Shown: piece after piece, positions 1-64,000 of the stretch
How the letters are laid out: each line of letters begins with the position of its first letter
Position numbering within the stretch: position 1 is the stretch's first letter
From: Singulisphaera sp. GP187
Lineage (GTDB): Bacteria; Planctomycetota; Phycisphaerae; Phycisphaerales; SM1A02
Reading direction: 5' to 3'
DNA length: 64,000 nucleotides
Assembly (NCBI GenBank): GCA_945871915.1
Contig: CAMBXO010000008.1
Span: forward strand, 62,001-126,000
The notes under the pieces: model-generated
What the model saw: the letters and a program-made list of their open reading frames with translations, nothing else
The model's database searches: none
Told to the model about the DNA's origin: nothing
Program-made: the position numbers and the translations under genes

Positions 1-133
1 AAAACTTTCGGAAACCCTCTTTGACCTTTTCCGCAATGCCGCCCTTGACGCGGATTTCGGTTCGGTAATTCAGGTCGCCGCACTCCGAGCATTGCAGCCA
101 AACATATTCACGATCCAAGGACTTCTTTGCCAT
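1..133 (-). CDS. rpmG: 50S ribosomal protein L33 (partial, runs off the window start)
   Basis: The first 44 codons of a small basic protein are visible, starting MAKKSLDREYVWLQCSECGD. This matches the N-terminus of ribosomal protein L33 in planctomycetes and relatives. Cys15 and Cys18 form a CxxC pair, the first half of the zinc ribbon of the C+ type of L33; the second pair would lie beyond the window edge. L33 is a component of the 50S subunit. The gene lies about 120 bp downstream of tuf on the same strand, the common tuf-rpmG-secE-nusG order, so co-transcription with tuf is likely. The annotation is limited only by truncation. Confidence 0.9.
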   Translation of the reverse strand, partial: MAKKSLDREYVWLQCSECGDLNYRTEIRVKGGIAEKVKEGFRKF

Positions 134-252
134 GACAATCTCCAGCCTCTTTGGGCCTTGGTTCCGTCCGCCCCTCCCAAGGCCAAGTGGCCTTGAAAGG
201 GAACGGACCGAACCTCACATTCAATGCGGCGAGACAAACTCGCCACGAAAAG

Positions 253-1461
253 TCAGGTAACAATCTTTGTAACAACTCCGGAACCCACCGTGCGACCGCC
301 CTCACGAACGGCGAACCGTGTGCCCGCTTCCATTGCAACGCCCTTGCCTTCAAGGTCAACCTTCAGGTTCACGTTGTCGCCGGGCATGCACATTTCGGCA
401 CCAATCAATTCCAGCTTGCCGGTGATGTCCGAGGTGCGGAAATAGAACTGCGGCTTGTAACCATTGAAGAACGGCGTGTGACGGCCACCTTCATCCTTGG
501 TCAGCACATACACCTGCGCCTCAAAATTCGTGTGAGGCTTAATGGTGCCTGGCTTGCAAAGAACTTGGCCACGCTCAATGTCCGCTTTCTCAACACCACG
601 GAGCAGGCAGCCAACATTGTCGCCAGCCTGTCCCTGATCCAGAGTCTTCTGGAACATTTCGACGCCGGTGACTGTGGTCTTGCTCGACTGAGGACGAAGT
701 CCGACGATTTCAACTTCTTCGCCGACCTTCACAACGCCTCGCTCGATGCGACCCGTGGCAACCGTGCCGCGACCCTTGATGCTGAACACGTCTTCAACGC
801 TCATCAAGAAAGGCTTGTCTGTTTCGCGAACAGGCTCTGGAACATGCGTGTCAATCGCTTCCATCAGATCAGCGATGCACTTGTTCTTAGCAGCGTTTCC
901 TGGATCCTGAAGTGCCGGGAAAGCCGCTCCACGGACGATCGGCACTGTGGTGCCGTCGAAACCGTACTTGGTGAGCAGTTCGCGAACTTCCATTTCAACC
1001 AGGTCGAGCAATTCTGGGTCATCCACCAGATCGCACTTGTTCAGGAACACCACGATGCACGGCACGCCAACCTGACGGGCAAGCAGAATGTGCTCTCGCG
1101 TCTGCGGCATGGGTCCATCGGAAGCACTCACCACCAGAATGGCGCCATCCATTTGGGCGGCACCGGTAATCATGTTCTTCACATAGTCGGCGTGGCCGGG
1201 GCAATCGACGTGGGCGTAGTGCCGCTTGACCGTCTCGTATTCCACGTGACTCGTAGCGATGGTGACGATCTTGGTGGGGTCACGACGGCCTTCGCTTTCG
1301 CTGGCCTTGGCAACCTGATCGTAGGGAACCGCCTTGCCGAAACCGCGGGCAGCCTGCACCGCGGTGATCGCAGCGGTAAGTGTTGTCTTGCCGTGATCAA
1401 CGTGGCCAATGGTGCCAACATTGACGTGCGGCTTGTTGCGAACGAAGTTTTCCTTTGCCAT
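253..1461 (-). CDS. tuf: elongation factor Tu
   Basis: This 402-residue protein is a full-length EF-Tu, the GTPase that delivers aminoacyl-tRNA to the ribosomal A site. The P-loop GHVDHGKT is at residues 19-26, followed by DCPGHADY and the guanine-specificity motif NKCD. Domains 2 and 3 follow, with the family sequences [13 protein letters not shown] and QVLCKPG. The start is set by an AGGAG ribosome-binding site 8 nt upstream of the ATG. tRNA-Thr(GGT) lies about 110 bp upstream on the same strand and rpmG lies downstream. This recalls the thrT-tufB arrangement of Escherichia coli and suggests a mixed tRNA/mRNA transcript. Confidence 0.98.
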
Positions 1462-1573
1462 GTGTGTGCTCCTAAGTGAGTGACGCCGGGACGGACGCTG
1501 AACGTTCCGCGAACCCGTCGAAGCGCCCGACGGGAGGCTCGGCTGTCGAGTTCCGAACGCCGGAACTCGCTGA

Positions 1574-1645
1574 AGCCACCGAAGGGGATTGAACCCTCGA
1601 CCTCACCCTTACCAAGGGTGTGCTCTACCACTGAGCTACGGTGGC
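1574..1645 (-). tRNA. tRNA-Thr (anticodon GGT)
   Basis: The minus strand folds as a complete tRNA. The acceptor stem GCCACCG pairs with CGGTGGC, the D arm is AGCTC...GAGC, and the anticodon arm is CACCC-TTGGTAA-GGGTG with anticodon GGT. The T arm contains GGTTCAATCCC. The CCA end is not encoded. The gene lies directly upstream of tuf in the same orientation and directly downstream of a terminator-like hairpin. Confidence 0.96.
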
Positions 1646-1655
1646 AACCGACCGA

Positions 1656-1683
1656 TGAAAAACCGCCCGATGTTCGGGCGGTC
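1656..1683 (-). terminator. probable intrinsic terminator of the upstream pseudopilin gene
   Basis: A perfect 9-bp stem (1662-1670 with 1674-1682) and a 3-nt loop are followed, on the minus strand, by a run of four to five U. It lies between the pseudopilin gene ending at 1812 and tRNA-Thr, so it should insulate the tRNA-tuf transcript from the gene upstream. Confidence 0.7.
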
Positions 1684-1811
1684 AAGGCGAAATGGTACCG
1701 AGTGTCACAAAACGGTCAAGTGCAGCGGAACACGCGACTGGCCGGTTGATTGACAGAAGCAAGGGGATGGCCAACCCATAACACACCAAAAACCGCCAGA
1801 TTTTACGCGTT

Positions 1812-2921
1812 TTAACGCATATCTAGATGCCGGAATCGAAGCCGCCGGCCTTGGTCAGAAGTTTCGTCTGAGGTATTGGCCGTTGGTTTTCCATCCAGAT
1901 CAAGTTCCCGCGAGGCCCCCTCGAGGTCAATCAGGTCCTCCCACCGACTCTCTGCCTGAACATGCCCATCCAGCAACAGCATGGAACATTGGTCGTTGGA
2001 TGAACCAAAGTTCACTTGTGTCAAATCTGCGTTTCCAAAGAGCGGCGCGAACGAGGCCGTACCGGAAAGTGGATCGACCACCGTGTCAATGGTTTGACAG
2101 GCAGCACTCTCAATCAAATAGACGCTGGTGTCTGGTTGAGCAATCTGGCCTGTTGTAAATAGCGCGCAATACTGCCCCGTGGTGGTCACACCTGTTGCCA
2201 AATTTTGCGAGGCTCGACAAAGTTCCGCGCGAGCATCGTAAGGGTGATTGGTCTTGATCCGTTTGGAATGCGGCGTACCGCCCGCCACAGTGCCAGGCCT
2301 TCCATCAAAGAAATTGTTGGCCGCAAGAAAAACAGGCTCGTCAACATTCAGAGTTCGGGAACCAAACTTGTTCTCGTCAATATCGGGATCCTCACTGATC
2401 TTTTCGCTGCCCGAACCGCTATACAGAAAGAGCGTGTCCCGCGAGATCGGGGAGTTGCTTCGAAAGGGACTCTTGTCGTAATTCGTAATCACCTCGTACA
2501 ACATCCCGTCAGGTTCGTCGGTGCGGTACGCCAAATCTGCTGCGGCATCTGGATTGGCTGTCGTGGCCATTGAAACAGCGATCGGCCCAAAATTATTGTC
2601 GTTCCACAGAATGTCCGCCCATGTCCCCATGAGCCGCTCACCCAGAAGTCCCCATTGCTGCGTTTTTTTCGGCCCGCTGCGAGGATGCCCGCTGACGGCA
2701 GCTTCGCGATGATCAAAAAGGCTTGGAACAATAATGTCGCGGTTGGCACCTGAGTACGCCTGAATCAACGAGAACACCTGTCTCATATTGGCCTGCGTCT
2801 TGGCCCGCACGGCATTGCCACGCACCGCCGTGATGGCTGGCAGCAAGATGGCCGCCAGCACTCCAATGATGCCCAGCGTGGCAAGAATCTCAACAATCGT
2901 AAAGCCAGTTCGTGAACGCAT
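1812..2921 (-). CDS. prepilin-type N-methylation domain protein (pseudopilin-like)
   Basis: The N-terminus MRSRTG/FTIVE is a type III (prepilin) signal. Cleavage is expected after Gly6, giving Phe as the methylated first residue and Glu at mature position 5. The hydrophobic helix (about residues 8-30) follows. The 369-residue protein belongs to the large group of planctomycete secreted proteins with a pilin-like N-terminus. Its C-terminal part carries a MLLLDGHVQ stretch of the kind seen in that group. An AGGAGA ribosome-binding site precedes the ATG. Export by a type II secretion or type IV pilus-like assembly system is inferred; no such machinery is in the window. Its specific role is unknown. 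Confidence 0.85.
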   Translation of the reverse strand: MRSRTGFTIVEILATLGIIGVLAAILLPAITAVRGNAVRAKTQANMRQVFSLIQAYSGANRDIIVPSLFDHREAAVSGHPRSGPKKTQQWGLLGERLMGTWADILWNDNNFGPIAVSMATTANPDAAADLAYRTDEPDGMLYEVITNYDKSPFRSNSPISRDTLFLYSGSGSEKISEDPDIDENKFGSRTLNVDEPVFLAANNFFDGRPGTVAGGTPHSKRIKTNHPYDARAELCRASQNLATGVTTTGQYCALFTTGQIAQPDTSVYLIESAACQTIDTVVDPLSGTASFAPLFGNADLTQVNFGSSNDQCSMLLLDGHVQAESRWEDLIDLEGASRELDLDGKPTANTSDETSDQGRRLRFRHLDMR

Positions 2922-2988
2922 GGGGGGTCTCCTGTGAGTCGCTGTCGCACCGTGGCATACGCGGCGGTGAGGGTCTGGGATGCCCGAA

Positions 2989-4434
2989 TCAACCCATGTT
3001 CATGGTCATCAGGAATTCGGCGTTGCTCTTGGTTTTGCTCACGCGGCTCTTCAAAAGTTCCATGGCTTCCACCACATTCATGTCGCTCACCACTTTACGA
3101 AGGCGCACAATAAGTTCGTGTTCCTTCGGATCGAGCAACAGTTCCTCGCGCCGCGTACCGCTGGCTGCAACATCAATTGCCGGGAAAATGCGCTTCTCAA
3201 TCAACTTGCGGTCAAGGTGCAATTCCGAATTACCCGTTCCCTTGAACTCTTCAAAGATCACCTCGTCGGCTCGACTGCCCGTGTCCACAAGTGCGGTTCC
3301 CAAAATAGTGAGTGAACCGCCGTTCTCAATGTTGCGAGCACTTCCAAAGAACTTCTTCGGTCGAATCAGCGCCGTGGTGTCCACACCGCCAGAGCCAATC
3401 TTGCCTCCGCCCTGCATGCCGTTGTTATAAGCACGAGCAAGGCGTGTAATTGAATCCAGCAGAATGACAACATGCTGCCCGCACTCCACCATGCGACGGG
3501 CCTTTTCCATCACCATCTCGGTCACCTGAATGTGGCGAGTCACTTCTTCGTCAAAGGTGCTTGCAATCACTTCCACGCGGTCAGGCGTGTTGCGGCGGAA
3601 GTCGGTGACTTCTTCAGGCCGTTCATCGATCAACAGAACAATCACATGCACATCGGGATGGTTCTTGCAAATGGCATTCGTGATCTGTTGCAGAATCACG
3701 GTCTTTCCAGTTCGCGGCGGCGCCACAATAAGTGCTCGCTGACCGAAACCAAGCGGCGTGACCATGTCAATGATGCGAGTCTCAATTTTTGTCGGCTGAT
3801 CGATCATCTCTAAATGGATGCGCTTATCGGGGTGCAGCGGCGTGAGGGCCTCAAAGGTTGGCAAGTCCCGAAGTCGCTTGGGGTCACCGCCATTCACCTG
3901 ATCCACCCGCAGCAAGGCGAAGAAAATCTCGGTGTCCTTGGGTGGTCGCACCACGCCAGTCACAACCTGCCCCTTGCGAAGCCCAAGTCGATGCACGATC
4001 GACGGGCTGACATAAATGTCATCGGGGCTTGGCAGGTAACTGTATTCACTGCTGCGAAGAAAACCGTAGCCCTCTGGCATCAGGTCCAGCGTTCCTGTTG
4101 CAATCATCAGGCCGTGCTGTGTGGCGCGGTGTCTGAGAATCTCAAACACCAAACGCTGCTTGCTCATGTTGTCCTGATTCTCAATCCCCTCCTTGCGGGA
4201 CAACTTCACAAGTTCGTCGCCATTCATGCGCTGCAGACCCACCAGATCAAGGTCTTCTTTCTTGGCAATCTTCATCTTGCCGCCGGACTCCGCCTCAAGC
4301 TGGCGCAAGTCCATTTCCAATTGCTCATCGCTTGGCATGCTGCCCGGTGCAAAAGTGATTGAGGGCATGTACGGCTGCCCGGTTGGCTGACCCGGTCCAC
4401 CACCACCCTTACGACGACGACGACGCTTGCTCAT
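2989..4434 (-). CDS. rho: transcription termination factor Rho
   Basis: This is the hexameric RNA helicase that terminates transcription. A basic N-terminus (MSKRRRRRKGGGG) and Gly/Pro-rich leader precede the Rho N-terminal helix bundle and the cold-shock-like RNA-binding domain (GYGFLRSSEYSYLPSPDDIY). The ATPase core has Walker A PPRTGKT, Walker B VILLDSITR and the R-loop segment TGSRADEVIFEEFKGTGN. The open frame extends 33 codons further upstream, to 4533. The ATG at 4434 is preferred because the extra segment does not look like Rho and the basic start is typical. The predicted length is 481 residues. The gene lies 156 bp downstream of coaE on the same strand. Confidence 0.95.
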   Translation of the reverse strand: MSKRRRRRKGGGGPGQPTGQPYMPSITFAPGSMPSDEQLEMDLRQLEAESGGKMKIAKKEDLDLVGLQRMNGDELVKLSRKEGIENQDNMSKQRLVFEILRHRATQHGLMIATGTLDLMPEGYGFLRSSEYSYLPSPDDIYVSPSIVHRLGLRKGQVVTGVVRPPKDTEIFFALLRVDQVNGGDPKRLRDLPTFEALTPLHPDKRIHLEMIDQPTKIETRIIDMVTPLGFGQRALIVAPPRTGKTVILQQITNAICKNHPDVHVIVLLIDERPEEVTDFRRNTPDRVEVIASTFDEEVTRHIQVTEMVMEKARRMVECGQHVVILLDSITRLARAYNNGMQGGGKIGSGGVDTTALIRPKKFFGSARNIENGGSLTILGTALVDTGSRADEVIFEEFKGTGNSELHLDRKLIEKRIFPAIDVAASGTRREELLLDPKEHELIVRLRKVVSDMNVVEAMELLKSRVSKTKSNAEFLMTMNMG

Positions 4435-4590
4435 ATGAAGATTCTCTGGAATGCTGGCGAATGGCGCAATGCCGATCGCCGTTGGTGAAGTCCTTGTGCC
4501 GGGACTCCCGCAGGAGCCTCGCGTGGTGGACATGTGACTGAAACCGGAGGTAGGCCGTGGCGGGAACCGTGACCTACATGTGAAGGAGTT

Positions 4591-5202
4591 CTATTGGAAA
4601 CGGGAAATCTTTCCGAGTTCCGCTAGAACCTGCACCCGCAACGATGCCGGATCGCCATCGTTACGAAGGACATGATGTGCCGCCGATCGCTTTCGGTCAA
4701 GTGACCATTGAGCGGATTCGCGTCTGGCAAGGTTTGCGGCGTCCCAGCCGCGTGTGGTCATTACGCGGGTTTGCCGGATGGATTCCGGGGTCTCAATAAA
4801 CCAAATGTGGCTGCATTGGGTTGCCAAGCCAGCTTCAAGCAGTAGTGGTGCGTCGATCACCAGAGCTGGAGTTCCGGCCGGAGCACTTGAAAAAAGAGCC
4901 CTTCGAGCATGTTCAACGCGTGGATGGATCAAGGCTTCAAGCCGCTTTCGTTCAACTGGATCACGAAACACAATGGCCGCAACCGACTCACGATCCACTT
5001 CGCCACCCTCACCAATCACACCTGAACCCCACCACTTCTGTAATTCACCCTGAACAACGGGGTCTTGCAGGCACTTGTGGCTCAGGGCGTCCGAATCACA
5101 CACAACACACCCCGTCGAAACAAGGATCCTGGCGACCTCGGACTTGCCGCTGCCAATGCCCCCAACAAGGCCAATGACTGGTTTGGGCTGTTTGGTGGTC
5201 AC
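4591..5202 (-). CDS. coaE: dephospho-CoA kinase
   Basis: This 203-residue protein catalyses the last step of coenzyme A synthesis, ATP-dependent phosphorylation of dephospho-CoA. The Walker A motif GGIGSGKS lies near the N-terminus. The family's conserved DSDAL segment, the HPRV segment (LIHPRVEHAR) and the APLLLEAGL region are also present. The start codon is GTG at 5200-5202, preceded by AAAGAG. The gene is upstream of rho on the same strand, and the coaE-rho order is found in many bacteria, which supports both calls. Confidence 0.93.
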   Translation of the reverse strand: MTTKQPKPVIGLVGGIGSGKSEVARILVSTGCVVCDSDALSHKCLQDPVVQGELQKWWGSGVIGEGGEVDRESVAAIVFRDPVERKRLEALIHPRVEHARRALFSSAPAGTPALVIDAPLLLEAGLATQCSHIWFIETPESIRQTRVMTTRGWDAANLARRESAQWSLDRKRSAAHHVLRNDGDPASLRVQVLAELGKISRFQ

Positions 5203-5708
5203 TCTTTGAACAAGTTACAGGAGGATGGGACCCTCTTTACCTATCGTCTGATTGGTCGACAATTTGTCTCGAAACGAAATTTTCCCACTATTGCGAGTGC
5301 GGTTTTGGCGTTTTTGGACTGATTTCGACGGTGTTCCATGATTTTTCTCGATTCTTTGAAAACAAAATTTGCCTCTCCATGGAACCGGGGTAAGGGCGAG
5401 CACTTCAACTCTGGAAAAGGCTTCTGTCCTCATGAAATGCGGATCGAAGAAGAGAAGAAGTTTCGAGGTATCTCGAATCACTGTTTCGGAGGGACACATG
5501 GAACGAAAAAGAACTCCTGGGTGAAAATGAAAAGTCGGTCGTTCGTTCGTCGCGCTAAGCGTTGAACCTCGCCGACTGGTCTGCACACGACTGGGGCTCA
5601 CTCGTCCGTACTCCCAATGCAAGGGTTTCGCAACGACGCGAAGTTTTTGCATGGCGCTTGCTCACTTTCACTCTCATCTCACTTTCCAACATTTCGAAGG
5701 GAAAAGCT
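5203..5708. other. intergenic region without a convincing gene
   Basis: About 500 bp separate coaE (minus) from the first PAPG-type secreted protein (plus). Open frames here are short or show no recognisable protein character; the longest is a 145-codon minus-strand frame. The stretch is locally AT-richer, so promoters for both flanking genes probably lie here. I could not assign specific -35/-10 boxes. Confidence 0.5.
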
Positions 5709-6323
5709 ATGAAACTCTCAGTTGTTGCAATGTCTTCCGTTCTCGTTGCTTCGTCATCGTTCGCCAATTTCGTCCCGGGTGCGCCCCAAGTCCTTTTAGC
5801 GACTGGGATCACTGGGAGCGGCGTCTACGCCCAACCAGGCATTACATGGAACTTGTCGTTCTCATTTTCCGGTGACCTTTCACAGTCGTCTCTGAATGGT
5901 GACTTTGGTAACTGGGTGCTTACGGTCTCCGGATCAGATGGCACCAGTTGGAGTAGCTCACGATCGGAAACCGATGGCGGCTCCTACAGCAATGTTACCA
6001 GTGGCCGAATCTTTTCAGTCTTGCTCAGTGATGGATCGGGTGGGACACAAGGGACTCCTCCATTACTCCCAGCGCCAACAGAGCTGCGTCTGAAATACAC
6101 CGCCATTAAGGTCAACAATTCGTGGGTGGATCTTGACTCTGCTCTCAATTACTCCGCGAATCCTTCGACCGTGGTGGCTCGCAGGGGCCTTCTCAGCGTG
6201 AGTTACTCGGATAGTTCCTTTTCAACAGGAGTCATCTCTGGGTACTTCACAGTCCCAGCACCAGGCACCGCCGCACTCGTTGCTCTCGCGGGAATGATCT
6301 CAAAGCGTCGTCGGACAGCCTGA
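5709..6323 (+). CDS. secreted protein with PEP-CTERM-like (PAPG variant) sorting signal, copy 1
   Basis: This 204-residue protein has a signal peptide (MKLSVVAMSSVLVASSSFA) and a Ser/Gly-rich beta-type body. Its C-terminus, VPAPGTAALVALAGMISKRR, has the three parts of an exosortase sorting signal: a short Pro/Gly motif, a hydrophobic helix and a basic tail. The start is chosen at the ATG preceded by AAGGGAAAAG; the open frame itself extends upstream to 5562 without sense. It is the first of three tandem genes with the same layout. A cell-surface or extracellular matrix location is inferred. The enzymatic role, if any, is unknown, and no exosortase gene is in the window. Confidence 0.8.
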   Translation: MKLSVVAMSSVLVASSSFANFVPGAPQVLLATGITGSGVYAQPGITWNLSFSFSGDLSQSSLNGDFGNWVLTVSGSDGTSWSSSRSETDGGSYSNVTSGRIFSVLLSDGSGGTQGTPPLLPAPTELRLKYTAIKVNNSWVDLDSALNYSANPSTVVARRGLLSVSYSDSSFSTGVISGYFTVPAPGTAALVALAGMISKRRRTA

Positions 6324-6364
6324 GTTTTCAATTTCGTTCATTCCACAAATTGAAGGGAAAAGAA

Positions 6365-6973
6365 ATGATTCGAACACTCATCGCCGCAACCGCACTGATT
6401 GCCTCTCCGGCACTGGCGAGTGTCGTCGGCTATCACATGACTGGAACCGCAAATGGAATCGGTTCATTGAGTGCCCACTCAAATATTCAGTTAACCCTGG
6501 ATGTGTGGGTGGAGGAATTGGGGTCGTCGCTCGCGCCAAGTATCAACACATGGAGCTTTTCCGCCAGAGAAAGCGATTCGACTCTGCTCTATGCACGCAC
6601 TGGAAATGGACGCGAGGGCCTTACCTACACAACATTTGCGTCGTCAGGTGGTTCAAGTAGGCGCTACATTGTGGTGCTAGAGAACTCCGCACCCGGAACC
6701 ATTTCGCTACCCGGCAGTGGATCCGTCACACTCACGCATATCCAATTCTCGTATGTCGCCATGCGGAGGACTGGTGGCGGTTATGAGGTGCTGGGGAACA
6801 GCATGAACTTTGCTGACAGTACCTCATCCGGAAGCATTTCACTTATCTCAACATCGGGCACCTTTGGTGCGCTGTCTTCTGCTGGTTATGCCATTCCCGC
6901 TCCTGGAGTTTCTTGTCTGTTGGCTCTTGCGGGCTTCGTACCCGGTCTTCGTCGTCGTCATGGAATCGTCTAA
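6365..6973 (+). CDS. secreted protein with PEP-CTERM-like (PAPG variant) sorting signal, copy 2
   Basis: This 202-residue protein has a signal peptide (MIRTLIAATALIASPALA), a beta-rich body, and the C-terminus IPAPGVSCLLALAGFVPGLR followed by Arg residues. The ATG at 6365 follows a GAAGGGAAAAG ribosome-binding site nearly identical to that of the preceding gene. It is preferred over an ATG five codons upstream. The gene starts 41 bp after copy 1. It shares with the neighbours a mid-protein W-S/Q-F core segment and an aromatic strand (THIQFSYVAM) at matching positions, so the three are likely paralogues. The function is unknown. Confidence 0.8.
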   Translation: MIRTLIAATALIASPALASVVGYHMTGTANGIGSLSAHSNIQLTLDVWVEELGSSLAPSINTWSFSARESDSTLLYARTGNGREGLTYTTFASSGGSSRRYIVVLENSAPGTISLPGSGSVTLTHIQFSYVAMRRTGGGYEVLGNSMNFADSTSSGSISLISTSGTFGALSSAGYAIPAPGVSCLLALAGFVPGLRRRHGIV

Positions 6974-6992
6974 GAAAGAAAGCGAATCTCAT

Positions 6993-7595
6993 ATGTTTCA
7001 CAAGTCTTCAATTCTCGCAACCGCTCTTGCAATCTCTGCCACAACCATCGCAACTGCCGATGTTGTACCGATTTCCCCTTGGGACATGACTCTGTCGACT
7101 ACGAGTGCCGTTGGCAATGCGGGCTACTCGACCTATTCCGGATGGACACTCTCGCTGTATCTGGACTTTGACATGACCAATGCAACAGCCCTCAATCCTG
7201 CGATTAGCGGGTGGCAATTTGAGGTAACGGATACCACCAAAACAGTGCAATACCGGGCCTTTGGAACTGGGTTCGTGGCCGACACCGATGCCGCGGACGG
7301 ACGGGCCCTATTCATTATCACGCTCTCATCCGCCACGGTCGGTCCAAACTGGCTCACTCCGCCGGCCGACCAGTTGAAGTTTGAGTATTCATTCCCCGCG
7401 ACCACTAACCCGTTGCTTCAGGCCGCGATCGAGGGTTCCGCGGGCGATATCGAAAAGGGATTTCTGCACATTGGTTCCGATGCTGGAGCTACTGGCGATC
7501 TTTCAGGCTCGTACTCGGCTCTTGTCCCTTCACCCGGAGCCGCTGCGCTGGCCGGACTTGCTGGTCTTATGGCACGCCGCCGTCGAAACGCCTGA
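6993..7595 (+). CDS. secreted protein with PEP-CTERM-like (PSPG variant) sorting signal, copy 3
   Basis: This 200-residue protein has a signal peptide (MFHKSSILATALAISATTIATA), a beta-type body with SGWQFEV and QLKFEYSF segments that match the other two copies, and the C-terminus VPSPGAAALAGLAGLMARRR. The start at 6993 lies 19 bp after the stop of copy 2, so an operon of three is likely; the upstream ribosome-binding site (AAAGAAAGCGA) is weak. The gene converges with cysS, whose stop is only 28 bp away. The sorting motif has Ser in place of the Ala seen in copies 1 and 2. Confidence 0.8.
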   Translation: MFHKSSILATALAISATTIATADVVPISPWDMTLSTTSAVGNAGYSTYSGWTLSLYLDFDMTNATALNPAISGWQFEVTDTTKTVQYRAFGTGFVADTDAADGRALFIITLSSATVGPNWLTPPADQLKFEYSFPATTNPLLQAAIEGSAGDIEKGFLHIGSDAGATGDLSGSYSALVPSPGAAALAGLAGLMARRRRNA

Positions 7596-7623
7596 TCGAT
7601 TTGTACAGGGAACAAGCGGCCGA

Positions 7624-9222
7624 TTATTTCACAACGCGCGACCAAGAGGTTCCAGTTGGGCTGTCCTGAATCTGAACGCCTAGCGCACTTAACTGATCGC
7701 GAGCCCGATCACTGGAAGCAAAGTCTTTGGTGCGCCGAGCCGTGGCACGAACCTCAATCAGAGCATTGACCCGTGCTTCAAAGTCTGCATCACTGCTGCT
7801 TGGCACCGCCTGGTTGCGTTCAAGCACGCCAAGCACCGAATTCATTGCGTGCAGCGCCGCCAACTCACGGTGCGGAGAGGCGGAACCACTCTCAACGGAA
7901 ATCGCTTCATTCAGGGCCGCAATGGCGCGCGCCATATTTAAGTCGTCGCATAACGCTTCCGTAAATCGCTGCAGCGCACGCTCCAGCGGTCCCGCATCGG
8001 TCGCGGTGTCGTGTGCGTGCGTTGATGCATGCGTTGACCGTCTTGCTCCCGCAACCTGATCTCCCTGCTTGAAAATCTGTTGCTTCAGCGATTCGTCCAC
8101 TTTGCACCAGCGATCAATCATGCGCTGACAATCGGCCAGCCCCTGCAATGTGAAGTTGGCGTTGGTGCGGTAGTGGGTGCGGGTTATTTCTAAACGCAGC
8201 GCTGCGGGGGTGACACCCTTGGCAAACAAGTCTCTCGCTGTAAAAAAGTTGCCCTTGCTCTTGGACATCTTGGCACCCTCAACAATCAGGTGCCGCGTGT
8301 GAAACCACAGGCGGGCAAAACTTGTCCGGCTAAAGCAGCAGCGGCTCTGCGCAATTTCGCATTCGTGATGCGGAAAAATGTTGTCTTCACCGCCGGAGTG
8401 AATGTCAATTTCTGGGCCAAGCAGTCCAGCAGCCATCGCGCTGCACTCAAGATGCCAGCCGGGGTACCCCACACCGTACGGGGAGTCCCACTTCAGGACA
8501 TGGTGAGGATCGGGTTTCCACAACATGAAATCACCAGGGTTTTTCTTGGCCGCCTGATGTGCGGACTGAATTCGTCCACCTTCACCCTCTCGCAAGTTGT
8601 CAAGCGTATTACCTGAGAGCTTTCCGTAGTCCGAAAAACTTCGGACATCGAAATACACCGCGCCATCAGATGCCACATAGGCGTGGTGGTTCTCAATGAG
8701 CTTGTGAATCATCTCCAGCATCGGCCCGATCCACTTCGTAGGCCGCGGCATAAGCGAGGCATCGTGGGCTGATTCGGTCGCCACCTTCAACCCCAGCAGG
8801 CGAGCATCTTCAAGAAATCGATTGGCATAAAAATCCGCCACGGCAAGCGGATCCTGCAAATCGATCCCAACATCGGCAGGAATCTTGCCCGCCTTCTTCG
8901 CCTCGGCCAGTCTCCGACCTGCCACAGCCATCTTGTCTTCGCCCGCGCCATCGGCATTGGCGTCATCGGTCATGTGACCGACATCGGTGATGTTCATCAC
9001 ATGCCGAACGGGGATTCCGATGAGTTCGATGGTTCGACGCAGAATGTCCGCATTCAGAAATGACCGGAAGTTTCCAATGTGTGCGTCGTCATACACCGTT
9101 GGCCCGCAGGAATAGAAGGTGACCGGACCCTGCGGCCCGGCGATTGGCTTCAACTCTTCTAGGGCTCCCGAAAGCGTGTTGTGAATGCGAAGTGTGGGCA
9201 CGCTGGAATCATAAGTGCGCAT
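7624..9222 (-). CDS. cysS: cysteinyl-tRNA synthetase
   Basis: This class I aminoacyl-tRNA synthetase charges tRNA-Cys. The zinc-binding Cys39 (FYSCGPTVYD) precedes the HIGN signature at residues 48-51. The second signature, KMSKSKGN, follows. The family zinc site continues with the WHLECSAM and GGEDNIFPHHECEIAQS segments. The DALR-type anticodon-binding region is C-terminal. At 532 residues it is slightly longer than typical enzymes (about 460-490), with a low-complexity insert rich in His, Ala and Thr near residue 400. It lies 33 bp downstream of the flippase gene on the same strand and may be read through from the polysaccharide genes. Confidence 0.96.
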   Translation of the reverse strand: MRTYDSSVPTLRIHNTLSGALEELKPIAGPQGPVTFYSCGPTVYDDAHIGNFRSFLNADILRRTIELIGIPVRHVMNITDVGHMTDDANADGAGEDKMAVAGRRLAEAKKAGKIPADVGIDLQDPLAVADFYANRFLEDARLLGLKVATESAHDASLMPRPTKWIGPMLEMIHKLIENHHAYVASDGAVYFDVRSFSDYGKLSGNTLDNLREGEGGRIQSAHQAAKKNPGDFMLWKPDPHHVLKWDSPYGVGYPGWHLECSAMAAGLLGPEIDIHSGGEDNIFPHHECEIAQSRCCFSRTSFARLWFHTRHLIVEGAKMSKSKGNFFTARDLFAKGVTPAALRLEITRTHYRTNANFTLQGLADCQRMIDRWCKVDESLKQQIFKQGDQVAGARRSTHASTHAHDTATDAGPLERALQRFTEALCDDLNMARAIAALNEAISVESGSASPHRELAALHAMNSVLGVLERNQAVPSSSDADFEARVNALIEVRATARRTKDFASSDRARDQLSALGVQIQDSPTGTSWSRVVK

Positions 9223-9255
9223 GGATCGTGTCGTCAGAGTGTGTGCCGCAGTGTT

Positions 9256-10788
9256 TCAGGTTCCCCTTGTTCTGCACACACGGTTGATCGCTTGCCGAAC
9301 AAGGCCGTCGAGCGTCACTCGAATTTCTTTGTGCGTGAACCGAATCACAAAGATCGCAGTCAAGATCGCTACTGGACCCATGACAAGAATGCTGGCGACA
9401 TCGCCAAGTGTTCCGAACCCACCAGCCCAGCGCGTTACAAACAAGGTTGCAGCAAAGAGGGGAACGCACACAAGCAGTGGATTCAAGAAGATGGCGATGG
9501 AATCCCACGCCCGTCGACTCGGTGATGGCGTGGTGCACATCCACACCACCAAGATGGTGCTGCAAGCCCAAACGATTCCGCTTGCGATGGCAACGCCAAC
9601 AGCAGCCCCCTCACTCGCCCCAAACCAATAGATAGGAACGGACACAACAAATTGAATGCTCTGCCAGACAAGCAAAGTTCCAAATCGCCGCTGGCCACGC
9701 AAACAAGCCATGGCGGGGCCCGACGCAAAATAAAACGCCTGAGAAAGACTGATGATCTGAAAAATCGGAATCGCTGGCTGCCACTTTTCTGCAAGAAGCA
9801 AACGAAACAGTGGCTCTGCGAGGATCGCTTGCGCACAACAAATCGGAATGCACACGGCACTCAACACTCGCTGCGCCTTCAGAAATCCGGTCACTTGCCG
9901 ATTCACGTCGTTCTGCAGCCGGCTAAAAACAGGTTGAAGGACAACCCCAAGTTGATATGCAATGATCGAGTTCGCCTGACACGCAATGGTGAAAGCCAGC
10001 CCAAAGAGCCCGGTCTGATACTGGCCCGCGACGAGTCCGAGCACCAGCACCTCCAACATCACAAGAACATTATGGATGTATTGGGCGCCAGAGGCTCGAA
10101 CAAACTGGCGAAAGAGATAACGCACCCGCGTGGCACGAACAGGTGATTCGAGCCGTATTCGAGATTGCCGCACATAAATCGCTGCACGAACACCTGTGCC
10201 AATCACTTGTGGAACCACTAGAGAAGCCGCGCGACCGCCGAGTGCCGCCATGGCAACCGAAAGACAGGTGGCACCCATCTGCACCAACCCATCAATGGTT
10301 GCAATGCGCGGATACGCAAGCGAGAGTCGCAAGAACGCAATCGGCAACATCAACCTTGCTTCGAGTATGGGTCGGATCGCAAGAATGGCCAGCAAACCAG
10401 CAAGCCAACGACTCGGATCATCCGTAAACCAGAGCACCACAACTGGAATGCTGGCAAGCGTAAGAACCATTGAGCACATAGCCAGCACCGTGGCAAGCCG
10501 GGCGGCGCTCGCAGCGAGTCGACCAAAATTTTTCGGGTGTGCGATCAGAACATCGCCAACCGATAGTGGCGGAAGCAGTGCAAGAAAACTGAATATGGCA
10601 AGTGCCTGCGCACCCACACCGTACTCCGCTGGCGTCAGGTAATGCGCCACCACCAACATTGCAATCGCCGTCAATGCCTTGTTGGCAATCCACTGGGCGG
10701 AATTGAGCGTGGCTCCTCGCATGGCAACTCGTCCAAATCCCTGCGAGTCGGAATCAAATCTTGGTTTGGGTTGACAATCGGAATTCAC
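9256..10788 (-). CDS. polysaccharide flippase, Wzx/MATE-like (oligosaccharide flippase family)
   Basis: A polytopic membrane protein with about 12-14 hydrophobic segments. Its N-terminal part (MRGATLNSAQWIANKALTAI, AHYLTPAEYGVGAQA) is characteristic of Wzx-type flippases, which move lipid-linked repeat units across the inner membrane. The start is uncertain. A GTG at 10788 forms a GTGA overlap with the stop of the preceding glycosyltransferase gene and has AAAGGG upstream. ATG codons at 10722 and 10809 are alternatives. It is the only flippase in the window, so it probably serves the whole polysaccharide locus. Confidence 0.85.
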   Translation of the reverse strand: MNSDCQPKPRFDSDSQGFGRVAMRGATLNSAQWIANKALTAIAMLVVAHYLTPAEYGVGAQALAIFSFLALLPPLSVGDVLIAHPKNFGRLAASAARLATVLAMCSMVLTLASIPVVVLWFTDDPSRWLAGLLAILAIRPILEARLMLPIAFLRLSLAYPRIATIDGLVQMGATCLSVAMAALGGRAASLVVPQVIGTGVRAAIYVRQSRIRLESPVRATRVRYLFRQFVRASGAQYIHNVLVMLEVLVLGLVAGQYQTGLFGLAFTIACQANSIIAYQLGVVLQPVFSRLQNDVNRQVTGFLKAQRVLSAVCIPICCAQAILAEPLFRLLLAEKWQPAIPIFQIISLSQAFYFASGPAMACLRGQRRFGTLLVWQSIQFVVSVPIYWFGASEGAAVGVAIASGIVWACSTILVVWMCTTPSPSRRAWDSIAIFLNPLLVCVPLFAATLFVTRWAGGFGTLGDVASILVMGPVAILTAIFVIRFTHKEIRVTLDGLVRQAINRVCRTRGT

Positions 10789-11960
10789 TCCGATCCCTTT
10801 CCTTTGCATACTGGAAGATCTGTTGCAGGATCTCCACACACGGCCCGTTCAATGGCGCCGCATTGAAATTCTGGATTCCAGAATCTCTCAACCACATCGA
10901 TGCATGCTGCTCGAGTCTGTTCCGTGACAGCACCCGATTCCAGCCACGGTCGCATGGCAACTGCAAGCGAGGCCGCGCTACCACGCTCAAAATAGGAGCC
11001 CGTTTTCCCGGGGATAATGGCTTCCCACTCAGGAGCCTGGTCATCGGGATCTCCATGCGAAACAACCGGCACTCCGTACACAAGACTATGAATCGCCGTG
11101 AGACCAGTACGACCCGGCGACACGGTGACATTGGAAGCCATGATGAGCGACGCAATCCTCGCCTCGTCATAACACGCACCTTCAAGGTGCACGCGCACTC
11201 CAAGTCGCTCAGCCTGAGAAATCAGTTTGGTTCGTTCGGGACCCTCTCCAACAAGAATGAGATTGGCGTTGGTGCCCTGGCGTTTGAGTTGTGCCAGAGA
11301 TTCCAGCAGAAGATCCAGTCGCCGCATGGCGATGAGTCGGGTGGTGCAGATCACAACCGGCGTGTCCGCGTTTCCAAATAGTTCCTCGCGAAGCGCCCGG
11401 CAGATTGCTGGTGTGATGGATTTCCGGTGACCCTGCTGCACAACCAAGTCAAGGCTGTTGTAAATGACATGCAACCGTTCGGCGGGCCATCCCAAATCCA
11501 TGGCGTAGGCCTTGGAAAGTCTTCCATAAAACAAATGTTGGTGAGGGAGTGCATAGAACAATCGACGGATCAATCCTTTCAGGCCTTGTGGACGAGAGAG
11601 ATATCCGTGCCCCCAAAAGAACACTTTCTTTCCAAGAAGCCTTGCCGCAATTGCGCCAATCCATGTGCATGGCCAGTGTGGAACGGCATGCATGATGACG
11701 GTGTCAAAACGCGAGCAGATGGCCCAACGAACCGCCCCCCACTGCCACATGAATGGTCCAAAGAGATGCCGCGCGGGGGCCAGATGAAACCGAACGTTTG
11801 GACTGAACGACGCGGTCTCGACCGAGTGAAGGTATTCGTGATCATCACCAACAAAGGTGAAGTCCGCCCGCTTGCTCTGTGCAAGCAATTCAACAATTGC
11901 CCTCCGATAATGTGGATAGCAGTGATAGATGACGACAACGCTAGGATGTGAGTCCAACAT
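10785..11960 (-). CDS. glycosyltransferase family 4 (copy A)
   Basis: This protein of about 390 residues has the two Rossmann-like halves of GT-B enzymes. The C-terminal half has LILVGEGPERTKL, then ASNVTVSPGRTGLTAIHSLV, the nucleotide-sugar site region of GT4 enzymes. The N-terminal half has YHCYPHYRRAIVELLAQ. It is a clear paralogue of the GT4 at 24669-25877, which shares the HYRR-IVE-LA start, the WGHG segment and the IYNSLD segment. The start could be the ATG at 11960 or a GTG three codons upstream; neither has a good ribosome-binding site. The flippase gene overlaps its stop. Donor and acceptor sugars cannot be told from sequence. Confidence 0.88.
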   Translation of the reverse strand: MLDSHPSVVVIYHCYPHYRRAIVELLAQSKRADFTFVGDDHEYLHSVETASFSPNVRFHLAPARHLFGPFMWQWGAVRWAICSRFDTVIMHAVPHWPCTWIGAIAARLLGKKVFFWGHGYLSRPQGLKGLIRRLFYALPHQHLFYGRLSKAYAMDLGWPAERLHVIYNSLDLVVQQGHRKSITPAICRALREELFGNADTPVVICTTRLIAMRRLDLLLESLAQLKRQGTNANLILVGEGPERTKLISQAERLGVRVHLEGACYDEARIASLIMASNVTVSPGRTGLTAIHSLVYGVPVVSHGDPDDQAPEWEAIIPGKTGSYFERGSAASLAVAMRPWLESGAVTEQTRAACIDVVERFWNPEFQCGAIERAVCGDPATDLPVCKGKGSE

Positions 11961-12084
11961 CTGCGTCACTTACAATAGCATCGGTTCGTTGGACCGAACT
12001 TTCAATGTCCGACCGCTGAAGATCGATCCTCATTCGAAACGTGAAAGCATTCCGGGTGAATCTCTTGCACAACAGGCCCATTCC

Positions 12085-13188
12085 ATGACCAAGGCAGGCA
12101 TCGTCTTCATTTCGGTATGGCTTGCCATGGCCCTTGCTTCAGCTGAGGCAACTTCGCAGACACCGACTCAGCCTGAAAAACCGACCACAAAACAACCGCT
12201 CATCCTGCTCTATGACTCCCTCCCGGACCTCAACGCCTCTGTCCGGCTGACCTCGATGAACGCCGAGAGTTGGATGAATGTGACGCAGGATCCAGCCTCT
12301 TACAAGAGTGGCGAAGTGGACATTGACGCTGCGATCAAGCAGGTTGAAAAACGGACCGGCGGAATGCCGCCCAAATGGATGATGCTCGATTGCGAAGACC
12401 CGTTTATGGCCAATCTGAAAATGCCGGCTGAGTCCAAGGAACATCAGCGGTCATTGAACTCAATGATTCGAGCAATTCGCGCCATGAAGGAACGATTTCC
12501 ACAATGCAAGTGGACCTTTTACGGTATTCCAAGTCTTTCGTACTGGCTCAATGGCAAAGGATGGGCCACAGCGAGTAGCGACGATCGCCGCAAAGCCATT
12601 CAAGATGCGGCAAAGATTTATTCCACGCTTGTTTCTGAAGTCGATTGGGTGAGTGTCAGCATTTACGATGTCTATGACCCGCGGATGGTGGTGGCCGGAA
12701 GCCCGACAAGCATTCGAGGGACGCCCGAGAGTGTGCGGGAAGATGGGCGGGCGTGGCGGATCGCACAGGTGGGTCTGGCGAAACTTCTCTCCGGCGGAAA
12801 ACCTGTCATTCCCACCGTTTGTCCTTTCTGGGCACCGACTGGCATTGCGCCGTATTGCCGCATGATTTCCACAAAGGATTTCATGCTTGATCAAGTTCAA
12901 CCTGCCGTGTCGGCCGGTGCAGCTGGAATTGCGTTATGGACCAGCATGGACTACCGGATTGAACAGGTGACGCGAAGCGATCAGCCGGCATTGTTACCGT
13001 CCAAAGAGAACAACTTCGGAATTTCAGAGTGGCGTTCTGCCTTGACACTGGATTTCTTTGACGGGATTCCGCCGAAGGACTGGACTGATCCGTCGGTGGT
13101 CGAACAACTTGTCAAGAAAACTTCACGCGTGATTACAGACGACCTTGTTTCCATTCGAACATGGGAACGGACCGATACGCTTCCGTAA
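12085..13188 (+). CDS. secreted TIM-barrel-like protein, possibly glycoside-hydrolase-like
   Basis: A 367-residue protein with a signal peptide (MTKAGIVFISVWLAMALASA) and a soluble domain. The order of strands suggests a (beta/alpha)8 barrel: LILLYDSLP, KWMMLDCED, KWTFYGIP, WVSVSIYDVYD, KPVIPTVCPFW and AGIALWTSMDY. The D-x-E in MMLDCED and the final GIALWTS strand recall GH56-type enzymes such as hyaluronidases, but the resemblance is weak. The start is the ATG at the signal peptide; the open frame extends upstream to 11929 without signal character. It is followed after 48 bp by the asnB-type gene, and both lie divergently from the GT4/flippase set. It may process the locus polysaccharide. 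Confidence 0.7.
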   Translation: MTKAGIVFISVWLAMALASAEATSQTPTQPEKPTTKQPLILLYDSLPDLNASVRLTSMNAESWMNVTQDPASYKSGEVDIDAAIKQVEKRTGGMPPKWMMLDCEDPFMANLKMPAESKEHQRSLNSMIRAIRAMKERFPQCKWTFYGIPSLSYWLNGKGWATASSDDRRKAIQDAAKIYSTLVSEVDWVSVSIYDVYDPRMVVAGSPTSIRGTPESVREDGRAWRIAQVGLAKLLSGGKPVIPTVCPFWAPTGIAPYCRMISTKDFMLDQVQPAVSAGAAGIALWTSMDYRIEQVTRSDQPALLPSKENNFGISEWRSALTLDFFDGIPPKDWTDPSVVEQLVKKTSRVITDDLVSIRTWERTDTLP

Positions 13189-13236
13189 CTTCATCGCCCG
13201 CAATCCGATGCTCCTCTCAACCTGAACTTCACCACC

Positions 13237-15090
13237 GTGTGCGGAATCTTTACAGTCCTTTGTCACAACAACCGGCGGCTTCCGGACGACGCTGCTATTC
13301 GGATGGAACGTGCCCTTGGAGCAATCCAACATCGTGGGCCCAACGCCAGAGGTATTCACTTAGATCCCAAGGGTCAATTCGCGTTGGGGCATGTCCGCCT
13401 GTCGGTGATCGATGTGTCCGCGGCCAGCAACCAACCGTTCTGGTCTGCATGTGGTCGGTATGTCCTGATCTACAACGGCGAGATTTACAACTATCTTGAG
13501 ATTCGAAAAGAACTTGAACGAGAAGGCGTTGCCTTTCGAACCACTTCGGATACAGAGGTTCTGCTGCAAGCAATGATCCGTTGGGGCGTGGAGGCCATCA
13601 ACAAGTTCAACGGGATGTGGGCCTTTGTTTTTGGCGATGTTTATTCCGGTGCATTCGTCACTTCGAGGGACCGATGGGGTGTCAAGCCTTTGTTCACCAT
13701 GCATCAGGATGGAATGATGATTCTGTGTTCGGAGGCCAAAGGAATTTTCGCATGGCTTGGGACAACGCCTCAGCCGAATCATTGCGCAGTCGGTCGCTAC
13801 CTGAAATACGGCGCGGGTGGTGAATCCGCAGAATCATGGTTTGACGGCGTGGAGCGATTTCCCCCCACCATGCACCAGACCATACAACTGAATTCCCTCA
13901 ATGCATCGACCCACTCCATGGGTTCTTACTGGAACTACCCGGTTCACCGAACAATTCACAACTTTGATGATGCGATCGGCAGGATTGAAGAACTCCTTAC
14001 GGATGCGGTGTCGATTCGACTTCGAAGCGATGTACCGATCGGTCTCAGTCTTTCCGCCGGCGTCGACTCGGGTGCCATTGCATGGATTGTCGGCGAGAAA
14101 TTGAATCGAAAACTGGAGGCCTACACCGCATGGCACCAACCAGTGAACAAGTCCCAACTTCCCGTCGCACAAGAGATCGCGCGTCGGTATGGACACCAAT
14201 CAACTTCGGTCGACGAAACCGATCAAGACAACACCACCCGTGACCTGAGAACTTGCATCCATTCCCTTGAAGCCGCTCATAGTTCTCCGGCGATTATTCC
14301 ATACCTGAATCTTTGCCGCGCTGCGAGGTCTTCTCTCACCGTCATGCTCGAAGGACAGGGCGCCGATGAACTTCTCGGTGGGTATCAGGAATTCTCGCTC
14401 TTTGCTTCCCTCGACCATTTAATGCGTGGCAATCTGCATGGCTTTGCGCAGTGCCTTGCCGCGTATGCCCACAACTATGGTTGGCAAAGTGCCGCGTTGG
14501 ACTGTGTGAGATTTTCTAACCGAGCCGTCTATACCCATCAGGCTCATCGATGGAATGCGAAGGGCCTTTTGGGTAGTGAGGTGCTCGAGGCGGTTCCGGA
14601 GCACTTTCGAACTCTGCGTTGGTCCCGCTCCAACTTTAGTGACGCTCTGCACCACTGGCACCGATTCAATTTGACCAATCTTCTTCAGTATGGAGATGCC
14701 ATTTCGATGTCCGTCAATCTTGAAACACGCTGTCCATTTCTGGATTACCGACTCGTAGAGTTTGGATTCTCACTTGGAACCGAACTCTTGATGAATCGGA
14801 GTTACGGCAAGTACCTCCTTCGCAAGTGCGCCGAGGCTCACCTTCCAAAACCAACCTGTTGGAGCCGAAAGAAGGATGGATTCAGCAATTCGACAACGCG
14901 CATGATTACGAAGTTTGTTGAACAATGGGGACTTCCAAGCGATGGAGTTGAACTGGCCATGGATCTTGGAATTCTCAAGTCACCATTGCGAAGCAAGGAC
15001 ACATTCCTGCGACTGCCTCCCAATATCCAATTTCGTACCTACTCGCTTCTTCAATGGCTTGAAGTGTTTTACGGGCGCGACAAGCGATAA
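13237..15090 (+). CDS. asnB: asparagine synthase-type glutamine amidotransferase
   Basis: This 617-residue protein has a class II glutamine amidotransferase domain, starting with the Cys2 nucleophile (MCGIF), then QHRGPNARG, LSVIDVS and YNGEIYN. The synthetase domain follows, with the PP-loop SLSAGVDSG and the EGQGADELLGGY segment. The start codon is GTG; no good ribosome-binding site is visible. True AsnB makes asparagine from aspartate. In exopolysaccharide and exosortase loci, however, AsnB homologues are often thought to amidate uronic acids. Its location inside a polysaccharide locus, beside a secreted protein, makes that role as likely as asparagine synthesis. Confidence 0.9.
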   Translation: MCGIFTVLCHNNRRLPDDAAIRMERALGAIQHRGPNARGIHLDPKGQFALGHVRLSVIDVSAASNQPFWSACGRYVLIYNGEIYNYLEIRKELEREGVAFRTTSDTEVLLQAMIRWGVEAINKFNGMWAFVFGDVYSGAFVTSRDRWGVKPLFTMHQDGMMILCSEAKGIFAWLGTTPQPNHCAVGRYLKYGAGGESAESWFDGVERFPPTMHQTIQLNSLNASTHSMGSYWNYPVHRTIHNFDDAIGRIEELLTDAVSIRLRSDVPIGLSLSAGVDSGAIAWIVGEKLNRKLEAYTAWHQPVNKSQLPVAQEIARRYGHQSTSVDETDQDNTTRDLRTCIHSLEAAHSSPAIIPYLNLCRAARSSLTVMLEGQGADELLGGYQEFSLFASLDHLMRGNLHGFAQCLAAYAHNYGWQSAALDCVRFSNRAVYTHQAHRWNAKGLLGSEVLEAVPEHFRTLRWSRSNFSDALHHWHRFNLTNLLQYGDAISMSVNLETRCPFLDYRLVEFGFSLGTELLMNRSYGKYLLRKCAEAHLPKPTCWSRKKDGFSNSTTRMITKFVEQWGLPSDGVELAMDLGILKSPLRSKDTFLRLPPNIQFRTYSLLQWLEVFYGRDKR

Positions 15091-15150
15091 GTGGTCATCG
15101 GAACACGTTTCAGACCACGGTGCAACGCGCAATACTTCTTGAAACCATGC

Positions 15151-15975
15151 TCACTTCGAGCCACCCGATTGCTTGAGAAGTCGACCGATCTGTGCGAAGT
15201 ACCGCGCCTTGTACCACGCGTGCAAGAAACCGGCTGACCCATCGAGAAATCCAAGTCGCCTGACATAACTGTCAAGAAAATAAACGGCGGGCAACCACCA
15301 CTTTCCAAGCAATTGATACTTGCGGCCCTGTCTGTCGCTTTGAAGTGAAGCACCAGACGCTCGAAGATCTCGAGTTCGATTGGCTTCCCACGCCGCATAC
15401 GCCGCGTGGCGACGCTGCCAGTGTTCCAACCCGCGATCATCCCGGTGTTCGATCCGAGCATGAATGCTCCCAATCGATCCGCTCAGCACAGGATGCTCAT
15501 GGATTTCCATATCGAGTTCGCTCCAGCGATTCTCGTCAATCCGTTCATATTCACCGGACCCAACGCGAAAGAGTGCAAGTTTTCGATTTGGCGTTCCGTG
15601 CCGAAGGCGGCGGCCCAGAAACCAGTTGTCATAGGTCATCCAAAATCCATTGTGGGTGGTTGCGGGAAGCGTTGCTGCCAGTTCATTGCACACGGCATCA
15701 TCGATCCACTCATCTGCATCAAGAAACAGAACCCACGGCGTGCTGGGCGGGTGATTCCGCAGAACCCAATTCCGTTTCTTAGGGAACTTTCCGTCCCATC
15801 GAAACAAAATGACCTCGGCCTTGTGTTGGCCTGCGATCTCACATGTGCGGTCGGTCGATCCTGAGTCGACCACAACAACATGTGCAAATCGCTTGAGGCG
15901 TTCAAGACAAAACGCCATCGACTGCTCCTCGTTGAGTACAGGAATGACGACCGTGATCGGAAGTACGTCAGCCAT
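15151..15975 (-). CDS. glycosyltransferase family 2
   Basis: This GT-A enzyme has the family motifs VVIPVLNEE, VVDSGSTDRT and the DXD-type metal site LDADEW, in the style of lipopolysaccharide core beta-glucosyl/heptosyl transferases of the LgtF/WaaE group. The start is taken at the ATG of MADVLPITVV. This overlaps the stop of the preceding double glycosyltransferase by 8 bp (ATGGCTGA). The open frame continues 22 codons further upstream inside that gene. The length of about 274 residues is typical. It is the last gene of the long minus-strand run and converges with asnB. Confidence 0.88.
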   Translation of the reverse strand: MADVLPITVVIPVLNEEQSMAFCLERLKRFAHVVVVDSGSTDRTCEIAGQHKAEVILFRWDGKFPKKRNWVLRNHPPSTPWVLFLDADEWIDDAVCNELAATLPATTHNGFWMTYDNWFLGRRLRHGTPNRKLALFRVGSGEYERIDENRWSELDMEIHEHPVLSGSIGSIHARIEHRDDRGLEHWQRRHAAYAAWEANRTRDLRASGASLQSDRQGRKYQLLGKWWLPAVYFLDSYVRRLGFLDGSAGFLHAWYKARYFAQIGRLLKQSGGSK

Positions 15976-18436
15976 GCGCGGAGGCCTTGATCGACTTGCC
16001 AGCAACCTCTCGCAGCAAGTTTCTCCACCGCGCGCACGCAATATTCATTGCAAACCGCTTCTCCAATGCCTCGCGCGCCCGCTGCCCCATTGCCGTTGTT
16101 TCTTCTGGATGATTCCGAATCGTCGCAATGGCTGCGATGAGAGCCTCCACATTCCCCTGCGGCACCACCAGACCACACTTTTCTTCTCGAATCACCATCG
16201 CCACTTCGCTGGTCTCAGGTCCAATGTAAATCGTTGGTCGTGCAGCGGCCAAAACGCCATAGAACTTGCTTGGAACAAGAAGTCCATCAAATCCCTCCGC
16301 AATGCTCACAATGTGAACATCTCCCAACGAGAGCAAGTCGCCAAGGCGATCACGGCTTTGGTAGGGATACATCGAAGCGTTTGAAATCCAGTTGTTCCTC
16401 ACAAATGCCTCGACTTCCGGCCTTTTGGTACCGCCACCAACAATCACCCACCGCAGCGTGTCGTCATCTCGAAACTTTCGCATGGCTTCGTACATCGTGG
16501 CCCCATCGTGACCAATGCCAAAGTTTCCCGAATACTCGATCACAAACCTATCGCCAATCGCCCATTCGGCACGATACGGATTGCTGCTTCGATCTCCAGA
16601 TTTCACCTCTGACGGATCGGCCCACACTTCAATCCGCTCAAGACGCTCCCGAGAAATGTTTTTAGCAAGCACCCGTTCACCCATGCAACGGCTGAGCACA
16701 ACCACGCGATTCGCCCTTCGAAGACAATACCGATCAATGCCTTCAAAGATCCGGTGTGCGATGGAGTTCCGCCGCAGCACTCCAGCAGCGACCGGAACAT
16801 CGGGGTACAGATCCATGGTCCACACAATCACTCGTGTTCCACGAAGCCACCGCAACAGAATGCCCACGAAGGCAATGAAAGGCGGCGTAGTAAAGCACAC
16901 CACCACATCTTGCCGCGGCAACCACACAGCCCGCCACATGCTGGCTAAGTAAAACGAAAGAAAGTCAAATGCGCGTGAAGCGATCCCTCGCTTGCCGAAC
17001 ATGCTCTGTCCTGCCCGCACAATTTGAATTCCATCCACCTCACCAAACCGTGGTAGTGCTTTCCCGGACTCGCTGTACAAACTGCGTGACGCAAGAGCCG
17101 TCACGTGCTCGCCATGACTCACAAGATATTTTCCAAGGTCGTGCCCGTGCTGAGCCGTCGCCGCAACATCCGGCCAAAATGTTTGATTCAACAACAACAC
17201 GCGTAGTGGGGCAGCCGGGTCACCTTCAACCGTGACTCGAAGGATTTGCAGCATGCGAAGCGCAAGAAAGGTGCGGTCATAGTTGCCCGCTGCACGCAAG
17301 CACGCATCTCGCAATGTGACCAACTGGGCTGGATCTGCCTTCAGCGACTTCAGCGCGGCACACAGTTGCTCCGCGTTCTCTGGCTCAAATGGAATTCCAA
17401 CTCGTTCCTTTCGGACGATATCTGCCGACTCACCCTCAACTCCATGGAGCACCGGGATTCCCATCCCCATGCACTCAAAGAGTTTGGACGGAATGACGGT
17501 GGTAAACAATTCAGTCCTACGCAAGTGAATAACTGAAACATCAAGCAGCGACCAGTAGCAAGGCACATCCGCCTTGGAAACCGAGTCCACGAAGACCACA
17601 TTTCGAATCCCGCGGCTTTCCGCCAAGTGTCGAAGATGTTGTTTGCGAGCGCCGTCGCCAAGAAACAGTAACACGATGTCCTGCTCCGCCAGCTTCTCGG
17701 CCGCCTGGACAAGCGTTTCAAGGGCATGGGCCATGCCGTGTGTACCGATGTAACCGGCCACAAATTTTCCCTCAAGCCCCAGAGCGCGCGTGAGTTCCGG
17801 ATCCTTTGGCCTTGGTTTGAATTGTGAAACATCCACTCCATTGGTCACCACATGAATCTTGTTTCCATCAATCCCCCTGCGTATCAATACATTTCTAAAA
17901 GACGAGGTCACCGAAACAATGCACGCGGCCCTTCGATACAAGAACATTTCCAGTTGCTCAAGCAGCCGAAGCGCCACCGCATTCTTCATGGCGCCGACCG
18001 CTTTGATGGATTCCGGCCAGAGATCTCGCAACTCAAACACAAAGGGGATGCGCTTGAACACGCTTACGATGTATGCGGCGCACGCGGTAAAGAATTGGGG
18101 CGAGGTGCCAATGACAATGTCCACGCCGTGTACCCGAGGGCTGGCCACCACGGCGCCAAACATGAAGCTGAGATAATCCAGAATTCGGCGAACAAATCCT
18201 TCGTTGGCTGTGATGTAAGACCAAACACGGATCACTTCGATTCCCTCGAAATTCTCTCGCTGAAACCACTTGTTTTGGTAACCACCGAACACTTTGCCCT
18301 TAGGAAAATTGGGGGCGCACGTGATCACCGTTACCCGATGCCCCTTCTTGACCCATTCGCGGCAATGCTCAAAGGTGCGACTTGCGGGCGCATTGACTTC
18401 GGGTGGAAAGTTGTCTGTCAGAAAGAGAATGTGCAC
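15968..18436 (-). CDS. double glycosyltransferase: two GT4 domains in one chain
   Basis: This 822-residue protein holds two complete GT-B glycosyltransferases in tandem. Residues 1-405 resemble WbuB, an L-N-acetylfucosamine transferase: MHILFLTDNFPPE, FELRDLWPESI, then IPSKLFECMGMGIPVL at about 315-330. A short linker (about 404-410) leads into a second GT4 unit: LRVLLLNQTFWPDV, WTMDLYPD and VPSKFYGVLAAARP. Each half has the full length of a free-standing enzyme, so this looks like a gene fusion. It could add two successive sugars. It lies 51 bp downstream of wecB on the same strand. Confidence 0.9.
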   Translation of the reverse strand: MHILFLTDNFPPEVNAPASRTFEHCREWVKKGHRVTVITCAPNFPKGKVFGGYQNKWFQRENFEGIEVIRVWSYITANEGFVRRILDYLSFMFGAVVASPRVHGVDIVIGTSPQFFTACAAYIVSVFKRIPFVFELRDLWPESIKAVGAMKNAVALRLLEQLEMFLYRRAACIVSVTSSFRNVLIRRGIDGNKIHVVTNGVDVSQFKPRPKDPELTRALGLEGKFVAGYIGTHGMAHALETLVQAAEKLAEQDIVLLFLGDGARKQHLRHLAESRGIRNVVFVDSVSKADVPCYWSLLDVSVIHLRRTELFTTVIPSKLFECMGMGIPVLHGVEGESADIVRKERVGIPFEPENAEQLCAALKSLKADPAQLVTLRDACLRAAGNYDRTFLALRMLQILRVTVEGDPAAPLRVLLLNQTFWPDVAATAQHGHDLGKYLVSHGEHVTALASRSLYSESGKALPRFGEVDGIQIVRAGQSMFGKRGIASRAFDFLSFYLASMWRAVWLPRQDVVVCFTTPPFIAFVGILLRWLRGTRVIVWTMDLYPDVPVAAGVLRRNSIAHRIFEGIDRYCLRRANRVVVLSRCMGERVLAKNISRERLERIEVWADPSEVKSGDRSSNPYRAEWAIGDRFVIEYSGNFGIGHDGATMYEAMRKFRDDDTLRWVIVGGGTKRPEVEAFVRNNWISNASMYPYQSRDRLGDLLSLGDVHIVSIAEGFDGLLVPSKFYGVLAAARPTIYIGPETSEVAMVIREEKCGLVVPQGNVEALIAAIATIRNHPEETTAMGQRAREALEKRFAMNIACARWRNLLREVAGKSIKASAHG

Positions 18437-18487
18437 GCTTGCTCCAGGTCAACCGACCCTTACGAGAACCGGACTCTGCCGTTGCCA

Positions 18488-19594
18488 TCATTCAACCAGC
18501 ACCGACTCCAGCACTTTCACGATGCGCTCACTGGTATGCCCATCCCACAATGGCGGAATGGATCCCCGTTTCCAAGAACCCGCGAATAAGCGATCGAGCG
18601 CCGGCTTGAGCGCCGACGGATCAATCCCAAGCAGTTCGTTCGTTCCCATGGTGATGGTCTCCGGTCGTTCGGTACTGCTACGAAGTGTCATGCACGGCAC
18701 GCCCATCACCGTGGTCTCTTCTGTAATTCCGCCGGAGTCCGTTATGACCGCTTTGGCGTGCTTGACCAGATAATTGAATTCCAAATACCCCAGCGGCTCG
18801 ACCAGCAAAAGATTGGGAGGAACCGAATTTAATTCTCGCATGGTCTTCGCGGTTCGTGGATGAACTGGAAAGACAACTTTCATACCTCGCGTCGCCGTCG
18901 AAATCGCTTGCAGCATCTTGTCAAAGGTGCTGCTCCCATCCACATTCGCTGGGCGGTGCAGCGTGACAACGAAGTACTCGCCAGCGACAAGACCAAGGTC
19001 ACTCCAAAACGGTGGCGCCTTCAGCCGTTCCATGTTGGCAAGCAGTGTGTCAATCATGGTGTTGCCAACAAAGAAAATGCTGCTCTCTGCCGCACCGTGA
19101 CGACGAAGACTGGCGTTGGCCACTTCACTTGTTGTGAAAAAGTAGTTCGTAATTGAATCGGTCACCATGCGGTTGATTTCTTCAGGCATGGTCCAGTCAC
19201 CTGAGCGAATCCCAGCCTCGACATGTGCAACTTTGACACACAGTTTCTGTGCCGCAATAGCGCAGGCCATGGTGGATGTGACATCTCCAACTACAAGGCA
19301 CACATCGCTCCTTTGTTCGATCAGCAGTTTCTCGTAACGAGTCATGATCGCTGCGGTTTGCTCGGCCTGCGTTCCACTTCCAACTTCAAGGTTGACATCC
19401 GGTGCGGGGATATTGAGTTGGGTAAAGAAGTCCCCAGACATCTTGGCGTCGTAATGCTGACCTGTATGCACGAGTCGATACCGCAAATGCCCGCCAGCTG
19501 CCTTCCGCTTTTCAAGCGCATGAATGATCGGTGCGATCTTCATGAAGTTGGGCCTCGCGCCAGCAATAATGTCGATCAAGCGAGTCTTCAACAT
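18488..19594 (-). CDS. wecB: UDP-N-acetylglucosamine 2-epimerase (non-hydrolysing)
   Basis: This 368-residue protein belongs to the non-hydrolysing epimerase family that interconverts UDP-GlcNAc and UDP-ManNAc. Key segments are GARPNFMKIAPI near the N-terminus, LVHTGQHYD, HVEAGIRSGDWTMPEEINR, VGNTMIDTL and TDSGGITEE, all at usual positions. Its start overlaps the stop of the bi-domain oxidoreductase gene (ATGTTGA), which suggests translational coupling. A FnlC-type role (epimerising a UDP-6-deoxy sugar) is possible because a WbuB-like domain follows, but no FnlA or FnlB partner is present. Confidence 0.93.
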   Translation of the reverse strand: MLKTRLIDIIAGARPNFMKIAPIIHALEKRKAAGGHLRYRLVHTGQHYDAKMSGDFFTQLNIPAPDVNLEVGSGTQAEQTAAIMTRYEKLLIEQRSDVCLVVGDVTSTMACAIAAQKLCVKVAHVEAGIRSGDWTMPEEINRMVTDSITNYFFTTSEVANASLRRHGAAESSIFFVGNTMIDTLLANMERLKAPPFWSDLGLVAGEYFVVTLHRPANVDGSSTFDKMLQAISTATRGMKVVFPVHPRTAKTMRELNSVPPNLLLVEPLGYLEFNYLVKHAKAVITDSGGITEETTVMGVPCMTLRSSTERPETITMGTNELLGIDPSALKPALDRLFAGSWKRGSIPPLWDGHTSERIVKVLESVLVE

Positions 19595-21729
19595 CCGCCC
19601 TCACTCTGGCGTGCAACATCAATGGTGACCCGTGCAACCTCAAGGATTTCATTCAGGGGTATTGGTGATGGCCCACCAGTTGACACCGCCCGAACAAACT
19701 CTTTGGCGCAGTTGGCTTGACCCTTGTTCTGACCCCACAGATTCATCTTGCGAAAACCGGGCCATCCAAATCCCGAAAGTTTTCTGAAGTTGTCCAGTTG
19801 CAGGACTCGCCCCGTGGCAAACACTTCAAGACGCTCCTTTGGAAACGCTTTCGTCCCATTGGCAAAGTAGTGGATGGCACCAATGCTTCCATCTTGAAAT
19901 GAAAGGTCAATCGAGACGGTGTCACGATTCTTGGAATCCATCACATTCACCTGGTGCTTTTGAATCTGGCTTCCCGCCAGAAAGCGAAGGAGGTCAATAA
20001 AGTGGCATGCTTCTCCAACAATTCGGCCTCCCCCAATCTCCCGATCTTGCGTCCAATGCTCGGAAGGAATCGCGCCGGCGTTCACGGTCATGAGAAAACT
20101 CTTTGGGCCAGTCACGCCTCGCAAAAGTGCGTGCATCTTTTGCACCTGTGGAGCGAACCGGCGATTGAATCCGACCATCACCATCGGCGTCCTCCCGTTT
20201 TTGGTCCCTTCTGAAATGGCTTGTTCGATTCGCAACAGTTCTTCGTGATTCATGGCAAGTGGTTTTTCCACAAACACATGTTTGCTTGTACGAAGAGCCT
20301 TGCACGCCATGTCGGCATGCGTGTCATGTCGCGTGGTCAGCACCACTGCGTCGACATCGGGATCGGCAAAGACACTTTCCGTATCCGTTGTCGTCGACTC
20401 AAAGCCAAACTTTCGACCGGCATGAACGCCCGACACACCACCGCTACTTGCAACAACTCTCATGCGAGCGCCAGCCGCTCGAAACGCCGGAATAAGAACA
20501 GCGGTGGCGTAATTTCCGGATCCAATGACGGCAATCGATGGACTTGATGTAGCCGCACCACTCGTTCGGCCGGCCAATTGCACGGTGGACTGTCGAAGTT
20601 CGGATTCCGATTTCACACTTGAACCCGGGTATTCCAAGACGATGCCAAGGGACGGGCCTCCACCCCCGACGAGGTCGTAGGCCTGCTCGGCTTGCTCGAT
20701 CGGAATTCGGTGAGAGATCAGCGGTTTCACATCCAATCGACGATCCGACATCATGTCGAGCACCGCCTCAAAGTTGCGCTGCTCGGTCCATCGAACAAAT
20801 CCAATCGGATAATCGTTGCCCTTCTCCTCGTAGCTTGGGTCGTAGCGGCCGGGACCATATGAGCACGAAACTTGGAATGTGATTTCCTTTTCAAAGAAAT
20901 CGGCGCGAGACAATTCAAGGCCCGTGACGCCCACCAGAACAATGCGGCCCCGCTTGCGACACATCAGTGCGGCCTGATGCATGGGTTCGTTGCTCTTGGT
21001 GGATGCCGTAATAATGACCGCGTCAACACCCCGACCTCGCGAGAATTGATTGGCCGCCGCGACCGCATCCGCACCAGCCGCAAGATCCACAACTTCTGCA
21101 CCGAACTTTCGTGCTAGCGCCAATTTTTCGGGATCGAAATCCATTCCTAAAACGCGGCAGCCATGTGCTTGAAGAAGTTGCACGGTGACAAGCCCAATGA
21201 GACCAAGCCCCGTGACAACAACCGTCTCGCCAAGCGTTGGCTGAATCAGCCGAATGCCCTGAAGGGCAATCGCACCGAGCACGGTGAATGCGGCTTCCTC
21301 ATCATGAACTGTCGCAGGAACCTTAGCGCACAGATTCACAGGAACGCAGACGGCTTCGGCGTGCTTTCCGTTACTGACAACGCGATCACCGACCTCAAAC
21401 CCGTTCACTCCGCTCCCAACCTGCATCACCACGCCAATGTTGCAATACCCAAGTGGTAATGGCTGGTCCAATTTGTTGAATACGGCTTCCAGCGTTGGCA
21501 CAAGGCCGTCGGTCTTGATCTTGTCGAGCACCATTCGAACCTTGTCCGGTTGTTGGCGGGCCTTGGCAATCCAACCAGCCTTCCCAAATTCCACCAACAT
21601 GCGCTCCGTACCCGCAGACACCAGCGTCCGTGATGTGCGAATAAGCAGGTGTCCGCGACGAACAGGCGGGCACGGAACTTCGGCGATCTCTGTCGCACCA
21701 GTCTTAAGGGATTGAAGGATCTGTTTCAT
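19588..21729 (-). CDS. bi-domain oxidoreductase: zinc-type alcohol dehydrogenase fused to Gfo/Idh/MocA dehydrogenase
   Basis: This 713-residue chain has two dehydrogenase units. Residues up to about 365 are a medium-chain dehydrogenase/reductase, with the Rossmann motif GLGLIGLVTVQLL and the NADP-fold segment VLGMDFDPEKL. From about residue 390 there is a Gfo/Idh/MocA oxidoreductase with IGSGNYA, VFVEKPLAMN (the EKP catalytic motif) and GGGRIVGEACHFIDLLRF. This fusion type recurs in polysaccharide loci next to WecB. The reaction is unknown; oxidation of a nucleotide sugar is inferred. The start is set at the ATG of MKQILQSL, with AAGAG upstream; the frame is open 19 codons further upstream. 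Confidence 0.9.
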   Translation of the reverse strand: MKQILQSLKTGATEIAEVPCPPVRRGHLLIRTSRTLVSAGTERMLVEFGKAGWIAKARQQPDKVRMVLDKIKTDGLVPTLEAVFNKLDQPLPLGYCNIGVVMQVGSGVNGFEVGDRVVSNGKHAEAVCVPVNLCAKVPATVHDEEAAFTVLGAIALQGIRLIQPTLGETVVVTGLGLIGLVTVQLLQAHGCRVLGMDFDPEKLALARKFGAEVVDLAAGADAVAAANQFSRGRGVDAVIITASTKSNEPMHQAALMCRKRGRIVLVGVTGLELSRADFFEKEITFQVSCSYGPGRYDPSYEEKGNDYPIGFVRWTEQRNFEAVLDMMSDRRLDVKPLISHRIPIEQAEQAYDLVGGGGPSLGIVLEYPGSSVKSESELRQSTVQLAGRTSGAATSSPSIAVIGSGNYATAVLIPAFRAAGARMRVVASSGGVSGVHAGRKFGFESTTTDTESVFADPDVDAVVLTTRHDTHADMACKALRTSKHVFVEKPLAMNHEELLRIEQAISEGTKNGRTPMVMVGFNRRFAPQVQKMHALLRGVTGPKSFLMTVNAGAIPSEHWTQDREIGGGRIVGEACHFIDLLRFLAGSQIQKHQVNVMDSKNRDTVSIDLSFQDGSIGAIHYFANGTKAFPKERLEVFATGRVLQLDNFRKLSGFGWPGFRKMNLWGQNKGQANCAKEFVRAVSTGGPSPIPLNEILEVARVTIDVARQSEGGC

Positions 21730-21902
21730 TGGGCTCTTGGGCGGTTGAATACCAACATCGAATCGTTGCGAAGACCGATCATGCACACCAGTTTGGCGTG
21801 CATTCCCAGTCTACTGCCCCACACTCGAAGCGTTCGCGTGGGCGCTGCGATTCCTGTTTGTTTGGTCAGCGCGTCCGAAATCGCAACATCAGTGTCGGCA
21901 CA

Positions 21903-23243
21903 TTACGCCACCGTAGCGCACTCACCCTCTTCATGGATTGCTGTTTCATTCGACTCATCAACAAAATCTGTGGCAAGAACCTGTTCCCGAGTCAGCACTC
22001 TGTTCAGAATGACCAGGTGGAGATAAAAGGGACCAGCAGACCACAGCATTCCCTGCTTATTGACAAGGAGTACCTGATATGCCGCCATGGCAATGAAGAC
22101 TGCCAGCGATGCTCTCTCAAAGGGATTCCCTGCATGGTTTGCAAAAAGTTGTCGTGAGGCCGCGTATGACCGCTGCACGCATATGCAAAGCACGATGAAC
22201 GCCGGGACACCAAGTTCACAAAGCGCATCAAGAAAAATACTGTGTGAGTAGGGCTCGGTGCTTGCCAAGCTGACACTGCTAAAGGCATTGATGCCGAGAC
22301 CAAGAACCCACGCAACTGGGGAAGCAGCAAAAGCCAGGAAGAGATCGAGAAAATTTTGCATGCGCACACTCGCTCCTCCCTCCAGGCTTGTTGCATCCCA
22401 GCGAGTGACCGTGGTGAGATCGCCGGTGCCTAGCACAAGTCTTGCCGCGAAGTACACAACAAGCGTCAACACCACGAAACCCAATGCCGTTGTGAGGAAT
22501 GTCACAAGATTCTTAACCGGCTTTGAGATTGGATAAAACGCAATCGCAATGAGGCCGCCAAACAGCACCTGACCGCGCGATCCTGAATACAAGGCGAGAG
22601 CGGTTCCGCACGCAAATCCGACAAGCCGCAGGATGGTCCAAACGGGTGTGCGAATACCACTGTAGATCAAGGCGGAAGTGATCATGAGAACTCCGCCAAG
22701 TTCACCGATGGCAAGTGGACTTGATCGAACTCCCGTTGCGATTCGAAACCCTAGCCGGCCAGACCGCAGGTCAAATGCTGGGTTGGCAATGATCGAAATG
22801 GCAACAAGAATTCCAAACACAAGATAGAGCTTGACGATGGGTCCAAAGTCTTGCGTTCGATCAATCAAGAGTGGCGCACAGAAGAAAAAGAGGAAAATAT
22901 AGGGCAGACTGTCACGCGTCAGTTTTGATGCCGCCTCGAATGACGGGGTCCACATAAGTGACGCAGCGGCCCAAATCAATAACACGGTGAATCCGACCCA
23001 TACAGAATTGAAGTATCCAACAAAGGGTCGTTCTTGCCGAAAGACCGCGTGCACCGTCGCGAGACCTGTGGCAATAGCAACGATGTAGTTGGCCAACGGT
23101 GGCCATGAAAGAAACATAGGAACCGATCCTTGCAGTGCTTGCTCCAACGAATACATCAACAAGACCAGCACAATCGCCCAACTGGGTCGCACGACTGCGC
23201 CGATGCAGAGCACCACGAGGATGGAGAGTGTGAGAACTTGCAT
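21903..23243 (-). CDS. O-antigen ligase/polymerase family membrane protein
   Basis: This 446-residue polytopic inner-membrane protein has about ten to twelve hydrophobic helices. A large periplasmic loop contains YSGSRGQVLFGG, and a later EPYSHSIFLDALCELGVPA segment is typical of the Wzy_C (WaaL/Wzy) family. Such proteins join or polymerise lipid-linked sugar units in the periplasm. Sequence alone does not distinguish ligase from polymerase. It starts 2 bp after the stop of the ChbG-type deacetylase gene. As the only such protein in the locus, it probably acts on the same repeat unit as the flippase at 9256-10788. Confidence 0.88.
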   Translation of the reverse strand: MQVLTLSILVVLCIGAVVRPSWAIVLVLLMYSLEQALQGSVPMFLSWPPLANYIVAIATGLATVHAVFRQERPFVGYFNSVWVGFTVLLIWAAASLMWTPSFEAASKLTRDSLPYIFLFFFCAPLLIDRTQDFGPIVKLYLVFGILVAISIIANPAFDLRSGRLGFRIATGVRSSPLAIGELGGVLMITSALIYSGIRTPVWTILRLVGFACGTALALYSGSRGQVLFGGLIAIAFYPISKPVKNLVTFLTTALGFVVLTLVVYFAARLVLGTGDLTTVTRWDATSLEGGASVRMQNFLDLFLAFAASPVAWVLGLGINAFSSVSLASTEPYSHSIFLDALCELGVPAFIVLCICVQRSYAASRQLFANHAGNPFERASLAVFIAMAAYQVLLVNKQGMLWSAGPFYLHLVILNRVLTREQVLATDFVDESNETAIHEEGECATVA

Positions 23244-23245
23244 GT

Positions 23246-24010
23246 CTACGCTGACTTCCGCCTAGCACCAGAATAGGACACCGCACTCGCTACCCCCTGA
23301 ATCGATCGAAGACCCTCCGACAGTAGACCGGTGCCGGCGTCGATCAATGTGCCAGATGAATCCCAGGCCGGATGAACCATCACTTCGATTGAATGCCGCG
23401 CCTGCCATGCCGCGCCACGCGCTTGCACTTCCCCAGCCGAACCAAATGCATCGGTCCGCCGAAACCCGAGATTGGTCAGCCGTGCATTGAATCCAAATTT
23501 GTACAGTCTCATGAGAATATTTTCGCGTGCTCGAGTGTTGCGAGCGATTCGAACATGCGGAATCCTCTCGCGCTTTGCAACCGCGAACACCGCCGGTGCA
23601 AAGGCTGGCGTGGTGTGGAGGTGATGGTGCGAATCAAGGTGGGTGAGCTTCAATCCATGTGCCCGACATCGTGCGATTTGTGCGGTCAGTTCTGCCTCAA
23701 TCGCCATCCGCTCGCCACGCGAGAGCCTGATATGCCGACGACCAAACTGTGGAGACAACCCGCCATCCGCGCCACACAGCGTGGGTTGATCGTGGATCTG
23801 CGCCGCAAGTGGCGCACCACAATCAAACACAAGATGAATTCCAATGTGTTCACTCAATTGATGGCGATGTGCCAACTCACATGCTTGTTCGAAGCCCGGC
23901 ATGTTCGCCATGATGGTGGTGCTGGAGATCAGCCCAAGACGAAACGCTTCCAGAATGGCGCTGTTAACGGACTCGCTCAGCCCAAAGTCATCTGCATTCA
24001 CGATGAGCAT
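23246..24010 (-). CDS. ChbG/HpnK (YdjC-like) family carbohydrate deacetylase
   Basis: This 254-residue protein begins with NADDFGLS, the metal-binding Asp pair of the YdjC/ChbG fold. It also has the HIGIHL segment and THLDSHHHLHTTP, whose His residues complete the metal site. ChbG removes N-acetyl groups from chitooligosaccharides and HpnK acts in hopanoid synthesis. Here, in a polysaccharide locus, the substrate may be an N-acetylated sugar. The ATG has a GGAG ribosome-binding site 6 nt upstream. It is directly followed by the O-antigen ligase gene. Confidence 0.88.
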   Translation of the reverse strand: MLIVNADDFGLSESVNSAILEAFRLGLISSTTIMANMPGFEQACELAHRHQLSEHIGIHLVFDCGAPLAAQIHDQPTLCGADGGLSPQFGRRHIRLSRGERMAIEAELTAQIARCRAHGLKLTHLDSHHHLHTTPAFAPAVFAVAKRERIPHVRIARNTRARENILMRLYKFGFNARLTNLGFRRTDAFGSAGEVQARGAAWQARHSIEVMVHPAWDSSGTLIDAGTGLLSEGLRSIQGVASAVSYSGARRKSA

Positions 24011-24114
24011 GAGGACTCCGAATTCGGTTAGTTCGGTCGCAACAATTGCGGTGCATGGGCGACACGAGCATAGGCGAGTTTTCAGAGTATTCGTTTACGG
24101 CGCCTTCGTATCAG

Positions 24115-24672
24115 TCATAAACAAAATCGGGGTGGCACGACTGGCCCACGCAGCATCTGATCATGCAGGCGAATGCTTTCGGCGTCATCAAACCTGGCGC
24201 GAATGCGTCGTGCGGGAATGCCAGCCCAAATCTCATACGGCGGAACATCGGTGGTGACGACTGAATTTGCCCCAATGATTGAACCCCGACCAATCCGAAC
24301 GCCCTGCATGATGACGGCTCCGAGTCCGATCCAGACATCGGTTTCGATATTGGTTTCCGGCACTTCGGGCCGGCCCGAAAATATCGTTGGTGTCCCTGCG
24401 ATATCAAATATGTGATCCGCACCCTTGATCGATACCCGAGGCGCAAGCATGCAATAACGACCAATTCGAACCCTTCCGCCAATGATCGCTCCTTGATTTA
24501 CAAACGCGAATTCACCAATCGCCACATCGTTGCGAATGTCCCGACATGATCCCGCACAGATGTAAGCCGTTGGATGGACTCCCCGCAATCCATATCGCCA
24601 GCGGCGCATATCCATCGCCATCCGCCGGAGAGCAAAATAGAGCCGCCCGCGGCCAAACAATTGCTTGATCAT
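24115..24672 (-). CDS. acyltransferase with left-handed beta-helix (WcaF/maa-like)
   Basis: This 185-residue protein has hexapeptide repeats from about residue 50: VAIGEFAFVNQGAIIGG, VRIGRYCMLAPRV, VWIGLGAVIMQGVRIGRGSI. It ends IIGANSVVTTDVPPYEIWAG. This is the trimeric beta-helix of acetyl-CoA-dependent sugar O-acetyltransferases. The ATG forms an ATGA overlap with the stop of the upstream GT4 gene, which supports this start over an open-frame start at 24795. O-acetylation of the locus polysaccharide is inferred. Confidence 0.88.
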   Translation of the reverse strand: MIKQLFGRGRLYFALRRMAMDMRRWRYGLRGVHPTAYICAGSCRDIRNDVAIGEFAFVNQGAIIGGRVRIGRYCMLAPRVSIKGADHIFDIAGTPTIFSGRPEVPETNIETDVWIGLGAVIMQGVRIGRGSIIGANSVVTTDVPPYEIWAGIPARRIRARFDDAESIRLHDQMLRGPVVPPRFCL

Positions 24673-25877
24673 GACTGGACTCCTTGCAGGCGGTTGGGCA
24701 TAAGCGAAGTCAGACGCCACTGTGCATGCCCGTCGTCGGCGGCGAATCCATCGATCACACGGGAGATCGCCCGGTGTTGAGAGTCCGGATTCCAATGCGC
24801 ATCAATTTCATCGATACATGCTAGTCGAATCGTGGAATCAACCCACGATGAACGAACCCATGGTTTGATGGTTGCGGCCAAACTTCGGAAGTCACCTTCC
24901 CGAAAGACATCTCCCGTTCGACCTGGAAGAATGGCCTCGGCCTCGGGTCCCTGGTGCTCAGGATTGTCGTGCGAAATCACAGGGATTCCAAATGCAAGCG
25001 AATGAATGGCCGCCAGTCCAATGTTTCCAGGTGACACACACACGGTCGACGCCATCAGCAATTCTCCAATCCGCGTTTCGTCAAAGCAGCTTCCAGTAAA
25101 GACGACCTTCAAACCCAAGTCCGACGCAAGGTGCTCAAGATGCGTGCGATCCTCACCGTCTCCAATCAGCAAAATATTGCACCGCACTCCCTCATCTGCG
25201 AGCAATTTTACCGCCTGGAATAACAGGTCAAAGCGCCTCGCCTTCAAGAGTCTCGTGGAGCACACAATGACCGGTGTTTTGACATCCGAAAACAATTCGT
25301 TTCGAACTTGAGATGCACGTTCTGCTGTAATTCCCTGCCGTATCAAGCGATGAGTATCCGCGTCAAGGCTGTTGTAAATCACATGCACTCGGTCTGGATG
25401 GAAGCCCTCTGAAATCGCGATCGCCTTCGCCCAATGCCCATAAACCATTAGGTCGTGAGCAATGCGATAAAACGACCGGCGAAGGAGCCCAGGCACTCCG
25501 CAAGGAATTCTCTTCCATCCATGGCCCCACATCACAACACGTTTGCCCGTCAGCCGTGCGACACACGCGGCAACCCATGTTGCAAGCCACTTAGCGTTCG
25601 CCAAATAAACAACGACCCTGAATCGTGACGAGAGTGCTCGCGAAATCAAACCCGTTTGCCACATCGCGCCACGACCAAGACCAATGCACTTGACGCGTTC
25701 AAAGTGCACGGCATCAGAAAGTTCGCTGGCCTTCAGTGTTGACTCGAAATCCTTAGTGTCACCGATAAAGGTCCACGCATGCCGCGTGTCCCTTGCCAAT
25801 CTTTCAACGATCGTGCGGCGGTAGTGGGCGAAGAAGTGGTAGTTCAACGCCACATTGACTCGCTTCTTCATTTCCAT
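24669..25877 (-). CDS. glycosyltransferase family 4 (copy B)
   Basis: This 402-residue GT-B enzyme is paralogous to the GT4 at 10785-11960. Both share the HYRRTIVERLA-type N-terminus, a W-G-H-G segment after the first Rossmann unit, HVIYNSLD, LLIGDGEDRTHLE-like phosphate-binding strands and a final VSPGNIGLAAIHSL donor-site region. The start may be either of two ATG codons (residue 1 or 3). The gene overlaps the acyltransferase start. Two related but diverged copies suggest two different linkages in the same glycan, which is inference. Confidence 0.88.
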   Translation of the reverse strand: MEMKKRVNVALNYHFFAHYRRTIVERLARDTRHAWTFIGDTKDFESTLKASELSDAVHFERVKCIGLGRGAMWQTGLISRALSSRFRVVVYLANAKWLATWVAACVARLTGKRVVMWGHGWKRIPCGVPGLLRRSFYRIAHDLMVYGHWAKAIAISEGFHPDRVHVIYNSLDADTHRLIRQGITAERASQVRNELFSDVKTPVIVCSTRLLKARRFDLLFQAVKLLADEGVRCNILLIGDGEDRTHLEHLASDLGLKVVFTGSCFDETRIGELLMASTVCVSPGNIGLAAIHSLAFGIPVISHDNPEHQGPEAEAILPGRTGDVFREGDFRSLAATIKPWVRSSWVDSTIRLACIDEIDAHWNPDSQHRAISRVIDGFAADDGHAQWRLTSLMPNRLQGVQS

Positions 25878-25924
25878 GTGTCACGGAAAGATAGCCGTTG
25901 CCACGCACGGCCCATGGAAGCAAC

Positions 25925-26680
25925 CTACCGGGAACCGGATTGCGGTCTGATTGCCTCCACAACCACGGACTCGGCTTGGCGGCTGGGCATGTCGTGAAGA
26001 AGCCGCTTGTCTCGCCCTCGACCAAACTCAACAACGCATGGCTCCACAAAACCTGCGTTGGCGAGATAGCGACACAGTAATTGCCCAGACCAAAGGGACT
26101 TCGCCCCAAAGTCTTGCGCGCAACCCCTCATCGCTTCAATTGGCAGTGAGTACGAAAACCCGTTTTCCGGAACCTCGCACAGTCCTGCAACGGCCCTTGC
26201 GAATCGCTCGCCATCTGGAACCACAATTCGAATTCCACCACCAGGCTTCAACACGCGGTGGCATTCATGAAATAGGTTGAGAACTTCGCCCGGAGTCAGT
26301 TGCTCGACCATGTGGCTCGAAAAAATGCCGCTAAAGAATTCACTTGGGCACCGAAAGGGGCGGCGAACATCCAGTGACCAGTCTGGATTTGGCCTGCGCG
26401 AAGCAAACGGCACGCGAAAGAAATCAGCGTTGATGAACCCCGGAATGAGATGGTCGCCACAACCCAAATGCAGCAGATGTTCACTTGATGATTGGAATCG
26501 CCGTGGTAGCCGATCCAGCTGAAGGGCCCTTCCGACCGCACCAACGCCCGCCCACTTGGCCACATTCCACACGGTTGGCTGTCGGTTGTCACTGGGAATC
26601 GAAATGGAATTCGCACCCTCAACAACACGCGCCCCAGACACCTTAGGAATCGTCACGGCGATCTCGACCCGGTAAGACAT
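25925..26680 (-). CDS. SAM-dependent methyltransferase (class I)
   Basis: The core has the class I methyltransferase signatures [15 protein letters not shown] (SAM-binding loop) and [15 protein letters not shown]. These are seen in methyltransferase domains of polysaccharide loci, such as O-methylation or chain-capping enzymes. The start is uncertain. The frame is open to 26734 and overlaps the end of gmd; the ATG at 26680 is used here, while GTG codons at 26656 and 26641 would reduce or remove the overlap. The length is about 225-250 residues. Methylation of a sugar is inferred from location only. Confidence 0.75.
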
Positions 26681-27695
26681 GCCCTGCATCCCGCAAAGTT
26701 TTTTCGCGCCTCGCCAATTCGAGATCGCTTTCAATCATCATCTTGGCAAGTTCTTCCACACTAACTTTTGGTTTCCAACCGAGTTGCTTCTGGGCCTTGC
26801 TGGCATCTCCCTGAAGTTTCTCGACTTCCGCCGGACGAAAATACTTTGGATCAATCTCAACAAAGTCCTTGTAATTCAGCCCCGCTTCACCGAAGGCCAG
26901 TTCACAAAACGCCCGCACGCTGATCATTTTTCCTGTGGCCACCACATAGTCATCAGGCTTGGGTTGCTGCAGCATGAGCCACATCGCTTGCACATAGTCA
27001 CCTGCATAGCCCCAGTCTCTCATGGCATCCAAATTGCCCAAGTACAGTTTTTTCTGCATGCCAAGTTTGATCCGCCCCACCGCGCGAGTGATCTTGCGTG
27101 TGACGAACGTTTCGCCTCTGCGAGGACTTTCGTGGTTGAACAGGATGCCAGAACTGGCATGGAGTCCGTAGCTCTCGCGATAATTCACGGTGATGTAATG
27201 GCCAAACGCTTTGGCACATCCATAGGGTGATCGTGGATAAAACGGCGTCGACTCACTCTGCGGAATCTCAAACACTTTGCCGTACATCTCACTGGAACTG
27301 GCTTGATAGAAACGGATCGGGCGTCCCTGAATCTCCTGAAAAGTTCGACACGCCTCCAACAATCGCAGCGTGCCAAGCCCCACCACATCCGCGGTATAGA
27401 TCGGCTGATCGAAACTCACACGCACATGGCTTTGGGCTCCAAGGTTGTACACCTCATCTGGTTCAACCTTGCGAAGCAATTCAAGCAATCCATTGCCATC
27501 CGTGAGGTCTCCGTAATGAAGCCTTAGGCGAGCACCCCGTTCATGTGGATCCTGATAGAGATGTTCGATGCGATCCGTGTTGAAACTGCTGCTTCGCCGG
27601 ACAATTCCGTGTACCTCGTAGTCCTTGCCGAGCAGCCACTCAGCAAGATAACTGCCGTCCTGTCCTGTGATGCCTGTAATGACCGCCTTTTTCAA
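26643..27695 (-). CDS. gmd: GDP-mannose 4,6-dehydratase
   Basis: This extended short-chain dehydrogenase converts GDP-mannose to GDP-4-keto-6-deoxymannose. It has the NAD(P) motif [12 protein letters not shown], the SSSEMYG active-site segment and the YGCAK catalytic pair, with the family segments [16 protein letters not shown] and [13 protein letters not shown]. The start is placed at a TTG (27695) giving the usual [15 protein letters not shown]-terminus with GAGG upstream; a GTG 16 codons further upstream is an alternative. It is divergent from fcl (gap about 86 bp), which encodes the next enzyme of GDP-L-fucose synthesis. Confidence 0.95.
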
Positions 27696-27781
27696 GAGTG
27701 GATCCTCGGGGGTTGCACAAGAATAGCCAGATGTGCGGACCACGCCGTGTGTGAGCTGCTCCGTTACCTTGTCCTGCGCAC

Positions 27782-28723
27782 ATGAACTCTCCTCTTCGTG
27801 GTAAGCGAATCTTGATTACTGGCGGTGCCGGATTTCTAGGCCGCGTTGTGTGTGAGCGTGTGCAAGGCCTCGGCGCTGCCGAAGTTCTGGTTCCTCGCAA
27901 GTCCCAGTTCGACCTGACGCATGAGCTTGATGTGGCTCGCATGTACGAACAATGGCGCCCCAACATCGTCATGCATCTTGCCGCCGAGGTGGGTGGTATT
28001 GGTGCCAACCGAGCCAATCCAGGCCGCTACTTCTACGCCAACATGGCCATGGCACTGCACCTGATCGACGGCGCACGGCAGTATGGCGTGGAGAAATTTG
28101 TTCAAACGGGGACCGTGTGCGCGTATCCAAAATTTTCTCCGGTTCCGATGTGCGAGAGCGATTTGTGGAATGGTTATCCAGAGGAAACCAATGCCCCCTA
28201 CGGCGTCGCCAAGAAGGCGGCACTGGTCATGCTTGAGGCGTACCAACAACAGTATGGATTGAAGAGCGCGTTTGTCCTTCCAGTCAATCTGTATGGCCCG
28301 CACGACAATTTCAATCTTGACACCTCGCATGTCATCCCAGCACTCATCAGAAAATGCATCGAAGCTCAGAGCGCCAGCCGCGACCACATTGTGTGCTGGG
28401 GAACTGGTACGGCCAGCCGCGAATTTTTGTTTGTGGACGACGCAGCAGATGGGCTTGTTCGTGCAGCCGAAGTGATGGATGTTCCTGAACCGATCAATTT
28501 AGGAACAGGAAGCGAAATCACGATCAAACATCTCGTTGAACGCATCGCGTGCCTCTGTGATTTCAAGGGCGACATTCGGTGGGATGGCAGCAAGCCTGAT
28601 GGCCAGCCTCGCCGATGCCTTGACACCCAACGGGCGGAGAATCGCCTGGGGTGGCGCGCGAAAGTTGATCTGAAAGATGGACTTCGACGGACCATCGACT
28701 GGTATCGAGCGAATCCATCGTGA
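27782..28723 (+). CDS. fcl: GDP-L-fucose synthase
   Basis: This 313-residue short-chain epimerase/reductase makes GDP-L-fucose from GDP-4-keto-6-deoxymannose. It has the nucleotide-binding motif GGAGFLG and the [19 protein letters not shown] segment typical of Fcl. It also has [13 protein letters not shown] and the catalytic YGVAK pair. With gmd, which faces it from the other strand, the locus encodes the complete GDP-mannose to GDP-L-fucose route. The stop overlaps the start of galE as GTGA, so fcl and galE are coupled. Confidence 0.95.
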
Positions 28724-29739
28724 AACAGTCGCCAACCGTTCTGTTGACGGGAGGTGCTGGTTTCATCGGTAGCCATATTGCTGCCGAACTGGCGCTTGCC
28801 GGCCACGAACCCGTGATCCTCGACAACCTGTGTAACAGCAAGATTGGAGTGCTCGATCGCCTCAGCAGCATCATCGGACGGAGCCTGCGGTTTATTCAAG
28901 GCGACATTCGCGATGTTGAATTGGTGAAACACACACTGGCCACACACCATGTGCAGTCCGTCATTCATCTTGCTGGGCTCAAGGCGGTTGGCGACTCGGT
29001 CAAGGAACCGTTGGCGTACTACGACAACAATGTGGTTGGAACTCTGCGATTGCTTGAGGCCATGCACGCGTGCAACGTGCGCTCGATTGTTTTCAGTTCG
29101 TCCGCCACGGTATATGGGAACCCAGATCGATTGCCTCTTCGGGAATCTCACCCGCTTTCAACAACGAATCCGTATGGCCAAACCAAACTTGTCATCGAGG
29201 AAATGCTTCGAGACCTCCATCGCTCTGACTCTCGATGGCACATCTGCATGCTGCGATATTTCAATCCCATTGGTGCACATGCATCGGGCATGATTGGCGA
29301 AGACCCCAACGGCGTGCCCACCAACCTCATGCCATTTGTGCAACGAGTTGCTGCTGGTGAACTGAAGGAACTCCCTGTGTGGGGCAACGATTACGACACG
29401 CCCGATGGAACGGGTGTTCGTGATTACATTCATGTTGTCGATCTGGCCACGGGGCATATGCGCGCGATGGAAAAACTGGAATCGATGGGCTGCGAAGCCA
29501 TCAACTTGGGAACCGGTCTCGGAAGCAGTGTGCTCGATGTGGTTCGCACTTTCGAGCGTGTGAATGGTGTTCGCATTCCGCTCGCCATAAAGGCCCGCCG
29601 ACCGGGCGATGTGCCCGCGTGCTATGCCGATCCATCGATTGCGTTCGAGCGATTGGGATGGAAGACGCAGCGAACCCTTGATGACATGTGTCGCGATGCG
29701 TGGACGTGGCAGCAATTTTCCGCAACGCTGGGTGGGTAA
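28720..29739 (+). CDS. galE: UDP-glucose 4-epimerase
   Basis: This 339-residue extended SDR interconverts UDP-glucose and UDP-galactose. It has [10 protein letters not shown] at the N-terminus, the SSSATVYG active-site serine/threonine segment and the YGQTK tyrosine-lysine pair. The C-terminal half has the family sequences [24 protein letters not shown] and NLGTG. The start is GTG (28720-28722), overlapping the fcl stop (GTGA). UDP-galactose is a probable precursor of the locus polysaccharide. Confidence 0.95.
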
Positions 29740-29803
29740 TCCATTGCTGCAAGCACCATCCACGCGGCTTCATGTGGTCAGTCGAATCAGATAATTCTTA
29801 GCC

Positions 29804-32800
29804 ATGATCGCACTCACTCTCTTTGCCGCACTGATCGCTTCCCCACCAGAAACTTCTGCGAATGCTGTAGCTCCAATCGTGACGCCACCGGCGGCGACCG
29901 AGGAACCGCCCCATGACCCCGAAGGCATTGTGCTGCCCGAAGGATTTGTGTGGGATGAATGGGCGCGTGAGCCGCTTGTTCCTGATCCGGTTGCTTTCAC
30001 GATTCTGCCAGATGGTTCGCTCTATGTGTGTGAGAGCGAACGGCAGGATCGCGGAGTGGAGGACAATCGCTACTCACCCTACTGGCTGCTTGAAGACCTC
30101 GCGTGCACAACAGTTGAGCAGCGGCGGGCGATTTATGAGAAGTGGGCGGCCAAAAAAGAGGGCGGTATGGATTGGTATTCCAAATGGGCGGATCGCGTGC
30201 GTCGGTTGCGCGACACGGATCACAATGGGACGGCTGATCAGTCGACCAATTTCTCTGGCGATCTTCGTGAAGTGCTCGACGGCACAGCGGCCGGTGCTCT
30301 CCAGGTTGGTGATGCGTTGTGGGTGACCAGTATTCCGCATGTTTGGCGATTCGTGGATCAAGATGGCGATGGTGTGGCGGAGGTTCGTGAGAAATTGTTC
30401 ACTGGCTTTGGAGTGAAGACCAGTTTGCGAGGCCACGACATGCACGGGTTGGTGCAAGGTCCCGATGGTCGGATTTATTGGAGCATTGGTGATCGCGGGT
30501 ATTCCGTCCGCACGCGTGAGGGAACGCTTCTGGCCGATCCGAGTACCGGTGCAGTTTTTCGCTGTGAAACAGATGGCAGCCATCTTGAAGTGATCCATCG
30601 CGGGCTTCGAAATCCTCAGGAACTCGCGTTTAATGATCTTGGTGATTTGTTCACCGTGGACAACAACTCGGATGGTGATGACAAGGCTCGCGTGTGCCTG
30701 ATTCAGGATGGTGGCGAGAGTGGATGGTTCATGCCGCTTCAAACGCTTGAGGGCGACAACAAACGAGGGCCGTGGAATCAGGAGCACATGTGGCACACTT
30801 TTGACTCGACCGATTTGGTTCAGCCGGCGTGGATCACTCCGCCGCTGGCTCATCTCACATCGGGGCCATCTGGATTGGCGGCGTATCCGGGAACTGGATT
30901 TCCAAGTGACTTCGATGGATCGTTTCTTGTTTGTGATTTTCTTGGCGGTGATTCCTATAGCCAAGTCTGGCGATTCGGGGTGCGACCGACTGGTGCGGGC
31001 TACGAAATGGTTGATCCGCAGATTTTCATCAAGAATGTGTTGCCAACGGATGTTGAATTTTCGCCAGATGGAAAGTTGTATGTCAGCGATTGGTGGAACG
31101 GTTGGCAGAGCGATGGCAAGGGCCGCATCTATCGAGTGTGGCATCCGCAGGCGGCGGCCAAGCCCGCGGCAACCGAGGCGATTCGTTTGTTGGCGGAGGG
31201 ATTTGAAAAACAATCTGATGCGACGCTGTTTTCTTTGCTCTCGCATGACGATCGGCGGTTGCGGCAAGGGGCGCATCTTCAATTGGCACACCGCGCCCTT
31301 GCGACCGGGGATCGATTGGCGTTGTTGCTGCGCGATACCACCACCCCACTTCGCGTGCGGCTTCATGCACTCTGGGCACTGCAAGTGATTTCGCGAACGA
31401 GTGCAGATCCGTCGGCGGCTTCCAAGGCGTGCACTGCACTGTGTGATGCGTGCCAAAGTGAGCAGGAAGAAATCAGGGCGCAGGCGGCTCGGGCGCTTGG
31501 TGATGCAACATGTCGTGGGGCAGCAGAGGCTGTGCGATCGCTCGCGACGGATGAGTCAACGCGCGTGCGGGCGATGGCGTGTGGCGCGTTGGGGCGGCTC
31601 AAGGACACAGCATCTCTGGCCGAATTGACGGCAGTTCTTTGGGAAAATGAAGACAAGGACCCTTGGCTGCGGCATGCGGCGGCCACCGCGCTCGCTCGCA
31701 TTGGAGATCGCGTGGCGATTCAGACGCTCGCGATGGATCCTTCGCCGCAAGTTCGCATGGGTGCGGCGATCGCATTGCGCCAACTCAAAGACCCGGCGAT
31801 CGAACGGCTTCTCTTTGATCCGGATCCTCGCATTGCCATTGAAGCGGCACGAGCGATTTATGATCTTCCGATTGGTTCTGCGATGCCAGCGCTTGCATCG
31901 CTTGGAGATCGGTTTGTGGAAGGCGCTTCGAAGGCGGACATTGGTTCGTTCACCATTGACGATGTTCGACTTCTTCCGCTTCTTCGCAGAGTGATCGGCG
32001 CGAACAGGCTCTCTGCGGATCCCGCTGCTGCGGCCCGGCTGGCGGGGCTTGCGCAGAGTTCTAAAGTTCCTGCTGCGGCCCGAGTTCTTGCAATCGAGGC
32101 CCTCGCAGAGTGGGCCGCGCCAGGGCCACGCGAGCCAGTAAGCGGTGCGATCGTCATGGTTGATCCGGCGGCACGAGATGTGGTTGCGTGGAAATCTTTG
32201 CTCGCAATTCGACTTCCAGATTTGTCGGCTCATGCCAGTGACGAAAGCGTGCGAACGAGGGCAAGGGCCATGGCAGATCAATTGGGGATTGTGATGGATT
32301 CTGGTGCGGCGCTCCGCACTGCGCTTGATCCACATGCAAGTGTTGGCGAGCGCATCGCGTGTCTCTCCCAATTGGAACGAGGCGGTGGTGAGGCACTGCG
32401 GCAAGCGCTCGCTGCGTCACTCAACGCTCCGGAGTGGCCGCTTCGGTCTGCCGCTCTCACCATACTTTCTCGAACGGATCCGGTTGACGCTTTGGCGAGA
32501 ATTTCTCGCGTGCTGGCTGGTGCAGAAGTCGCCGAACAACAGGCGGCAATTCAATTGCTTGCAAACATGAAGTCAGACAGTTCGCGAGATTTGATTCGTG
32601 GCCTCGCTGATCAATTGCTTGCAGGAACACTGTCACCAGCGTTGCAACTGGAAGTCATTGATGCGTGCGCCGCGTGCGGTGTGTATCCAAACGAACTCCG
32701 ACAATTCAAGGCTGCTCGACCGGCCAACAATTCGTTTGACGAATGCCTCGATGGTGGTGACTCGTCGCGTGGCAAGCGAATTGTGGTTGGGCATGTCAGT

Positions 32801-33040
32801 GCGCAGTGCCTTCGGTGCCATGCTCTTGCTGGCGCGGGCGGTGTTGCGGGTCCGTCACTTGAGGGCGTTGCCACTCGGCACAATCGCAATGCCCTGCTTG
32901 AGAGTTTGGTGAATCCAAACGCTCACATAGCTGCGGGCTTTGGTCCAACGAGTGCGATGCCGAATATGTCGGCGTTACTCACTCCACGGGAAATTCGAGA
33001 TGTTGTTGAGTACTTGAGCACGCTCAAGGCTGGGCAGTAG
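29804..33040 (+). CDS. PVC-type membrane-bound dehydrogenase: beta-propeller, HEAT repeats and cytochrome c domain
   Basis: This 1078-residue secreted protein is of a kind abundant in Planctomycetes and Verrucomicrobia. A signal peptide (MIALTLFAALIASPPETSA) precedes a soluble sugar-dehydrogenase-like propeller (about residues 40-460), with GPDGRIYWSIGDRGYS and DVEFSPDGKLYVSDWWNGW. A long HEAT-repeat region follows (about 500-900), with repeats such as VRAMACGALGRLKD and VRMGAAIALRQLKD. The C-terminal cytochrome c domain has CLRCH at 1002-1006 and a candidate distal Met in SAMPNMS. Electron transfer from oxidation of a carbohydrate-like substrate is inferred. Its stop codon lies inside a 35-bp inverted repeat. 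Confidence 0.9.
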   Translation: MIALTLFAALIASPPETSANAVAPIVTPPAATEEPPHDPEGIVLPEGFVWDEWAREPLVPDPVAFTILPDGSLYVCESERQDRGVEDNRYSPYWLLEDLACTTVEQRRAIYEKWAAKKEGGMDWYSKWADRVRRLRDTDHNGTADQSTNFSGDLREVLDGTAAGALQVGDALWVTSIPHVWRFVDQDGDGVAEVREKLFTGFGVKTSLRGHDMHGLVQGPDGRIYWSIGDRGYSVRTREGTLLADPSTGAVFRCETDGSHLEVIHRGLRNPQELAFNDLGDLFTVDNNSDGDDKARVCLIQDGGESGWFMPLQTLEGDNKRGPWNQEHMWHTFDSTDLVQPAWITPPLAHLTSGPSGLAAYPGTGFPSDFDGSFLVCDFLGGDSYSQVWRFGVRPTGAGYEMVDPQIFIKNVLPTDVEFSPDGKLYVSDWWNGWQSDGKGRIYRVWHPQAAAKPAATEAIRLLAEGFEKQSDATLFSLLSHDDRRLRQGAHLQLAHRALATGDRLALLLRDTTTPLRVRLHALWALQVISRTSADPSAASKACTALCDACQSEQEEIRAQAARALGDATCRGAAEAVRSLATDESTRVRAMACGALGRLKDTASLAELTAVLWENEDKDPWLRHAAATALARIGDRVAIQTLAMDPSPQVRMGAAIALRQLKDPAIERLLFDPDPRIAIEAARAIYDLPIGSAMPALASLGDRFVEGASKADIGSFTIDDVRLLPLLRRVIGANRLSADPAAAARLAGLAQSSKVPAAARVLAIEALAEWAAPGPREPVSGAIVMVDPAARDVVAWKSLLAIRLPDLSAHASDESVRTRARAMADQLGIVMDSGAALRTALDPHASVGERIACLSQLERGGGEALRQALAASLNAPEWPLRSAALTILSRTDPVDALARISRVLAGAEVAEQQAAIQLLANMKSDSSRDLIRGLADQLLAGTLSPALQLEVIDACAACGVYPNELRQFKAARPANNSFDECLDGGDSSRGKRIVVGHVSAQCLRCHALAGAGGVAGPSLEGVATRHNRNALLESLVNPNAHIAAGFGPTSAMPNMSALLTPREIRDVVEYLSTLKAGQ

Positions 33041-33104
33041 AGAGGGACGGGGGTGGTGGCGGTAACTATTTACCGCCACCACCCCCGTCCCTCTCTACTG
33101 CCCA
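33031..33104. repeat. perfect 35-bp inverted repeat carrying the stop codons of two convergent genes
   Basis: Arms 33031-33065 and 33070-33104 are exactly complementary over 35 nt, with a 4-nt loop (CTAT). The left arm includes the TAG of the PVC-type gene (33038-33040). The right arm holds the TAG of the opposite-strand lipoprotein gene (33095-33097). Both proteins therefore end in Gly-Gln, encoded by the same repeat. No U-run follows on either strand, so it is not a classical intrinsic terminator, but it could terminate or protect both transcripts. Confidence 0.9.
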
Positions 33105-33937
33105 CGATGGAATGTCATCGTGATCGATTGTCCAGCAACATCTCCAACAGCAGTCGGAGAAAACTGGATTTGAAAAGTCTCTGGCGAAGAAAAATACGCC
33201 TTGCCTTGCATTCCCCAGCCCGCCCGACCGCTCGACCATGCGATCGACGCGACGACCGCGCCATCCGGTCCAATCTTTCCTGTGAGAGTCGCCTGCACTG
33301 GTTCATTCCACTCGGTCGAATTGAACGCGTCATCCACCAATGCGCCATTCATCACCCCATCTTCTGAAATCCGAACCGTTCCGCTGCCATAATCCGGCCC
33401 TCCATCAAACCAATTCACGATCCATGTTCCGGTCCATCGCTTCTGAAAATCCGGCTGCTGCGTTGTTGCGGGGGTTCCAAACGGCGGACTCCCCGACACG
33501 CCCTGTTCATGCAAGGACAACACCATCATGTTTGCAGCGTTCGATCCATCAGGCACCAAATTCGCTCCAAGCGAACCAAATCCCTTATTGCTGCACGCGC
33601 CGGAATACTTTTCTGCAGCTCCTGAACCCGTCCAAGAAACCACCAATTTCAAAGTCCCACCGTTCGCGGTCCCAACGACGGTCGCCACTCGCGGACTCAC
33701 CGTGTCGCCGCTGTGCGTTACCGCCGAATCATTCATGGATCCTCGCACCCGCCCATCCGGATCAATGACCAACCGAACTGTTCCTCCACTCGCACCTTTG
33801 TTACTCATAAAACTTCCGGCCCATCGCCCGGCGAGCGAGACATTGGCCTTCGCTCCACCACCAACGGCTGGTGCAGCACATCCGGTGAAGATTGCCAATG
33901 CAAGGCACGCGCACAATTGAAGGATGTTGATTCGCAT
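33095..33937 (-). CDS. predicted lipoprotein
   Basis: This 280-residue protein has a lipoprotein signal (MRINILQLCACLALAIFTGC) with the lipid-attachment Cys in FTGC, followed by a Gly/Ala-rich stretch. Two similar beta-rich halves each start with a segment of the form R-W-x-G-T/S: LAGRWAGSF at the front, and KRWTGTWIVNWF at about residue 180. Each half is followed by GTVRLVIDPDG or GTVRISEDGVM. This suggests a duplicated lipocalin- or DUF-like beta-barrel. The start is the ATG with AGGA upstream; others exist at 33946 and 33970. The function is unknown. It is convergent with the PVC-type gene. Confidence 0.75.
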   Translation of the reverse strand: MRINILQLCACLALAIFTGCAAPAVGGGAKANVSLAGRWAGSFMSNKGASGGTVRLVIDPDGRVRGSMNDSAVTHSGDTVSPRVATVVGTANGGTLKLVVSWTGSGAAEKYSGACSNKGFGSLGANLVPDGSNAANMMVLSLHEQGVSGSPPFGTPATTQQPDFQKRWTGTWIVNWFDGGPDYGSGTVRISEDGVMNGALVDDAFNSTEWNEPVQATLTGKIGPDGAVVASIAWSSGRAGWGMQGKAYFSSPETFQIQFSPTAVGDVAGQSITMTFHRGQ

Positions 33938-33970
33938 GCGATCCATCCTAACGCCGATCGCTGCATCCAC

Positions 33971-34771
33971 TCATAAATTCTGCACCGCCAACTGTCCGCC
34001 ATCCACAGGAACAATCGCTCCATTGACGAACGATGCTTCCGGCGAACAAAGAAACGCAACGACAGCGGCAATTTCTTCAGGGGTTCCAATCCGCCCCACC
34101 GGAATTCGTGCGACCGTCTCTTGCTCGACCACCTGGACCGAACTTCCCGCCCGCGACGCTCGCCCCTGAATCAACGCATCAAACCGCCCAGTCTTGGTTG
34201 CGCCGGGCATCACCGCATTGGCGGTAATCGAAAACCGCCCAAGTTCACTCGCAAGCGTTCGAATCCAATTTCCCATGGCTGCTCGCACAACATTGCTCAC
34301 GCCAAGACCACGGATCGGAGTGACCACGCTGGTGCTTGTCACCGCAACGATGCGTCCGAACCCCGCGCCGCGCATTCCTGAAACACAGGCCTGCACCACT
34401 CTCTGAGCGGTGCAAACATGCTGATGGATTGCTCGCCCAATGTCTTCTGCGTTGGCATCAATAAGAAATCCGGGCGACGGACCACCGCTGTTGATCACAA
34501 GAATGTGCACCGCACCAAGCTTTGCCACGAAACCATCCATGGCCAATTCCATGGCATTCCCATCAGCATGATCTTGCAACAACATCTCGTGTGAACCGCC
34601 ATCAACTGCGGGAAGCTCCTTGAGAACTTTCTCCAACCCCTCAGCATTGCGGCCTGAAATAATCACCCGTGCACCCCGCGTTGCAAGTTGCATCGCACAC
34701 GCCCTGCCGATTCCTTGTGACGCCCCGCCCACCATGGCAACACGATTCGAGAGTGTTCCAGCATTGGTCAT
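33971..34771 (-). CDS. SDR family oxidoreductase, atypical (catalytic Tyr and Lys replaced)
   Basis: The 266-residue protein has a short-chain dehydrogenase Rossmann fold: GGASQGIGRA, a NSGG segment, VAVTSTSV near the catalytic Ser, and the C-terminal EIAAVVAFLCSPEASFVNGAI. In place of the YxxxK catalytic pair there is S-N-V-V-R (GLGVSNVVRAAM). Other bacterial SDRs with LSNxLR at this site are known, so this is a subgroup feature and not necessarily a defect. The start is the ATG of MTNAGTLS. The frame is open 59 codons further upstream, which overlaps the kinase gene on the other strand. The reaction is unknown. Confidence 0.85.
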   Translation of the reverse strand: MTNAGTLSNRVAMVGGASQGIGRACAMQLATRGARVIISGRNAEGLEKVLKELPAVDGGSHEMLLQDHADGNAMELAMDGFVAKLGAVHILVINSGGPSPGFLIDANAEDIGRAIHQHVCTAQRVVQACVSGMRGAGFGRIVAVTSTSVVTPIRGLGVSNVVRAAMGNWIRTLASELGRFSITANAVMPGATKTGRFDALIQGRASRAGSSVQVVEQETVARIPVGRIGTPEEIAAVVAFLCSPEASFVNGAIVPVDGGQLAVQNL

Positions 34772-34809
34772 CCTTCGAGAGTAGCCATCGCTCGCCGTAC
34801 CATGCAGCC

Positions 34810-36618
34810 ATGCCATTGGAAAGCATTCGGCCAGAGGAGGCTGTGCGGCGTGTTCTTCCGCTTCCGGAGGATCGTCGGGCTCAAGCATTGAAACGATTGC
34901 TGCAAGGGCGGCCACTGGAGCTCTCTCGCGCACTTGATTTGCTGCCAACGATTGGCGACACGCCCTCGCGTTCCATGCTGACTGAAAGTCCAGAGGTCCC
35001 GCGAATCACAATTGGGCCATACACCCTCCGAAGTGTGTTGGGAGAAGGTGGGTTTGGAATCGTGTGGCTTGCAACACAGGAAACACCGCTCAATCGGTCG
35101 GTTGCACTCAAGATTCTTCGCCCCGACAAGTTTGACCCCACCAACATTGCGCGATTCGAGGGCGAGCGCCGTCTTGTGTCGATGCTGAATCATCCATCGC
35201 TCATCAAGGTTTTTGAAGCTGGCACTGCAGAAGATGGTCGCCCCTGGTTCACCATGGAACTTGCACAGGGCGCGCCGATCACCGAGGCATGTGATGCTGC
35301 ACGACTCTCCATCACTGACCGAGTGCGACTGATGTCGCAAGTGGCAAGAGCCGTTCACTATGCCCACGAGCACGGACTTGTGCATCGCGATCTGAAGCCG
35401 GGAAATATTTTGCTCTCGTTCGAAGCAGATCAGATGTCGGTCAAAGTCATCGACTTCGGAGTCGCGCATTCCACGTTCGATCCCGTTGATCCAGATCAGC
35501 GAGCTGGGTCGTTGATTGGTACGCCGGATTATCTGGCGCCAGAACTCTTGCGTCTGCACACGGTCGAACCTGTTGCACGCACAGACATTTTCGCTCTTGG
35601 TGTCATCCTCAGGCGGCTTCTGACCGGGAGTGATCTTGGAGATCGAAACGAGGGTCTGCTCTCAGCGATTGATGTTCTTGACGCTGATCTTCGAGATCAG
35701 GTTGCCGCAGATCGAAATGAACCTCTCTCCTCTTTGCGCCATCACCTTGAAGGCGACTTGGATGCAATTGTGTCTCACTGCCTCGCAGCGGATCCGCGTC
35801 GTCGCTACGCAACCGCGCTCGACTTGGCACAAGACCTCGATCACTTCATTGCGGGTGAACCTGTTCTTGCACGCGGCAATTCACTTGTGTACCGCGGCGC
35901 GACCGCGGTTCGCAGAAACTCTACGGTGATCACACTCTCGCTTCTGATCGTTCTGGTTTCACTCGCCGGAACAATTTGGGCGGTACGCGAGCGGCAGGTC
36001 GCCATGATTGCACGAGACCAGGCACAGATCAATGCGCGACAAGTGCAGGCCGCCAACGCATTTGTTGTGGACCTGCTGACTGAAATCATCGAAGCCCCCG
36101 CGGCCTCTCCTCAAACTCCAGCCGACATTCTGACCGAGGCCAGTCGGCTCGCTGGGCTTCGCCTCGCAGCAAATTCCAGTCAGGAGGCGCATGTTCGTGC
36201 CGCCATCGGACACTTGTGGATGGGCCTCGATCGAAATGATCTTGCGGTCCAGGAATTGCTGCGAGCCGAGTTGCTCTTTCGCCAAATCGATGACCTGTCT
36301 CACTTGCAAGAAGTGCGCATGACCCGTGCGACGGCTCTTCGACTTGCTGGAAGGCTCAAAGAAGCTCGAACCGATGCCATGGCGGCGCTGGCGGATTACG
36401 TTGCCTCGGTTCCAAGTGATCCGGATGATGTCGCCCGCGCGTGGATTGAACTTGCACACATTGAGAGTGCCGACGGCCAACGCGAGGAAGCCAGAAAAAA
36501 CCTTGGCTATGCAAGTGAAACGCTTTCACAGGCACCCGGACAATCTGATCCTGTGAATAGGGAACTGATTCGGGCCATGTCCGACCTTGGATTTACAAAG
36601 TTGCCCTTGGCCCCATAG
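34810..36618 (+). CDS. transmembrane serine/threonine protein kinase
   Basis: This 602-residue protein has a Hanks-type kinase domain at about residues 71-350. It has the glycine-rich loop GEGGFG (78-83), Lys101 in VALKIL, HRDLKPGN (192-199), DFG (215-217) and GTPDYLAPE (237-245). One transmembrane helix (about 373-392) follows. The C-terminal region of about 200 residues, with Ala/Leu-rich helical pairs, resembles TPR repeats and would lie outside the membrane. No ribosome-binding site precedes the ATG, but a -10-like TACCAT ends 6 nt upstream. The next gene, 56 bp downstream, encodes an FHA-sigma fusion, a plausible phosphorylation target. Confidence 0.92.
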   Translation: MPLESIRPEEAVRRVLPLPEDRRAQALKRLLQGRPLELSRALDLLPTIGDTPSRSMLTESPEVPRITIGPYTLRSVLGEGGFGIVWLATQETPLNRSVALKILRPDKFDPTNIARFEGERRLVSMLNHPSLIKVFEAGTAEDGRPWFTMELAQGAPITEACDAARLSITDRVRLMSQVARAVHYAHEHGLVHRDLKPGNILLSFEADQMSVKVIDFGVAHSTFDPVDPDQRAGSLIGTPDYLAPELLRLHTVEPVARTDIFALGVILRRLLTGSDLGDRNEGLLSAIDVLDADLRDQVAADRNEPLSSLRHHLEGDLDAIVSHCLAADPRRRYATALDLAQDLDHFIAGEPVLARGNSLVYRGATAVRRNSTVITLSLLIVLVSLAGTIWAVRERQVAMIARDQAQINARQVQAANAFVVDLLTEIIEAPAASPQTPADILTEASRLAGLRLAANSSQEAHVRAAIGHLWMGLDRNDLAVQELLRAELLFRQIDDLSHLQEVRMTRATALRLAGRLKEARTDAMAALADYVASVPSDPDDVARAWIELAHIESADGQREEARKNLGYASETLSQAPGQSDPVNRELIRAMSDLGFTKLPLAP

Positions 36619-36674
36619 GGATCACGGCGCATCCCAGCACATCGTCGCCGCCTTCGCCGTGATACAAACTACGC

Positions 36675-37670
36675 ATGCCTTCGCTCATTGAACTTCCGAT
36701 ACGGCTTCAGCGCGCAACCGGCCCAGCATGCGAAGACCTTCTTGTGGAAACACATGGTCAACGAACGATTGGCCGCGGTAGTGACTCTGATATTTCTCTT
36801 GACAACGATTCGGTTTCGCGGTTGCACGCACAACTCTGCTGGTCGGCGGATTCCGTTGCAACGATTGTTGACCTTGGAAGCAAGCATGGGACCTTGCTCA
36901 ATGGCGCATTTCTTGAACCCAAAGAACCGTTCCCACTGCACAATCGCGATCTTGTAACCATTGGCCCGTGGACATTTGTTGTTCGACTTGCTGGTGAACC
37001 AGAGGAAACACATGTTGCGCCACCTCTCGCTTCAGATGCTCCAGTCGCTGAAACTCCAGCCCCAGAAGCAAGTGCCAAGCCGCCCGATCCCTACCGCACC
37101 CGCGCAAGTGTTCTCTTGAGATTGCGAGCCAACGGAACGCTTGACCGAGAAGTTGGGTGGAATGATTTTTCCCGTATCTACGGTCCTGTCATCGCCGGAT
37201 TTGCCAGAAATTCTGGAGTGCCTCCACAAGAAATTGATGATGTGTTGCAAGATGTCATGCTTGGTTTTTTCCGGCAGTCACAAAATTTCATTTACGACCC
37301 GTCGCGAGGTCGGTTTCGTGGCTATCTCAAAACCGTCACACTCAATTCGATTCGGGATCGCCACCGACGCAAGCGGCCCAAGGTTGGCATTCCGGAACAG
37401 TTTGATCCCTCCACAGACGATGATCGGTTGCAAGCCGCGTGGGATCACGAGTGGACACAGAGTCTGCTGCATCGGGCTATGGAGCGGGTGAAAGTAGCTG
37501 TCAAACCCAACACTCTGGAAGCATTCGATCGCTATGGAGTTCGAGGCGAACCCGCTGAGAGTGTTGCCAAAGCTCTTGGAATGAGTGAGGCCTCTATTCG
37601 ACATGCCAAAATGCGTGTGATGCATCAGTTGCGTGAAGAGATTCAGCGACTTCGAGCAGAGGAAGGCTGA
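36675..37670 (+). CDS. FHA domain fused to a sigma-70 family (ECF-type) factor
   Basis: This 331-residue protein carries an N-terminal forkhead-associated domain, with IGRGSDSD at 32-39, SVSRLHAQL at 46-54 and LLNG at 74-77. FHA domains bind phosphothreonine. A Pro/Ala-rich linker (about 108-138) leads to an ECF-type sigma factor. Region 2 lies at about 164-230, with EIDDVLQDVMLGFFR and RFRGYLKTVTLN. Region 4 lies at about 262-325, with AESVAKALGMSEASIRHAK as the helix-turn-helix. The gene follows the kinase gene. A phospho-dependent switch for promoter recognition is inferred. GH63 starts 3 bp after its stop, so the two are probably co-translated. Confidence 0.88.
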   Translation: MPSLIELPIRLQRATGPACEDLLVETHGQRTIGRGSDSDISLDNDSVSRLHAQLCWSADSVATIVDLGSKHGTLLNGAFLEPKEPFPLHNRDLVTIGPWTFVVRLAGEPEETHVAPPLASDAPVAETPAPEASAKPPDPYRTRASVLLRLRANGTLDREVGWNDFSRIYGPVIAGFARNSGVPPQEIDDVLQDVMLGFFRQSQNFIYDPSRGRFRGYLKTVTLNSIRDRHRRKRPKVGIPEQFDPSTDDDRLQAAWDHEWTQSLLHRAMERVKVAVKPNTLEAFDRYGVRGEPAESVAKALGMSEASIRHAKMRVMHQLREEIQRLRAEEG

Positions 37671-37673
37671 GGC

Positions 37674-40343
37674 GTGAACGAAGGTCTTGCAAACGATCCC
37701 GAGCGACTTCGTCTGCGGGAGGATTCAACCGATCGCCGCTGGCGCCGCTGGGGTCCGTGGCTCAGCGATCGACAGTGGGGAACGGTGCGCGAGGATTATT
37801 CAGCGGACGGCAACGCATGGAAATATTTCACCCACGATATGGCCCGAAGCCGCGCCTACCGCTGGGGCGAAGATGGGCTTGCCGGATTTTGCGATGACAA
37901 GCAGCGGTTGTGCATGGCGCTGGGACTCTGGAATGGAAAAGATCCAATCCTTAAGGAACGACTCTTTGGTCTAGACAACAGCGAGGGGAATCACGGTGAG
38001 GATGTGAAGGAGTTGTACTGGCATCAGGATGCCACTCCGACTGGCAGTTACTTGCGATTCCTTTACAAGTATCCGCAACGAGCCTTTCCATACGACGAAC
38101 TTGTTGCCGTCAATGCTTCTCGCACCAATCTGCAACCGGAATATGAACTCTTGGACACGGAAGCCATGTCCGATCAGAGATATTTTGATGTGACGATCGA
38201 GTGGGCAAAGGCCGACCCGAACGACATTTTGTGGCGCGTCACAGCCAAGAACAACGGCCCTGATCCCGCGCCGATCACTCTGCTTTTGCAAACGTGGTTT
38301 CGCAATACATGGTCGTGGGATGTGGGTGCGGTGGCGCCCACTTTGAGTCAGGCGGGTCGCAACGCCATGTGTGCCGATCATCCGCAATTAGGTCGACTTG
38401 TGTTGGAATGCGATTCGCCAGACCAAACGCTTTTCTGCGAAAACGAAACCAACACGGAGCGATGCTTTGACAAGCCCAATCGAAAAGGTTTGCACCCAAA
38501 AGACACCTTCAACGACTTTGTTGTGAAAGGCACCTTGCCATCGCTGCCCGCAAAAACAAGCGGAACCAAGGGGGCATTTCTTCGCACCATCACCATCCCC
38601 GCCGGTGGTGAAGTGGTGATGCGTGCAAGGTTGCGACCCGAGAATGCCAAGGGGAAACCATTCGCTGACTTCGATGGCGTTCTGAAATTGCGTCAGTCCG
38701 AAGCCGATGCGTTTTATGCAGTCATCGCCAGACCCGATGCCTCACCCGAACAACTTCTGGTTCAACGACGCGCGTACGCGGGGTTGCTCTGGAATTATCA
38801 GTGGTACCAATACGATGTTCACCGTTGGCTGCAAGGAGATCCGACACAGGACCCGCCTCCACCAGAGCGCCTGCTTGGTCGGAATCATCGCTGGCATCAC
38901 ATGGATGCCGAAGCGATTCTCAGCATGCCGGACAAGTGGGAATACAGTTGGTTTGCCCACTGGGATCTTGCGTTTCAATCCATTACGACTGCGGTGATTG
39001 ATATCGATCGCGCCAAACGGCAGATCTGGCAGGTGGTCCAGCCGTGGATGCAGCATCCAGAGGGGCAAGTGCCCGCATACGAATGGGCTTTGAGCGATGT
39101 GAATCCGCCAACGCTCGCGTGGGCGGCCTATCGAATTTTCCAGATTGATTCACTCAGAAATGGAAAGCAGGATTACGACTTTCTCTCTGAGATCCTTCAC
39201 AAGTTGTTGCTCGACTTTACATGGTGGGTCAATCGCAAGGACGCGGATGGTCGCAATGTTTTTGAAGGCGGCTTTCTTGGGTTGGACAACATTGCCATCT
39301 TTGATCGAAGCCGACCGCTACCAACTGGCGGAACGATCATGCAAAGTGACGGCACGGCGTGGGTCGCCAAGTATTGCCTGGATCTGCTGAGAATCAGCTT
39401 GGAATTGACTGACGTCGGTCGACCGTATGCAAGTTTGGTTGAGAAATGCCTTGAGCATTTTCTGCAGATCGCTGGTGCCGCCACCAATCTAGGCGGCCGC
39501 GGTGTCGACCTTTGGAATGAAGAGGATCAATTCTTTTACGACTTGTTGGTCCTTCCAGATGGCCGCACCATTCCACTAAAGGTCAAGAGCATTGTTGGAT
39601 TGGTGCCGCTCTTTGCTTGCACGGTCATCGATGAATTCGACATGCAGAAGCAGCCACTGTTGGACCGGCGATTCAAATGGTTTCTCGACCGTCGCCCGGA
39701 TCTTGCCGGACTGATCTCACACTGGAATGTGACGGGTGTTGGCCAGCGTCGACTGCTGAGTTTGCTTCGCGGCCACCGAATGAAAGCCCTTCTTCGCCGC
39801 GCTCTTGACGAAAAACAATTTCTCTCACCCTATGGCATTCGAAGCGTCAGCCTTGAACATCGCGACCACCCCTATCGCCTCGAAGTTGATGGACAGTCAT
39901 GGGAACTGGCGTATGCACCCGGCGAGAGTGTGAGTAGTGCGTTTGGAGGCAATTCCAATTGGCGCGGACCCGTGTGGTTTCCTATGAACTACTTGCTGAT
40001 CGAATCGCTCTATCGCTACCACAATTATTACGGTGATGACTTCAAAGTGGAGTGCCCAACCGGAAGTGGCAACATGCTTTCGCTTGCGGGGGTTGCACAG
40101 TTTCTTGCCGAGCGATTAACGCGACTGGTGCTTCCTGGCAAAGATGGTGTGCGTCCGGCCAATGGGAATTATCCCCGAATGGATACCGATCCACTCTTTC
40201 GCGGAAACCCGCTCTTTCACGAGTATTTCCACGGTGATTCCGGTTGTGGGCTTGGCGCAAGTCACCAGACTGGGTGGACCGCCACGATCGCCATGCTGCT
40301 TGGAAATTATCAACGCGATTCGATTTCTCGTTTCGTGAAGTGA
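37674..40343 (+). CDS. GH63-like (MGH1-like) glycoside hydrolase
   Basis: An 889-residue protein with an (alpha/alpha)6 toroid glycosidase domain of the GH63/MGH type. Diagnostic segments are the N-terminal WGPWLSDRQWGTVREDYS, the SWFAHWDLAFQ segment (its Asp is the candidate acid catalyst) and the C-terminal HEYFHGDSGCGLGASHQTGW, whose Glu could be the base. No signal peptide is visible, so a cytoplasmic alpha-glucosidase or glucosyl/mannosylglycerate hydrolase role is possible. The start is GTG, 3 bp after the stop of the sigma-FHA gene. The stop lies within a tandem 22-bp duplication. Confidence 0.87.
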   Translation: MNEGLANDPERLRLREDSTDRRWRRWGPWLSDRQWGTVREDYSADGNAWKYFTHDMARSRAYRWGEDGLAGFCDDKQRLCMALGLWNGKDPILKERLFGLDNSEGNHGEDVKELYWHQDATPTGSYLRFLYKYPQRAFPYDELVAVNASRTNLQPEYELLDTEAMSDQRYFDVTIEWAKADPNDILWRVTAKNNGPDPAPITLLLQTWFRNTWSWDVGAVAPTLSQAGRNAMCADHPQLGRLVLECDSPDQTLFCENETNTERCFDKPNRKGLHPKDTFNDFVVKGTLPSLPAKTSGTKGAFLRTITIPAGGEVVMRARLRPENAKGKPFADFDGVLKLRQSEADAFYAVIARPDASPEQLLVQRRAYAGLLWNYQWYQYDVHRWLQGDPTQDPPPPERLLGRNHRWHHMDAEAILSMPDKWEYSWFAHWDLAFQSITTAVIDIDRAKRQIWQVVQPWMQHPEGQVPAYEWALSDVNPPTLAWAAYRIFQIDSLRNGKQDYDFLSEILHKLLLDFTWWVNRKDADGRNVFEGGFLGLDNIAIFDRSRPLPTGGTIMQSDGTAWVAKYCLDLLRISLELTDVGRPYASLVEKCLEHFLQIAGAATNLGGRGVDLWNEEDQFFYDLLVLPDGRTIPLKVKSIVGLVPLFACTVIDEFDMQKQPLLDRRFKWFLDRRPDLAGLISHWNVTGVGQRRLLSLLRGHRMKALLRRALDEKQFLSPYGIRSVSLEHRDHPYRLEVDGQSWELAYAPGESVSSAFGGNSNWRGPVWFPMNYLLIESLYRYHNYYGDDFKVECPTGSGNMLSLAGVAQFLAERLTRLVLPGKDGVRPANGNYPRMDTDPLFRGNPLFHEYFHGDSGCGLGASHQTGWTATIAMLLGNYQRDSISRFVK

Positions 40344-40376
40344 TGGCTTGGATATCGTGAAGTGATGGCTTGGATA
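40333..40376 (+). repeat. tandem 22-bp duplication
   Basis: Two perfect adjacent copies of a 22-bp unit (40333-40354 and 40355-40376; unit begins TCGTGAAGTGATGG) span the end of the GH63 gene. The first copy contains its stop codon. The second lies between that stop and the start of the DUF1579 gene. It looks like a recent slippage or duplication event. Confidence 0.85.
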
Positions 40377-40387
40377 CGCTGCAAAGC

Positions 40388-41191
40388 ATGAAACGCTTTC
40401 ACGCTATCGCTCTTCCGGCCACCGTTGTGTTCGCACTCCTCGCCACTTCCGTCCTTGCTCCGCACGCCATGGGTGTGCAGTCGGATGGTGTGCAGCAGAC
40501 AGAATCGCCCGCCATGATGAAGTCCGAAGATGCTCACGCACTCCTTGCACAAATTGTTGGCATCTGGAACATGCAGGGTCAATCCATTGGGCCCGACGGT
40601 CAAGTGGAATTCACGCTTCAGGGTCGCTGCGTGTGGCAATGGGCCATGGGCGGCGTCTTTCTCTTTGGTGACACACTTCTGTCGAATGGTGGCGCCGTAA
40701 TGCAGGAGATCGACTGCCTTGCCTTCAACGCTGCCGCTGGAACTTTTCAACGAACCTTGATGACCGATCGCGACACGGCGACCATTTGGCAACAAGGAAC
40801 ATGGGACGACACGTCTAAGGTTTTTACCATGCAGTCGATCGGTGCCATTCAAACAGCTGCTGGAACCAAACGGCAATTCACTACCGTTGTCAATCTTGAA
40901 CAGAAGGATCGCATGGCGTGGACAACGAGTTACTTTGAGGCCGGTCAACTGGTGGGAACGATTCGGATGGTGTGTTCACGCACGGTTCAGGGTGAGGGCT
41001 CCGCTGCCATGATTCCTGGCTTGCCAACCAATGCTCCAACAACTGCCAATGGAAACCTAGATGCCAATGCTTTGCAGGGGCAATTGAATCAAATGGTGGC
41101 AAGCAAGCAGCAACTTCAGGGGCAGATCGATGATTGGAAGAAGCGCGTGAAAGCATCGCAGGACTCAATGAATCAACTCACATCCCCTTGA
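40388..41191 (+). CDS. secreted DUF1579 family protein
   Basis: This 267-residue protein has a signal peptide (MKRFHAIALPATVVFALLA). A DUF1579-like beta-barrel domain follows: LLAQIVGIWNMQGQS, then GRCVWQWAMGGVFLFGD, RTLMTDRDTATIWQQGTWDD and IRMVCSRTVQG. The C-terminal tail is rich in Gln/Ala with a likely coiled coil (LNQMVASKQQLQGQIDDWKK). Related proteins bind or sense small ligands; the role is unknown. The start is the ATG at 40388. The gene is 44 bp after GH63, on the same strand. Confidence 0.82.
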   Translation: MKRFHAIALPATVVFALLATSVLAPHAMGVQSDGVQQTESPAMMKSEDAHALLAQIVGIWNMQGQSIGPDGQVEFTLQGRCVWQWAMGGVFLFGDTLLSNGGAVMQEIDCLAFNAAAGTFQRTLMTDRDTATIWQQGTWDDTSKVFTMQSIGAIQTAAGTKRQFTTVVNLEQKDRMAWTTSYFEAGQLVGTIRMVCSRTVQGEGSAAMIPGLPTNAPTTANGNLDANALQGQLNQMVASKQQLQGQIDDWKKRVKASQDSMNQLTSP

Positions 41192-41199
41192 CGAGATCG

Positions 41200-41229
41200 G
41201 TTGCGCACCGGGGGCGCGGTTCGTACACT
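41200..41229 (+). promoter_or_regulatory. candidate promoter with leaderless-type start
   Basis: TTGCGC (41201-41206) and TACACT (41224-41229) are separated by 17 bp, a good sigma-70-like pair. The expected start point, 7 nt after the -10 box, falls on the GTG at 41236, so a leaderless transcript is possible. No ribosome-binding site precedes that GTG. Confidence 0.5.
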
Positions 41230-41235
41230 TCGCGC

Positions 41236-41349
41236 GTGCTGGCAACAAACCCGAACTTTTCAAACCTGCGCGTGCGTAGCCGCAACAAACCAATTCCGAT
41301 GTGGCTTGGTGATGCGGGTGATCGCGCCTTTGGAACCATTGAGGTGTAA
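41236..41349 (+). CDS. possible 37-residue leader peptide overlapping the methyltransferase start
   Basis: A short open frame starts at GTG (41236) at the expected transcription start. It ends TAA overlapping the ATG of the methyltransferase gene (TAATG), an arrangement that favours translational coupling. The peptide is basic and Asn-rich (MLATNPNFSNLRVRSRNK) and ends DRAFGTIEV. It has no recognisable family. It could be an artefact of the high coding density, so confidence is low. The alternative is that the methyltransferase mRNA has an ordinary 5' leader here. Confidence 0.35.
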   Translation: MLATNPNFSNLRVRSRNKPIPMWLGDAGDRAFGTIEV

Positions 41350-42368
41350 TGGCCGAGCGAAAGCGCACCAAGGGCTTTGATCGGCCAGGCGGTTATGCCC
41401 TTCCAACCGGAGCGACATCGGTGATGCGGGGTGCGGCAACCGATTGTGCGAAAGCTGATATTCGCTTGATGGGCGACCGCGTTGTGGCGCATCAACCGAC
41501 CTCAACCAAACCGCAACCCGCCTTCCACGCGAGCAAGCCGGACACGCGTCTGTATGTCGGTGACTGTCGCGATGTACTTTCGCATCTGCCGGATCAGGGA
41601 AAAGTTGACCTTGTTTTCGCCGATCCGCCATTCAACTGGGAAGTTCCCTACGAGGGGTGGAAAGATGGAATGCCGCGGGATGCCTACGAGCGATTCACAT
41701 TCGACTGGCTCGATAGTTGCATCGGGCTGCTCTCAAAAAGAGGAAGTCTTTGGGTCAACATTCCTGATGACACCGCCGCCGAAGTTGTGATGCATCTCAA
41801 GCGTCGCGGGTTGGTGATGATGAATTGGTGTGTTTGGCATTTTCGATTCGGCCAGAATCGGCGAAGTAGTTTCATCATGAGTAAGGTGCACGCGCTCTAC
41901 TTTGTCCGGGACCCGGCGCATCGCATTTGGAATCCCGAACCGGTTCTTGAGCCGTCGGATCGTGCCACCATTTATCGTGATCCTCGCACCATGGCCAAAC
42001 TCACCGATAAGGGAATGCGGGTTCCGCTGGATGTCTGGTATGGGCCCTATTGGGGTCGTGTCCAGGGCAACAACACTGAGCGCCGCCCCCACCACCACAA
42101 TCAACTTCCGGAGGCCTATCTCGAACGAGTGATTCTGGCGTGTTCAAACAAGGGAAGCCTTGTCGTGGACCCATTCTGTGGTAGCGGGACTACCCAAACC
42201 GTGGCCCGGTCGTACCTTCGGCGATCGATTTCTATCGAACAATCAAGGACCCATGCCAAACACGCGTGGGATCGAATCACCAACATTGGAATGGTGCACA
42301 AGGGAGTCTCGACAGGTTCACAGGCCAAAGTCAGTGGAAAGATTGGATTGCGAAATTCAAAACCGTAA
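41349..42368 (+). CDS. orphan DNA methyltransferase (N6-adenine or N4-cytosine, beta-type order)
   Basis: This 339-residue protein has a class I SAM fold of the N6_N4_Mtase family. Motif IV DPPF is at residues 92-95, within VDLVFADPPFNWEV. The SAM-binding motif I DPFCGSGTT is at 274-282 near the C-terminus. The order IV before I is that of the beta class, and DPPF favours adenine N6 methylation. Between them lie segments resembling the target-recognition region. A basic N-terminal extension of about 60 residues is not part of the core. No restriction enzyme gene is nearby. A role in epigenetic control or protection is inferred. Confidence 0.85.
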   Translation: MAERKRTKGFDRPGGYALPTGATSVMRGAATDCAKADIRLMGDRVVAHQPTSTKPQPAFHASKPDTRLYVGDCRDVLSHLPDQGKVDLVFADPPFNWEVPYEGWKDGMPRDAYERFTFDWLDSCIGLLSKRGSLWVNIPDDTAAEVVMHLKRRGLVMMNWCVWHFRFGQNRRSSFIMSKVHALYFVRDPAHRIWNPEPVLEPSDRATIYRDPRTMAKLTDKGMRVPLDVWYGPYWGRVQGNNTERRPHHHNQLPEAYLERVILACSNKGSLVVDPFCGSGTTQTVARSYLRRSISIEQSRTHAKHAWDRITNIGMVHKGVSTGSQAKVSGKIGLRNSKP

Positions 42369-42486
42369 CACTGTGTTTATAGGACTTTCGCTAATTCACT
42401 TGATCTTGTAGCCATCTTACTTCTTTTTGCAAGACTGTGTCCACAAATCGATTCAGCCTGCCGGAGTTGGTCTCGTCCGAAATACC

Positions 42487-43233
42487 CTAGTTGTTCAATA
42501 GCAGCGGGAAGAGATTCGAGTCACGTTCTGTGCCCTCGAGACCTTCCACAATGATCTGTTGAATAATGAGATTGCGGTCTACGAGTTGATCGCGATCACC
42601 CTGAATGCCGAAACGAGCACCAAATCCTCGCGCATCTCGGCGAAGGCCACAGTCTCCCATTTCAAACAAGGTTTCGTGGTGAATCTGGCCCACAATAACG
42701 TCAAGCCGGTCGCTGTCAGCTGTGTCGATTCGCCCTTCGTAATACGCCAAAAGAAGCAAACTGAATGCGCGACGGCCCACATGTTCGCCGGGGGCCGATT
42801 GGATATCTGCATTGGCAAGAACCAATTCAAGCCCGGCGACATCAACATCGTTTAGGTTTTCTTCATTGTCTAAGTAGCGGTGAATCATGGTGTTGACATA
42901 GGTGCCAGAAGCTTCAAAATCACGAAAGATGCCTAGATCAACCCCATTTTCACTCAGTATTGCCTTTGCCGATTCGCTGCAAAAGTCTTGGCACCAACCC
43001 GCATCATTATTTCCGTTACAGCCGTTTGCAATGCAACAATTTTTGCATTTCAATACCGCTTGTACACCTGTGATATTTTTACAGACACCCCCCGGACATG
43101 GGGTCACGGAGCAATTCACTCCGTCGTAACAATCTTTCCCGGTTGCTCTTGGATTACCACCTAAATCATCGGAAACCGCGAGAGCTATTGCAGTAAGACA
43201 CGCAAGACCTATCAAATAGAACTTTGTTTTCAT
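42487..43233 (-). CDS. secreted Cys-rich hypothetical protein
   Basis: This 248-residue protein has a signal peptide (MKTKFYLIGLACLTAIALA) and an N-terminal Cys-rich segment (about residues 30-90). Ten or more Cys lie in patterns such as CxxxNC, CKNCCIANGCNG and CQDFC. The remaining helical region is acidic, with NEENLNDVDVAGLELVLAN and a C-terminal LLLNN. The start is the ATG preceded by AAGGGAAAG. No known family was recognised; metal binding or disulphide stabilisation outside the cell is inferred. The gene is somewhat AT-richer than its neighbours and is followed on its 5' side by several inverted repeats. Confidence 0.65.
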   Translation of the reverse strand: MKTKFYLIGLACLTAIALAVSDDLGGNPRATGKDCYDGVNCSVTPCPGGVCKNITGVQAVLKCKNCCIANGCNGNNDAGWCQDFCSESAKAILSENGVDLGIFRDFEASGTYVNTMIHRYLDNEENLNDVDVAGLELVLANADIQSAPGEHVGRRAFSLLLLAYYEGRIDTADSDRLDVIVGQIHHETLFEMGDCGLRRDARGFGARFGIQGDRDQLVDRNLIIQQIIVEGLEGTERDSNLFPLLLNN

Positions 43234-43287
43234 GTGCCGACTTTCCCTTGAAAGTTGTTGCGGGCAAGAAACAAGCACTCAGTAGGA

Positions 43288-43398
43288 TTTCGATACAGAA
43301 ATTGTATCGAAAAACGGCTGAGTTATGCAGTTTCCATGCATTTTTGCGAGTCAATGACTCATTCGCATGTCAAACATGGCGGCACTCTCACCGCCATG
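43288..43398. repeat. cluster of three inverted repeats in the intergenic region
   Basis: Three palindromes lie within 111 bp upstream of the Cys-rich gene. A 9-bp stem TTTCGATAC / GTATCGAAA with a 7-nt loop is at 43288-43312. GAGTCA-A-TGACTC is at 43348-43360. An 8-bp stem CATGGCGG / CCGCCATG with an 8-nt loop is at 43375-43398, followed by TTTG on the minus strand. The last may terminate the adenosyltransferase gene that ends at 43460. The other two could be operators of the Cys-rich gene. Confidence 0.6.
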
Positions 43399-43459
43399 CC
43401 AGGCGATCACCACTATGGCGACATCGTGTTTTTATTGGCCATCGGCTCAAACTAGACAG

Positions 43460-44029
43460 CTACCCCTTCTTACTCGTTCTCCATGGGGTATCCCCTAGCC
43501 CAGCTTCCTCATTACTCAATCGAGCCATGGCAAAGAGAAGATCGCTCAGTCGATTCATGTATTTCAAGACTGGGTCCCCGATCGATTCTGACTTCTTAAG
43601 AACCACCAGAAGCCTTTCGGCCCTTCTGCAAACGGTTCGGGCCTGGTGTAATCGGGCAGCCAGTTCCGTGCCGCCGGGAAGTATAAATGTCGAAAGTGGC
43701 TTGTTTTTAGCTTCAATTAGATCAATCCACCCTTCAGCGTCTGCCACATGTAATTCCGTAATTCGCGCGATCCGGTCTTGGTTCTTGGCTCCATCGGGCG
43801 TTGCGAGGTCCGCGCCAAGGTCAAATAAATGATTCTGAGCCTGCAAGAGAATGTCCCGAATAGCGACATTTCCAACCGTTTTTGAGCATGCCGCCACGCA
43901 CAGACCAAGGATCGCATTGCACTCGTCAACCGTGCCATAAGCCTCAATTCTTGGATGGTCCTTGCTCACCCGAATGCCTGAAAAAAGACCGGTCGTGCCG
44001 TCGTCGCCCGATCGTGTGTAAAGCTTCAT
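43460..44029 (-). CDS. cob(I)yrinic acid a,c-diamide / cob(I)alamin adenosyltransferase (PduO type)
   Basis: This 189-residue protein belongs to the PduO-type ATP:corrinoid adenosyltransferases, which transfer the 5'-deoxyadenosyl group of ATP to cob(I)alamin. It has the N-terminal YTRSGDDGTTGLFSG ATP-site segment, YGTVDECNAILG, FDLGADLATP and the C-terminal CRRAERLLV plus MNRLSDLLFAMAR (family pattern YLNRLSDLLF). The ATG has AAGGGGG just upstream. No other cobalamin gene is in the window, so it probably acts alone in cofactor activation. Confidence 0.94.
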   Translation of the reverse strand: MKLYTRSGDDGTTGLFSGIRVSKDHPRIEAYGTVDECNAILGLCVAACSKTVGNVAIRDILLQAQNHLFDLGADLATPDGAKNQDRIARITELHVADAEGWIDLIEAKNKPLSTFILPGGTELAARLHQARTVCRRAERLLVVLKKSESIGDPVLKYMNRLSDLLFAMARLSNEEAGLGDTPWRTSKKG

Positions 44030-44309
44030 CTACCCCCTTTTCGGCGTCCGAACCGCTTGTGGATGCGAAAACGGTCCCAAACAGGGATTTCAATCGTTTG
44101 CGTCGCCTATTGCGGATAAGTAGCCTCTCCCCTTCACTCTGGTCGGTCTAACGGAACAGAAACAATCGACCACGCGAATCCAACCCTAAGTCCACGCGAT
44201 TCCAATCACCTACGACCTCTTGCATCCTCCCCTCAACCGTATCGCCTTCCAATCCGTGAAGACCGATCGGCGAACCCCGTCGCCTAGCGACATTCAGGAG
44301 CTACCGCCC

Positions 44310-45512
44310 ATGCGCAAGGGCTTCACCATTATTGAACTTCTCGTCGTTGTGGCCATCATCGGCCTGTTGCTTGCCATTCTTCTGCCAGCAATTGGAAAAG
44401 CCAGAGAGACCGCACAAGGAACGCAAAGCCTTTCCAATCTTCGATCGATTGGGCAGGCGTGCGGAATCTATGCCAGCGAGTTTCAGGACCGGCAGTGGAC
44501 TGCGATTTCCGAGGATGTCGGCGACGCGACTCGGTACCCGGGCGCGTACGCATCTTCGTCTTCCTATACGAGCAAGCGACGCGGCGCTCAATTGGTTCTC
44601 GGAATGAACTCGCTTAAGGAACCAACCGGGTTCTTAGTTCCGTTCAAGGAAACGGATTCGACAGTTGGAAATCCAAGCCCAAATAACTGGCCGGCTTATT
44701 TCCCATGCAGCTTTGATGACAAGAATGCCAACTTTGGTTCGTGGCGACTTGTGAATGCTCGAAGCTTTAACAAGTATGTCAGTGGAAAGTTTTATGACTC
44801 AACTTTCTACGCTCCAAAGGATCGCATCACCCTCGGTCAACTCGACGCGGTTCGTAGCGTGGTTTCAGAAGCACGCGGAAGCAACCAAAACGCGGAAATC
44901 CCGGAAGGCGATTACTTTGGAAAGTTGGAGCAAACGGTTCTCAGTTCTTATTGCTGGAGCCCAGCAGCCATGTGGTCTCCAGACGTTCTTCCGTCAAAGG
45001 GAACCAAGCGATTTGTCGATCCACAAACGCTTCCCAATGGTCTGAAGGCGCCGTCGGTGAGTCAGGTTCGATTCAATGAACTCAAGACCCGCTGCCTCGA
45101 GCACAGTTGGTTGCAGAACAATCCGACAAGCGGAACCATGAACGGCTCAAAGAAGATCAGTGGGCAATCCGCTGGAGTTGCCAACCCAGATGCCCTAAGA
45201 AAAATGCTTGGTAAGGATGAGATCCCACAACCGTGGTTCTTTAATCAGGCCATCAACTCTTCGCCCAATTGCCTTTTCTTCGACGGGCATGTTGGCCAAC
45301 TTGGTGTGCAGGACGCGATCGATTCCAATTCACGCATTGCGCTCAAGAGTGCTTCCAAGACTGTGGGAACATTTGCGCAGGGTGCGATTGGAAAATTGTC
45401 CAATGGCTATTTCTATGGCCAGTATGACCCAATGGTGGGTGATGACAAGCCATCGTTTCATGTGCTAACGATCGATGGTGGCCTTGGCCGTGACACCATT
45501 GGCGAGAAGTGA
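44310..45512 (+). CDS. prepilin-type N-methylation domain protein (tandem copy 1)
   Basis: The N-terminus MRKGFTIIELLVVVAIIG is a prepilin signal. Cleavage before Phe5 places Glu at position 5 of the mature protein, followed by the pilin hydrophobic helix. The body (400 residues) is globular with a C-terminal FFDGHVG motif and the ending DGGLGRD. The start is the ATG with CAGGAG upstream; the frame extends upstream to 44220. It is 84 bp upstream of a paralogue that shares the FNKYVSGKFYDSTFYAPKD-like segment. Secretion by a type II or type IV pilus-like system is inferred. Confidence 0.85.
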   Translation: MRKGFTIIELLVVVAIIGLLLAILLPAIGKARETAQGTQSLSNLRSIGQACGIYASEFQDRQWTAISEDVGDATRYPGAYASSSSYTSKRRGAQLVLGMNSLKEPTGFLVPFKETDSTVGNPSPNNWPAYFPCSFDDKNANFGSWRLVNARSFNKYVSGKFYDSTFYAPKDRITLGQLDAVRSVVSEARGSNQNAEIPEGDYFGKLEQTVLSSYCWSPAAMWSPDVLPSKGTKRFVDPQTLPNGLKAPSVSQVRFNELKTRCLEHSWLQNNPTSGTMNGSKKISGQSAGVANPDALRKMLGKDEIPQPWFFNQAINSSPNCLFFDGHVGQLGVQDAIDSNSRIALKSASKTVGTFAQGAIGKLSNGYFYGQYDPMVGDDKPSFHVLTIDGGLGRDTIGEK

Positions 45513-45596
45513 TCGCATAAAGAACAGACCATACGTACGAACTTCAGATTGAAACCCTTCTCACGACCCCGCCTGCAACCTTTTCGGAAGACACAC

Positions 45597-46847
45597 ATGA
45601 TGACGCACATCTCTCCATCGAACCCTTCGCCAAATACAAACCGTGGTTTCACCATCATTGAATTGCTCGTGGTGGTTTCAATCATCGGACTCCTGCTGGC
45701 CATTCTTGTTCCAGCCGTTAGCAAGGCCCGTGACTCGGCACTGGTTACCCAAAGCCAGGGCAACCTGCGAAACCTCGCTGCTGCATGCACCAATTACGGT
45801 GCAGCATGGGGTGATAGACAGCTCACGCTCATGGTCGATGACTTTGCACAGTACTGCGGACCACTCGGGCCTAATGCACCGGCGGTCTATTACCAAAAGA
45901 CCGGCGCCTGCCTGCCGCCACTTGTGATTGGCTGGGGCGGAAGCGCCGGCAACTGCATGCGTGCAACTGGTCTTGGCAACGGCGGACTTGACCCCAGTGG
46001 CAAGGGTTATTGGGGTTTCTGGTATCCGTGCAACAGCGGAAACGGCCAGTGGTCGAACTACCTTCTCTCGCTGCCAATGATCACATCTGCTTCCTTGGGT
46101 GACCTTGGTACTGGCATCTGGCGAATTCCCAATGTGAACAACTTCAACCAATATGTTGGTGGAAAGTTCTACGACCGAACTTTCTATGCCCCCAAGGACA
46201 AACTCAACCTTGACCGCGTGGCTCCTGCATTTGAAAAGGGTGACTCCTTTACGAATATCTGCGGCCTAAGCGATTCAAACTGGGTTGAATCCAGTTACGC
46301 ATTTAGCCCCGCCGGAATGTATTCGCCTGATATTTTCTCAAACCGGGGTTGCCAGAAGTTCACCGGCGTTCTTCCGCCGGCAACTTTTCGATCGCCACCT
46401 GCATCCGCATCCAAGTTTCCAGAACTCAAGACCCGCATGATTGAAGTTGGTTGGCTACAGAATCGAGAAGGCCCACCAACAAATCAAGCTCTCGCAGATG
46501 CCATCGGCGAAAAGGACGAGAACTATTTCTTCAATCAGTCAATGACTTCGGCACCCGTGTGCATGTTTTACGACGCGCATATCGGAACCGCAGGCGCGTC
46601 TGACAGCATGGACGGCCATACACAGGCCATTGAAGGAAACAGCACACGAAACCTCAAGGAGCCAGGTCTGTTTCTGGAAAAGACCTTGGGTGACCTGGAC
46701 GGCACGTGGGGCAGTTACGGCGGATTCTTCACTGGAAAGGCTGGCTCAGCTGGTGCAAAGTTTAATTACGACACCGAGGTCAACACCAGTTACCACGTGT
46801 TTACGACCGATGGCATTTTGGGTCGTGACTTTATGAATCTGAAGTAA
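45597..46847 (+). CDS. prepilin-type N-methylation domain protein (tandem copy 2)
   Basis: This 416-residue protein has a pilin-type signal: GFTIIELLVVVSIIG preceded by a 17-residue polar leader (MMTHISPSNPSPNTNRG). The leader is longer than that of copy 1, and cleavage follows the last Gly. It shares with copy 1 the FNQYVGGKFYDRTFYAPKDK segment, a MFYDAHIG site near the end and the ending DGILGRD, so a tandem duplication is clear. The start is uncertain between two adjacent ATG codons. An intrinsic terminator follows at 46883. Confidence 0.85.
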   Translation: MMTHISPSNPSPNTNRGFTIIELLVVVSIIGLLLAILVPAVSKARDSALVTQSQGNLRNLAAACTNYGAAWGDRQLTLMVDDFAQYCGPLGPNAPAVYYQKTGACLPPLVIGWGGSAGNCMRATGLGNGGLDPSGKGYWGFWYPCNSGNGQWSNYLLSLPMITSASLGDLGTGIWRIPNVNNFNQYVGGKFYDRTFYAPKDKLNLDRVAPAFEKGDSFTNICGLSDSNWVESSYAFSPAGMYSPDIFSNRGCQKFTGVLPPATFRSPPASASKFPELKTRMIEVGWLQNREGPPTNQALADAIGEKDENYFFNQSMTSAPVCMFYDAHIGTAGASDSMDGHTQAIEGNSTRNLKEPGLFLEKTLGDLDGTWGSYGGFFTGKAGSAGAKFNYDTEVNTSYHVFTTDGILGRDFMNLK

Positions 46848-46882
46848 GCACAGACAGCCCGCATTACGTGGCAACTTTACAG

Positions 46883-46915
46883 GCCGCGGTTCACACCGCG
46901 GCTTGTTTCTTTTTG
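46883..46915 (+). terminator. intrinsic terminator
   Basis: An 8-bp GC-rich stem (GCCGCGGT / ACCGCGGC at 46883-46902) with a 4-nt loop is followed by a U-rich run (46903-46914). It lies 36 bp after the stop of the second tandem pseudopilin gene. Confidence 0.85.
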
Positions 46916-46945
46916 TGGTGCAAGCCAATCCTTGATGCGATGTGT

Positions 46946-46988
46946 TGAAATAGAAAGGGTTCGGCATGCCATTGCACGCCGAACCCTT
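46946..46988 (-). terminator. intrinsic terminator of groEL
   Basis: An 11-bp stem (46955-46965 with 46978-46988) and a 12-nt loop on the minus strand are followed by a U-rich stretch (TTTCTATTT). It lies 28 bp after the groEL stop and so closes the chaperonin operon. Confidence 0.8.
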
Positions 46989-47015
46989 GATTGCCATCAC
47001 GACTGACTTAATGGA

Positions 47016-48665
47016 TCAGAAGTCCATGTCATCCATACCACCGCCACCACCCGGTGGCATCGCTGGCTTGGCCTTCTTCTCCTTGATCTCTGTAATCGCG
47101 CAGTCGGTGGTCAGAAGCAGACCGGCAATACTCGCCGCATTCTGCAACGCCACTCGCTCCACCTTGGTTGGAACGATCACGCCAGCCTTGACAAGATCTT
47201 CGTACTCACAAGTCAGAGCGTTAAACCCAAAGTTGTGATCACTTGAATCCTCAACGCGCTGTGCAACGATCGATCCATCGAGACCACCATTGGCTGCGAT
47301 TTGCTTGATCGGCGCAGACAACGCACGACGCACAATGTCAACGCCAACCTTCTCGTCGTCATTGGTCATGCTCTTAGACAGTCGATCGAGAGCCTTTCGG
47401 GTGCGAATGACCGAGACACCACCGCCAGGAAGGATGCCTTCCTCAACAGCAGCGCGGCAAGCGTGCAAGGCGTCTTCCACACGAGCCTTCTTCTCTTTCA
47501 TTTCGACCTCGGTGGCAGCACCGACATTGATTTGAGCAACGCCACCAGCGAGTTTGGCCAAACGCTCCTGCAACTTCTCGCGGTCGTAATCGCTGCTGGT
47601 GTTCTCCATTTGGCCCTTGATCTGCTCAATGCGGCCCTGGATGTCCTTGGTCTTACCGGTTCCTTCAACGATCGTTGTGGTTTCCTTCGCAACAGTGATC
47701 TTCTTGGCGCGACCCAGCTGACCCACAGTGAGATTCTCGAGCGTCACGCCGAGTTCCTCCATGACCGCCTCGCCACCAACAAGCGTTGCAATGTCGCCGA
47801 GCATTTCCTTGCGACGATCGCCGAAGCCGGGTGCCTTCACTGCACACACCTTCAGGACACCGCGAAGCTTGTTCACCACCAGGGTGGCCAATGCCTCGCC
47901 ATCAATGTCCTCGGCAACGATCAGCAAGGCTTTGCCGCTCTCAGCGATCTTGCCGAGAATCGGAAGCAGGTCCTTAGCCGCAGAGATCTTCTTCTCGTGG
48001 ATGAGCACAAACGCATCCTCAAGAACGGTTTCCATGGTCGCCTGATTCGTGACAAAGTGCGGACTCAGCCAACCCTTGTCGAACTGCATGCCTTCGAGCA
48101 GCTCCACCTCGGTCTCAAGGCTCTTGCCTTCCTCGACCGTGATGACGCCGTCCTTGCCAACCTTGTCCATGGCATCGGCGATGATCTTGCCAATGTGCAT
48201 ATCTTGATTGGCACTGCAGCTTCCAACCTGTGCAATTTCCTTGCTGTCCTTGATCGGCTTGCTCATCTTGCGAAGCTCATCCGTGACCGTGCGAACTGCG
48301 GTGTCAATTCCGCGCTTCACAGCGTTTGCATTGGCGCCAGCCGTAATATTTTTCAGGCCTTCCTGAAAGATCGACTCGGCATAAATGGTCGCGGTGGTCG
48401 TTCCATCGCCAGCATCTTTGCTGGCTTTGGTGGCAACTTCCTTCACCATTTGTGCGCCCATGTTCTCATAGGCATCCTCGAGTTCGATTTCCTTTGCAAC
48501 GGTCACGCCATCCTTGGTCACGGTTGGTGCACCGAAGCTCTTCTCAAGAATCACCACGCGGCCTGATGGACCAAGGGTGACCTTGACAGCGCGCGCCAGT
48601 TTCTGCACGCCACGGAGAATGCGCTCGCGCGCGTCGTTTTCATAGGTAATTTGCTTTGCAGCCAT
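47016..48665 (-). CDS. groL: chaperonin GroEL
   Basis: This 549-residue 60-kDa chaperonin forms the double-ring folding machine with GroES. Family segments are present: [45 protein letters not shown] (with the catalytic Asp region) and [13 protein letters not shown]. The C-terminus ends in the Gly/Met-rich tail ([14 protein letters not shown]). It is 48 bp downstream of groS on the same strand, and an intrinsic terminator follows. No other groEL copy is in the window. Confidence 0.98.
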
Positions 48666-48713
48666 TGTGTAAATCCTTGTGTTGGGGTTGAAATCAGTAA
48701 GAATGGACTGCGA

Positions 48714-49007
48714 TCACTCGATCACGCCCAGAATGTCTTCTTCGGTCATGATCAGGAATGTCTCGTCGTTGATCTTGACTTCGGTGCCGGAGTAACTGGT
48801 AAACAGAACAGTGTCGCCCTTCTTCACACTGAAGCTCAGGCGCTCGCCTGTTTCCTTATTCAGCGGGCCATTTCCAAGAGCAACAACTTTCCCTTGCTTG
48901 GGTTTGTCCTTGGCGCTCTCCGGAAGGAAAATGCCGCTGTCAGTCTTGGTGGCGGCCTCATCTCGCTTCACGAGAATCTTGTCTCCGAGTGGTCGAACTT
49001 TCATCAT
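48714..49007 (-). CDS. groS: co-chaperonin GroES
   Basis: This 97-residue protein has the complete GroES fold: KVRPLGDKILVKRDEA at the N-terminus, the mobile loop region SGIFLPESAKDKP, VALGNGPLN, and the C-terminal EVKINDETFLIMTEEDILG. The start is one of two adjacent ATG codons (49007 or 49004), with AGGAG upstream. It is 46 bp downstream of a receiver-like gene and upstream of groEL. The CIRCE operator (HrcA site) was looked for upstream and not found. Confidence 0.97.
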   Translation of the reverse strand: MMKVRPLGDKILVKRDEAATKTDSGIFLPESAKDKPKQGKVVALGNGPLNKETGERLSFSVKKGDTVLFTSYSGTEVKINDETFLIMTEEDILGVIE

Positions 49008-49053
49008 GATCTGTCTCCTTGTGATGGTGAATGGTGAAGAAGTAAAACGAAAA

Positions 49054-49578
49054 TCAGGTCGCGTGACCACTTGGCCATGTGCCTGCGTAATGCCTTTGAA
49101 GGATTCGCCGAAGCGTTTCCAACAAGGACTCGACTGGAAATGGGCGATCCAGAACGGCGAAGGCGCCTTCGGCAAGCATGGCGTGCAATCCCCGTGTGGC
49201 TTCTCGCTGTGACGGCTGCGGAGGTCGAACAACAACAGTTGGTGGCGGTTGCTCAAGGCGTCGCAAGATTTGAAGAATGCGAGACCCCGCCGCATCACTT
49301 CCAAGCACGCCATCACTCATTGGAACACTTACATCCACGACCGCAACATGAATGCGTTGACTTCGCAATACCTGTTCTGCTTCGGAACCGGTTCTCGCCT
49401 CAAGGCAATGCACACCCATCGGGCGTAGAAGTGGTGGAAGTTGCCGCTCCAGGGCGTCATCACGCCAGCCGCCAAAGCTCAGAAGCAGATTCAGGCGGGG
49501 TTGTGCGACGCCGCCAATGCCATCCGAAACCGTAGTTTGACTGATGAAAGGTGGTGGAATAGAGCGTCTTGCGAACAT
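49054..49578 (-). CDS. response-regulator receiver-like protein, degenerate
   Basis: The 174-residue protein has a CheY-like fold from about residue 50. HVAVVDVSVPMSD places the phospho-acceptor Asp. PTVVVRP stands in for the strand before the Thr/Ser site, and FAVLDRPFPVESLLETLRRIL replaces the conserved Lys of the K-P-[FLY] site with Arg (DRPF). The N-terminal 50 residues are unassigned. It is directly upstream of groES and groEL on the same strand, so it may be a stress-related regulator, or simply a neighbour. No output domain is present. Confidence 0.7.
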   Translation of the reverse strand: MFARRSIPPPFISQTTVSDGIGGVAQPRLNLLLSFGGWRDDALERQLPPLLRPMGVHCLEARTGSEAEQVLRSQRIHVAVVDVSVPMSDGVLGSDAAGSRILQILRRLEQPPPTVVVRPPQPSQREATRGLHAMLAEGAFAVLDRPFPVESLLETLRRILQRHYAGTWPSGHAT

Positions 49579-49921
49579 GAAACAGACTTGGAAGCAACTC
49601 GCATACCAAATGGGATATTGAGTCCGATAAGCCGTGATTCGTAATTGGATGCTACGACTGTTTTGATTCTAGCCGTTCTTACGCGATCTACATGCTATTT
49701 TACGTGATTCTGCTCTGATTAGGATCGCTTTGTGTTTGTGGCAAAATTTGGCACTCATAAAAAACGCGCTGCTCAATGGTCGAATCGCTGGATCAAATTC
49801 GCTCGCAGATTTGATGCCATTGGCTACCCCGAATGCGATCTGCCAATTCGGCTGATTTGCCCTTCTTGAATCGGTCACCGAACATGGCGGTTTCCCCCTC
49901 CCACCTTTATTTGGAGACCGA
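49579..49921. other. intergenic region, divergent promoters
   Basis: About 340 bp separate the receiver-like gene (minus) from asnS (plus). The stretch is AT-rich in its left part. Only short open frames are present. The asnS ribosome-binding site GGAG is at 49913-49916. I found no CIRCE element, although one TTGGCACTC half-site is present at 49748-49756. Confidence 0.5.
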
Positions 49922-51337
49922 ATGTCGACCACGCTTTCTGTTGCCACGATTACCAAGCAGTCCCACGTACACGATGGAGCCAACGCCCGAGTTACGGGGT
50001 GGGTACGAACCCGCCGTGATTCCAAGGCCGGCATTAGTTTTGTGAATCTCTCCGACGGAAGTTGCCAGGGCGTGCTCCAGTTGGTTGTTCCCAACACGCT
50101 TAGCAATTACACAACAGAAATTCTTAGGCTGACTGCGGGCTGTTCAATCGAAGCTGAAGGCGTTCTTGTAAAGGGCCAGGGCAAGACGCAGTCGCTTGAA
50201 TTGCAAGTGGCCTCTCTCAAAGTTCATGGATTTGTTGATGACCCGGACACCTATCCGATTCAGCCAAAGGCTCACACCTATGAATACTTGCGCGAGGTGG
50301 CGCATCTTCGCCCTCGCACCAACACCTTTGGTGCTGTTGGACGCATTCGTCACTGCCTTGCCATGGCGGTGCATCGTTTCTTTCATGAGCGGGAATTTCA
50401 GTGGGTGCATACGCCCATCATTACTGCGAGCGACTGCGAGGGTGCTGGCCAGATGTTCAGGGTCAGCACGCTTGATGGTGTGAATCCACCTCGAACGCCG
50501 GAGGGTGGGATCGATTTCGATAAAGACTTTTTCGCAAAGCAATCACACCTGACGGTCAGTGGTCAATTGAATGTGGAGTGTTGGTGCCTAGCTCTCTCAA
50601 AGGTGTACACCTTTGGTCCAACCTTTCGCGCCGAGAACAGCAATACCAGCCGCCATCTCGCGGAATTTTGGATGATCGAACCAGAGATTGCGTTTGCTGA
50701 TCTGGCGGCAGATGCGGATCTTGCCGAGGGGCTTTTGAAGTTCATGTTCACCTCGTTGCTCTCAGAGCGCGCCGACGACATGGCATTCCTTGTTGAGCGT
50801 GTGGACAAAACGTGTGTCGAACGACTCGAAACATTCGTCAAAGCAAGTTTTGAACGAATGGATTACACCGATGCCATCAAACAACTCGAGGCGGTGGCGG
50901 CCAAAGGACGGAAATTTGATTACCCGGTTTCGTGGGGGATGGACATGCAGAGTGAGCATGAACGATGCCTGACAGAGGAAATTGTCGGCCGGCCCGTTGT
51001 GGTGATGAACTACCCGAAGGACATCAAGGCGTTTTACATGCGCATGAATGATGACGGCAGGACTGTTGCGGCCATGGATGTTCTTGCCCCCGGCATTGGC
51101 GAAATCGTGGGAGGTAGTCAGCGCGAGGAACGCCTAGATGTGCTCGATGCCAGAATTAAATCCATGGGGCTCGACCCCGCGCCGTACTGGTGGTATCGCG
51201 ATCTTCGCCGGTATGGAACCGTTCCACATGCCGGCTTTGGCCTTGGCTTTGAACGAACGATCAGTTACGCCACCGGTCTTTCCAATGTGCGCGACTGCAT
51301 TCCGTTTCCACGCACTCCTCGGAATTGTGATTTCTGA
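49922..51337 (+). CDS. asnS: asparaginyl-tRNA synthetase
   Basis: This 471-residue class IIb synthetase charges tRNA-Asn. The N-terminal OB fold ([20 protein letters not shown]) binds the anticodon. The catalytic core has motif 2 ([21 protein letters not shown]) and motif 3 ([16 protein letters not shown]), and ends with the AsnRS-type DCIPFPRTP segment. The ATG has GGAG upstream. Its presence implies direct charging of Asn rather than the transamidation route. Confidence 0.97.
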
Positions 51338-51374
51338 TTGCTCTCACGAACCCATCGAAAGAAAGGATGTCCTC

Positions 51375-51596
51375 ATGCAATGCAATATCGATAAACAAGG
51401 CCGGACCGCACGGATAGTCGCCGGCGCTTCAATTGAATTGGTCGGATTTGGATTACTTGCGTGGTGGTGGCTAGGTGGGCCGCTCTGGAGCGCCTGGACC
51501 GGTGGTGCGACCGTGTTGATAGGAAACTTCGTGGTGATCGAAGGCGCGATTGGGTGGTGTGTTGTTCGAGCGATGGGATTTCGCACGCCGATTTAG
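51375..51596 (+). CDS. small membrane protein, DUF2892 family
   Basis: This 73-residue protein has a short polar N-terminus (MQCNIDKQGRTARIVAGAS) and two hydrophobic helices. It matches the DUF2892 (YgaP transmembrane) pattern: CN-D-x-R-x-R then a helix hairpin. AAGGA lies 7 nt upstream of the ATG. It lies 37 bp after asnS and just upstream of tRNA-Pro. The function is unknown. Confidence 0.8.
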   Translation: MQCNIDKQGRTARIVAGASIELVGFGLLAWWWLGGPLWSAWTGGATVLIGNFVVIEGAIGWCVVRAMGFRTPI

Positions 51597-51621
51597 GGTG
51601 TGTAGACTTCTCGCTCTCGCG

Positions 51622-51696
51622 CGGGGCGTAGCTCAGCTTGGCTAGAGCGCCTGCTTTGGGTGCAGGATGTCGTCGGTTCAAATCCGGCCGCCCCGA
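51622..51696 (+). tRNA. tRNA-Pro (anticodon TGG)
   Basis: A complete cloverleaf: acceptor stem CGGGGCG / CGCCCCG, a D arm with AGCTC...GAGC, and the anticodon arm CCTGC-TTTGGGT-GCAGG with anticodon TGG and G37. The T arm contains GGTTCAAATCC. The C1-G72 pair is typical of bacterial tRNA-Pro. CCA is not encoded. Confidence 0.96.
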
Positions 51697-51771
51697 CTTT
51701 TGGCTTGCTTCGTTTTGGTTTGAATCGATTGCGTCAGAGTCTTGATGATTGCAATCTGTAGGCTTCACTCC

Positions 51772-52179
51772 ATGCCAGTCATTCAGCACATGCTTGCGAT
51801 CACGGCCGCCGAAACCTATTTGCCCATCGGAATCGTCTTTGTCATGGCTATTGGCTTTGCTGCGGTGAACTTAGTTGCAAGCAACCTGCTTGGTCCACGC
51901 GCCACTGGCGTGAACAAGGGCACGGCCTATGAAAGCGGCATGGAACCGATCGGTTCCACACGAAAAAAGTTCAACATTCGCTTCTATGTGCTTGCGATGA
52001 CTTTTCTCGTGTTTGATGTCGAGATCATCTTTCTGTATCCGTGGGCCGTTACCTTTTCGCAACTGGAGCCGCGCAGCCCAGAGGCCGCACTCTTCCTTGG
52101 CCGCATTCTGTTTTTCCTGGGAACGAGCGTGATCGCATACATCTACGCGTGGCGCAAAGGTGTCTTTCGCTGGGACTAG
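51772..52179 (+). CDS. nuoA: NADH-quinone oxidoreductase subunit A (lone gene)
   Basis: This 135-residue protein has three transmembrane helices and the family segments YESGMEPIGSTRKKFNIRFY and FDVEIIFLYPWAV, which identify NuoA, a membrane subunit of complex I at the junction with the hydrophilic arm. The start is the ATG of MPVIQHML; the frame is open 10 codons upstream. NuoB and the other Nuo genes are not next to it; the following gene is an MFS transporter. It may be a displaced member of a nuo cluster found elsewhere in the genome. Confidence 0.9.
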   Translation: MPVIQHMLAITAAETYLPIGIVFVMAIGFAAVNLVASNLLGPRATGVNKGTAYESGMEPIGSTRKKFNIRFYVLAMTFLVFDVEIIFLYPWAVTFSQLEPRSPEAALFLGRILFFLGTSVIAYIYAWRKGVFRWD

Positions 52180-52230
52180 CGTCACCGCAAGCGTGCGACA
52201 CCCGATTTACGCGAAGACCTCAATCGTTTC

Positions 52231-53550
52231 ATGCCAGCAGATCAGCCGACAAGTCGTGGAATCTGGACGGTCATTGGGGCTTCTTCTGCTGGAACGCTGA
52301 TCGAGTGGTACGACTTCTACATTTTTGGAAGCCTTGCCACAGTCCTTGCCGGTGCGTTTTTTCCAAAGGGCGATGATCTTGTTGCAATGCTTGCCACTCT
52401 TGCAACCTTTGCGACCGGATTTATTGTTCGACCGTTTGGCGCGGTGGTCTTTGGTCGTATCGGTGATGTTGTTGGTCGCAAACACGCTTTCCTGGTGACA
52501 CTGCTCATCATGGGTGGGGCAACCATGGCAATTGGCGCATTGCCAACCTATGAACAGGTTGGAATCCTTGCACCCACCCTGCTGCTGCTCCTGCGATTAC
52601 TTCAAGGGCTTGCACTCGGTGGCGAATATGGTGGCGCGGCGATTTATGTGGCCGAACACGCCCCCGCCAACCGCCGCGGTTTTTACACCTCGTTTATTCA
52701 AACCACCGCGACCCTTGGCTTGTTTGCATCACTTGGCGTCATCATGTTGTGCCGCACGCAGATGGGCGACGACGCCTTCCGGGAGTGGGGATGGCGCATC
52801 CCGTTCTTGCTTTCAATCATTCTTGTTGTGTTCAGTTACATCATCCGCCGTCGACTGGACGAGTCCCCCGTCTTTTCACAGATGAAGGCTCAAGGCAAGG
52901 CAAGCAAGCAACCTATCCGTGAAAGTTTTGGAAATCGAGCAAACCTTCGAATCGTGCTGCTGGCGTTATTTGGTGCAACGATGGGCCAAGGCGTCGTCTG
53001 GTACACGGGACAGTTCTACGCGCTGTACTACCTGCAAACACAATTGAAATTGGATTATGTGCTCTCCAATCAAATTGTTGCGGTGGCCATTCTGTGCGCT
53101 ACGCCATTCTTTGTCGTATTTGGTGCGCTCTCCGATCGCATTGGTCGAAAACCGCTCATGATGCTCGGCTGCCTTCTTGCAGTGCTCACATGGATTCCCA
53201 TTTATCAACAGATGACTGCAGCGGCGAACGCTGCAAACGGACCCGACTCTTTCATGCTGACATTTCTGATTTTCTTGCAGGTGCTGTATGTCACGCTTGT
53301 GTACGGGCCGATCGCGGCATTTCTGGTGGAAATGTTCCCCACACGCATCCGCTACACATCGCTATCACTGCCTTACCACATTGGAAATGGCGTCTTTGGC
53401 GGCCTTGTTCCACTCGTTGGGCTGTGGGCAGTGAATCACTTCAACAACCCCTATGCGGGGCTGTGGTACCCGATGTTGATTGCATCGATCACGCTTGTTG
53501 TCGGAACTCTGTGCATCAAAGAAAAGAACAAAGTTCCGCTCGATGTGTGA
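52231..53550 (+). CDS. MFS transporter, metabolite:H+ symporter (MHS) family
   Basis: This 439-residue protein has twelve predicted transmembrane helices. It has the MHS signatures GTLIEWYDFYIFG and FGRIGDVVGRKHAFL in the first loop, and LLQGLALGGEYGGAAIYVAEH in helix 4. The second half has FGALSDRIGRKPLM. Related carriers (ProP, KgtP, ShiA types) move carboxylates or betaine with protons; the substrate cannot be told. It starts 51 bp after nuoA. Confidence 0.9.
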   Translation: MPADQPTSRGIWTVIGASSAGTLIEWYDFYIFGSLATVLAGAFFPKGDDLVAMLATLATFATGFIVRPFGAVVFGRIGDVVGRKHAFLVTLLIMGGATMAIGALPTYEQVGILAPTLLLLLRLLQGLALGGEYGGAAIYVAEHAPANRRGFYTSFIQTTATLGLFASLGVIMLCRTQMGDDAFREWGWRIPFLLSIILVVFSYIIRRRLDESPVFSQMKAQGKASKQPIRESFGNRANLRIVLLALFGATMGQGVVWYTGQFYALYYLQTQLKLDYVLSNQIVAVAILCATPFFVVFGALSDRIGRKPLMMLGCLLAVLTWIPIYQQMTAAANAANGPDSFMLTFLIFLQVLYVTLVYGPIAAFLVEMFPTRIRYTSLSLPYHIGNGVFGGLVPLVGLWAVNHFNNPYAGLWYPMLIASITLVVGTLCIKEKNKVPLDV

Positions 53551-53592
53551 TGGCTGTCGACCCGCTGCTTGGATTTGCAGCGGCCTTTCTAA

Positions 53593-55623
53593 CTACTTCT
53601 TCGATGCCTTAAGCGTGACATCCACTTTGATTTCTTTGCCATCTCGAAGAATGGTCAATTTCACCACATCGCCAGGAGCATGTTCGCGCAGGCGTTCCAT
53701 CAGGCCTGCCGCGTCCTCCATTGGCTTGTCATTCCACATCATGATCACATCACCCTTTTGCACGCCAGCATCGGCGGCGCTCGTGCCCTCGCTCACACTG
53801 TCTACACCAAGGCCGGGTCGATCTCCCTTAGCCATTGCGGGCGCAATGCCAAGCCGCACCTTGGCGTAACCACGATCGGCACCACCTTTGCCGTCGGTGC
53901 TGGTGAACTTTGGTTTTTCGGGCGTGGTCGCAAGTGTCTTGGCAAGTTCCTCGGTGAGATGAACAATCTTGGATGCACCGTACGGATTAACGGTGAAACC
54001 CTTGTCGGTTGGCTTGTGATAATCGTCGTGATTTCCAGTGAAAAGGAACAGCACCGGAATACCCGCGGCGTAAAAACTTGCGTGATCACTTGGGCCACGA
54101 CCACCGGGATCCGCTTTGACGGTCAAGCCGCTTCGCTCGATCGCGGGCCGAACAATATCCGCGAACTTTTCCGCCGTTCCTGTACCGCTCATGGCAAGTT
54201 CATTTCCGCGAAGCCGACCGACCATGTCAAGGTTGATCATGGCGGCAATCTTGTCCGCTGGCATCGTTGGGTGTTGCACAAACTCGCGGCTGCCATCAAG
54301 ACCCATTTCCTCAGCCGTGAATGAAAGAAACACAATGCTTCGCATGTCCGCAGGCGCGCCCTTGCTTGCGTAATAATCATGCAACCCGCGAGCTGTGCAC
54401 AACATGGCGCCTGTACCGCTGGCATTGTCGTCGGCACCGGGATGAAGTTTGCCGCGATTCTGCGGGTCGGCACCAAAGTAACCCATGCCCACATGGTCAT
54501 AGTGCGCGCCAATGATGAGCCACTCGTCCGCCAACTTTCCCCTGCCTCGCAGAACTCCGCCGACATTTTGCGCCGGTATTCCCTTTTCTTCAATCGACAC
54601 ACTGATCTCAACCGGAACGTCCTGCTTCATTGCAACACACTTCACTTCGCCCTTGTCAGCGATGCGGCGAAAATCCATCAGGCCTCGTCCCTGCTCATCC
54701 GCTTTACGAAGCAGCGCGTCGGCAGCCTCGGGAGAAAGCTGCACAATGGGAAAGTCATAACTGGGTCCAAAGACACTGCTCTCTGTTTGCTCAAGTTCTT
54801 TGGCTCCATCCTTGCACTCCGGCGGATTGACCAAGATGACGGCCGCGGGATTTCGGTCGGCAAGCGAATCCAATTTCCCTCGCATAGCACTGGCCCCAGA
54901 GAAACGCCTGTCACTCCACAAACTTCGGCCATCCTCATCGAGCGGTTCATATCGAAGAAACATGACCACTTTGCCCTTGAAGTCGTCGTGTGGACCAAAG
55001 CTGGTGTAGTCCTTTTGCCCAGTCTCGATGGCATAGCCAGCAAACACCAGCGGTGCGTTGACTGTTCCTGTTCCACTTGAACCAATCACTTGATAGGTCT
55101 TGCCGCGATCAAGTTTCTGATGTGCAACCGTTGCACTACATGCATTGACAACCGGTGCGCCTCCCTGCAGATCAAATCGCTGCCTCCATGAGGGCTGACT
55201 TGCTCCGCTTGCATTGGCTTCTTGAAACGCCGGTTCAAGCCCAATGTTGGTCATATAAAACTGGATGTACTCGGCGGCAAGATCATTGCCACGCGAACCG
55301 GGGACGCGACCTTCAAAGAATGGATTGGAAAGGGTCTGCACATGTTGATACCACTCGATGGCAACCGGACCCATTGCCTCGAGTGCTTTGTGCAAATCCG
55401 TCTCGGCTGGATTGCCACCATCCGATACGGTCGATTTTGGCTCATAGGTGAATGGATTGATCTTGGCACCTTCCACCAGATTGCCGGGTGTTGTGGGCGC
55501 GGGAACAACTGGTGGCGCGGTCGCTTGAGCAGTTGCCCCATCCTGCGCGGCGCCAGCTGCCACAGTTGCTAAAGAAATTGCGAGCACAACAAGATAAAAC
55601 GATTTGACGAGCGACGGTCGCAT
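53593..55623 (-). CDS. secreted M28 family metallopeptidase with PDZ domain
   Basis: A 676-residue protein with a signal peptide ([19 protein letters not shown]). A PA-like insert (about residues 160-290) precedes the M28 catalytic domain, with [28 protein letters not shown] and [14 protein letters not shown], which supply the two zinc sites. A C-terminal PDZ domain has [21 protein letters not shown]28 peptidases of this size act as aminopeptidases or carboxypeptidases outside the cytoplasm. It is transcribed convergently with the MFS gene and divergently from gcvP. Confidence 0.92.
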
Positions 55624-55719
55624 AGCGGCTCCAGAAAGGGTGCGAGGGAGAGACTCTATCGCCGAGATTCGTTGCGGATGCAGCCTGAACCCATGAAAGT
55701 TGCTTCTATACTCCTTCGC

Positions 55720-58656
55720 ATGGCCATGCTTGAAAAATCACCCGCAGTTGCCGAGCCGGCAAGGGGTTCTTTGGATCCTCTGGATACCTTTGCTCGACGC
55801 CATATCGGTCCAAGTGATGCCGATATTGCTGAAATGCTGGCCTTTATTGGGCACGAGAGCCTTGATTCACTGACTCGTGCCACAATTCCCGGATCGATCC
55901 TGAGCGAGCGGCCTCTTTCTATCAGTGATCCGACCAACACCTTTGGATTTGCACAGCGAGGCGAAGCGGAGTGCCTAGCAGCGATCGGCACACTGGCAAA
56001 GAAGAATCAGGTTTTCAGAAGTTACATCGGCATGGGCTACAACGACTGCATCACTCCAACGGTGATTCTTCGCAATGTGCTGGAGAATCCTGGTTGGTAC
56101 ACGCAATACACACCCTATCAAGCCGAAGTATCGCAGGGGCGATTGGAGTGTCTCCTCAATTTCCAGACACTCTGCACAGAACTCACCGGTCTTGAAGTTG
56201 CTGGTGCGGGCCTGCTTGATGAAGGAACTGCCGCCGCCGAAGCCATGAACATGTGCGTGGGTGTTTCCGACGGGAAGCGAAGATCATTCTTTGTCGCAGC
56301 AGACTGCCATCCGCAAACGATTGCGGTCATCGAGACTCGCGCGAAGGGGCTTGGGTTGAAACTGGTGACAGGGGATGCGCACACGGCAGATTTTTCTGCC
56401 AATAATTATTGCGGTGCGTTGCTTGCGTATCCATCCACGGATGGCCGCATCTCTGACTGGCGTACGGTGATTGCAAAAGTGAAGTCAACCGGAGCCCTTG
56501 TGGTCATGGTGGCCGATCCGCTTGCTTTGACCATGCTCACGCCTCCCGGTGTCTTGGGGGCCGATGTTGCCGTTGGTTCGATGCAGCGGTTTGGAATTCC
56601 TATGGGTCTCGGCGGTCCGCATGCAGCCTATTTTGCCACCAAGACTGAGTTTGTAAGAAGAATGCCAGGGCGCTTGATTGGTGTCAGCCGAGATGCTCAC
56701 GGGCGACCCGCACTGCGACTGTCGATTCAAACAAGAGAACAGCACATTCGCAGAGACAAGGCCACCAGCAACATCTGCACCGCACAGGCATTACTTGCCA
56801 ACATCGCGGCGCTGTATGCGATCTACCACGGATCAGATGGTCTTTGCAGAATTGCGCAGCGTGTGCACCGCGCCGCCACCATGCTTGCGGCGGGTGCGGT
56901 TGCATTGGGTCATGAGTTGGTGACCAAGGACTTTTTTGACACGCTGCGCGTTCGCCTGAAATCAACCACCGCGGAAATTGCGCATGATGCGGCCTTGGAG
57001 CGGCGGATCAATCTTCGTACGTTTTCCGACGGAACTATTGGCGTTGCGTTGGACGAGACGGTGCTTCCATCAGATGTGCAAGATGTGCTGGAGTGTCTTG
57101 CCGCTGGGACGGGGCGGAAATCGCCCAAGGTGAGTGATCTCAAGCCGACGGTGAGTATTCCGGCGGCCCTTCGCCGTACTGGTGTGTTTCTCTCGCAGGA
57201 TGTCTTCAACCGCTACCACTGTGAAACGGAATTGCTGCGTTACATCTTTTCATTGCAAAGCAAGGACCTGAGTCTTGCACACAGCATGATTCCTCTTGGA
57301 AGTTGCACGATGAAGTTGAACGCCACCACCGAAATGATTCCGGTGACATGGCCGGAATTTGGACGGATGCATCCGTTTGCGCCGAAAGACCAGTGGCGTG
57401 GGTATTCGGAAGTTTTTCAAACTCTTGAAACATGGCTGTGCGAAATCACCGGATTCTCTGCAGTCAGTTTGCAGCCAAATTCTGGAAGTCAGGGCGAGTA
57501 CGCGGGCCTGATGGTGATTCGGGCACACCACGAACACCGAGGCGAGGGCCATCGACGGATCTGTCTCATTCCAGAAAGCGCCCATGGAACCAATCCGGCA
57601 AGTGCCATTGTTGCTGGGTTACAGGTTGTGGCTGTGGAGTGTGATGCACAGGGCAATGTCGACCTTGCGGACCTCACCACGAAGGCCGAAGCACATGCAA
57701 AGAATTTGGCGTGTTGCATGATCACCTATCCAAGTACACACGGGGTCTTTGAGGATCATGTCAAGCAACTCTGCGATGTGGTGCATCGGTACGGAGGACA
57801 GGTTTACTTGGATGGTGCCAACATGAATGCGCAGGTGGGGCTCACGCGGCCGGGTGAAATTGGAGCGGATGTCTGCCACCTGAACCTGCACAAGACTTTC
57901 TGCATTCCGCATGGCGGTGGTGGACCTGGTGTCGGACCAATCGGAGTCGCGGCTCATCTTGCGGAATTCTTGCCGGGCCATCCGGTCATCAAGCCCGCTG
58001 GCACACAACCGCGAGCCATCGGTCCGGTGAGTGCGGCGCCGTATGGCAGCGCCAGCATTCTGCCGATCAGTTGGCTGTATGTCTCCATGTTGGGCGCGGC
58101 GGGCCTTCGCAAGGCAACGCAGGTTGCAATTCTGTCTGCGAATTACATGGCCAAGCGGCTTCAAGAACATTATCAAGTGCTTTTCACCAACGCGCATGGA
58201 CGATGCGCTCACGAATTCATTCTTGATTGCAGACCATTTGACAAGAGTGCGGACATCAAGATTGATGACATTGCCAAGAGGCTGATGGACTTTGGATTTC
58301 ATGCACCCACGATGAGTTGGCCTGTTCCGGGAACGCTCATGATCGAACCAACCGAAAGCGAGTCCAAAGAAGAGCTTGATCGTTTTTGTGAGGCGATGAT
58401 GCAAATCCGAGTCGAGATCAATCAGATTGAGAGCGGTGTATTGGACCGCAAGGACAACCCACTGAAGAACGCTCCGCACACAGCCGAAGCGGTGTCGAGC
58501 GATCAATGGGGTCACCCCTATCCGCGATCACTTGGTGCATATCCCCTGCCGTGGGTTCGCAATCGCAAGTTCTGGCCATCGGTCGGGCGAGTCGACAATC
58601 CATTTGGTGATCGCAATCTTGTCTGCAGTTGCGAACCAATGAGTTCGTACTTGTAG
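55720..58656 (+). CDS. gcvP: glycine dehydrogenase (decarboxylating), single-chain P protein
   Basis: This 978-residue PLP enzyme is the P protein of the glycine cleavage system; it decarboxylates glycine onto the lipoyl H protein. Its single chain contains both the N-terminal and C-terminal halves found as separate subunits in some bacteria. The N-terminus has [17 protein letters not shown]. The PLP lysine is in [18 protein letters not shown]. The start is uncertain: the ATG at 55720 has no ribosome-binding site but a TATACT -10-like box ends 8 nt before it; an ATG at 55726 and others upstream are alternatives. GcvT and GcvH are not in the window. Confidence 0.95.
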
Positions 58657-58676
58657 TCAACCACTCGTATGTCGAT

Positions 58677-60134
58677 ATGCTCGGTCGCTTGTCAGCGAGC
58701 GCAACGATCACTCTATTAGGAGCCGCGGGCGAAGTCACCGGATCGTGCACTTTGCTGCACACGCCCCGCGGTCGTGTGGTGATCGACTTCGGACTCTTTC
58801 AAGGCACGCCAGCGCAAGAACAACGGAATCTGCTTGTACCCGAAATTGGGTGGGCCACGCTTGATGCCGTGGTGGTGACGCACGCTCATGTGGATCACTG
58901 TGGGCGTATTGGAATGCTTCCAAAACTTGGCTGCGATGCGCCGATTTTATGCACCCAAATCACGGCTGAATTGCTTCCACGAGTGTTGCGAAGCAGTGCC
59001 AATTTGCAACAAATTCGCGTAGAAGAATGGCGAGATGGAACGGGGCCGGTTGCGCGTGTGGTCGATCCGCCGCAACCCATCGTGCCGGAGCAGGAGTCGT
59101 TGATGCCACCGGTGCTATACGGAACTCGGGATGTGGATCAGGTTTTGCATCAGGTGCGCGGGATTCACTATGACGTGTGGCACGAGATTCGCCCTGGCCT
59201 TCGAATTCGGTTGCATGACGCATCTCACATTATTGGTTCTGCAAGTGTCGAAGTCGCGTGGGATGACGCTGGTGCGACCAAGAGTGTTTTGTTTTCTGGT
59301 GACCTGGGGCCCCATCACAATCCATTGTTGCGCGAACGGCCACAGTTGAGTCCGGTGGACACCGTGGTGATGGAAAGCACCAATGGCGGACGGGATATTC
59401 CTCGCTCCACGGCTGGGCCCGAAGCGCTTGGAGCTGTGTTGCAACGCGTCAGTGCCAAAGGTGGTCGGATTCTGATTCCCACATTTTCACTTGGTCGCGC
59501 CCAGTTGGTGCAGTGGCGACTGGCTCAACTTGCGCGCGCGGGCGCGCTGCATGGAATGGGTGTGTGTGTGGATGCATCGCTTGCGCTTCGTGCAGCGGAT
59601 TTGCATTTGCATCATCCAGAACTTTTGGCGGATGAGGCACGAGTGATGGCGGAGGCGGGACAGGATCCGCTAGGTTTTGCAAACCTGACGAAGGTGTTCA
59701 ATCGCAAACACAGTTTGAAAATTTCTGCGGCAACTACGCCAGCGGTGATTCTTGCGGGCAGTGGGTTTCTTGATGCGGGTCCGGTGCTGCGCCACCTTGC
59801 ATCGCTTGTGTCGGAAGATCGACACGCGATTGTGTTTGCCGGGCACCAGTTGCCTGGGTCTCTTGGGCAGGGCGTACTGAGCGGCGCCAAGGCGATTGAA
59901 TTGAAAGAAGGAATCTTCGAAGTGAAGTGTGAGACCGTTCACTTAGAGGGTTACAGCGGACACGCTGATCGAAGTGATCTGTTGCACTGGCTTGAGAGCC
60001 GCGAAGGTGGAACGCCGCGCGTGCTGCTTAATCACGGCGAGCAAAGTTCAAGAGAAGCACTCGGTGCGGACATTCGACAGGATCTTGGTTTATCCGTCGA
60101 GCTTCCATCTCAATTGATTCCGATTTCGCTGTAG
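58677..60134 (+). CDS. metallo-beta-lactamase/beta-CASP ribonuclease-like protein
   Basis: This 485-residue protein has the metallo-beta-lactamase fold, with HAHVDHCG at residues 69-76 supplying the zinc site. The LHDASHIIGSASVEV and LFSGDLG segments follow. The beta-CASP region has PTFSLGRAQL, then VILAGSGFLDAGPV. The C-terminal GYSGHADRSDLLHWL is the typical RNA-nuclease zinc site, as in YSH1/CPSF-like and RNase J relatives. Exonuclease or endonuclease activity on RNA is inferred. It starts 20 bp after gcvP. The frame is open to 58629. Confidence 0.9.
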   Translation: MLGRLSASATITLLGAAGEVTGSCTLLHTPRGRVVIDFGLFQGTPAQEQRNLLVPEIGWATLDAVVVTHAHVDHCGRIGMLPKLGCDAPILCTQITAELLPRVLRSSANLQQIRVEEWRDGTGPVARVVDPPQPIVPEQESLMPPVLYGTRDVDQVLHQVRGIHYDVWHEIRPGLRIRLHDASHIIGSASVEVAWDDAGATKSVLFSGDLGPHHNPLLRERPQLSPVDTVVMESTNGGRDIPRSTAGPEALGAVLQRVSAKGGRILIPTFSLGRAQLVQWRLAQLARAGALHGMGVCVDASLALRAADLHLHHPELLADEARVMAEAGQDPLGFANLTKVFNRKHSLKISAATTPAVILAGSGFLDAGPVLRHLASLVSEDRHAIVFAGHQLPGSLGQGVLSGAKAIELKEGIFEVKCETVHLEGYSGHADRSDLLHWLESREGGTPRVLLNHGEQSSREALGADIRQDLGLSVELPSQLIPISL

Positions 60135-60267
60135 AGCATCAGACTCTTTCAAAACAAGAGTGTTAGCGAAGCTCGCGGTTGATTCGATTTTTCTGTCGAT
60201 ACTGAAATCGCATTCCATTCATTGTTGATTGGAATGATGATGTCCCTAAAATCAATAGACCTATAAC

Positions 60268-61362
60268 CTAATCGTCTAACCTGATTTGGCCGTGTTTAAC
60301 GCCGATCGCGGTCAGGATGCCTTCAAATTGCTCGATGGAGTAGAAAGCGATTTGAAGTTTTCCCGTGTTTGGTTTCCGGCCGGTTTGAATCGTGACCTCT
60401 GTCCCAAGGGCTTGGCTCAGTTTCCGTTCGAGAGCATCGATGTTCGCTCGTTTGCGGGTGGCGACCGTTCCCCGTGGAACATTTGACTCTGCGAGACGCT
60501 GGACTTCTCTTTCAAGTGTTCGAACCGACCAATCGCCACGAACTGCCGTTTCAGCAACTGTTGCTCTCGTTTTTTCGTTTTGAATTCCAAGCAGCGCTTT
60601 GGCGTGACCCTGACTCAACTGTCCCTTGCGAACAAGCCCCGCGGTGACCTCATCGAGTTCTGAGAGTCGGAGAAGATTTGTAACTGAAGATCGATCCAAG
60701 GCGATCTGTTCTGCGAGTGTTTCATGGGTAAGTCTGAATTCGGAAACGAGCCTCTTCAGTGCAATTGCCCGGTCCATTGCATTGAGATCCGTTCGATGAA
60801 CATTCTCGATGAGTGCCCAAATACCAGCGTTTTGGTCCGATGCCTGCGTGACAATGGCAGGGATTTCCTTCCAGCCAATGTGCTTACATGCCCGCCATCT
60901 CCGCTCCCCAGCAACCAATTCGTACCTGTCCTTTGAGCCATGAACAGGACGGACAATGATCGGTTGGAGCAAGCCAGCTGATCGAATCGAGTCTGCCAAT
61001 TCTTCGATGGACTTCTGGTTGAATTCCTGACGCGGCTGCCTAGCGTTGGTAGCAATTGCATCTATTTGAATGAGTGCAACCTGGCGTTCAATCGGTTGCT
61101 TTGTTCCACTCGCTTGCAGTTGTGCAACACCTGTGGCACCTGTGGCACCTGTCTGCGTTGGTCTTGCAACTTGTTCTGCAATTGATGTAGGTGATTTGGG
61201 TGTCACAACAGAACCGACACCGGAAACACCTTCACCTTCAACTGAAACCGTTCCTAAATGGCCAGATTCCTGCTGTTTCACTGGAATCAGCCGACCCAAT
61301 CCACGACCTAATTTCCCGCCACTCACCAATGGTTGTGATGAAGCATTCTTCGAATTTGTCAT
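60268..61362 (-). CDS. parB: chromosome partitioning protein ParB
   Basis: This 364-residue protein has the ParB CTPase domain, with the C-motif GERRWRA at 152-158 and ENVHRTDLN at 186-194. The central helix-turn-helix (LAEQIALDRSSVTNLLRLSEL) binds parS, and a C-terminal dimerisation region (LEGIL-type) ends the chain. The N-terminus has the KLGRGLGRLIP stretch that contacts ParA, then a low-complexity linker with a TGATGATG repeat. AAGGAGG lies 9 nt before the ATG. parA is not beside it in this window. Confidence 0.93.
   Translation of the reverse strand: MTNSKNASSQPLVSGGKLGRGLGRLIPVKQQESGHLGTVSVEGEGVSGVGSVVTPKSPTSIAEQVARPTQTGATGATGVAQLQASGTKQPIERQVALIQIDAIATNARQPRQEFNQKSIEELADSIRSAGLLQPIIVRPVHGSKDRYELVAGERRWRACKHIGWKEIPAIVTQASDQNAGIWALIENVHRTDLNAMDRAIALKRLVSEFRLTHETLAEQIALDRSSVTNLLRLSELDEVTAGLVRKGQLSQGHAKALLGIQNEKTRATVAETAVRGDWSVRTLEREVQRLAESNVPRGTVATRKRANIDALERKLSQALGTEVTIQTGRKPNTGKLQIAFYSIEQFEGILTAIGVKHGQIRLDD
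60466..60481. promoter_or_regulatory. parS-like site inside parB
   Basis: CGTTCCCCGTGGAACA differs at one base from the site at 61416-61431 and at two from the common parS form TGTTCCACGTGGAACA. It lies within the parB coding sequence (encoding Asn-Val-Pro-Arg-Gly-Thr), so chance resemblance is possible. Confidence 0.35.
61128..61152 (+). repeat. short tandem repeat in the parB linker
   Basis: A 9-bp unit (CACCTGTGG on the plus strand) is repeated about 2.7 times. On the coding strand it gives the Thr-Gly-Ala-Thr-Gly-Ala-Thr-Gly run between the ParA-contact segment and the CTPase domain of ParB. It could vary in copy number. Confidence 0.6.
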
Positions 61363-61415
61363 CGTAAATCGCCTCCTTGCGTGTTTCGCATCCTAACAGA
61401 TTCACATGCCGAATT

Positions 61416-61431
61416 CGTTCCACGTGGAACA
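61416..61431. promoter_or_regulatory. parS site next to parB
   Basis: CGTTCCACGTGGAACA is a 16-bp near-palindrome with one mismatch from the well-known parS form TGTTCCACGTGGAACA. It lies 54 bp upstream of the parB start, a usual place for a parS, and implies that the chromosome origin region may be near. Confidence 0.75.
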
Positions 61432-61582
61432 ATTGCTCTCTCGTTTATAGGACTTTTAGTTTGAGTAATCATTACCGGAACTCCATCTGCTGCCTAGTCA
61501 CTCAGGCGTGGCCACCGCCGATAGAGTCCGTGGTTCGTTTCACCGGCACGAACTTCTAACCCCATCCCTTCGGAGACCTTGC

Positions 61583-62242
61583 ATGAATCGCCATTCGACA
61601 CTTCTCACCATCGCGTCTGTCACAGCCCTGCTGATTTTCACCGGAGCGGATGATGCGAATTCCCAAAGCCAAGCGCCAACAGCGGCACCAATCGCTTCCG
61701 CTTCGACCGCCAACGAGAATTGGTCCGTCGACGACACGCATTCCATGTGCCTGTTCCGCGTGCATCACTCAGGCGCCGGAATGTTCTGGGGTCGCTTTGA
61801 CAAAGTGTCCGGCACAATCACGACAACAGGCGCTGGCCCTGATTCGATTTCGTTTGACATCGCCGTTCAGACCGAGAGTGTTTCAAGTGGAAATCCAAAA
61901 CTCGACAAGCACCTGATGAGCCCAGATTTTTTTAGCGTCAAAGAATTTCCAACCATGACATTCAAAAGCACTTCTGCAAAGAGGGAAAGTTCTGGAATGT
62001 GGAGCGTGAATGGTGATCTAACGATTCATGGTGTAACGAAACCAATCATCGCCACAATCGAATTGACCGGCCGCGCTGGCAAGGAGCGAGAGAAGATCGG
62101 ATTCGAGGCGATGTTTGTTGTTGATCGCTCGCAATTTGGCATGAACTACGGAGTTGAGCAGGGGGCCCTTGGCAAAGACATCCGTGTGATTGTGGGACTT
62201 GAAGCCGCAAAAGGTTCTGGCAAGCAGGACGCCGGCAAGTAA
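61583..62242 (+). CDS. secreted YceI family protein
   Basis: The 219-residue protein has a signal peptide (MNRHSTLLTIASVTALLIFTGA) and a YceI beta-barrel domain, with NWSVDDTHSMCLFRVHHSG, RFDKVSGTI and KHLMSPDFFSVKEFPTMTFKS. It continues with DLTIHGVTKPI and GFEAMFVVDRSQFGMNYG. YceI barrels bind isoprenoid-type lipids in the periplasm. The ATG has GGAG upstream. It is divergent from parB and is followed by a membrane protein gene 15 bp later. Confidence 0.92.
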   Translation: MNRHSTLLTIASVTALLIFTGADDANSQSQAPTAAPIASASTANENWSVDDTHSMCLFRVHHSGAGMFWGRFDKVSGTITTTGAGPDSISFDIAVQTESVSSGNPKLDKHLMSPDFFSVKEFPTMTFKSTSAKRESSGMWSVNGDLTIHGVTKPIIATIELTGRAGKEREKIGFEAMFVVDRSQFGMNYGVEQGALGKDIRVIVGLEAAKGSGKQDAGK

Positions 62243-62257
62243 GTCTGGGCAAACACC

Positions 62258-63145
62258 ATGGAACAGCAACTTGTGCTGACGAGCGTGCTGCTTCCTGCTG
62301 CCTGCGCGGTGGCAGCATTTCTTATTGCAACCAAGCACATGCCGCGTGTGCGCGGATTCGCCATGTCGGTGGCTTGCTTGCTTTCTTCAACAACATTAGA
62401 TGACTTTGGCGGCGTGCCACCCACGAATCGGTGGATGTTGTATTGCGTAGCTGTGGCGCTTGTTGGATGCATTGGTGCATTGGTGGGGGATCCCAAGAGC
62501 CGGCGCGTGCATCAATTGGCTATGTGTGTTGTTGCTGGGTGCGTCGCAGCGTCGGTGTTTGCACTTCCAGAATGGAGCGGGATTTTCTCGCGAATTCTTC
62601 TTGCGGTTGCAACTTCATTGGTCGCCGCAATTCTGATTCCGCTTGGCTCGCATCGCGCTGGATTTTCATGGTGGTGTTCAATGGGGCTCTCATTTGCAGC
62701 GGTTGCTGCGATTGCGTTGTTGTGTGGCTTTGCAAAACTTTCCTTTGCCGTCGCATCCATGTTTGCAACGTGCGGCCTGCTGTCCCTTGCCACGCTCGTG
62801 GTTAGCCCGCGGCACACGCTTTGCGGTGGAGTGCCGGGAACTCTTGTCATTGCGTTCGGTGTGGTACTGGGTGCGGCCGGTGCGTACGCGTATGACACAA
62901 GCGGTATGCCGAGATGGGTCTTTGTGATTGCCGCGCTTTCACCAACTGGTGCATGGCTCGCAGAGGCCCAAGCGTTTCGCCAGTCGGCCATGACGTCCGC
63001 TCTCGCTCGCGTGGCCGGAGTTCTCATCCTCACCGGCCTTGCTGTCGGTGGTGCTGTTGCGCATTTCATCTCTTCTGAACCAACTCAGGATGCGTACGCT
63101 TATCGTGGCGATGCGGCACCACTCAATAATTTCGTTTCTCGTTAA
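62258..63145 (+). CDS. polytopic membrane protein of unknown function
   Basis: This 295-residue protein is mostly hydrophobic, with about eight to nine predicted transmembrane helices (for example VLLPAACAVAAFLIA, YCVAVALVGCIGALVG and FAAVAAIALLCGFAKLSFAV). Short polar loops and a polar C-terminal tail are the only other features. It starts 15 bp after the YceI gene and precedes a lipoprotein gene, so an operon is likely. No family was recognised. Confidence 0.75.
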   Translation: MEQQLVLTSVLLPAACAVAAFLIATKHMPRVRGFAMSVACLLSSTTLDDFGGVPPTNRWMLYCVAVALVGCIGALVGDPKSRRVHQLAMCVVAGCVAASVFALPEWSGIFSRILLAVATSLVAAILIPLGSHRAGFSWWCSMGLSFAAVAAIALLCGFAKLSFAVASMFATCGLLSLATLVVSPRHTLCGGVPGTLVIAFGVVLGAAGAYAYDTSGMPRWVFVIAALSPTGAWLAEAQAFRQSAMTSALARVAGVLILTGLAVGGAVAHFISSEPTQDAYAYRGDAAPLNNFVSR

Positions 63146-63158
63146 GCACCAACATCCG

Positions 63159-64000
63159 GTGAGCAGACGCGCCGTGACCAGTGTTGTGCAACTTTTTGTT
63201 TTGTCGCTCGCTGCGTGCTTTCCAAAACCACTGGATCTGCATGTGACAGATGCTGACACGGGGGCGCCGGTCCCGGGCGTTGCGCTCCATAAACACGCCA
63301 TTTCACTTCTCACATTGCTTCCCACTCGACAGAATCCAATTGTGTCGGAACCAGATGGAAACGCTCGCGTGTGGGTGCCACCACTGAACACCAACATCAC
63401 GCTGCTTCGCCCTGGCTATGAACCCGCAAGTGTTGCCGTGTTCAAGAATGACATTCCATCGTCCATGGAAGGAACGGCAGATCGACCGCGGCTGCAATTC
63501 GGGGACTTGCGAGAGGGGGACGTTGTGAACATCAAAATGAAACCGGTTCGCCGCACGACAACCGGTGTGCGTGTGGTGGATGCTGATGACGGACAGCCCA
63601 TTGTGGATTCCGAAGTGCTTGCGTCGACATTTCTTTACCTTCCCGCACCGGGCCTTGAAGATGGGTGGGGCTTTCCGGACTTGCAATCCACATGGACCAA
63701 TCCGGATGGGGCAGCGCGCGTCGACTTGATTTCTGGTTTTCGAAATCGCATCACCATTCGTGCGGCGGGGCGTGCAGCCATTCAGCAGGATCTGCCTGTG
63801 AACGGCTCGGACTCTCTGGTCATGCGGTCACAATCATTGCGATGGAAGCCAATCCGATTTGAAGTGCTCGATGAGAAATATGGAACGCCCGTTGAGGGTG
63901 CGTGGGTCATTCTTGAACAGCCGAGGCACGGACTTCCGCCTGACCCCAATGCCTTTGCCGCCGTGACTGGTGCCGATGGCCTGACACCGCACATTCCGAT
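63159..64000 (+). CDS. lipoprotein with Ig-like/carboxypeptidase-regulatory-type domains (partial, runs off the window)
   Basis: An open frame runs from a GTG at 63159 to the window end (at least 280 codons). It starts MSRRAVTSVVQLFVLSLAAC, a lipoprotein signal with Cys in the lipobox LAAC. It continues with repeats resembling carboxypeptidase regulatory-like beta-sandwiches: LDLHVTDADTGAPVPGVAL, then VRVVDADDGQPIVDSEVLA and FEVLDEKYGTPVEGAWVIL. The repeat unit is about 100 residues. The C-terminus is not seen. The start is uncertain because no good ribosome-binding site is present. Confidence 0.75.
   Translation, partial: MSRRAVTSVVQLFVLSLAACFPKPLDLHVTDADTGAPVPGVALHKHAISLLTLLPTRQNPIVSEPDGNARVWVPPLNTNITLLRPGYEPASVAVFKNDIPSSMEGTADRPRLQFGDLREGDVVNIKMKPVRRTTTGVRVVDADDGQPIVDSEVLASTFLYLPAPGLEDGWGFPDLQSTWTNPDGAARVDLISGFRNRITIRAAGRAAIQQDLPVNGSDSLVMRSQSLRWKPIRFEVLDEKYGTPVEGAWVILEQPRHGLPPDPNAFAAVTGADGLTPHIP

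Follow-up and report, generated by a model that had tools for sequence, protein, structure and literature searches.

How does a signal reach a sigma factor that carries a predicted phosphothreonine-binding domain of its own, and does the protein kinase encoded beside it take part? This question is raised by a locus in the window, i.e., the whole stretch of 64,000 nucleotides that was analysed, which belongs to a genome of 2.24 Mb (98% complete). A gene for a Hanks-type Ser/Thr kinase (34810-36618, plus strand, ATG start; Pfam Pkinase 2.1e-39) is followed after 56 bp by a gene for a 331-residue fusion of an FHA domain with an ECF sigma factor (36675-37670, plus strand) and, 3 bp later, by a gene for a GH63/MGH1-like glycoside hydrolase (37674-40343, plus strand, GTG start; PF22422 1.5e-19, PF03200 7.6e-7). 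A gene for a DUF1579 protein lies downstream (40370-41191, plus strand; Pfam 6e-12), and a short-chain dehydrogenase gene (33971-34771, minus strand; Pfam adh_short_C2 1.2e-41) diverges from the kinase gene, whose start is 38 bp away. The open reading frame coordinates agree with the order and gaps given in an earlier, sequence-only reading of this DNA. That reading had also stated that no anti-sigma gene is adjacent; indeed, none of four neighbours scanned with Pfam (the dehydrogenase, the DUF1579 protein, the product of 33095-33970, which has no Pfam match, and that of 29804-33040) matches an anti-sigma family. With a kinase 56 bp upstream and no anti-sigma match among these four, the locus resembles those of the planctomycete groups ECF59, ECF61, ECF62 and ECF217, which in the passages cited from PMC8999054 have a Ser/Thr kinase nearby and no anti-sigma factor; the likeness is one of gene layout only, and these passages do not mention FHA domains. 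In the genome as a whole, 11 sigma matches to TIGR02937 exceed the cut-off, besides three FHA matches and six Hanks kinases. Elsewhere in it (contig C5, 89091-91944), another ECF gene and a Hanks kinase gene lie about 1.6 kb apart on opposite strands.

Pfam, NCBIfam and PDB sequence searches place both parts of the fusion on one open reading frame, as the sequence-only reading had proposed. The FHA domain occupies residues 31-97 (36765-36965, plus strand; Pfam 1.4e-18) and Sigma70_r2 residues 169-234 (8e-11), and the sigma70-ECF family TIGR02937 spans residues 163-322 (4.7e-14; 52.3 bits against a cut-off of 42.9). Sigma70_r4 taken alone stays below the Pfam cut-off (0.04); together with the helices of the predicted structure, the TIGR02937 match gives the sigma2 plus sigma4 build without sigma3 that marks an ECF factor (37104-37667, plus strand). 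The AlphaFold model (mean pLDDT 86.3), built from 70 sequences of which 61 were fusions, predicts the FHA domain with confidence, leaves residues from about 107 to 143 flexible (36993-37103, plus strand) and places helices that fit sigma2 and sigma4. Block means of pLDDT fall to 44-67 across residues 111-150, and this linker differs in sequence and length among the aligned relatives. A frameshift or assembly artefact is excluded because 13 genomes of the same genus (g1, that of the window's genome) carry a near full-length fusion without internal stops (58-77% identity); two more carry fragments at contig ends.

The pocket by which FHA domains recognise phosphothreonine appears to be intact. 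Arg34, Ser48, His51 and Asn76, the residues singled out in the sequence-only reading, are at the expected positions and are kept in 74, 74, 75 and 69 of 76 aligned proteins, respectively, as is Arg49 in 74. With both the fold and the Arg/Ser/His/Asn pocket in place, phosphothreonine binding is predicted from the sequence. The pocket is also intact in all 22 aligned rows of a sister clade that has no kinase nearby, and its retention, these rows included, says that the FHA domain is probably used in most clades. In a structural comparison that covers the FHA part and barely the sigma part, the closest folds are OdhI (Z 17.4, 99 residues, 1.6 A), GarA (Z 17.3) and DgcB (Z 16.9), none of which is a sigma factor, and EmbR follows with Z 16.2 (100 residues, 2.4 A).

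EmbR and its kinase PknH from Mycobacterium tuberculosis, likewise a Hanks kinase and a transcription regulator bearing an FHA domain, provide the model for what we consider the best explanation, namely that the FHA domain docks on the phosphorylated kinase, to which we assign a probability of roughly 0.47. In the passages cited from PMC4601284, truncation or mutation of the FHA domain abolishes EmbR phosphorylation by PknH, and phosphorylation stimulates the interaction with promoters; EmbR needs its FHA domain to interact with PknH, and the match of the FHA model to EmbR speaks for docking here. However, EmbR is a SARP-type regulator with a C-terminal FHA domain, whereas here the domain is N-terminal on a sigma factor and docking is predicted from fold and linkage. 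In outline, a planctomycete-type, kinase-linked ECF factor would have gained an N-terminal phosphothreonine reader. The kinase, when stimulated, would phosphorylate itself or a partner on threonine, and the FHA domain would dock on that phosphothreonine with the flexible linker tethering the sigma part. Docking would then lead to efficient phosphorylation of the sigma factor, to a change in the amount free for RNA polymerase, or to both. At loci that lack a linked kinase gene, we assume that the phosphothreonine comes from a kinase encoded elsewhere or from a different phosphoprotein. That the domain binds phosphothreonine, that it docks on the kinase and that transcription responds is what we infer; the near-invariant pocket, found in the 22 kinase-less rows as well, argues for this explanation.

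Whether the kinase belongs to the system can be judged from the spread of the fusion and from its neighbours. Besides the window, fused genes number at least 74 in 16 genera of the window's family, as counted with HMMs in the loci of the best-scoring family matches. They include L077, in which the FHA match reaches 3.8e-4, and L044 and L074, which run off the ends of their contigs; L040 probably repeats L039, from the same genome, and was not counted, yet it stays in the 76-row alignment. The named loci L159-L191, which mostly repeat the same genomes, stand outside the 74 and alone comprise 34 fused genes, 18 of them within 1.6 kb of a kinase. At E<=1e-10 the protein matches 151 of 181 family genomes, many matches spanning the sigma part only. 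In a phylum sample searched at E<=1e-60, a threshold that would miss weaker fusions such as L189 and L086, the fusion was found in three of 392 genomes, all of the window's family, from which at least ten genomes were sampled. The class search gave full-length matches in this family only, among the matches listed (best five candidates per genome), and the plasmid sequences searched gave no fusion match. One weaker fusion outside the 74 is L189, from a Phycisphaeraceae metagenome-assembled genome (FHA 8.7e-14). A 65-residue piece of another FHA gene (L121), in an unchecked frame, had no match in the domain scan. Because matches extend across the family and the phylum sample is positive in the family alone, the fusion looks like an invention of the window's lineage, within the sensitivity of the class and phylum searches.

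A Hanks kinase lies within 1.6 kb of 39 of the 74 fused genes (within 0.5 kb in 28 of the 39), and 9 of the 16 genera have at least one fusion linked in this way. About 2% would be expected by chance, an estimate made from the six kinases in the 2.24 Mb of the window's genome only; g1 genomes have 5-12 kinases each, and other genera do not enter the estimate. Gaps were measured between stop-to-stop frames, so true gaps are somewhat larger. Since loci within one clade are not independent, clades are a better count than genes, and the layouts are indeed clade-specific on the sigma tree. In the window, 12 g1 loci (L092-L103) and L104 of another genus, 14 of 14 cases, the kinase lies upstream in the same direction; it is divergent in 9 of the 12 genes of the g7 clade, one of the other three having only 720 bp of upstream DNA. 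In another clade it is downstream and co-directional, overlapping or 24 bp off (5/5), and in yet another it lies 1.2-1.4 kb upstream (9/9). L086, left out of the sigma tree, is also a fusion (FHA 1.3e-9), with an overlapping downstream kinase. On the kinase tree the linked kinases fall in different lineages: those at about 1.3 kb are sister to L126, an unlinked kinase of the window's genome about 50 kb from the fusion, and the divergent ones group with the L086 kinase and the unlinked L124. That different layouts sit on different sigma clades, with kinases of different lineages (kin of L126 among them), favours docking, as does a linkage of 39/74 against the estimated background. What the sequences themselves show is the fusion with its conserved pocket, a kinase that retains the catalytic motifs, and the recurrence of the linkage. 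In g37, two loci (L033 and L075) have two fusion paralogues about 4 kb apart, only one of which adjoins a kinase.

It could be argued that the neighbourhood is accidental and that the fusion has no functional tie to the kinase or the hydrolase, given that the linkage is absent from the sister clade and that the hydrolase is genus-specific. We regard this as very improbable: L104 and each of the 12 loci L092-L103 have the kinase immediately upstream of the fusion, and the recurrence greatly exceeds the estimated background. The kinase link, real as it is, does not hold everywhere. No kinase was found in the sequence examined for 28 of the 74 fused genes, some flanks ending at contig ends, and these include 21 of the 23 genes in the sister clade of the window's group; the other two (L033_10153 and L075_5336) have one at 4.2 kb. 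For the clade as a whole there is no kinase within 4 kb in the sequence examined, which is shorter than that on a flank of five genes (L036, L044, L109, L113 and L116). The idea that repeated linkage would be found is borne out by several arrangements; on the opposite concern, that FHA-sigma genes might usually not lie near kinases, the result is split between the 39 linked genes and the 23-gene clade.

The kinase-less loci speak against docking, as do the exceptions in the pocket. Asn76 is replaced in seven of the 76 proteins, by Asp in six and by Gly in one, and the genes concerned are four of the five in the clade with a downstream kinase plus L086, L071 and L069. The nearest kinase to L069 is 6.7 kb away, and the other six (L033_5931, L075_9209, L076, L078, L086 and L071) directly adjoin a kinase, the opposite of what docking would most simply predict. 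Another reading is one in which the FHA domain binds some other phosphoprotein, such as a transporter or channel, an RNA polymerase subunit or a scaffold, and in which kinase neighbours are an inheritance of the ECF class. Kinase-less fusions adjoin an SSF symporter (L110, 10509-12167) or a mechanosensitive channel (L058, 10982-11959; L066, 8081-9472), possibly osmotic stress genes, and ECF factors of this class are linked to kinases also where FHA is missing. This reading is nevertheless unlikely in our judgement, since different fusion clades are linked to kinases that differ in lineage and orientation, which the simple inheritance of a single pair would not produce.

The main rival of docking on the kinase is an intramolecular or dimer switch, in which the protein's own FHA domain, or that of a partner, would clamp a phosphorylated threonine of the sigma factor, located in the linker or at T142, T155 or T222. 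In OdhI and GarA the FHA domain clamps the protein's own phosphorylated threonine, and DgcB, going by the title of its structure, forms an FHA complex with its own phosphorylated N-terminal peptide; all three are among the closest folds. Such a switch would also work with an unlinked kinase. Threonine is found at position 222 in 73 of 74 fusions versus 25 of 56 sigma-only relatives, and at 155 in 54 of 74 versus none of 56. However, no threonine is both invariant in and confined to the fusions, and the variable linker has no visibly fixed threonine. T142 occurs in all 74 fusions, but as 53 of the 56 sigma-only relatives share it, it was set aside as a phosphosite specific to the fusions. On balance, a switch of this kind seems somewhat unlikely.

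The sigma-only relatives also bear on the origin of the fusion. They come from Planctomycetota, Kiritimatiellota, Lentisphaeria, Opitutaceae and others. Of 29 named loci, 24 have a kinase no more than 1.5 kb away (no more than 0.5 kb in 21 of the 24; two of the five exceptions lie less than 400 bp from a contig end), as do 9 of 9 cases in the window's family. Since a kinase is the usual neighbour of these relatives, the known kinase-linked ECF class is the most likely origin of the fusion, and their linkage counts in favour of docking. So does locus L211, in a Kiritimatiellota metagenome-assembled genome, where an ECF gene precedes a kinase with an N-terminal FHA domain (2089-4026; FHA 4.5e-15, Pkinase 6.6e-44), which by its sequence is a case of the same parts joined differently. 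In the sigma4 region the fusions differ from sigma-only relatives at R309 (67/74 versus 3/56, the latter usually having Tyr), and this difference suggests that they may serve a promoter class of their own.

The sequence-only reading had invoked PknT and EcfP as a parallel. In EcfP/PknT and EcfK/PknS, kinase-ECF pairs of group ECF43, the passages cited from PMC8999054 and PMC13147305 offer a precedent for restoration of charge: here the kinase would phosphorylate region sigma2.2 or the loop between sigma2 and sigma4, and the FHA domain would only recruit it. The main text of PMC13147305 does not mention FHA. According to the passages used, ECF43 mostly lacks the charged sigma2.2 motif, an acidic DAED-like motif replaced by Thr, whereas the window protein has E-I-D-D at residues 186-189 and D193. 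E186, D188, D189 and D193 are present in all 10 rows of the window's clade, and D189 is kept in all 76 aligned proteins. Since these acidic residues are intact, activation of the EcfP type is disfavoured in the window's clade and was rejected as the main mechanism there; the parallel with PknT/EcfP is not supported for the window, and EmbR/PknH is the better analogue. Passages on the motif disagree: in those of PMC8999054, groups other than ECF43 keep it, whereas those of PMC8103513 name ECF43, ECF59 and the original ECF60 as having lost it. For the fusions as a whole we consider charge restoration quite improbable; going by the residues, it could hold in some clades, above all in g7. Among the 12 g7 genes compared (L041, L043, L045, L047-L054 and L063), Thr stands at position 193 in all eight whose divergent kinase is no more than 130 bp away, and the remaining four have Asn: L049, with a kinase at 1.5 kb, and L053 (720 bp of upstream sequence only), L054 and L063, where none was seen. 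The pattern is suggestive of charge restoration in g7, where a charge-restoring Thr may have been added on top of the FHA reader. However, the Asn rows form one clade, and the Thr/Asn split is a single change on the tree.

The motifs HRDLKPGN and DFG are intact in the window's kinase (34810-36618). The sequence-only reading had described a transmembrane kinase with an extracytoplasmic TPR-like region. The kinase itself is well supported; the single hydrophobic segment is seen by eye in the sequence, and the roughly 190 residues that follow it have weak TPR similarity, the match to Pfam TPR_12 (E=0.056) being below the cut-off. TPRs are scored in two other kinases linked to such fusions. Among the aligned g1 kinases no activation-loop threonine is conserved outside the structural GTP motif, which weighs against docking. 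The N-terminal segment of the window's kinase is kept across g1, and an LPT motif in it (Thr47, counted from the start at 34810) is present in all 15 aligned g1 kinases; as a guess, this Thr47 is a candidate docking site for the FHA domain in g1.

The spacer before the fusion gene contains a -10-like element, TGATACAAA (36660-36668, plus strand), which ends 6 nt before the ATG and whose function is assumed from its form. Its core, TGATACAA, is common to L092, L093, L094 and L080, and L104 has TGATAGAA. Of the 23 sister-clade genes, 20 have TAYVAN with its end 6-9 nt ahead of an in-frame ATG, as do L092-L094, against 0-2 of the 23 at other distances; the hexamer variants are TACAAC, TATGAT, TATCAT and TACAAG, the exception in the sister clade is genus g11, and the promoter-like layout of the other g1 subclade differs. 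The hexamer is placed as if transcription were leaderless. A general habit of leaderless transcription was not supported as the cause: TANNNT stands 5-8 nt before the start in 4 of 43 window genes and at other distances in 0-3 of the 43. Because a conserved -10-like element precedes it, the fusion gene may be transcribed apart from the kinase gene, a further point against docking on the kinase. A perfect 9-bp inverted repeat, ATCACGGCG/CGCCGTGAT (36621-36629 and 36655-36663), also lies in this spacer; it overlaps the element and is absent from the spacers of L092-L094.

The third gene of the run has a narrower distribution beside the fusion. The identification of a GH63-like glycosidase in the sequence-only reading holds, with PF22422 at 71.2 bits (cut-off 27) and the GH63 C-terminal profile PF03200 at 28.7 bits (cut-off 22.4); against the PDB there is a marginal match only (4j5t, 0.0046). 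In blastp comparisons the hydrolase is present in 12 of 12 of L092-L103 and in fragment L118; its distance from the fusion is 3 bp at some loci and about 700 bp at others. Because it adjoins the fusion in g1 only, among the loci compared, the trio of kinase, FHA-ECF factor and hydrolase is a local form of a more widespread two-part pattern; a three-gene unit did not emerge as a general arrangement, and the hydrolase was dropped as a shared target of the sigma factor. L104 and the majority of g1 loci have a DUF1579 gene close to the fusion; L104 also shares the divergent short-chain dehydrogenase gene, as do those g1 loci long enough to cover that region.

No description of an FHA-ECF fusion was found in the literature searched, a search in which key papers on ECF classification and planctomycetes were not included. 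The former groups ECF87-89 are, like the fusions, planctomycete ECF factors with N-terminal extensions, on which the passages cited from a 2021 review (PMC8103513; source Wiegand et al. 2020) give no mechanistic information and do not state the nature of the extensions; the fusions may overlap with these groups. For Rhodopirellula baltica, the part of PMC2754498 cited names RB1789 as an FHA protein and RB1790 as an ECF factor; with their consecutive locus tags, the two are perhaps an unfused pair.

It is reasonable, on the sequence evidence, to regard the fusion as a new form of the kinase-linked ECF class and docking as its working hypothesis. How kinase-linked ECF factors outside ECF43 are controlled is left open in the passages cited from PMC8999054, and for one large clade the conserved FHA domain of the sigma factor offers a concrete, testable answer; natural versions of the fusion with and without a linked kinase exist for comparison. 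The modular layout could also serve the building of kinase-to-gene circuits. As a tentative extension, the sigma factor itself may be the phosphothreonine reader, in a one-step route from kinase to promoter with neither an anti-sigma factor nor a partner switch, and this reader may have been re-paired with different Hanks kinases across genera, somewhat like a two-component system made from eukaryotic-type parts. At the least, an FHA-ECF factor beside a kinase suggests a short kinase-to-gene signalling route in an aquatic planctomycete-like family.
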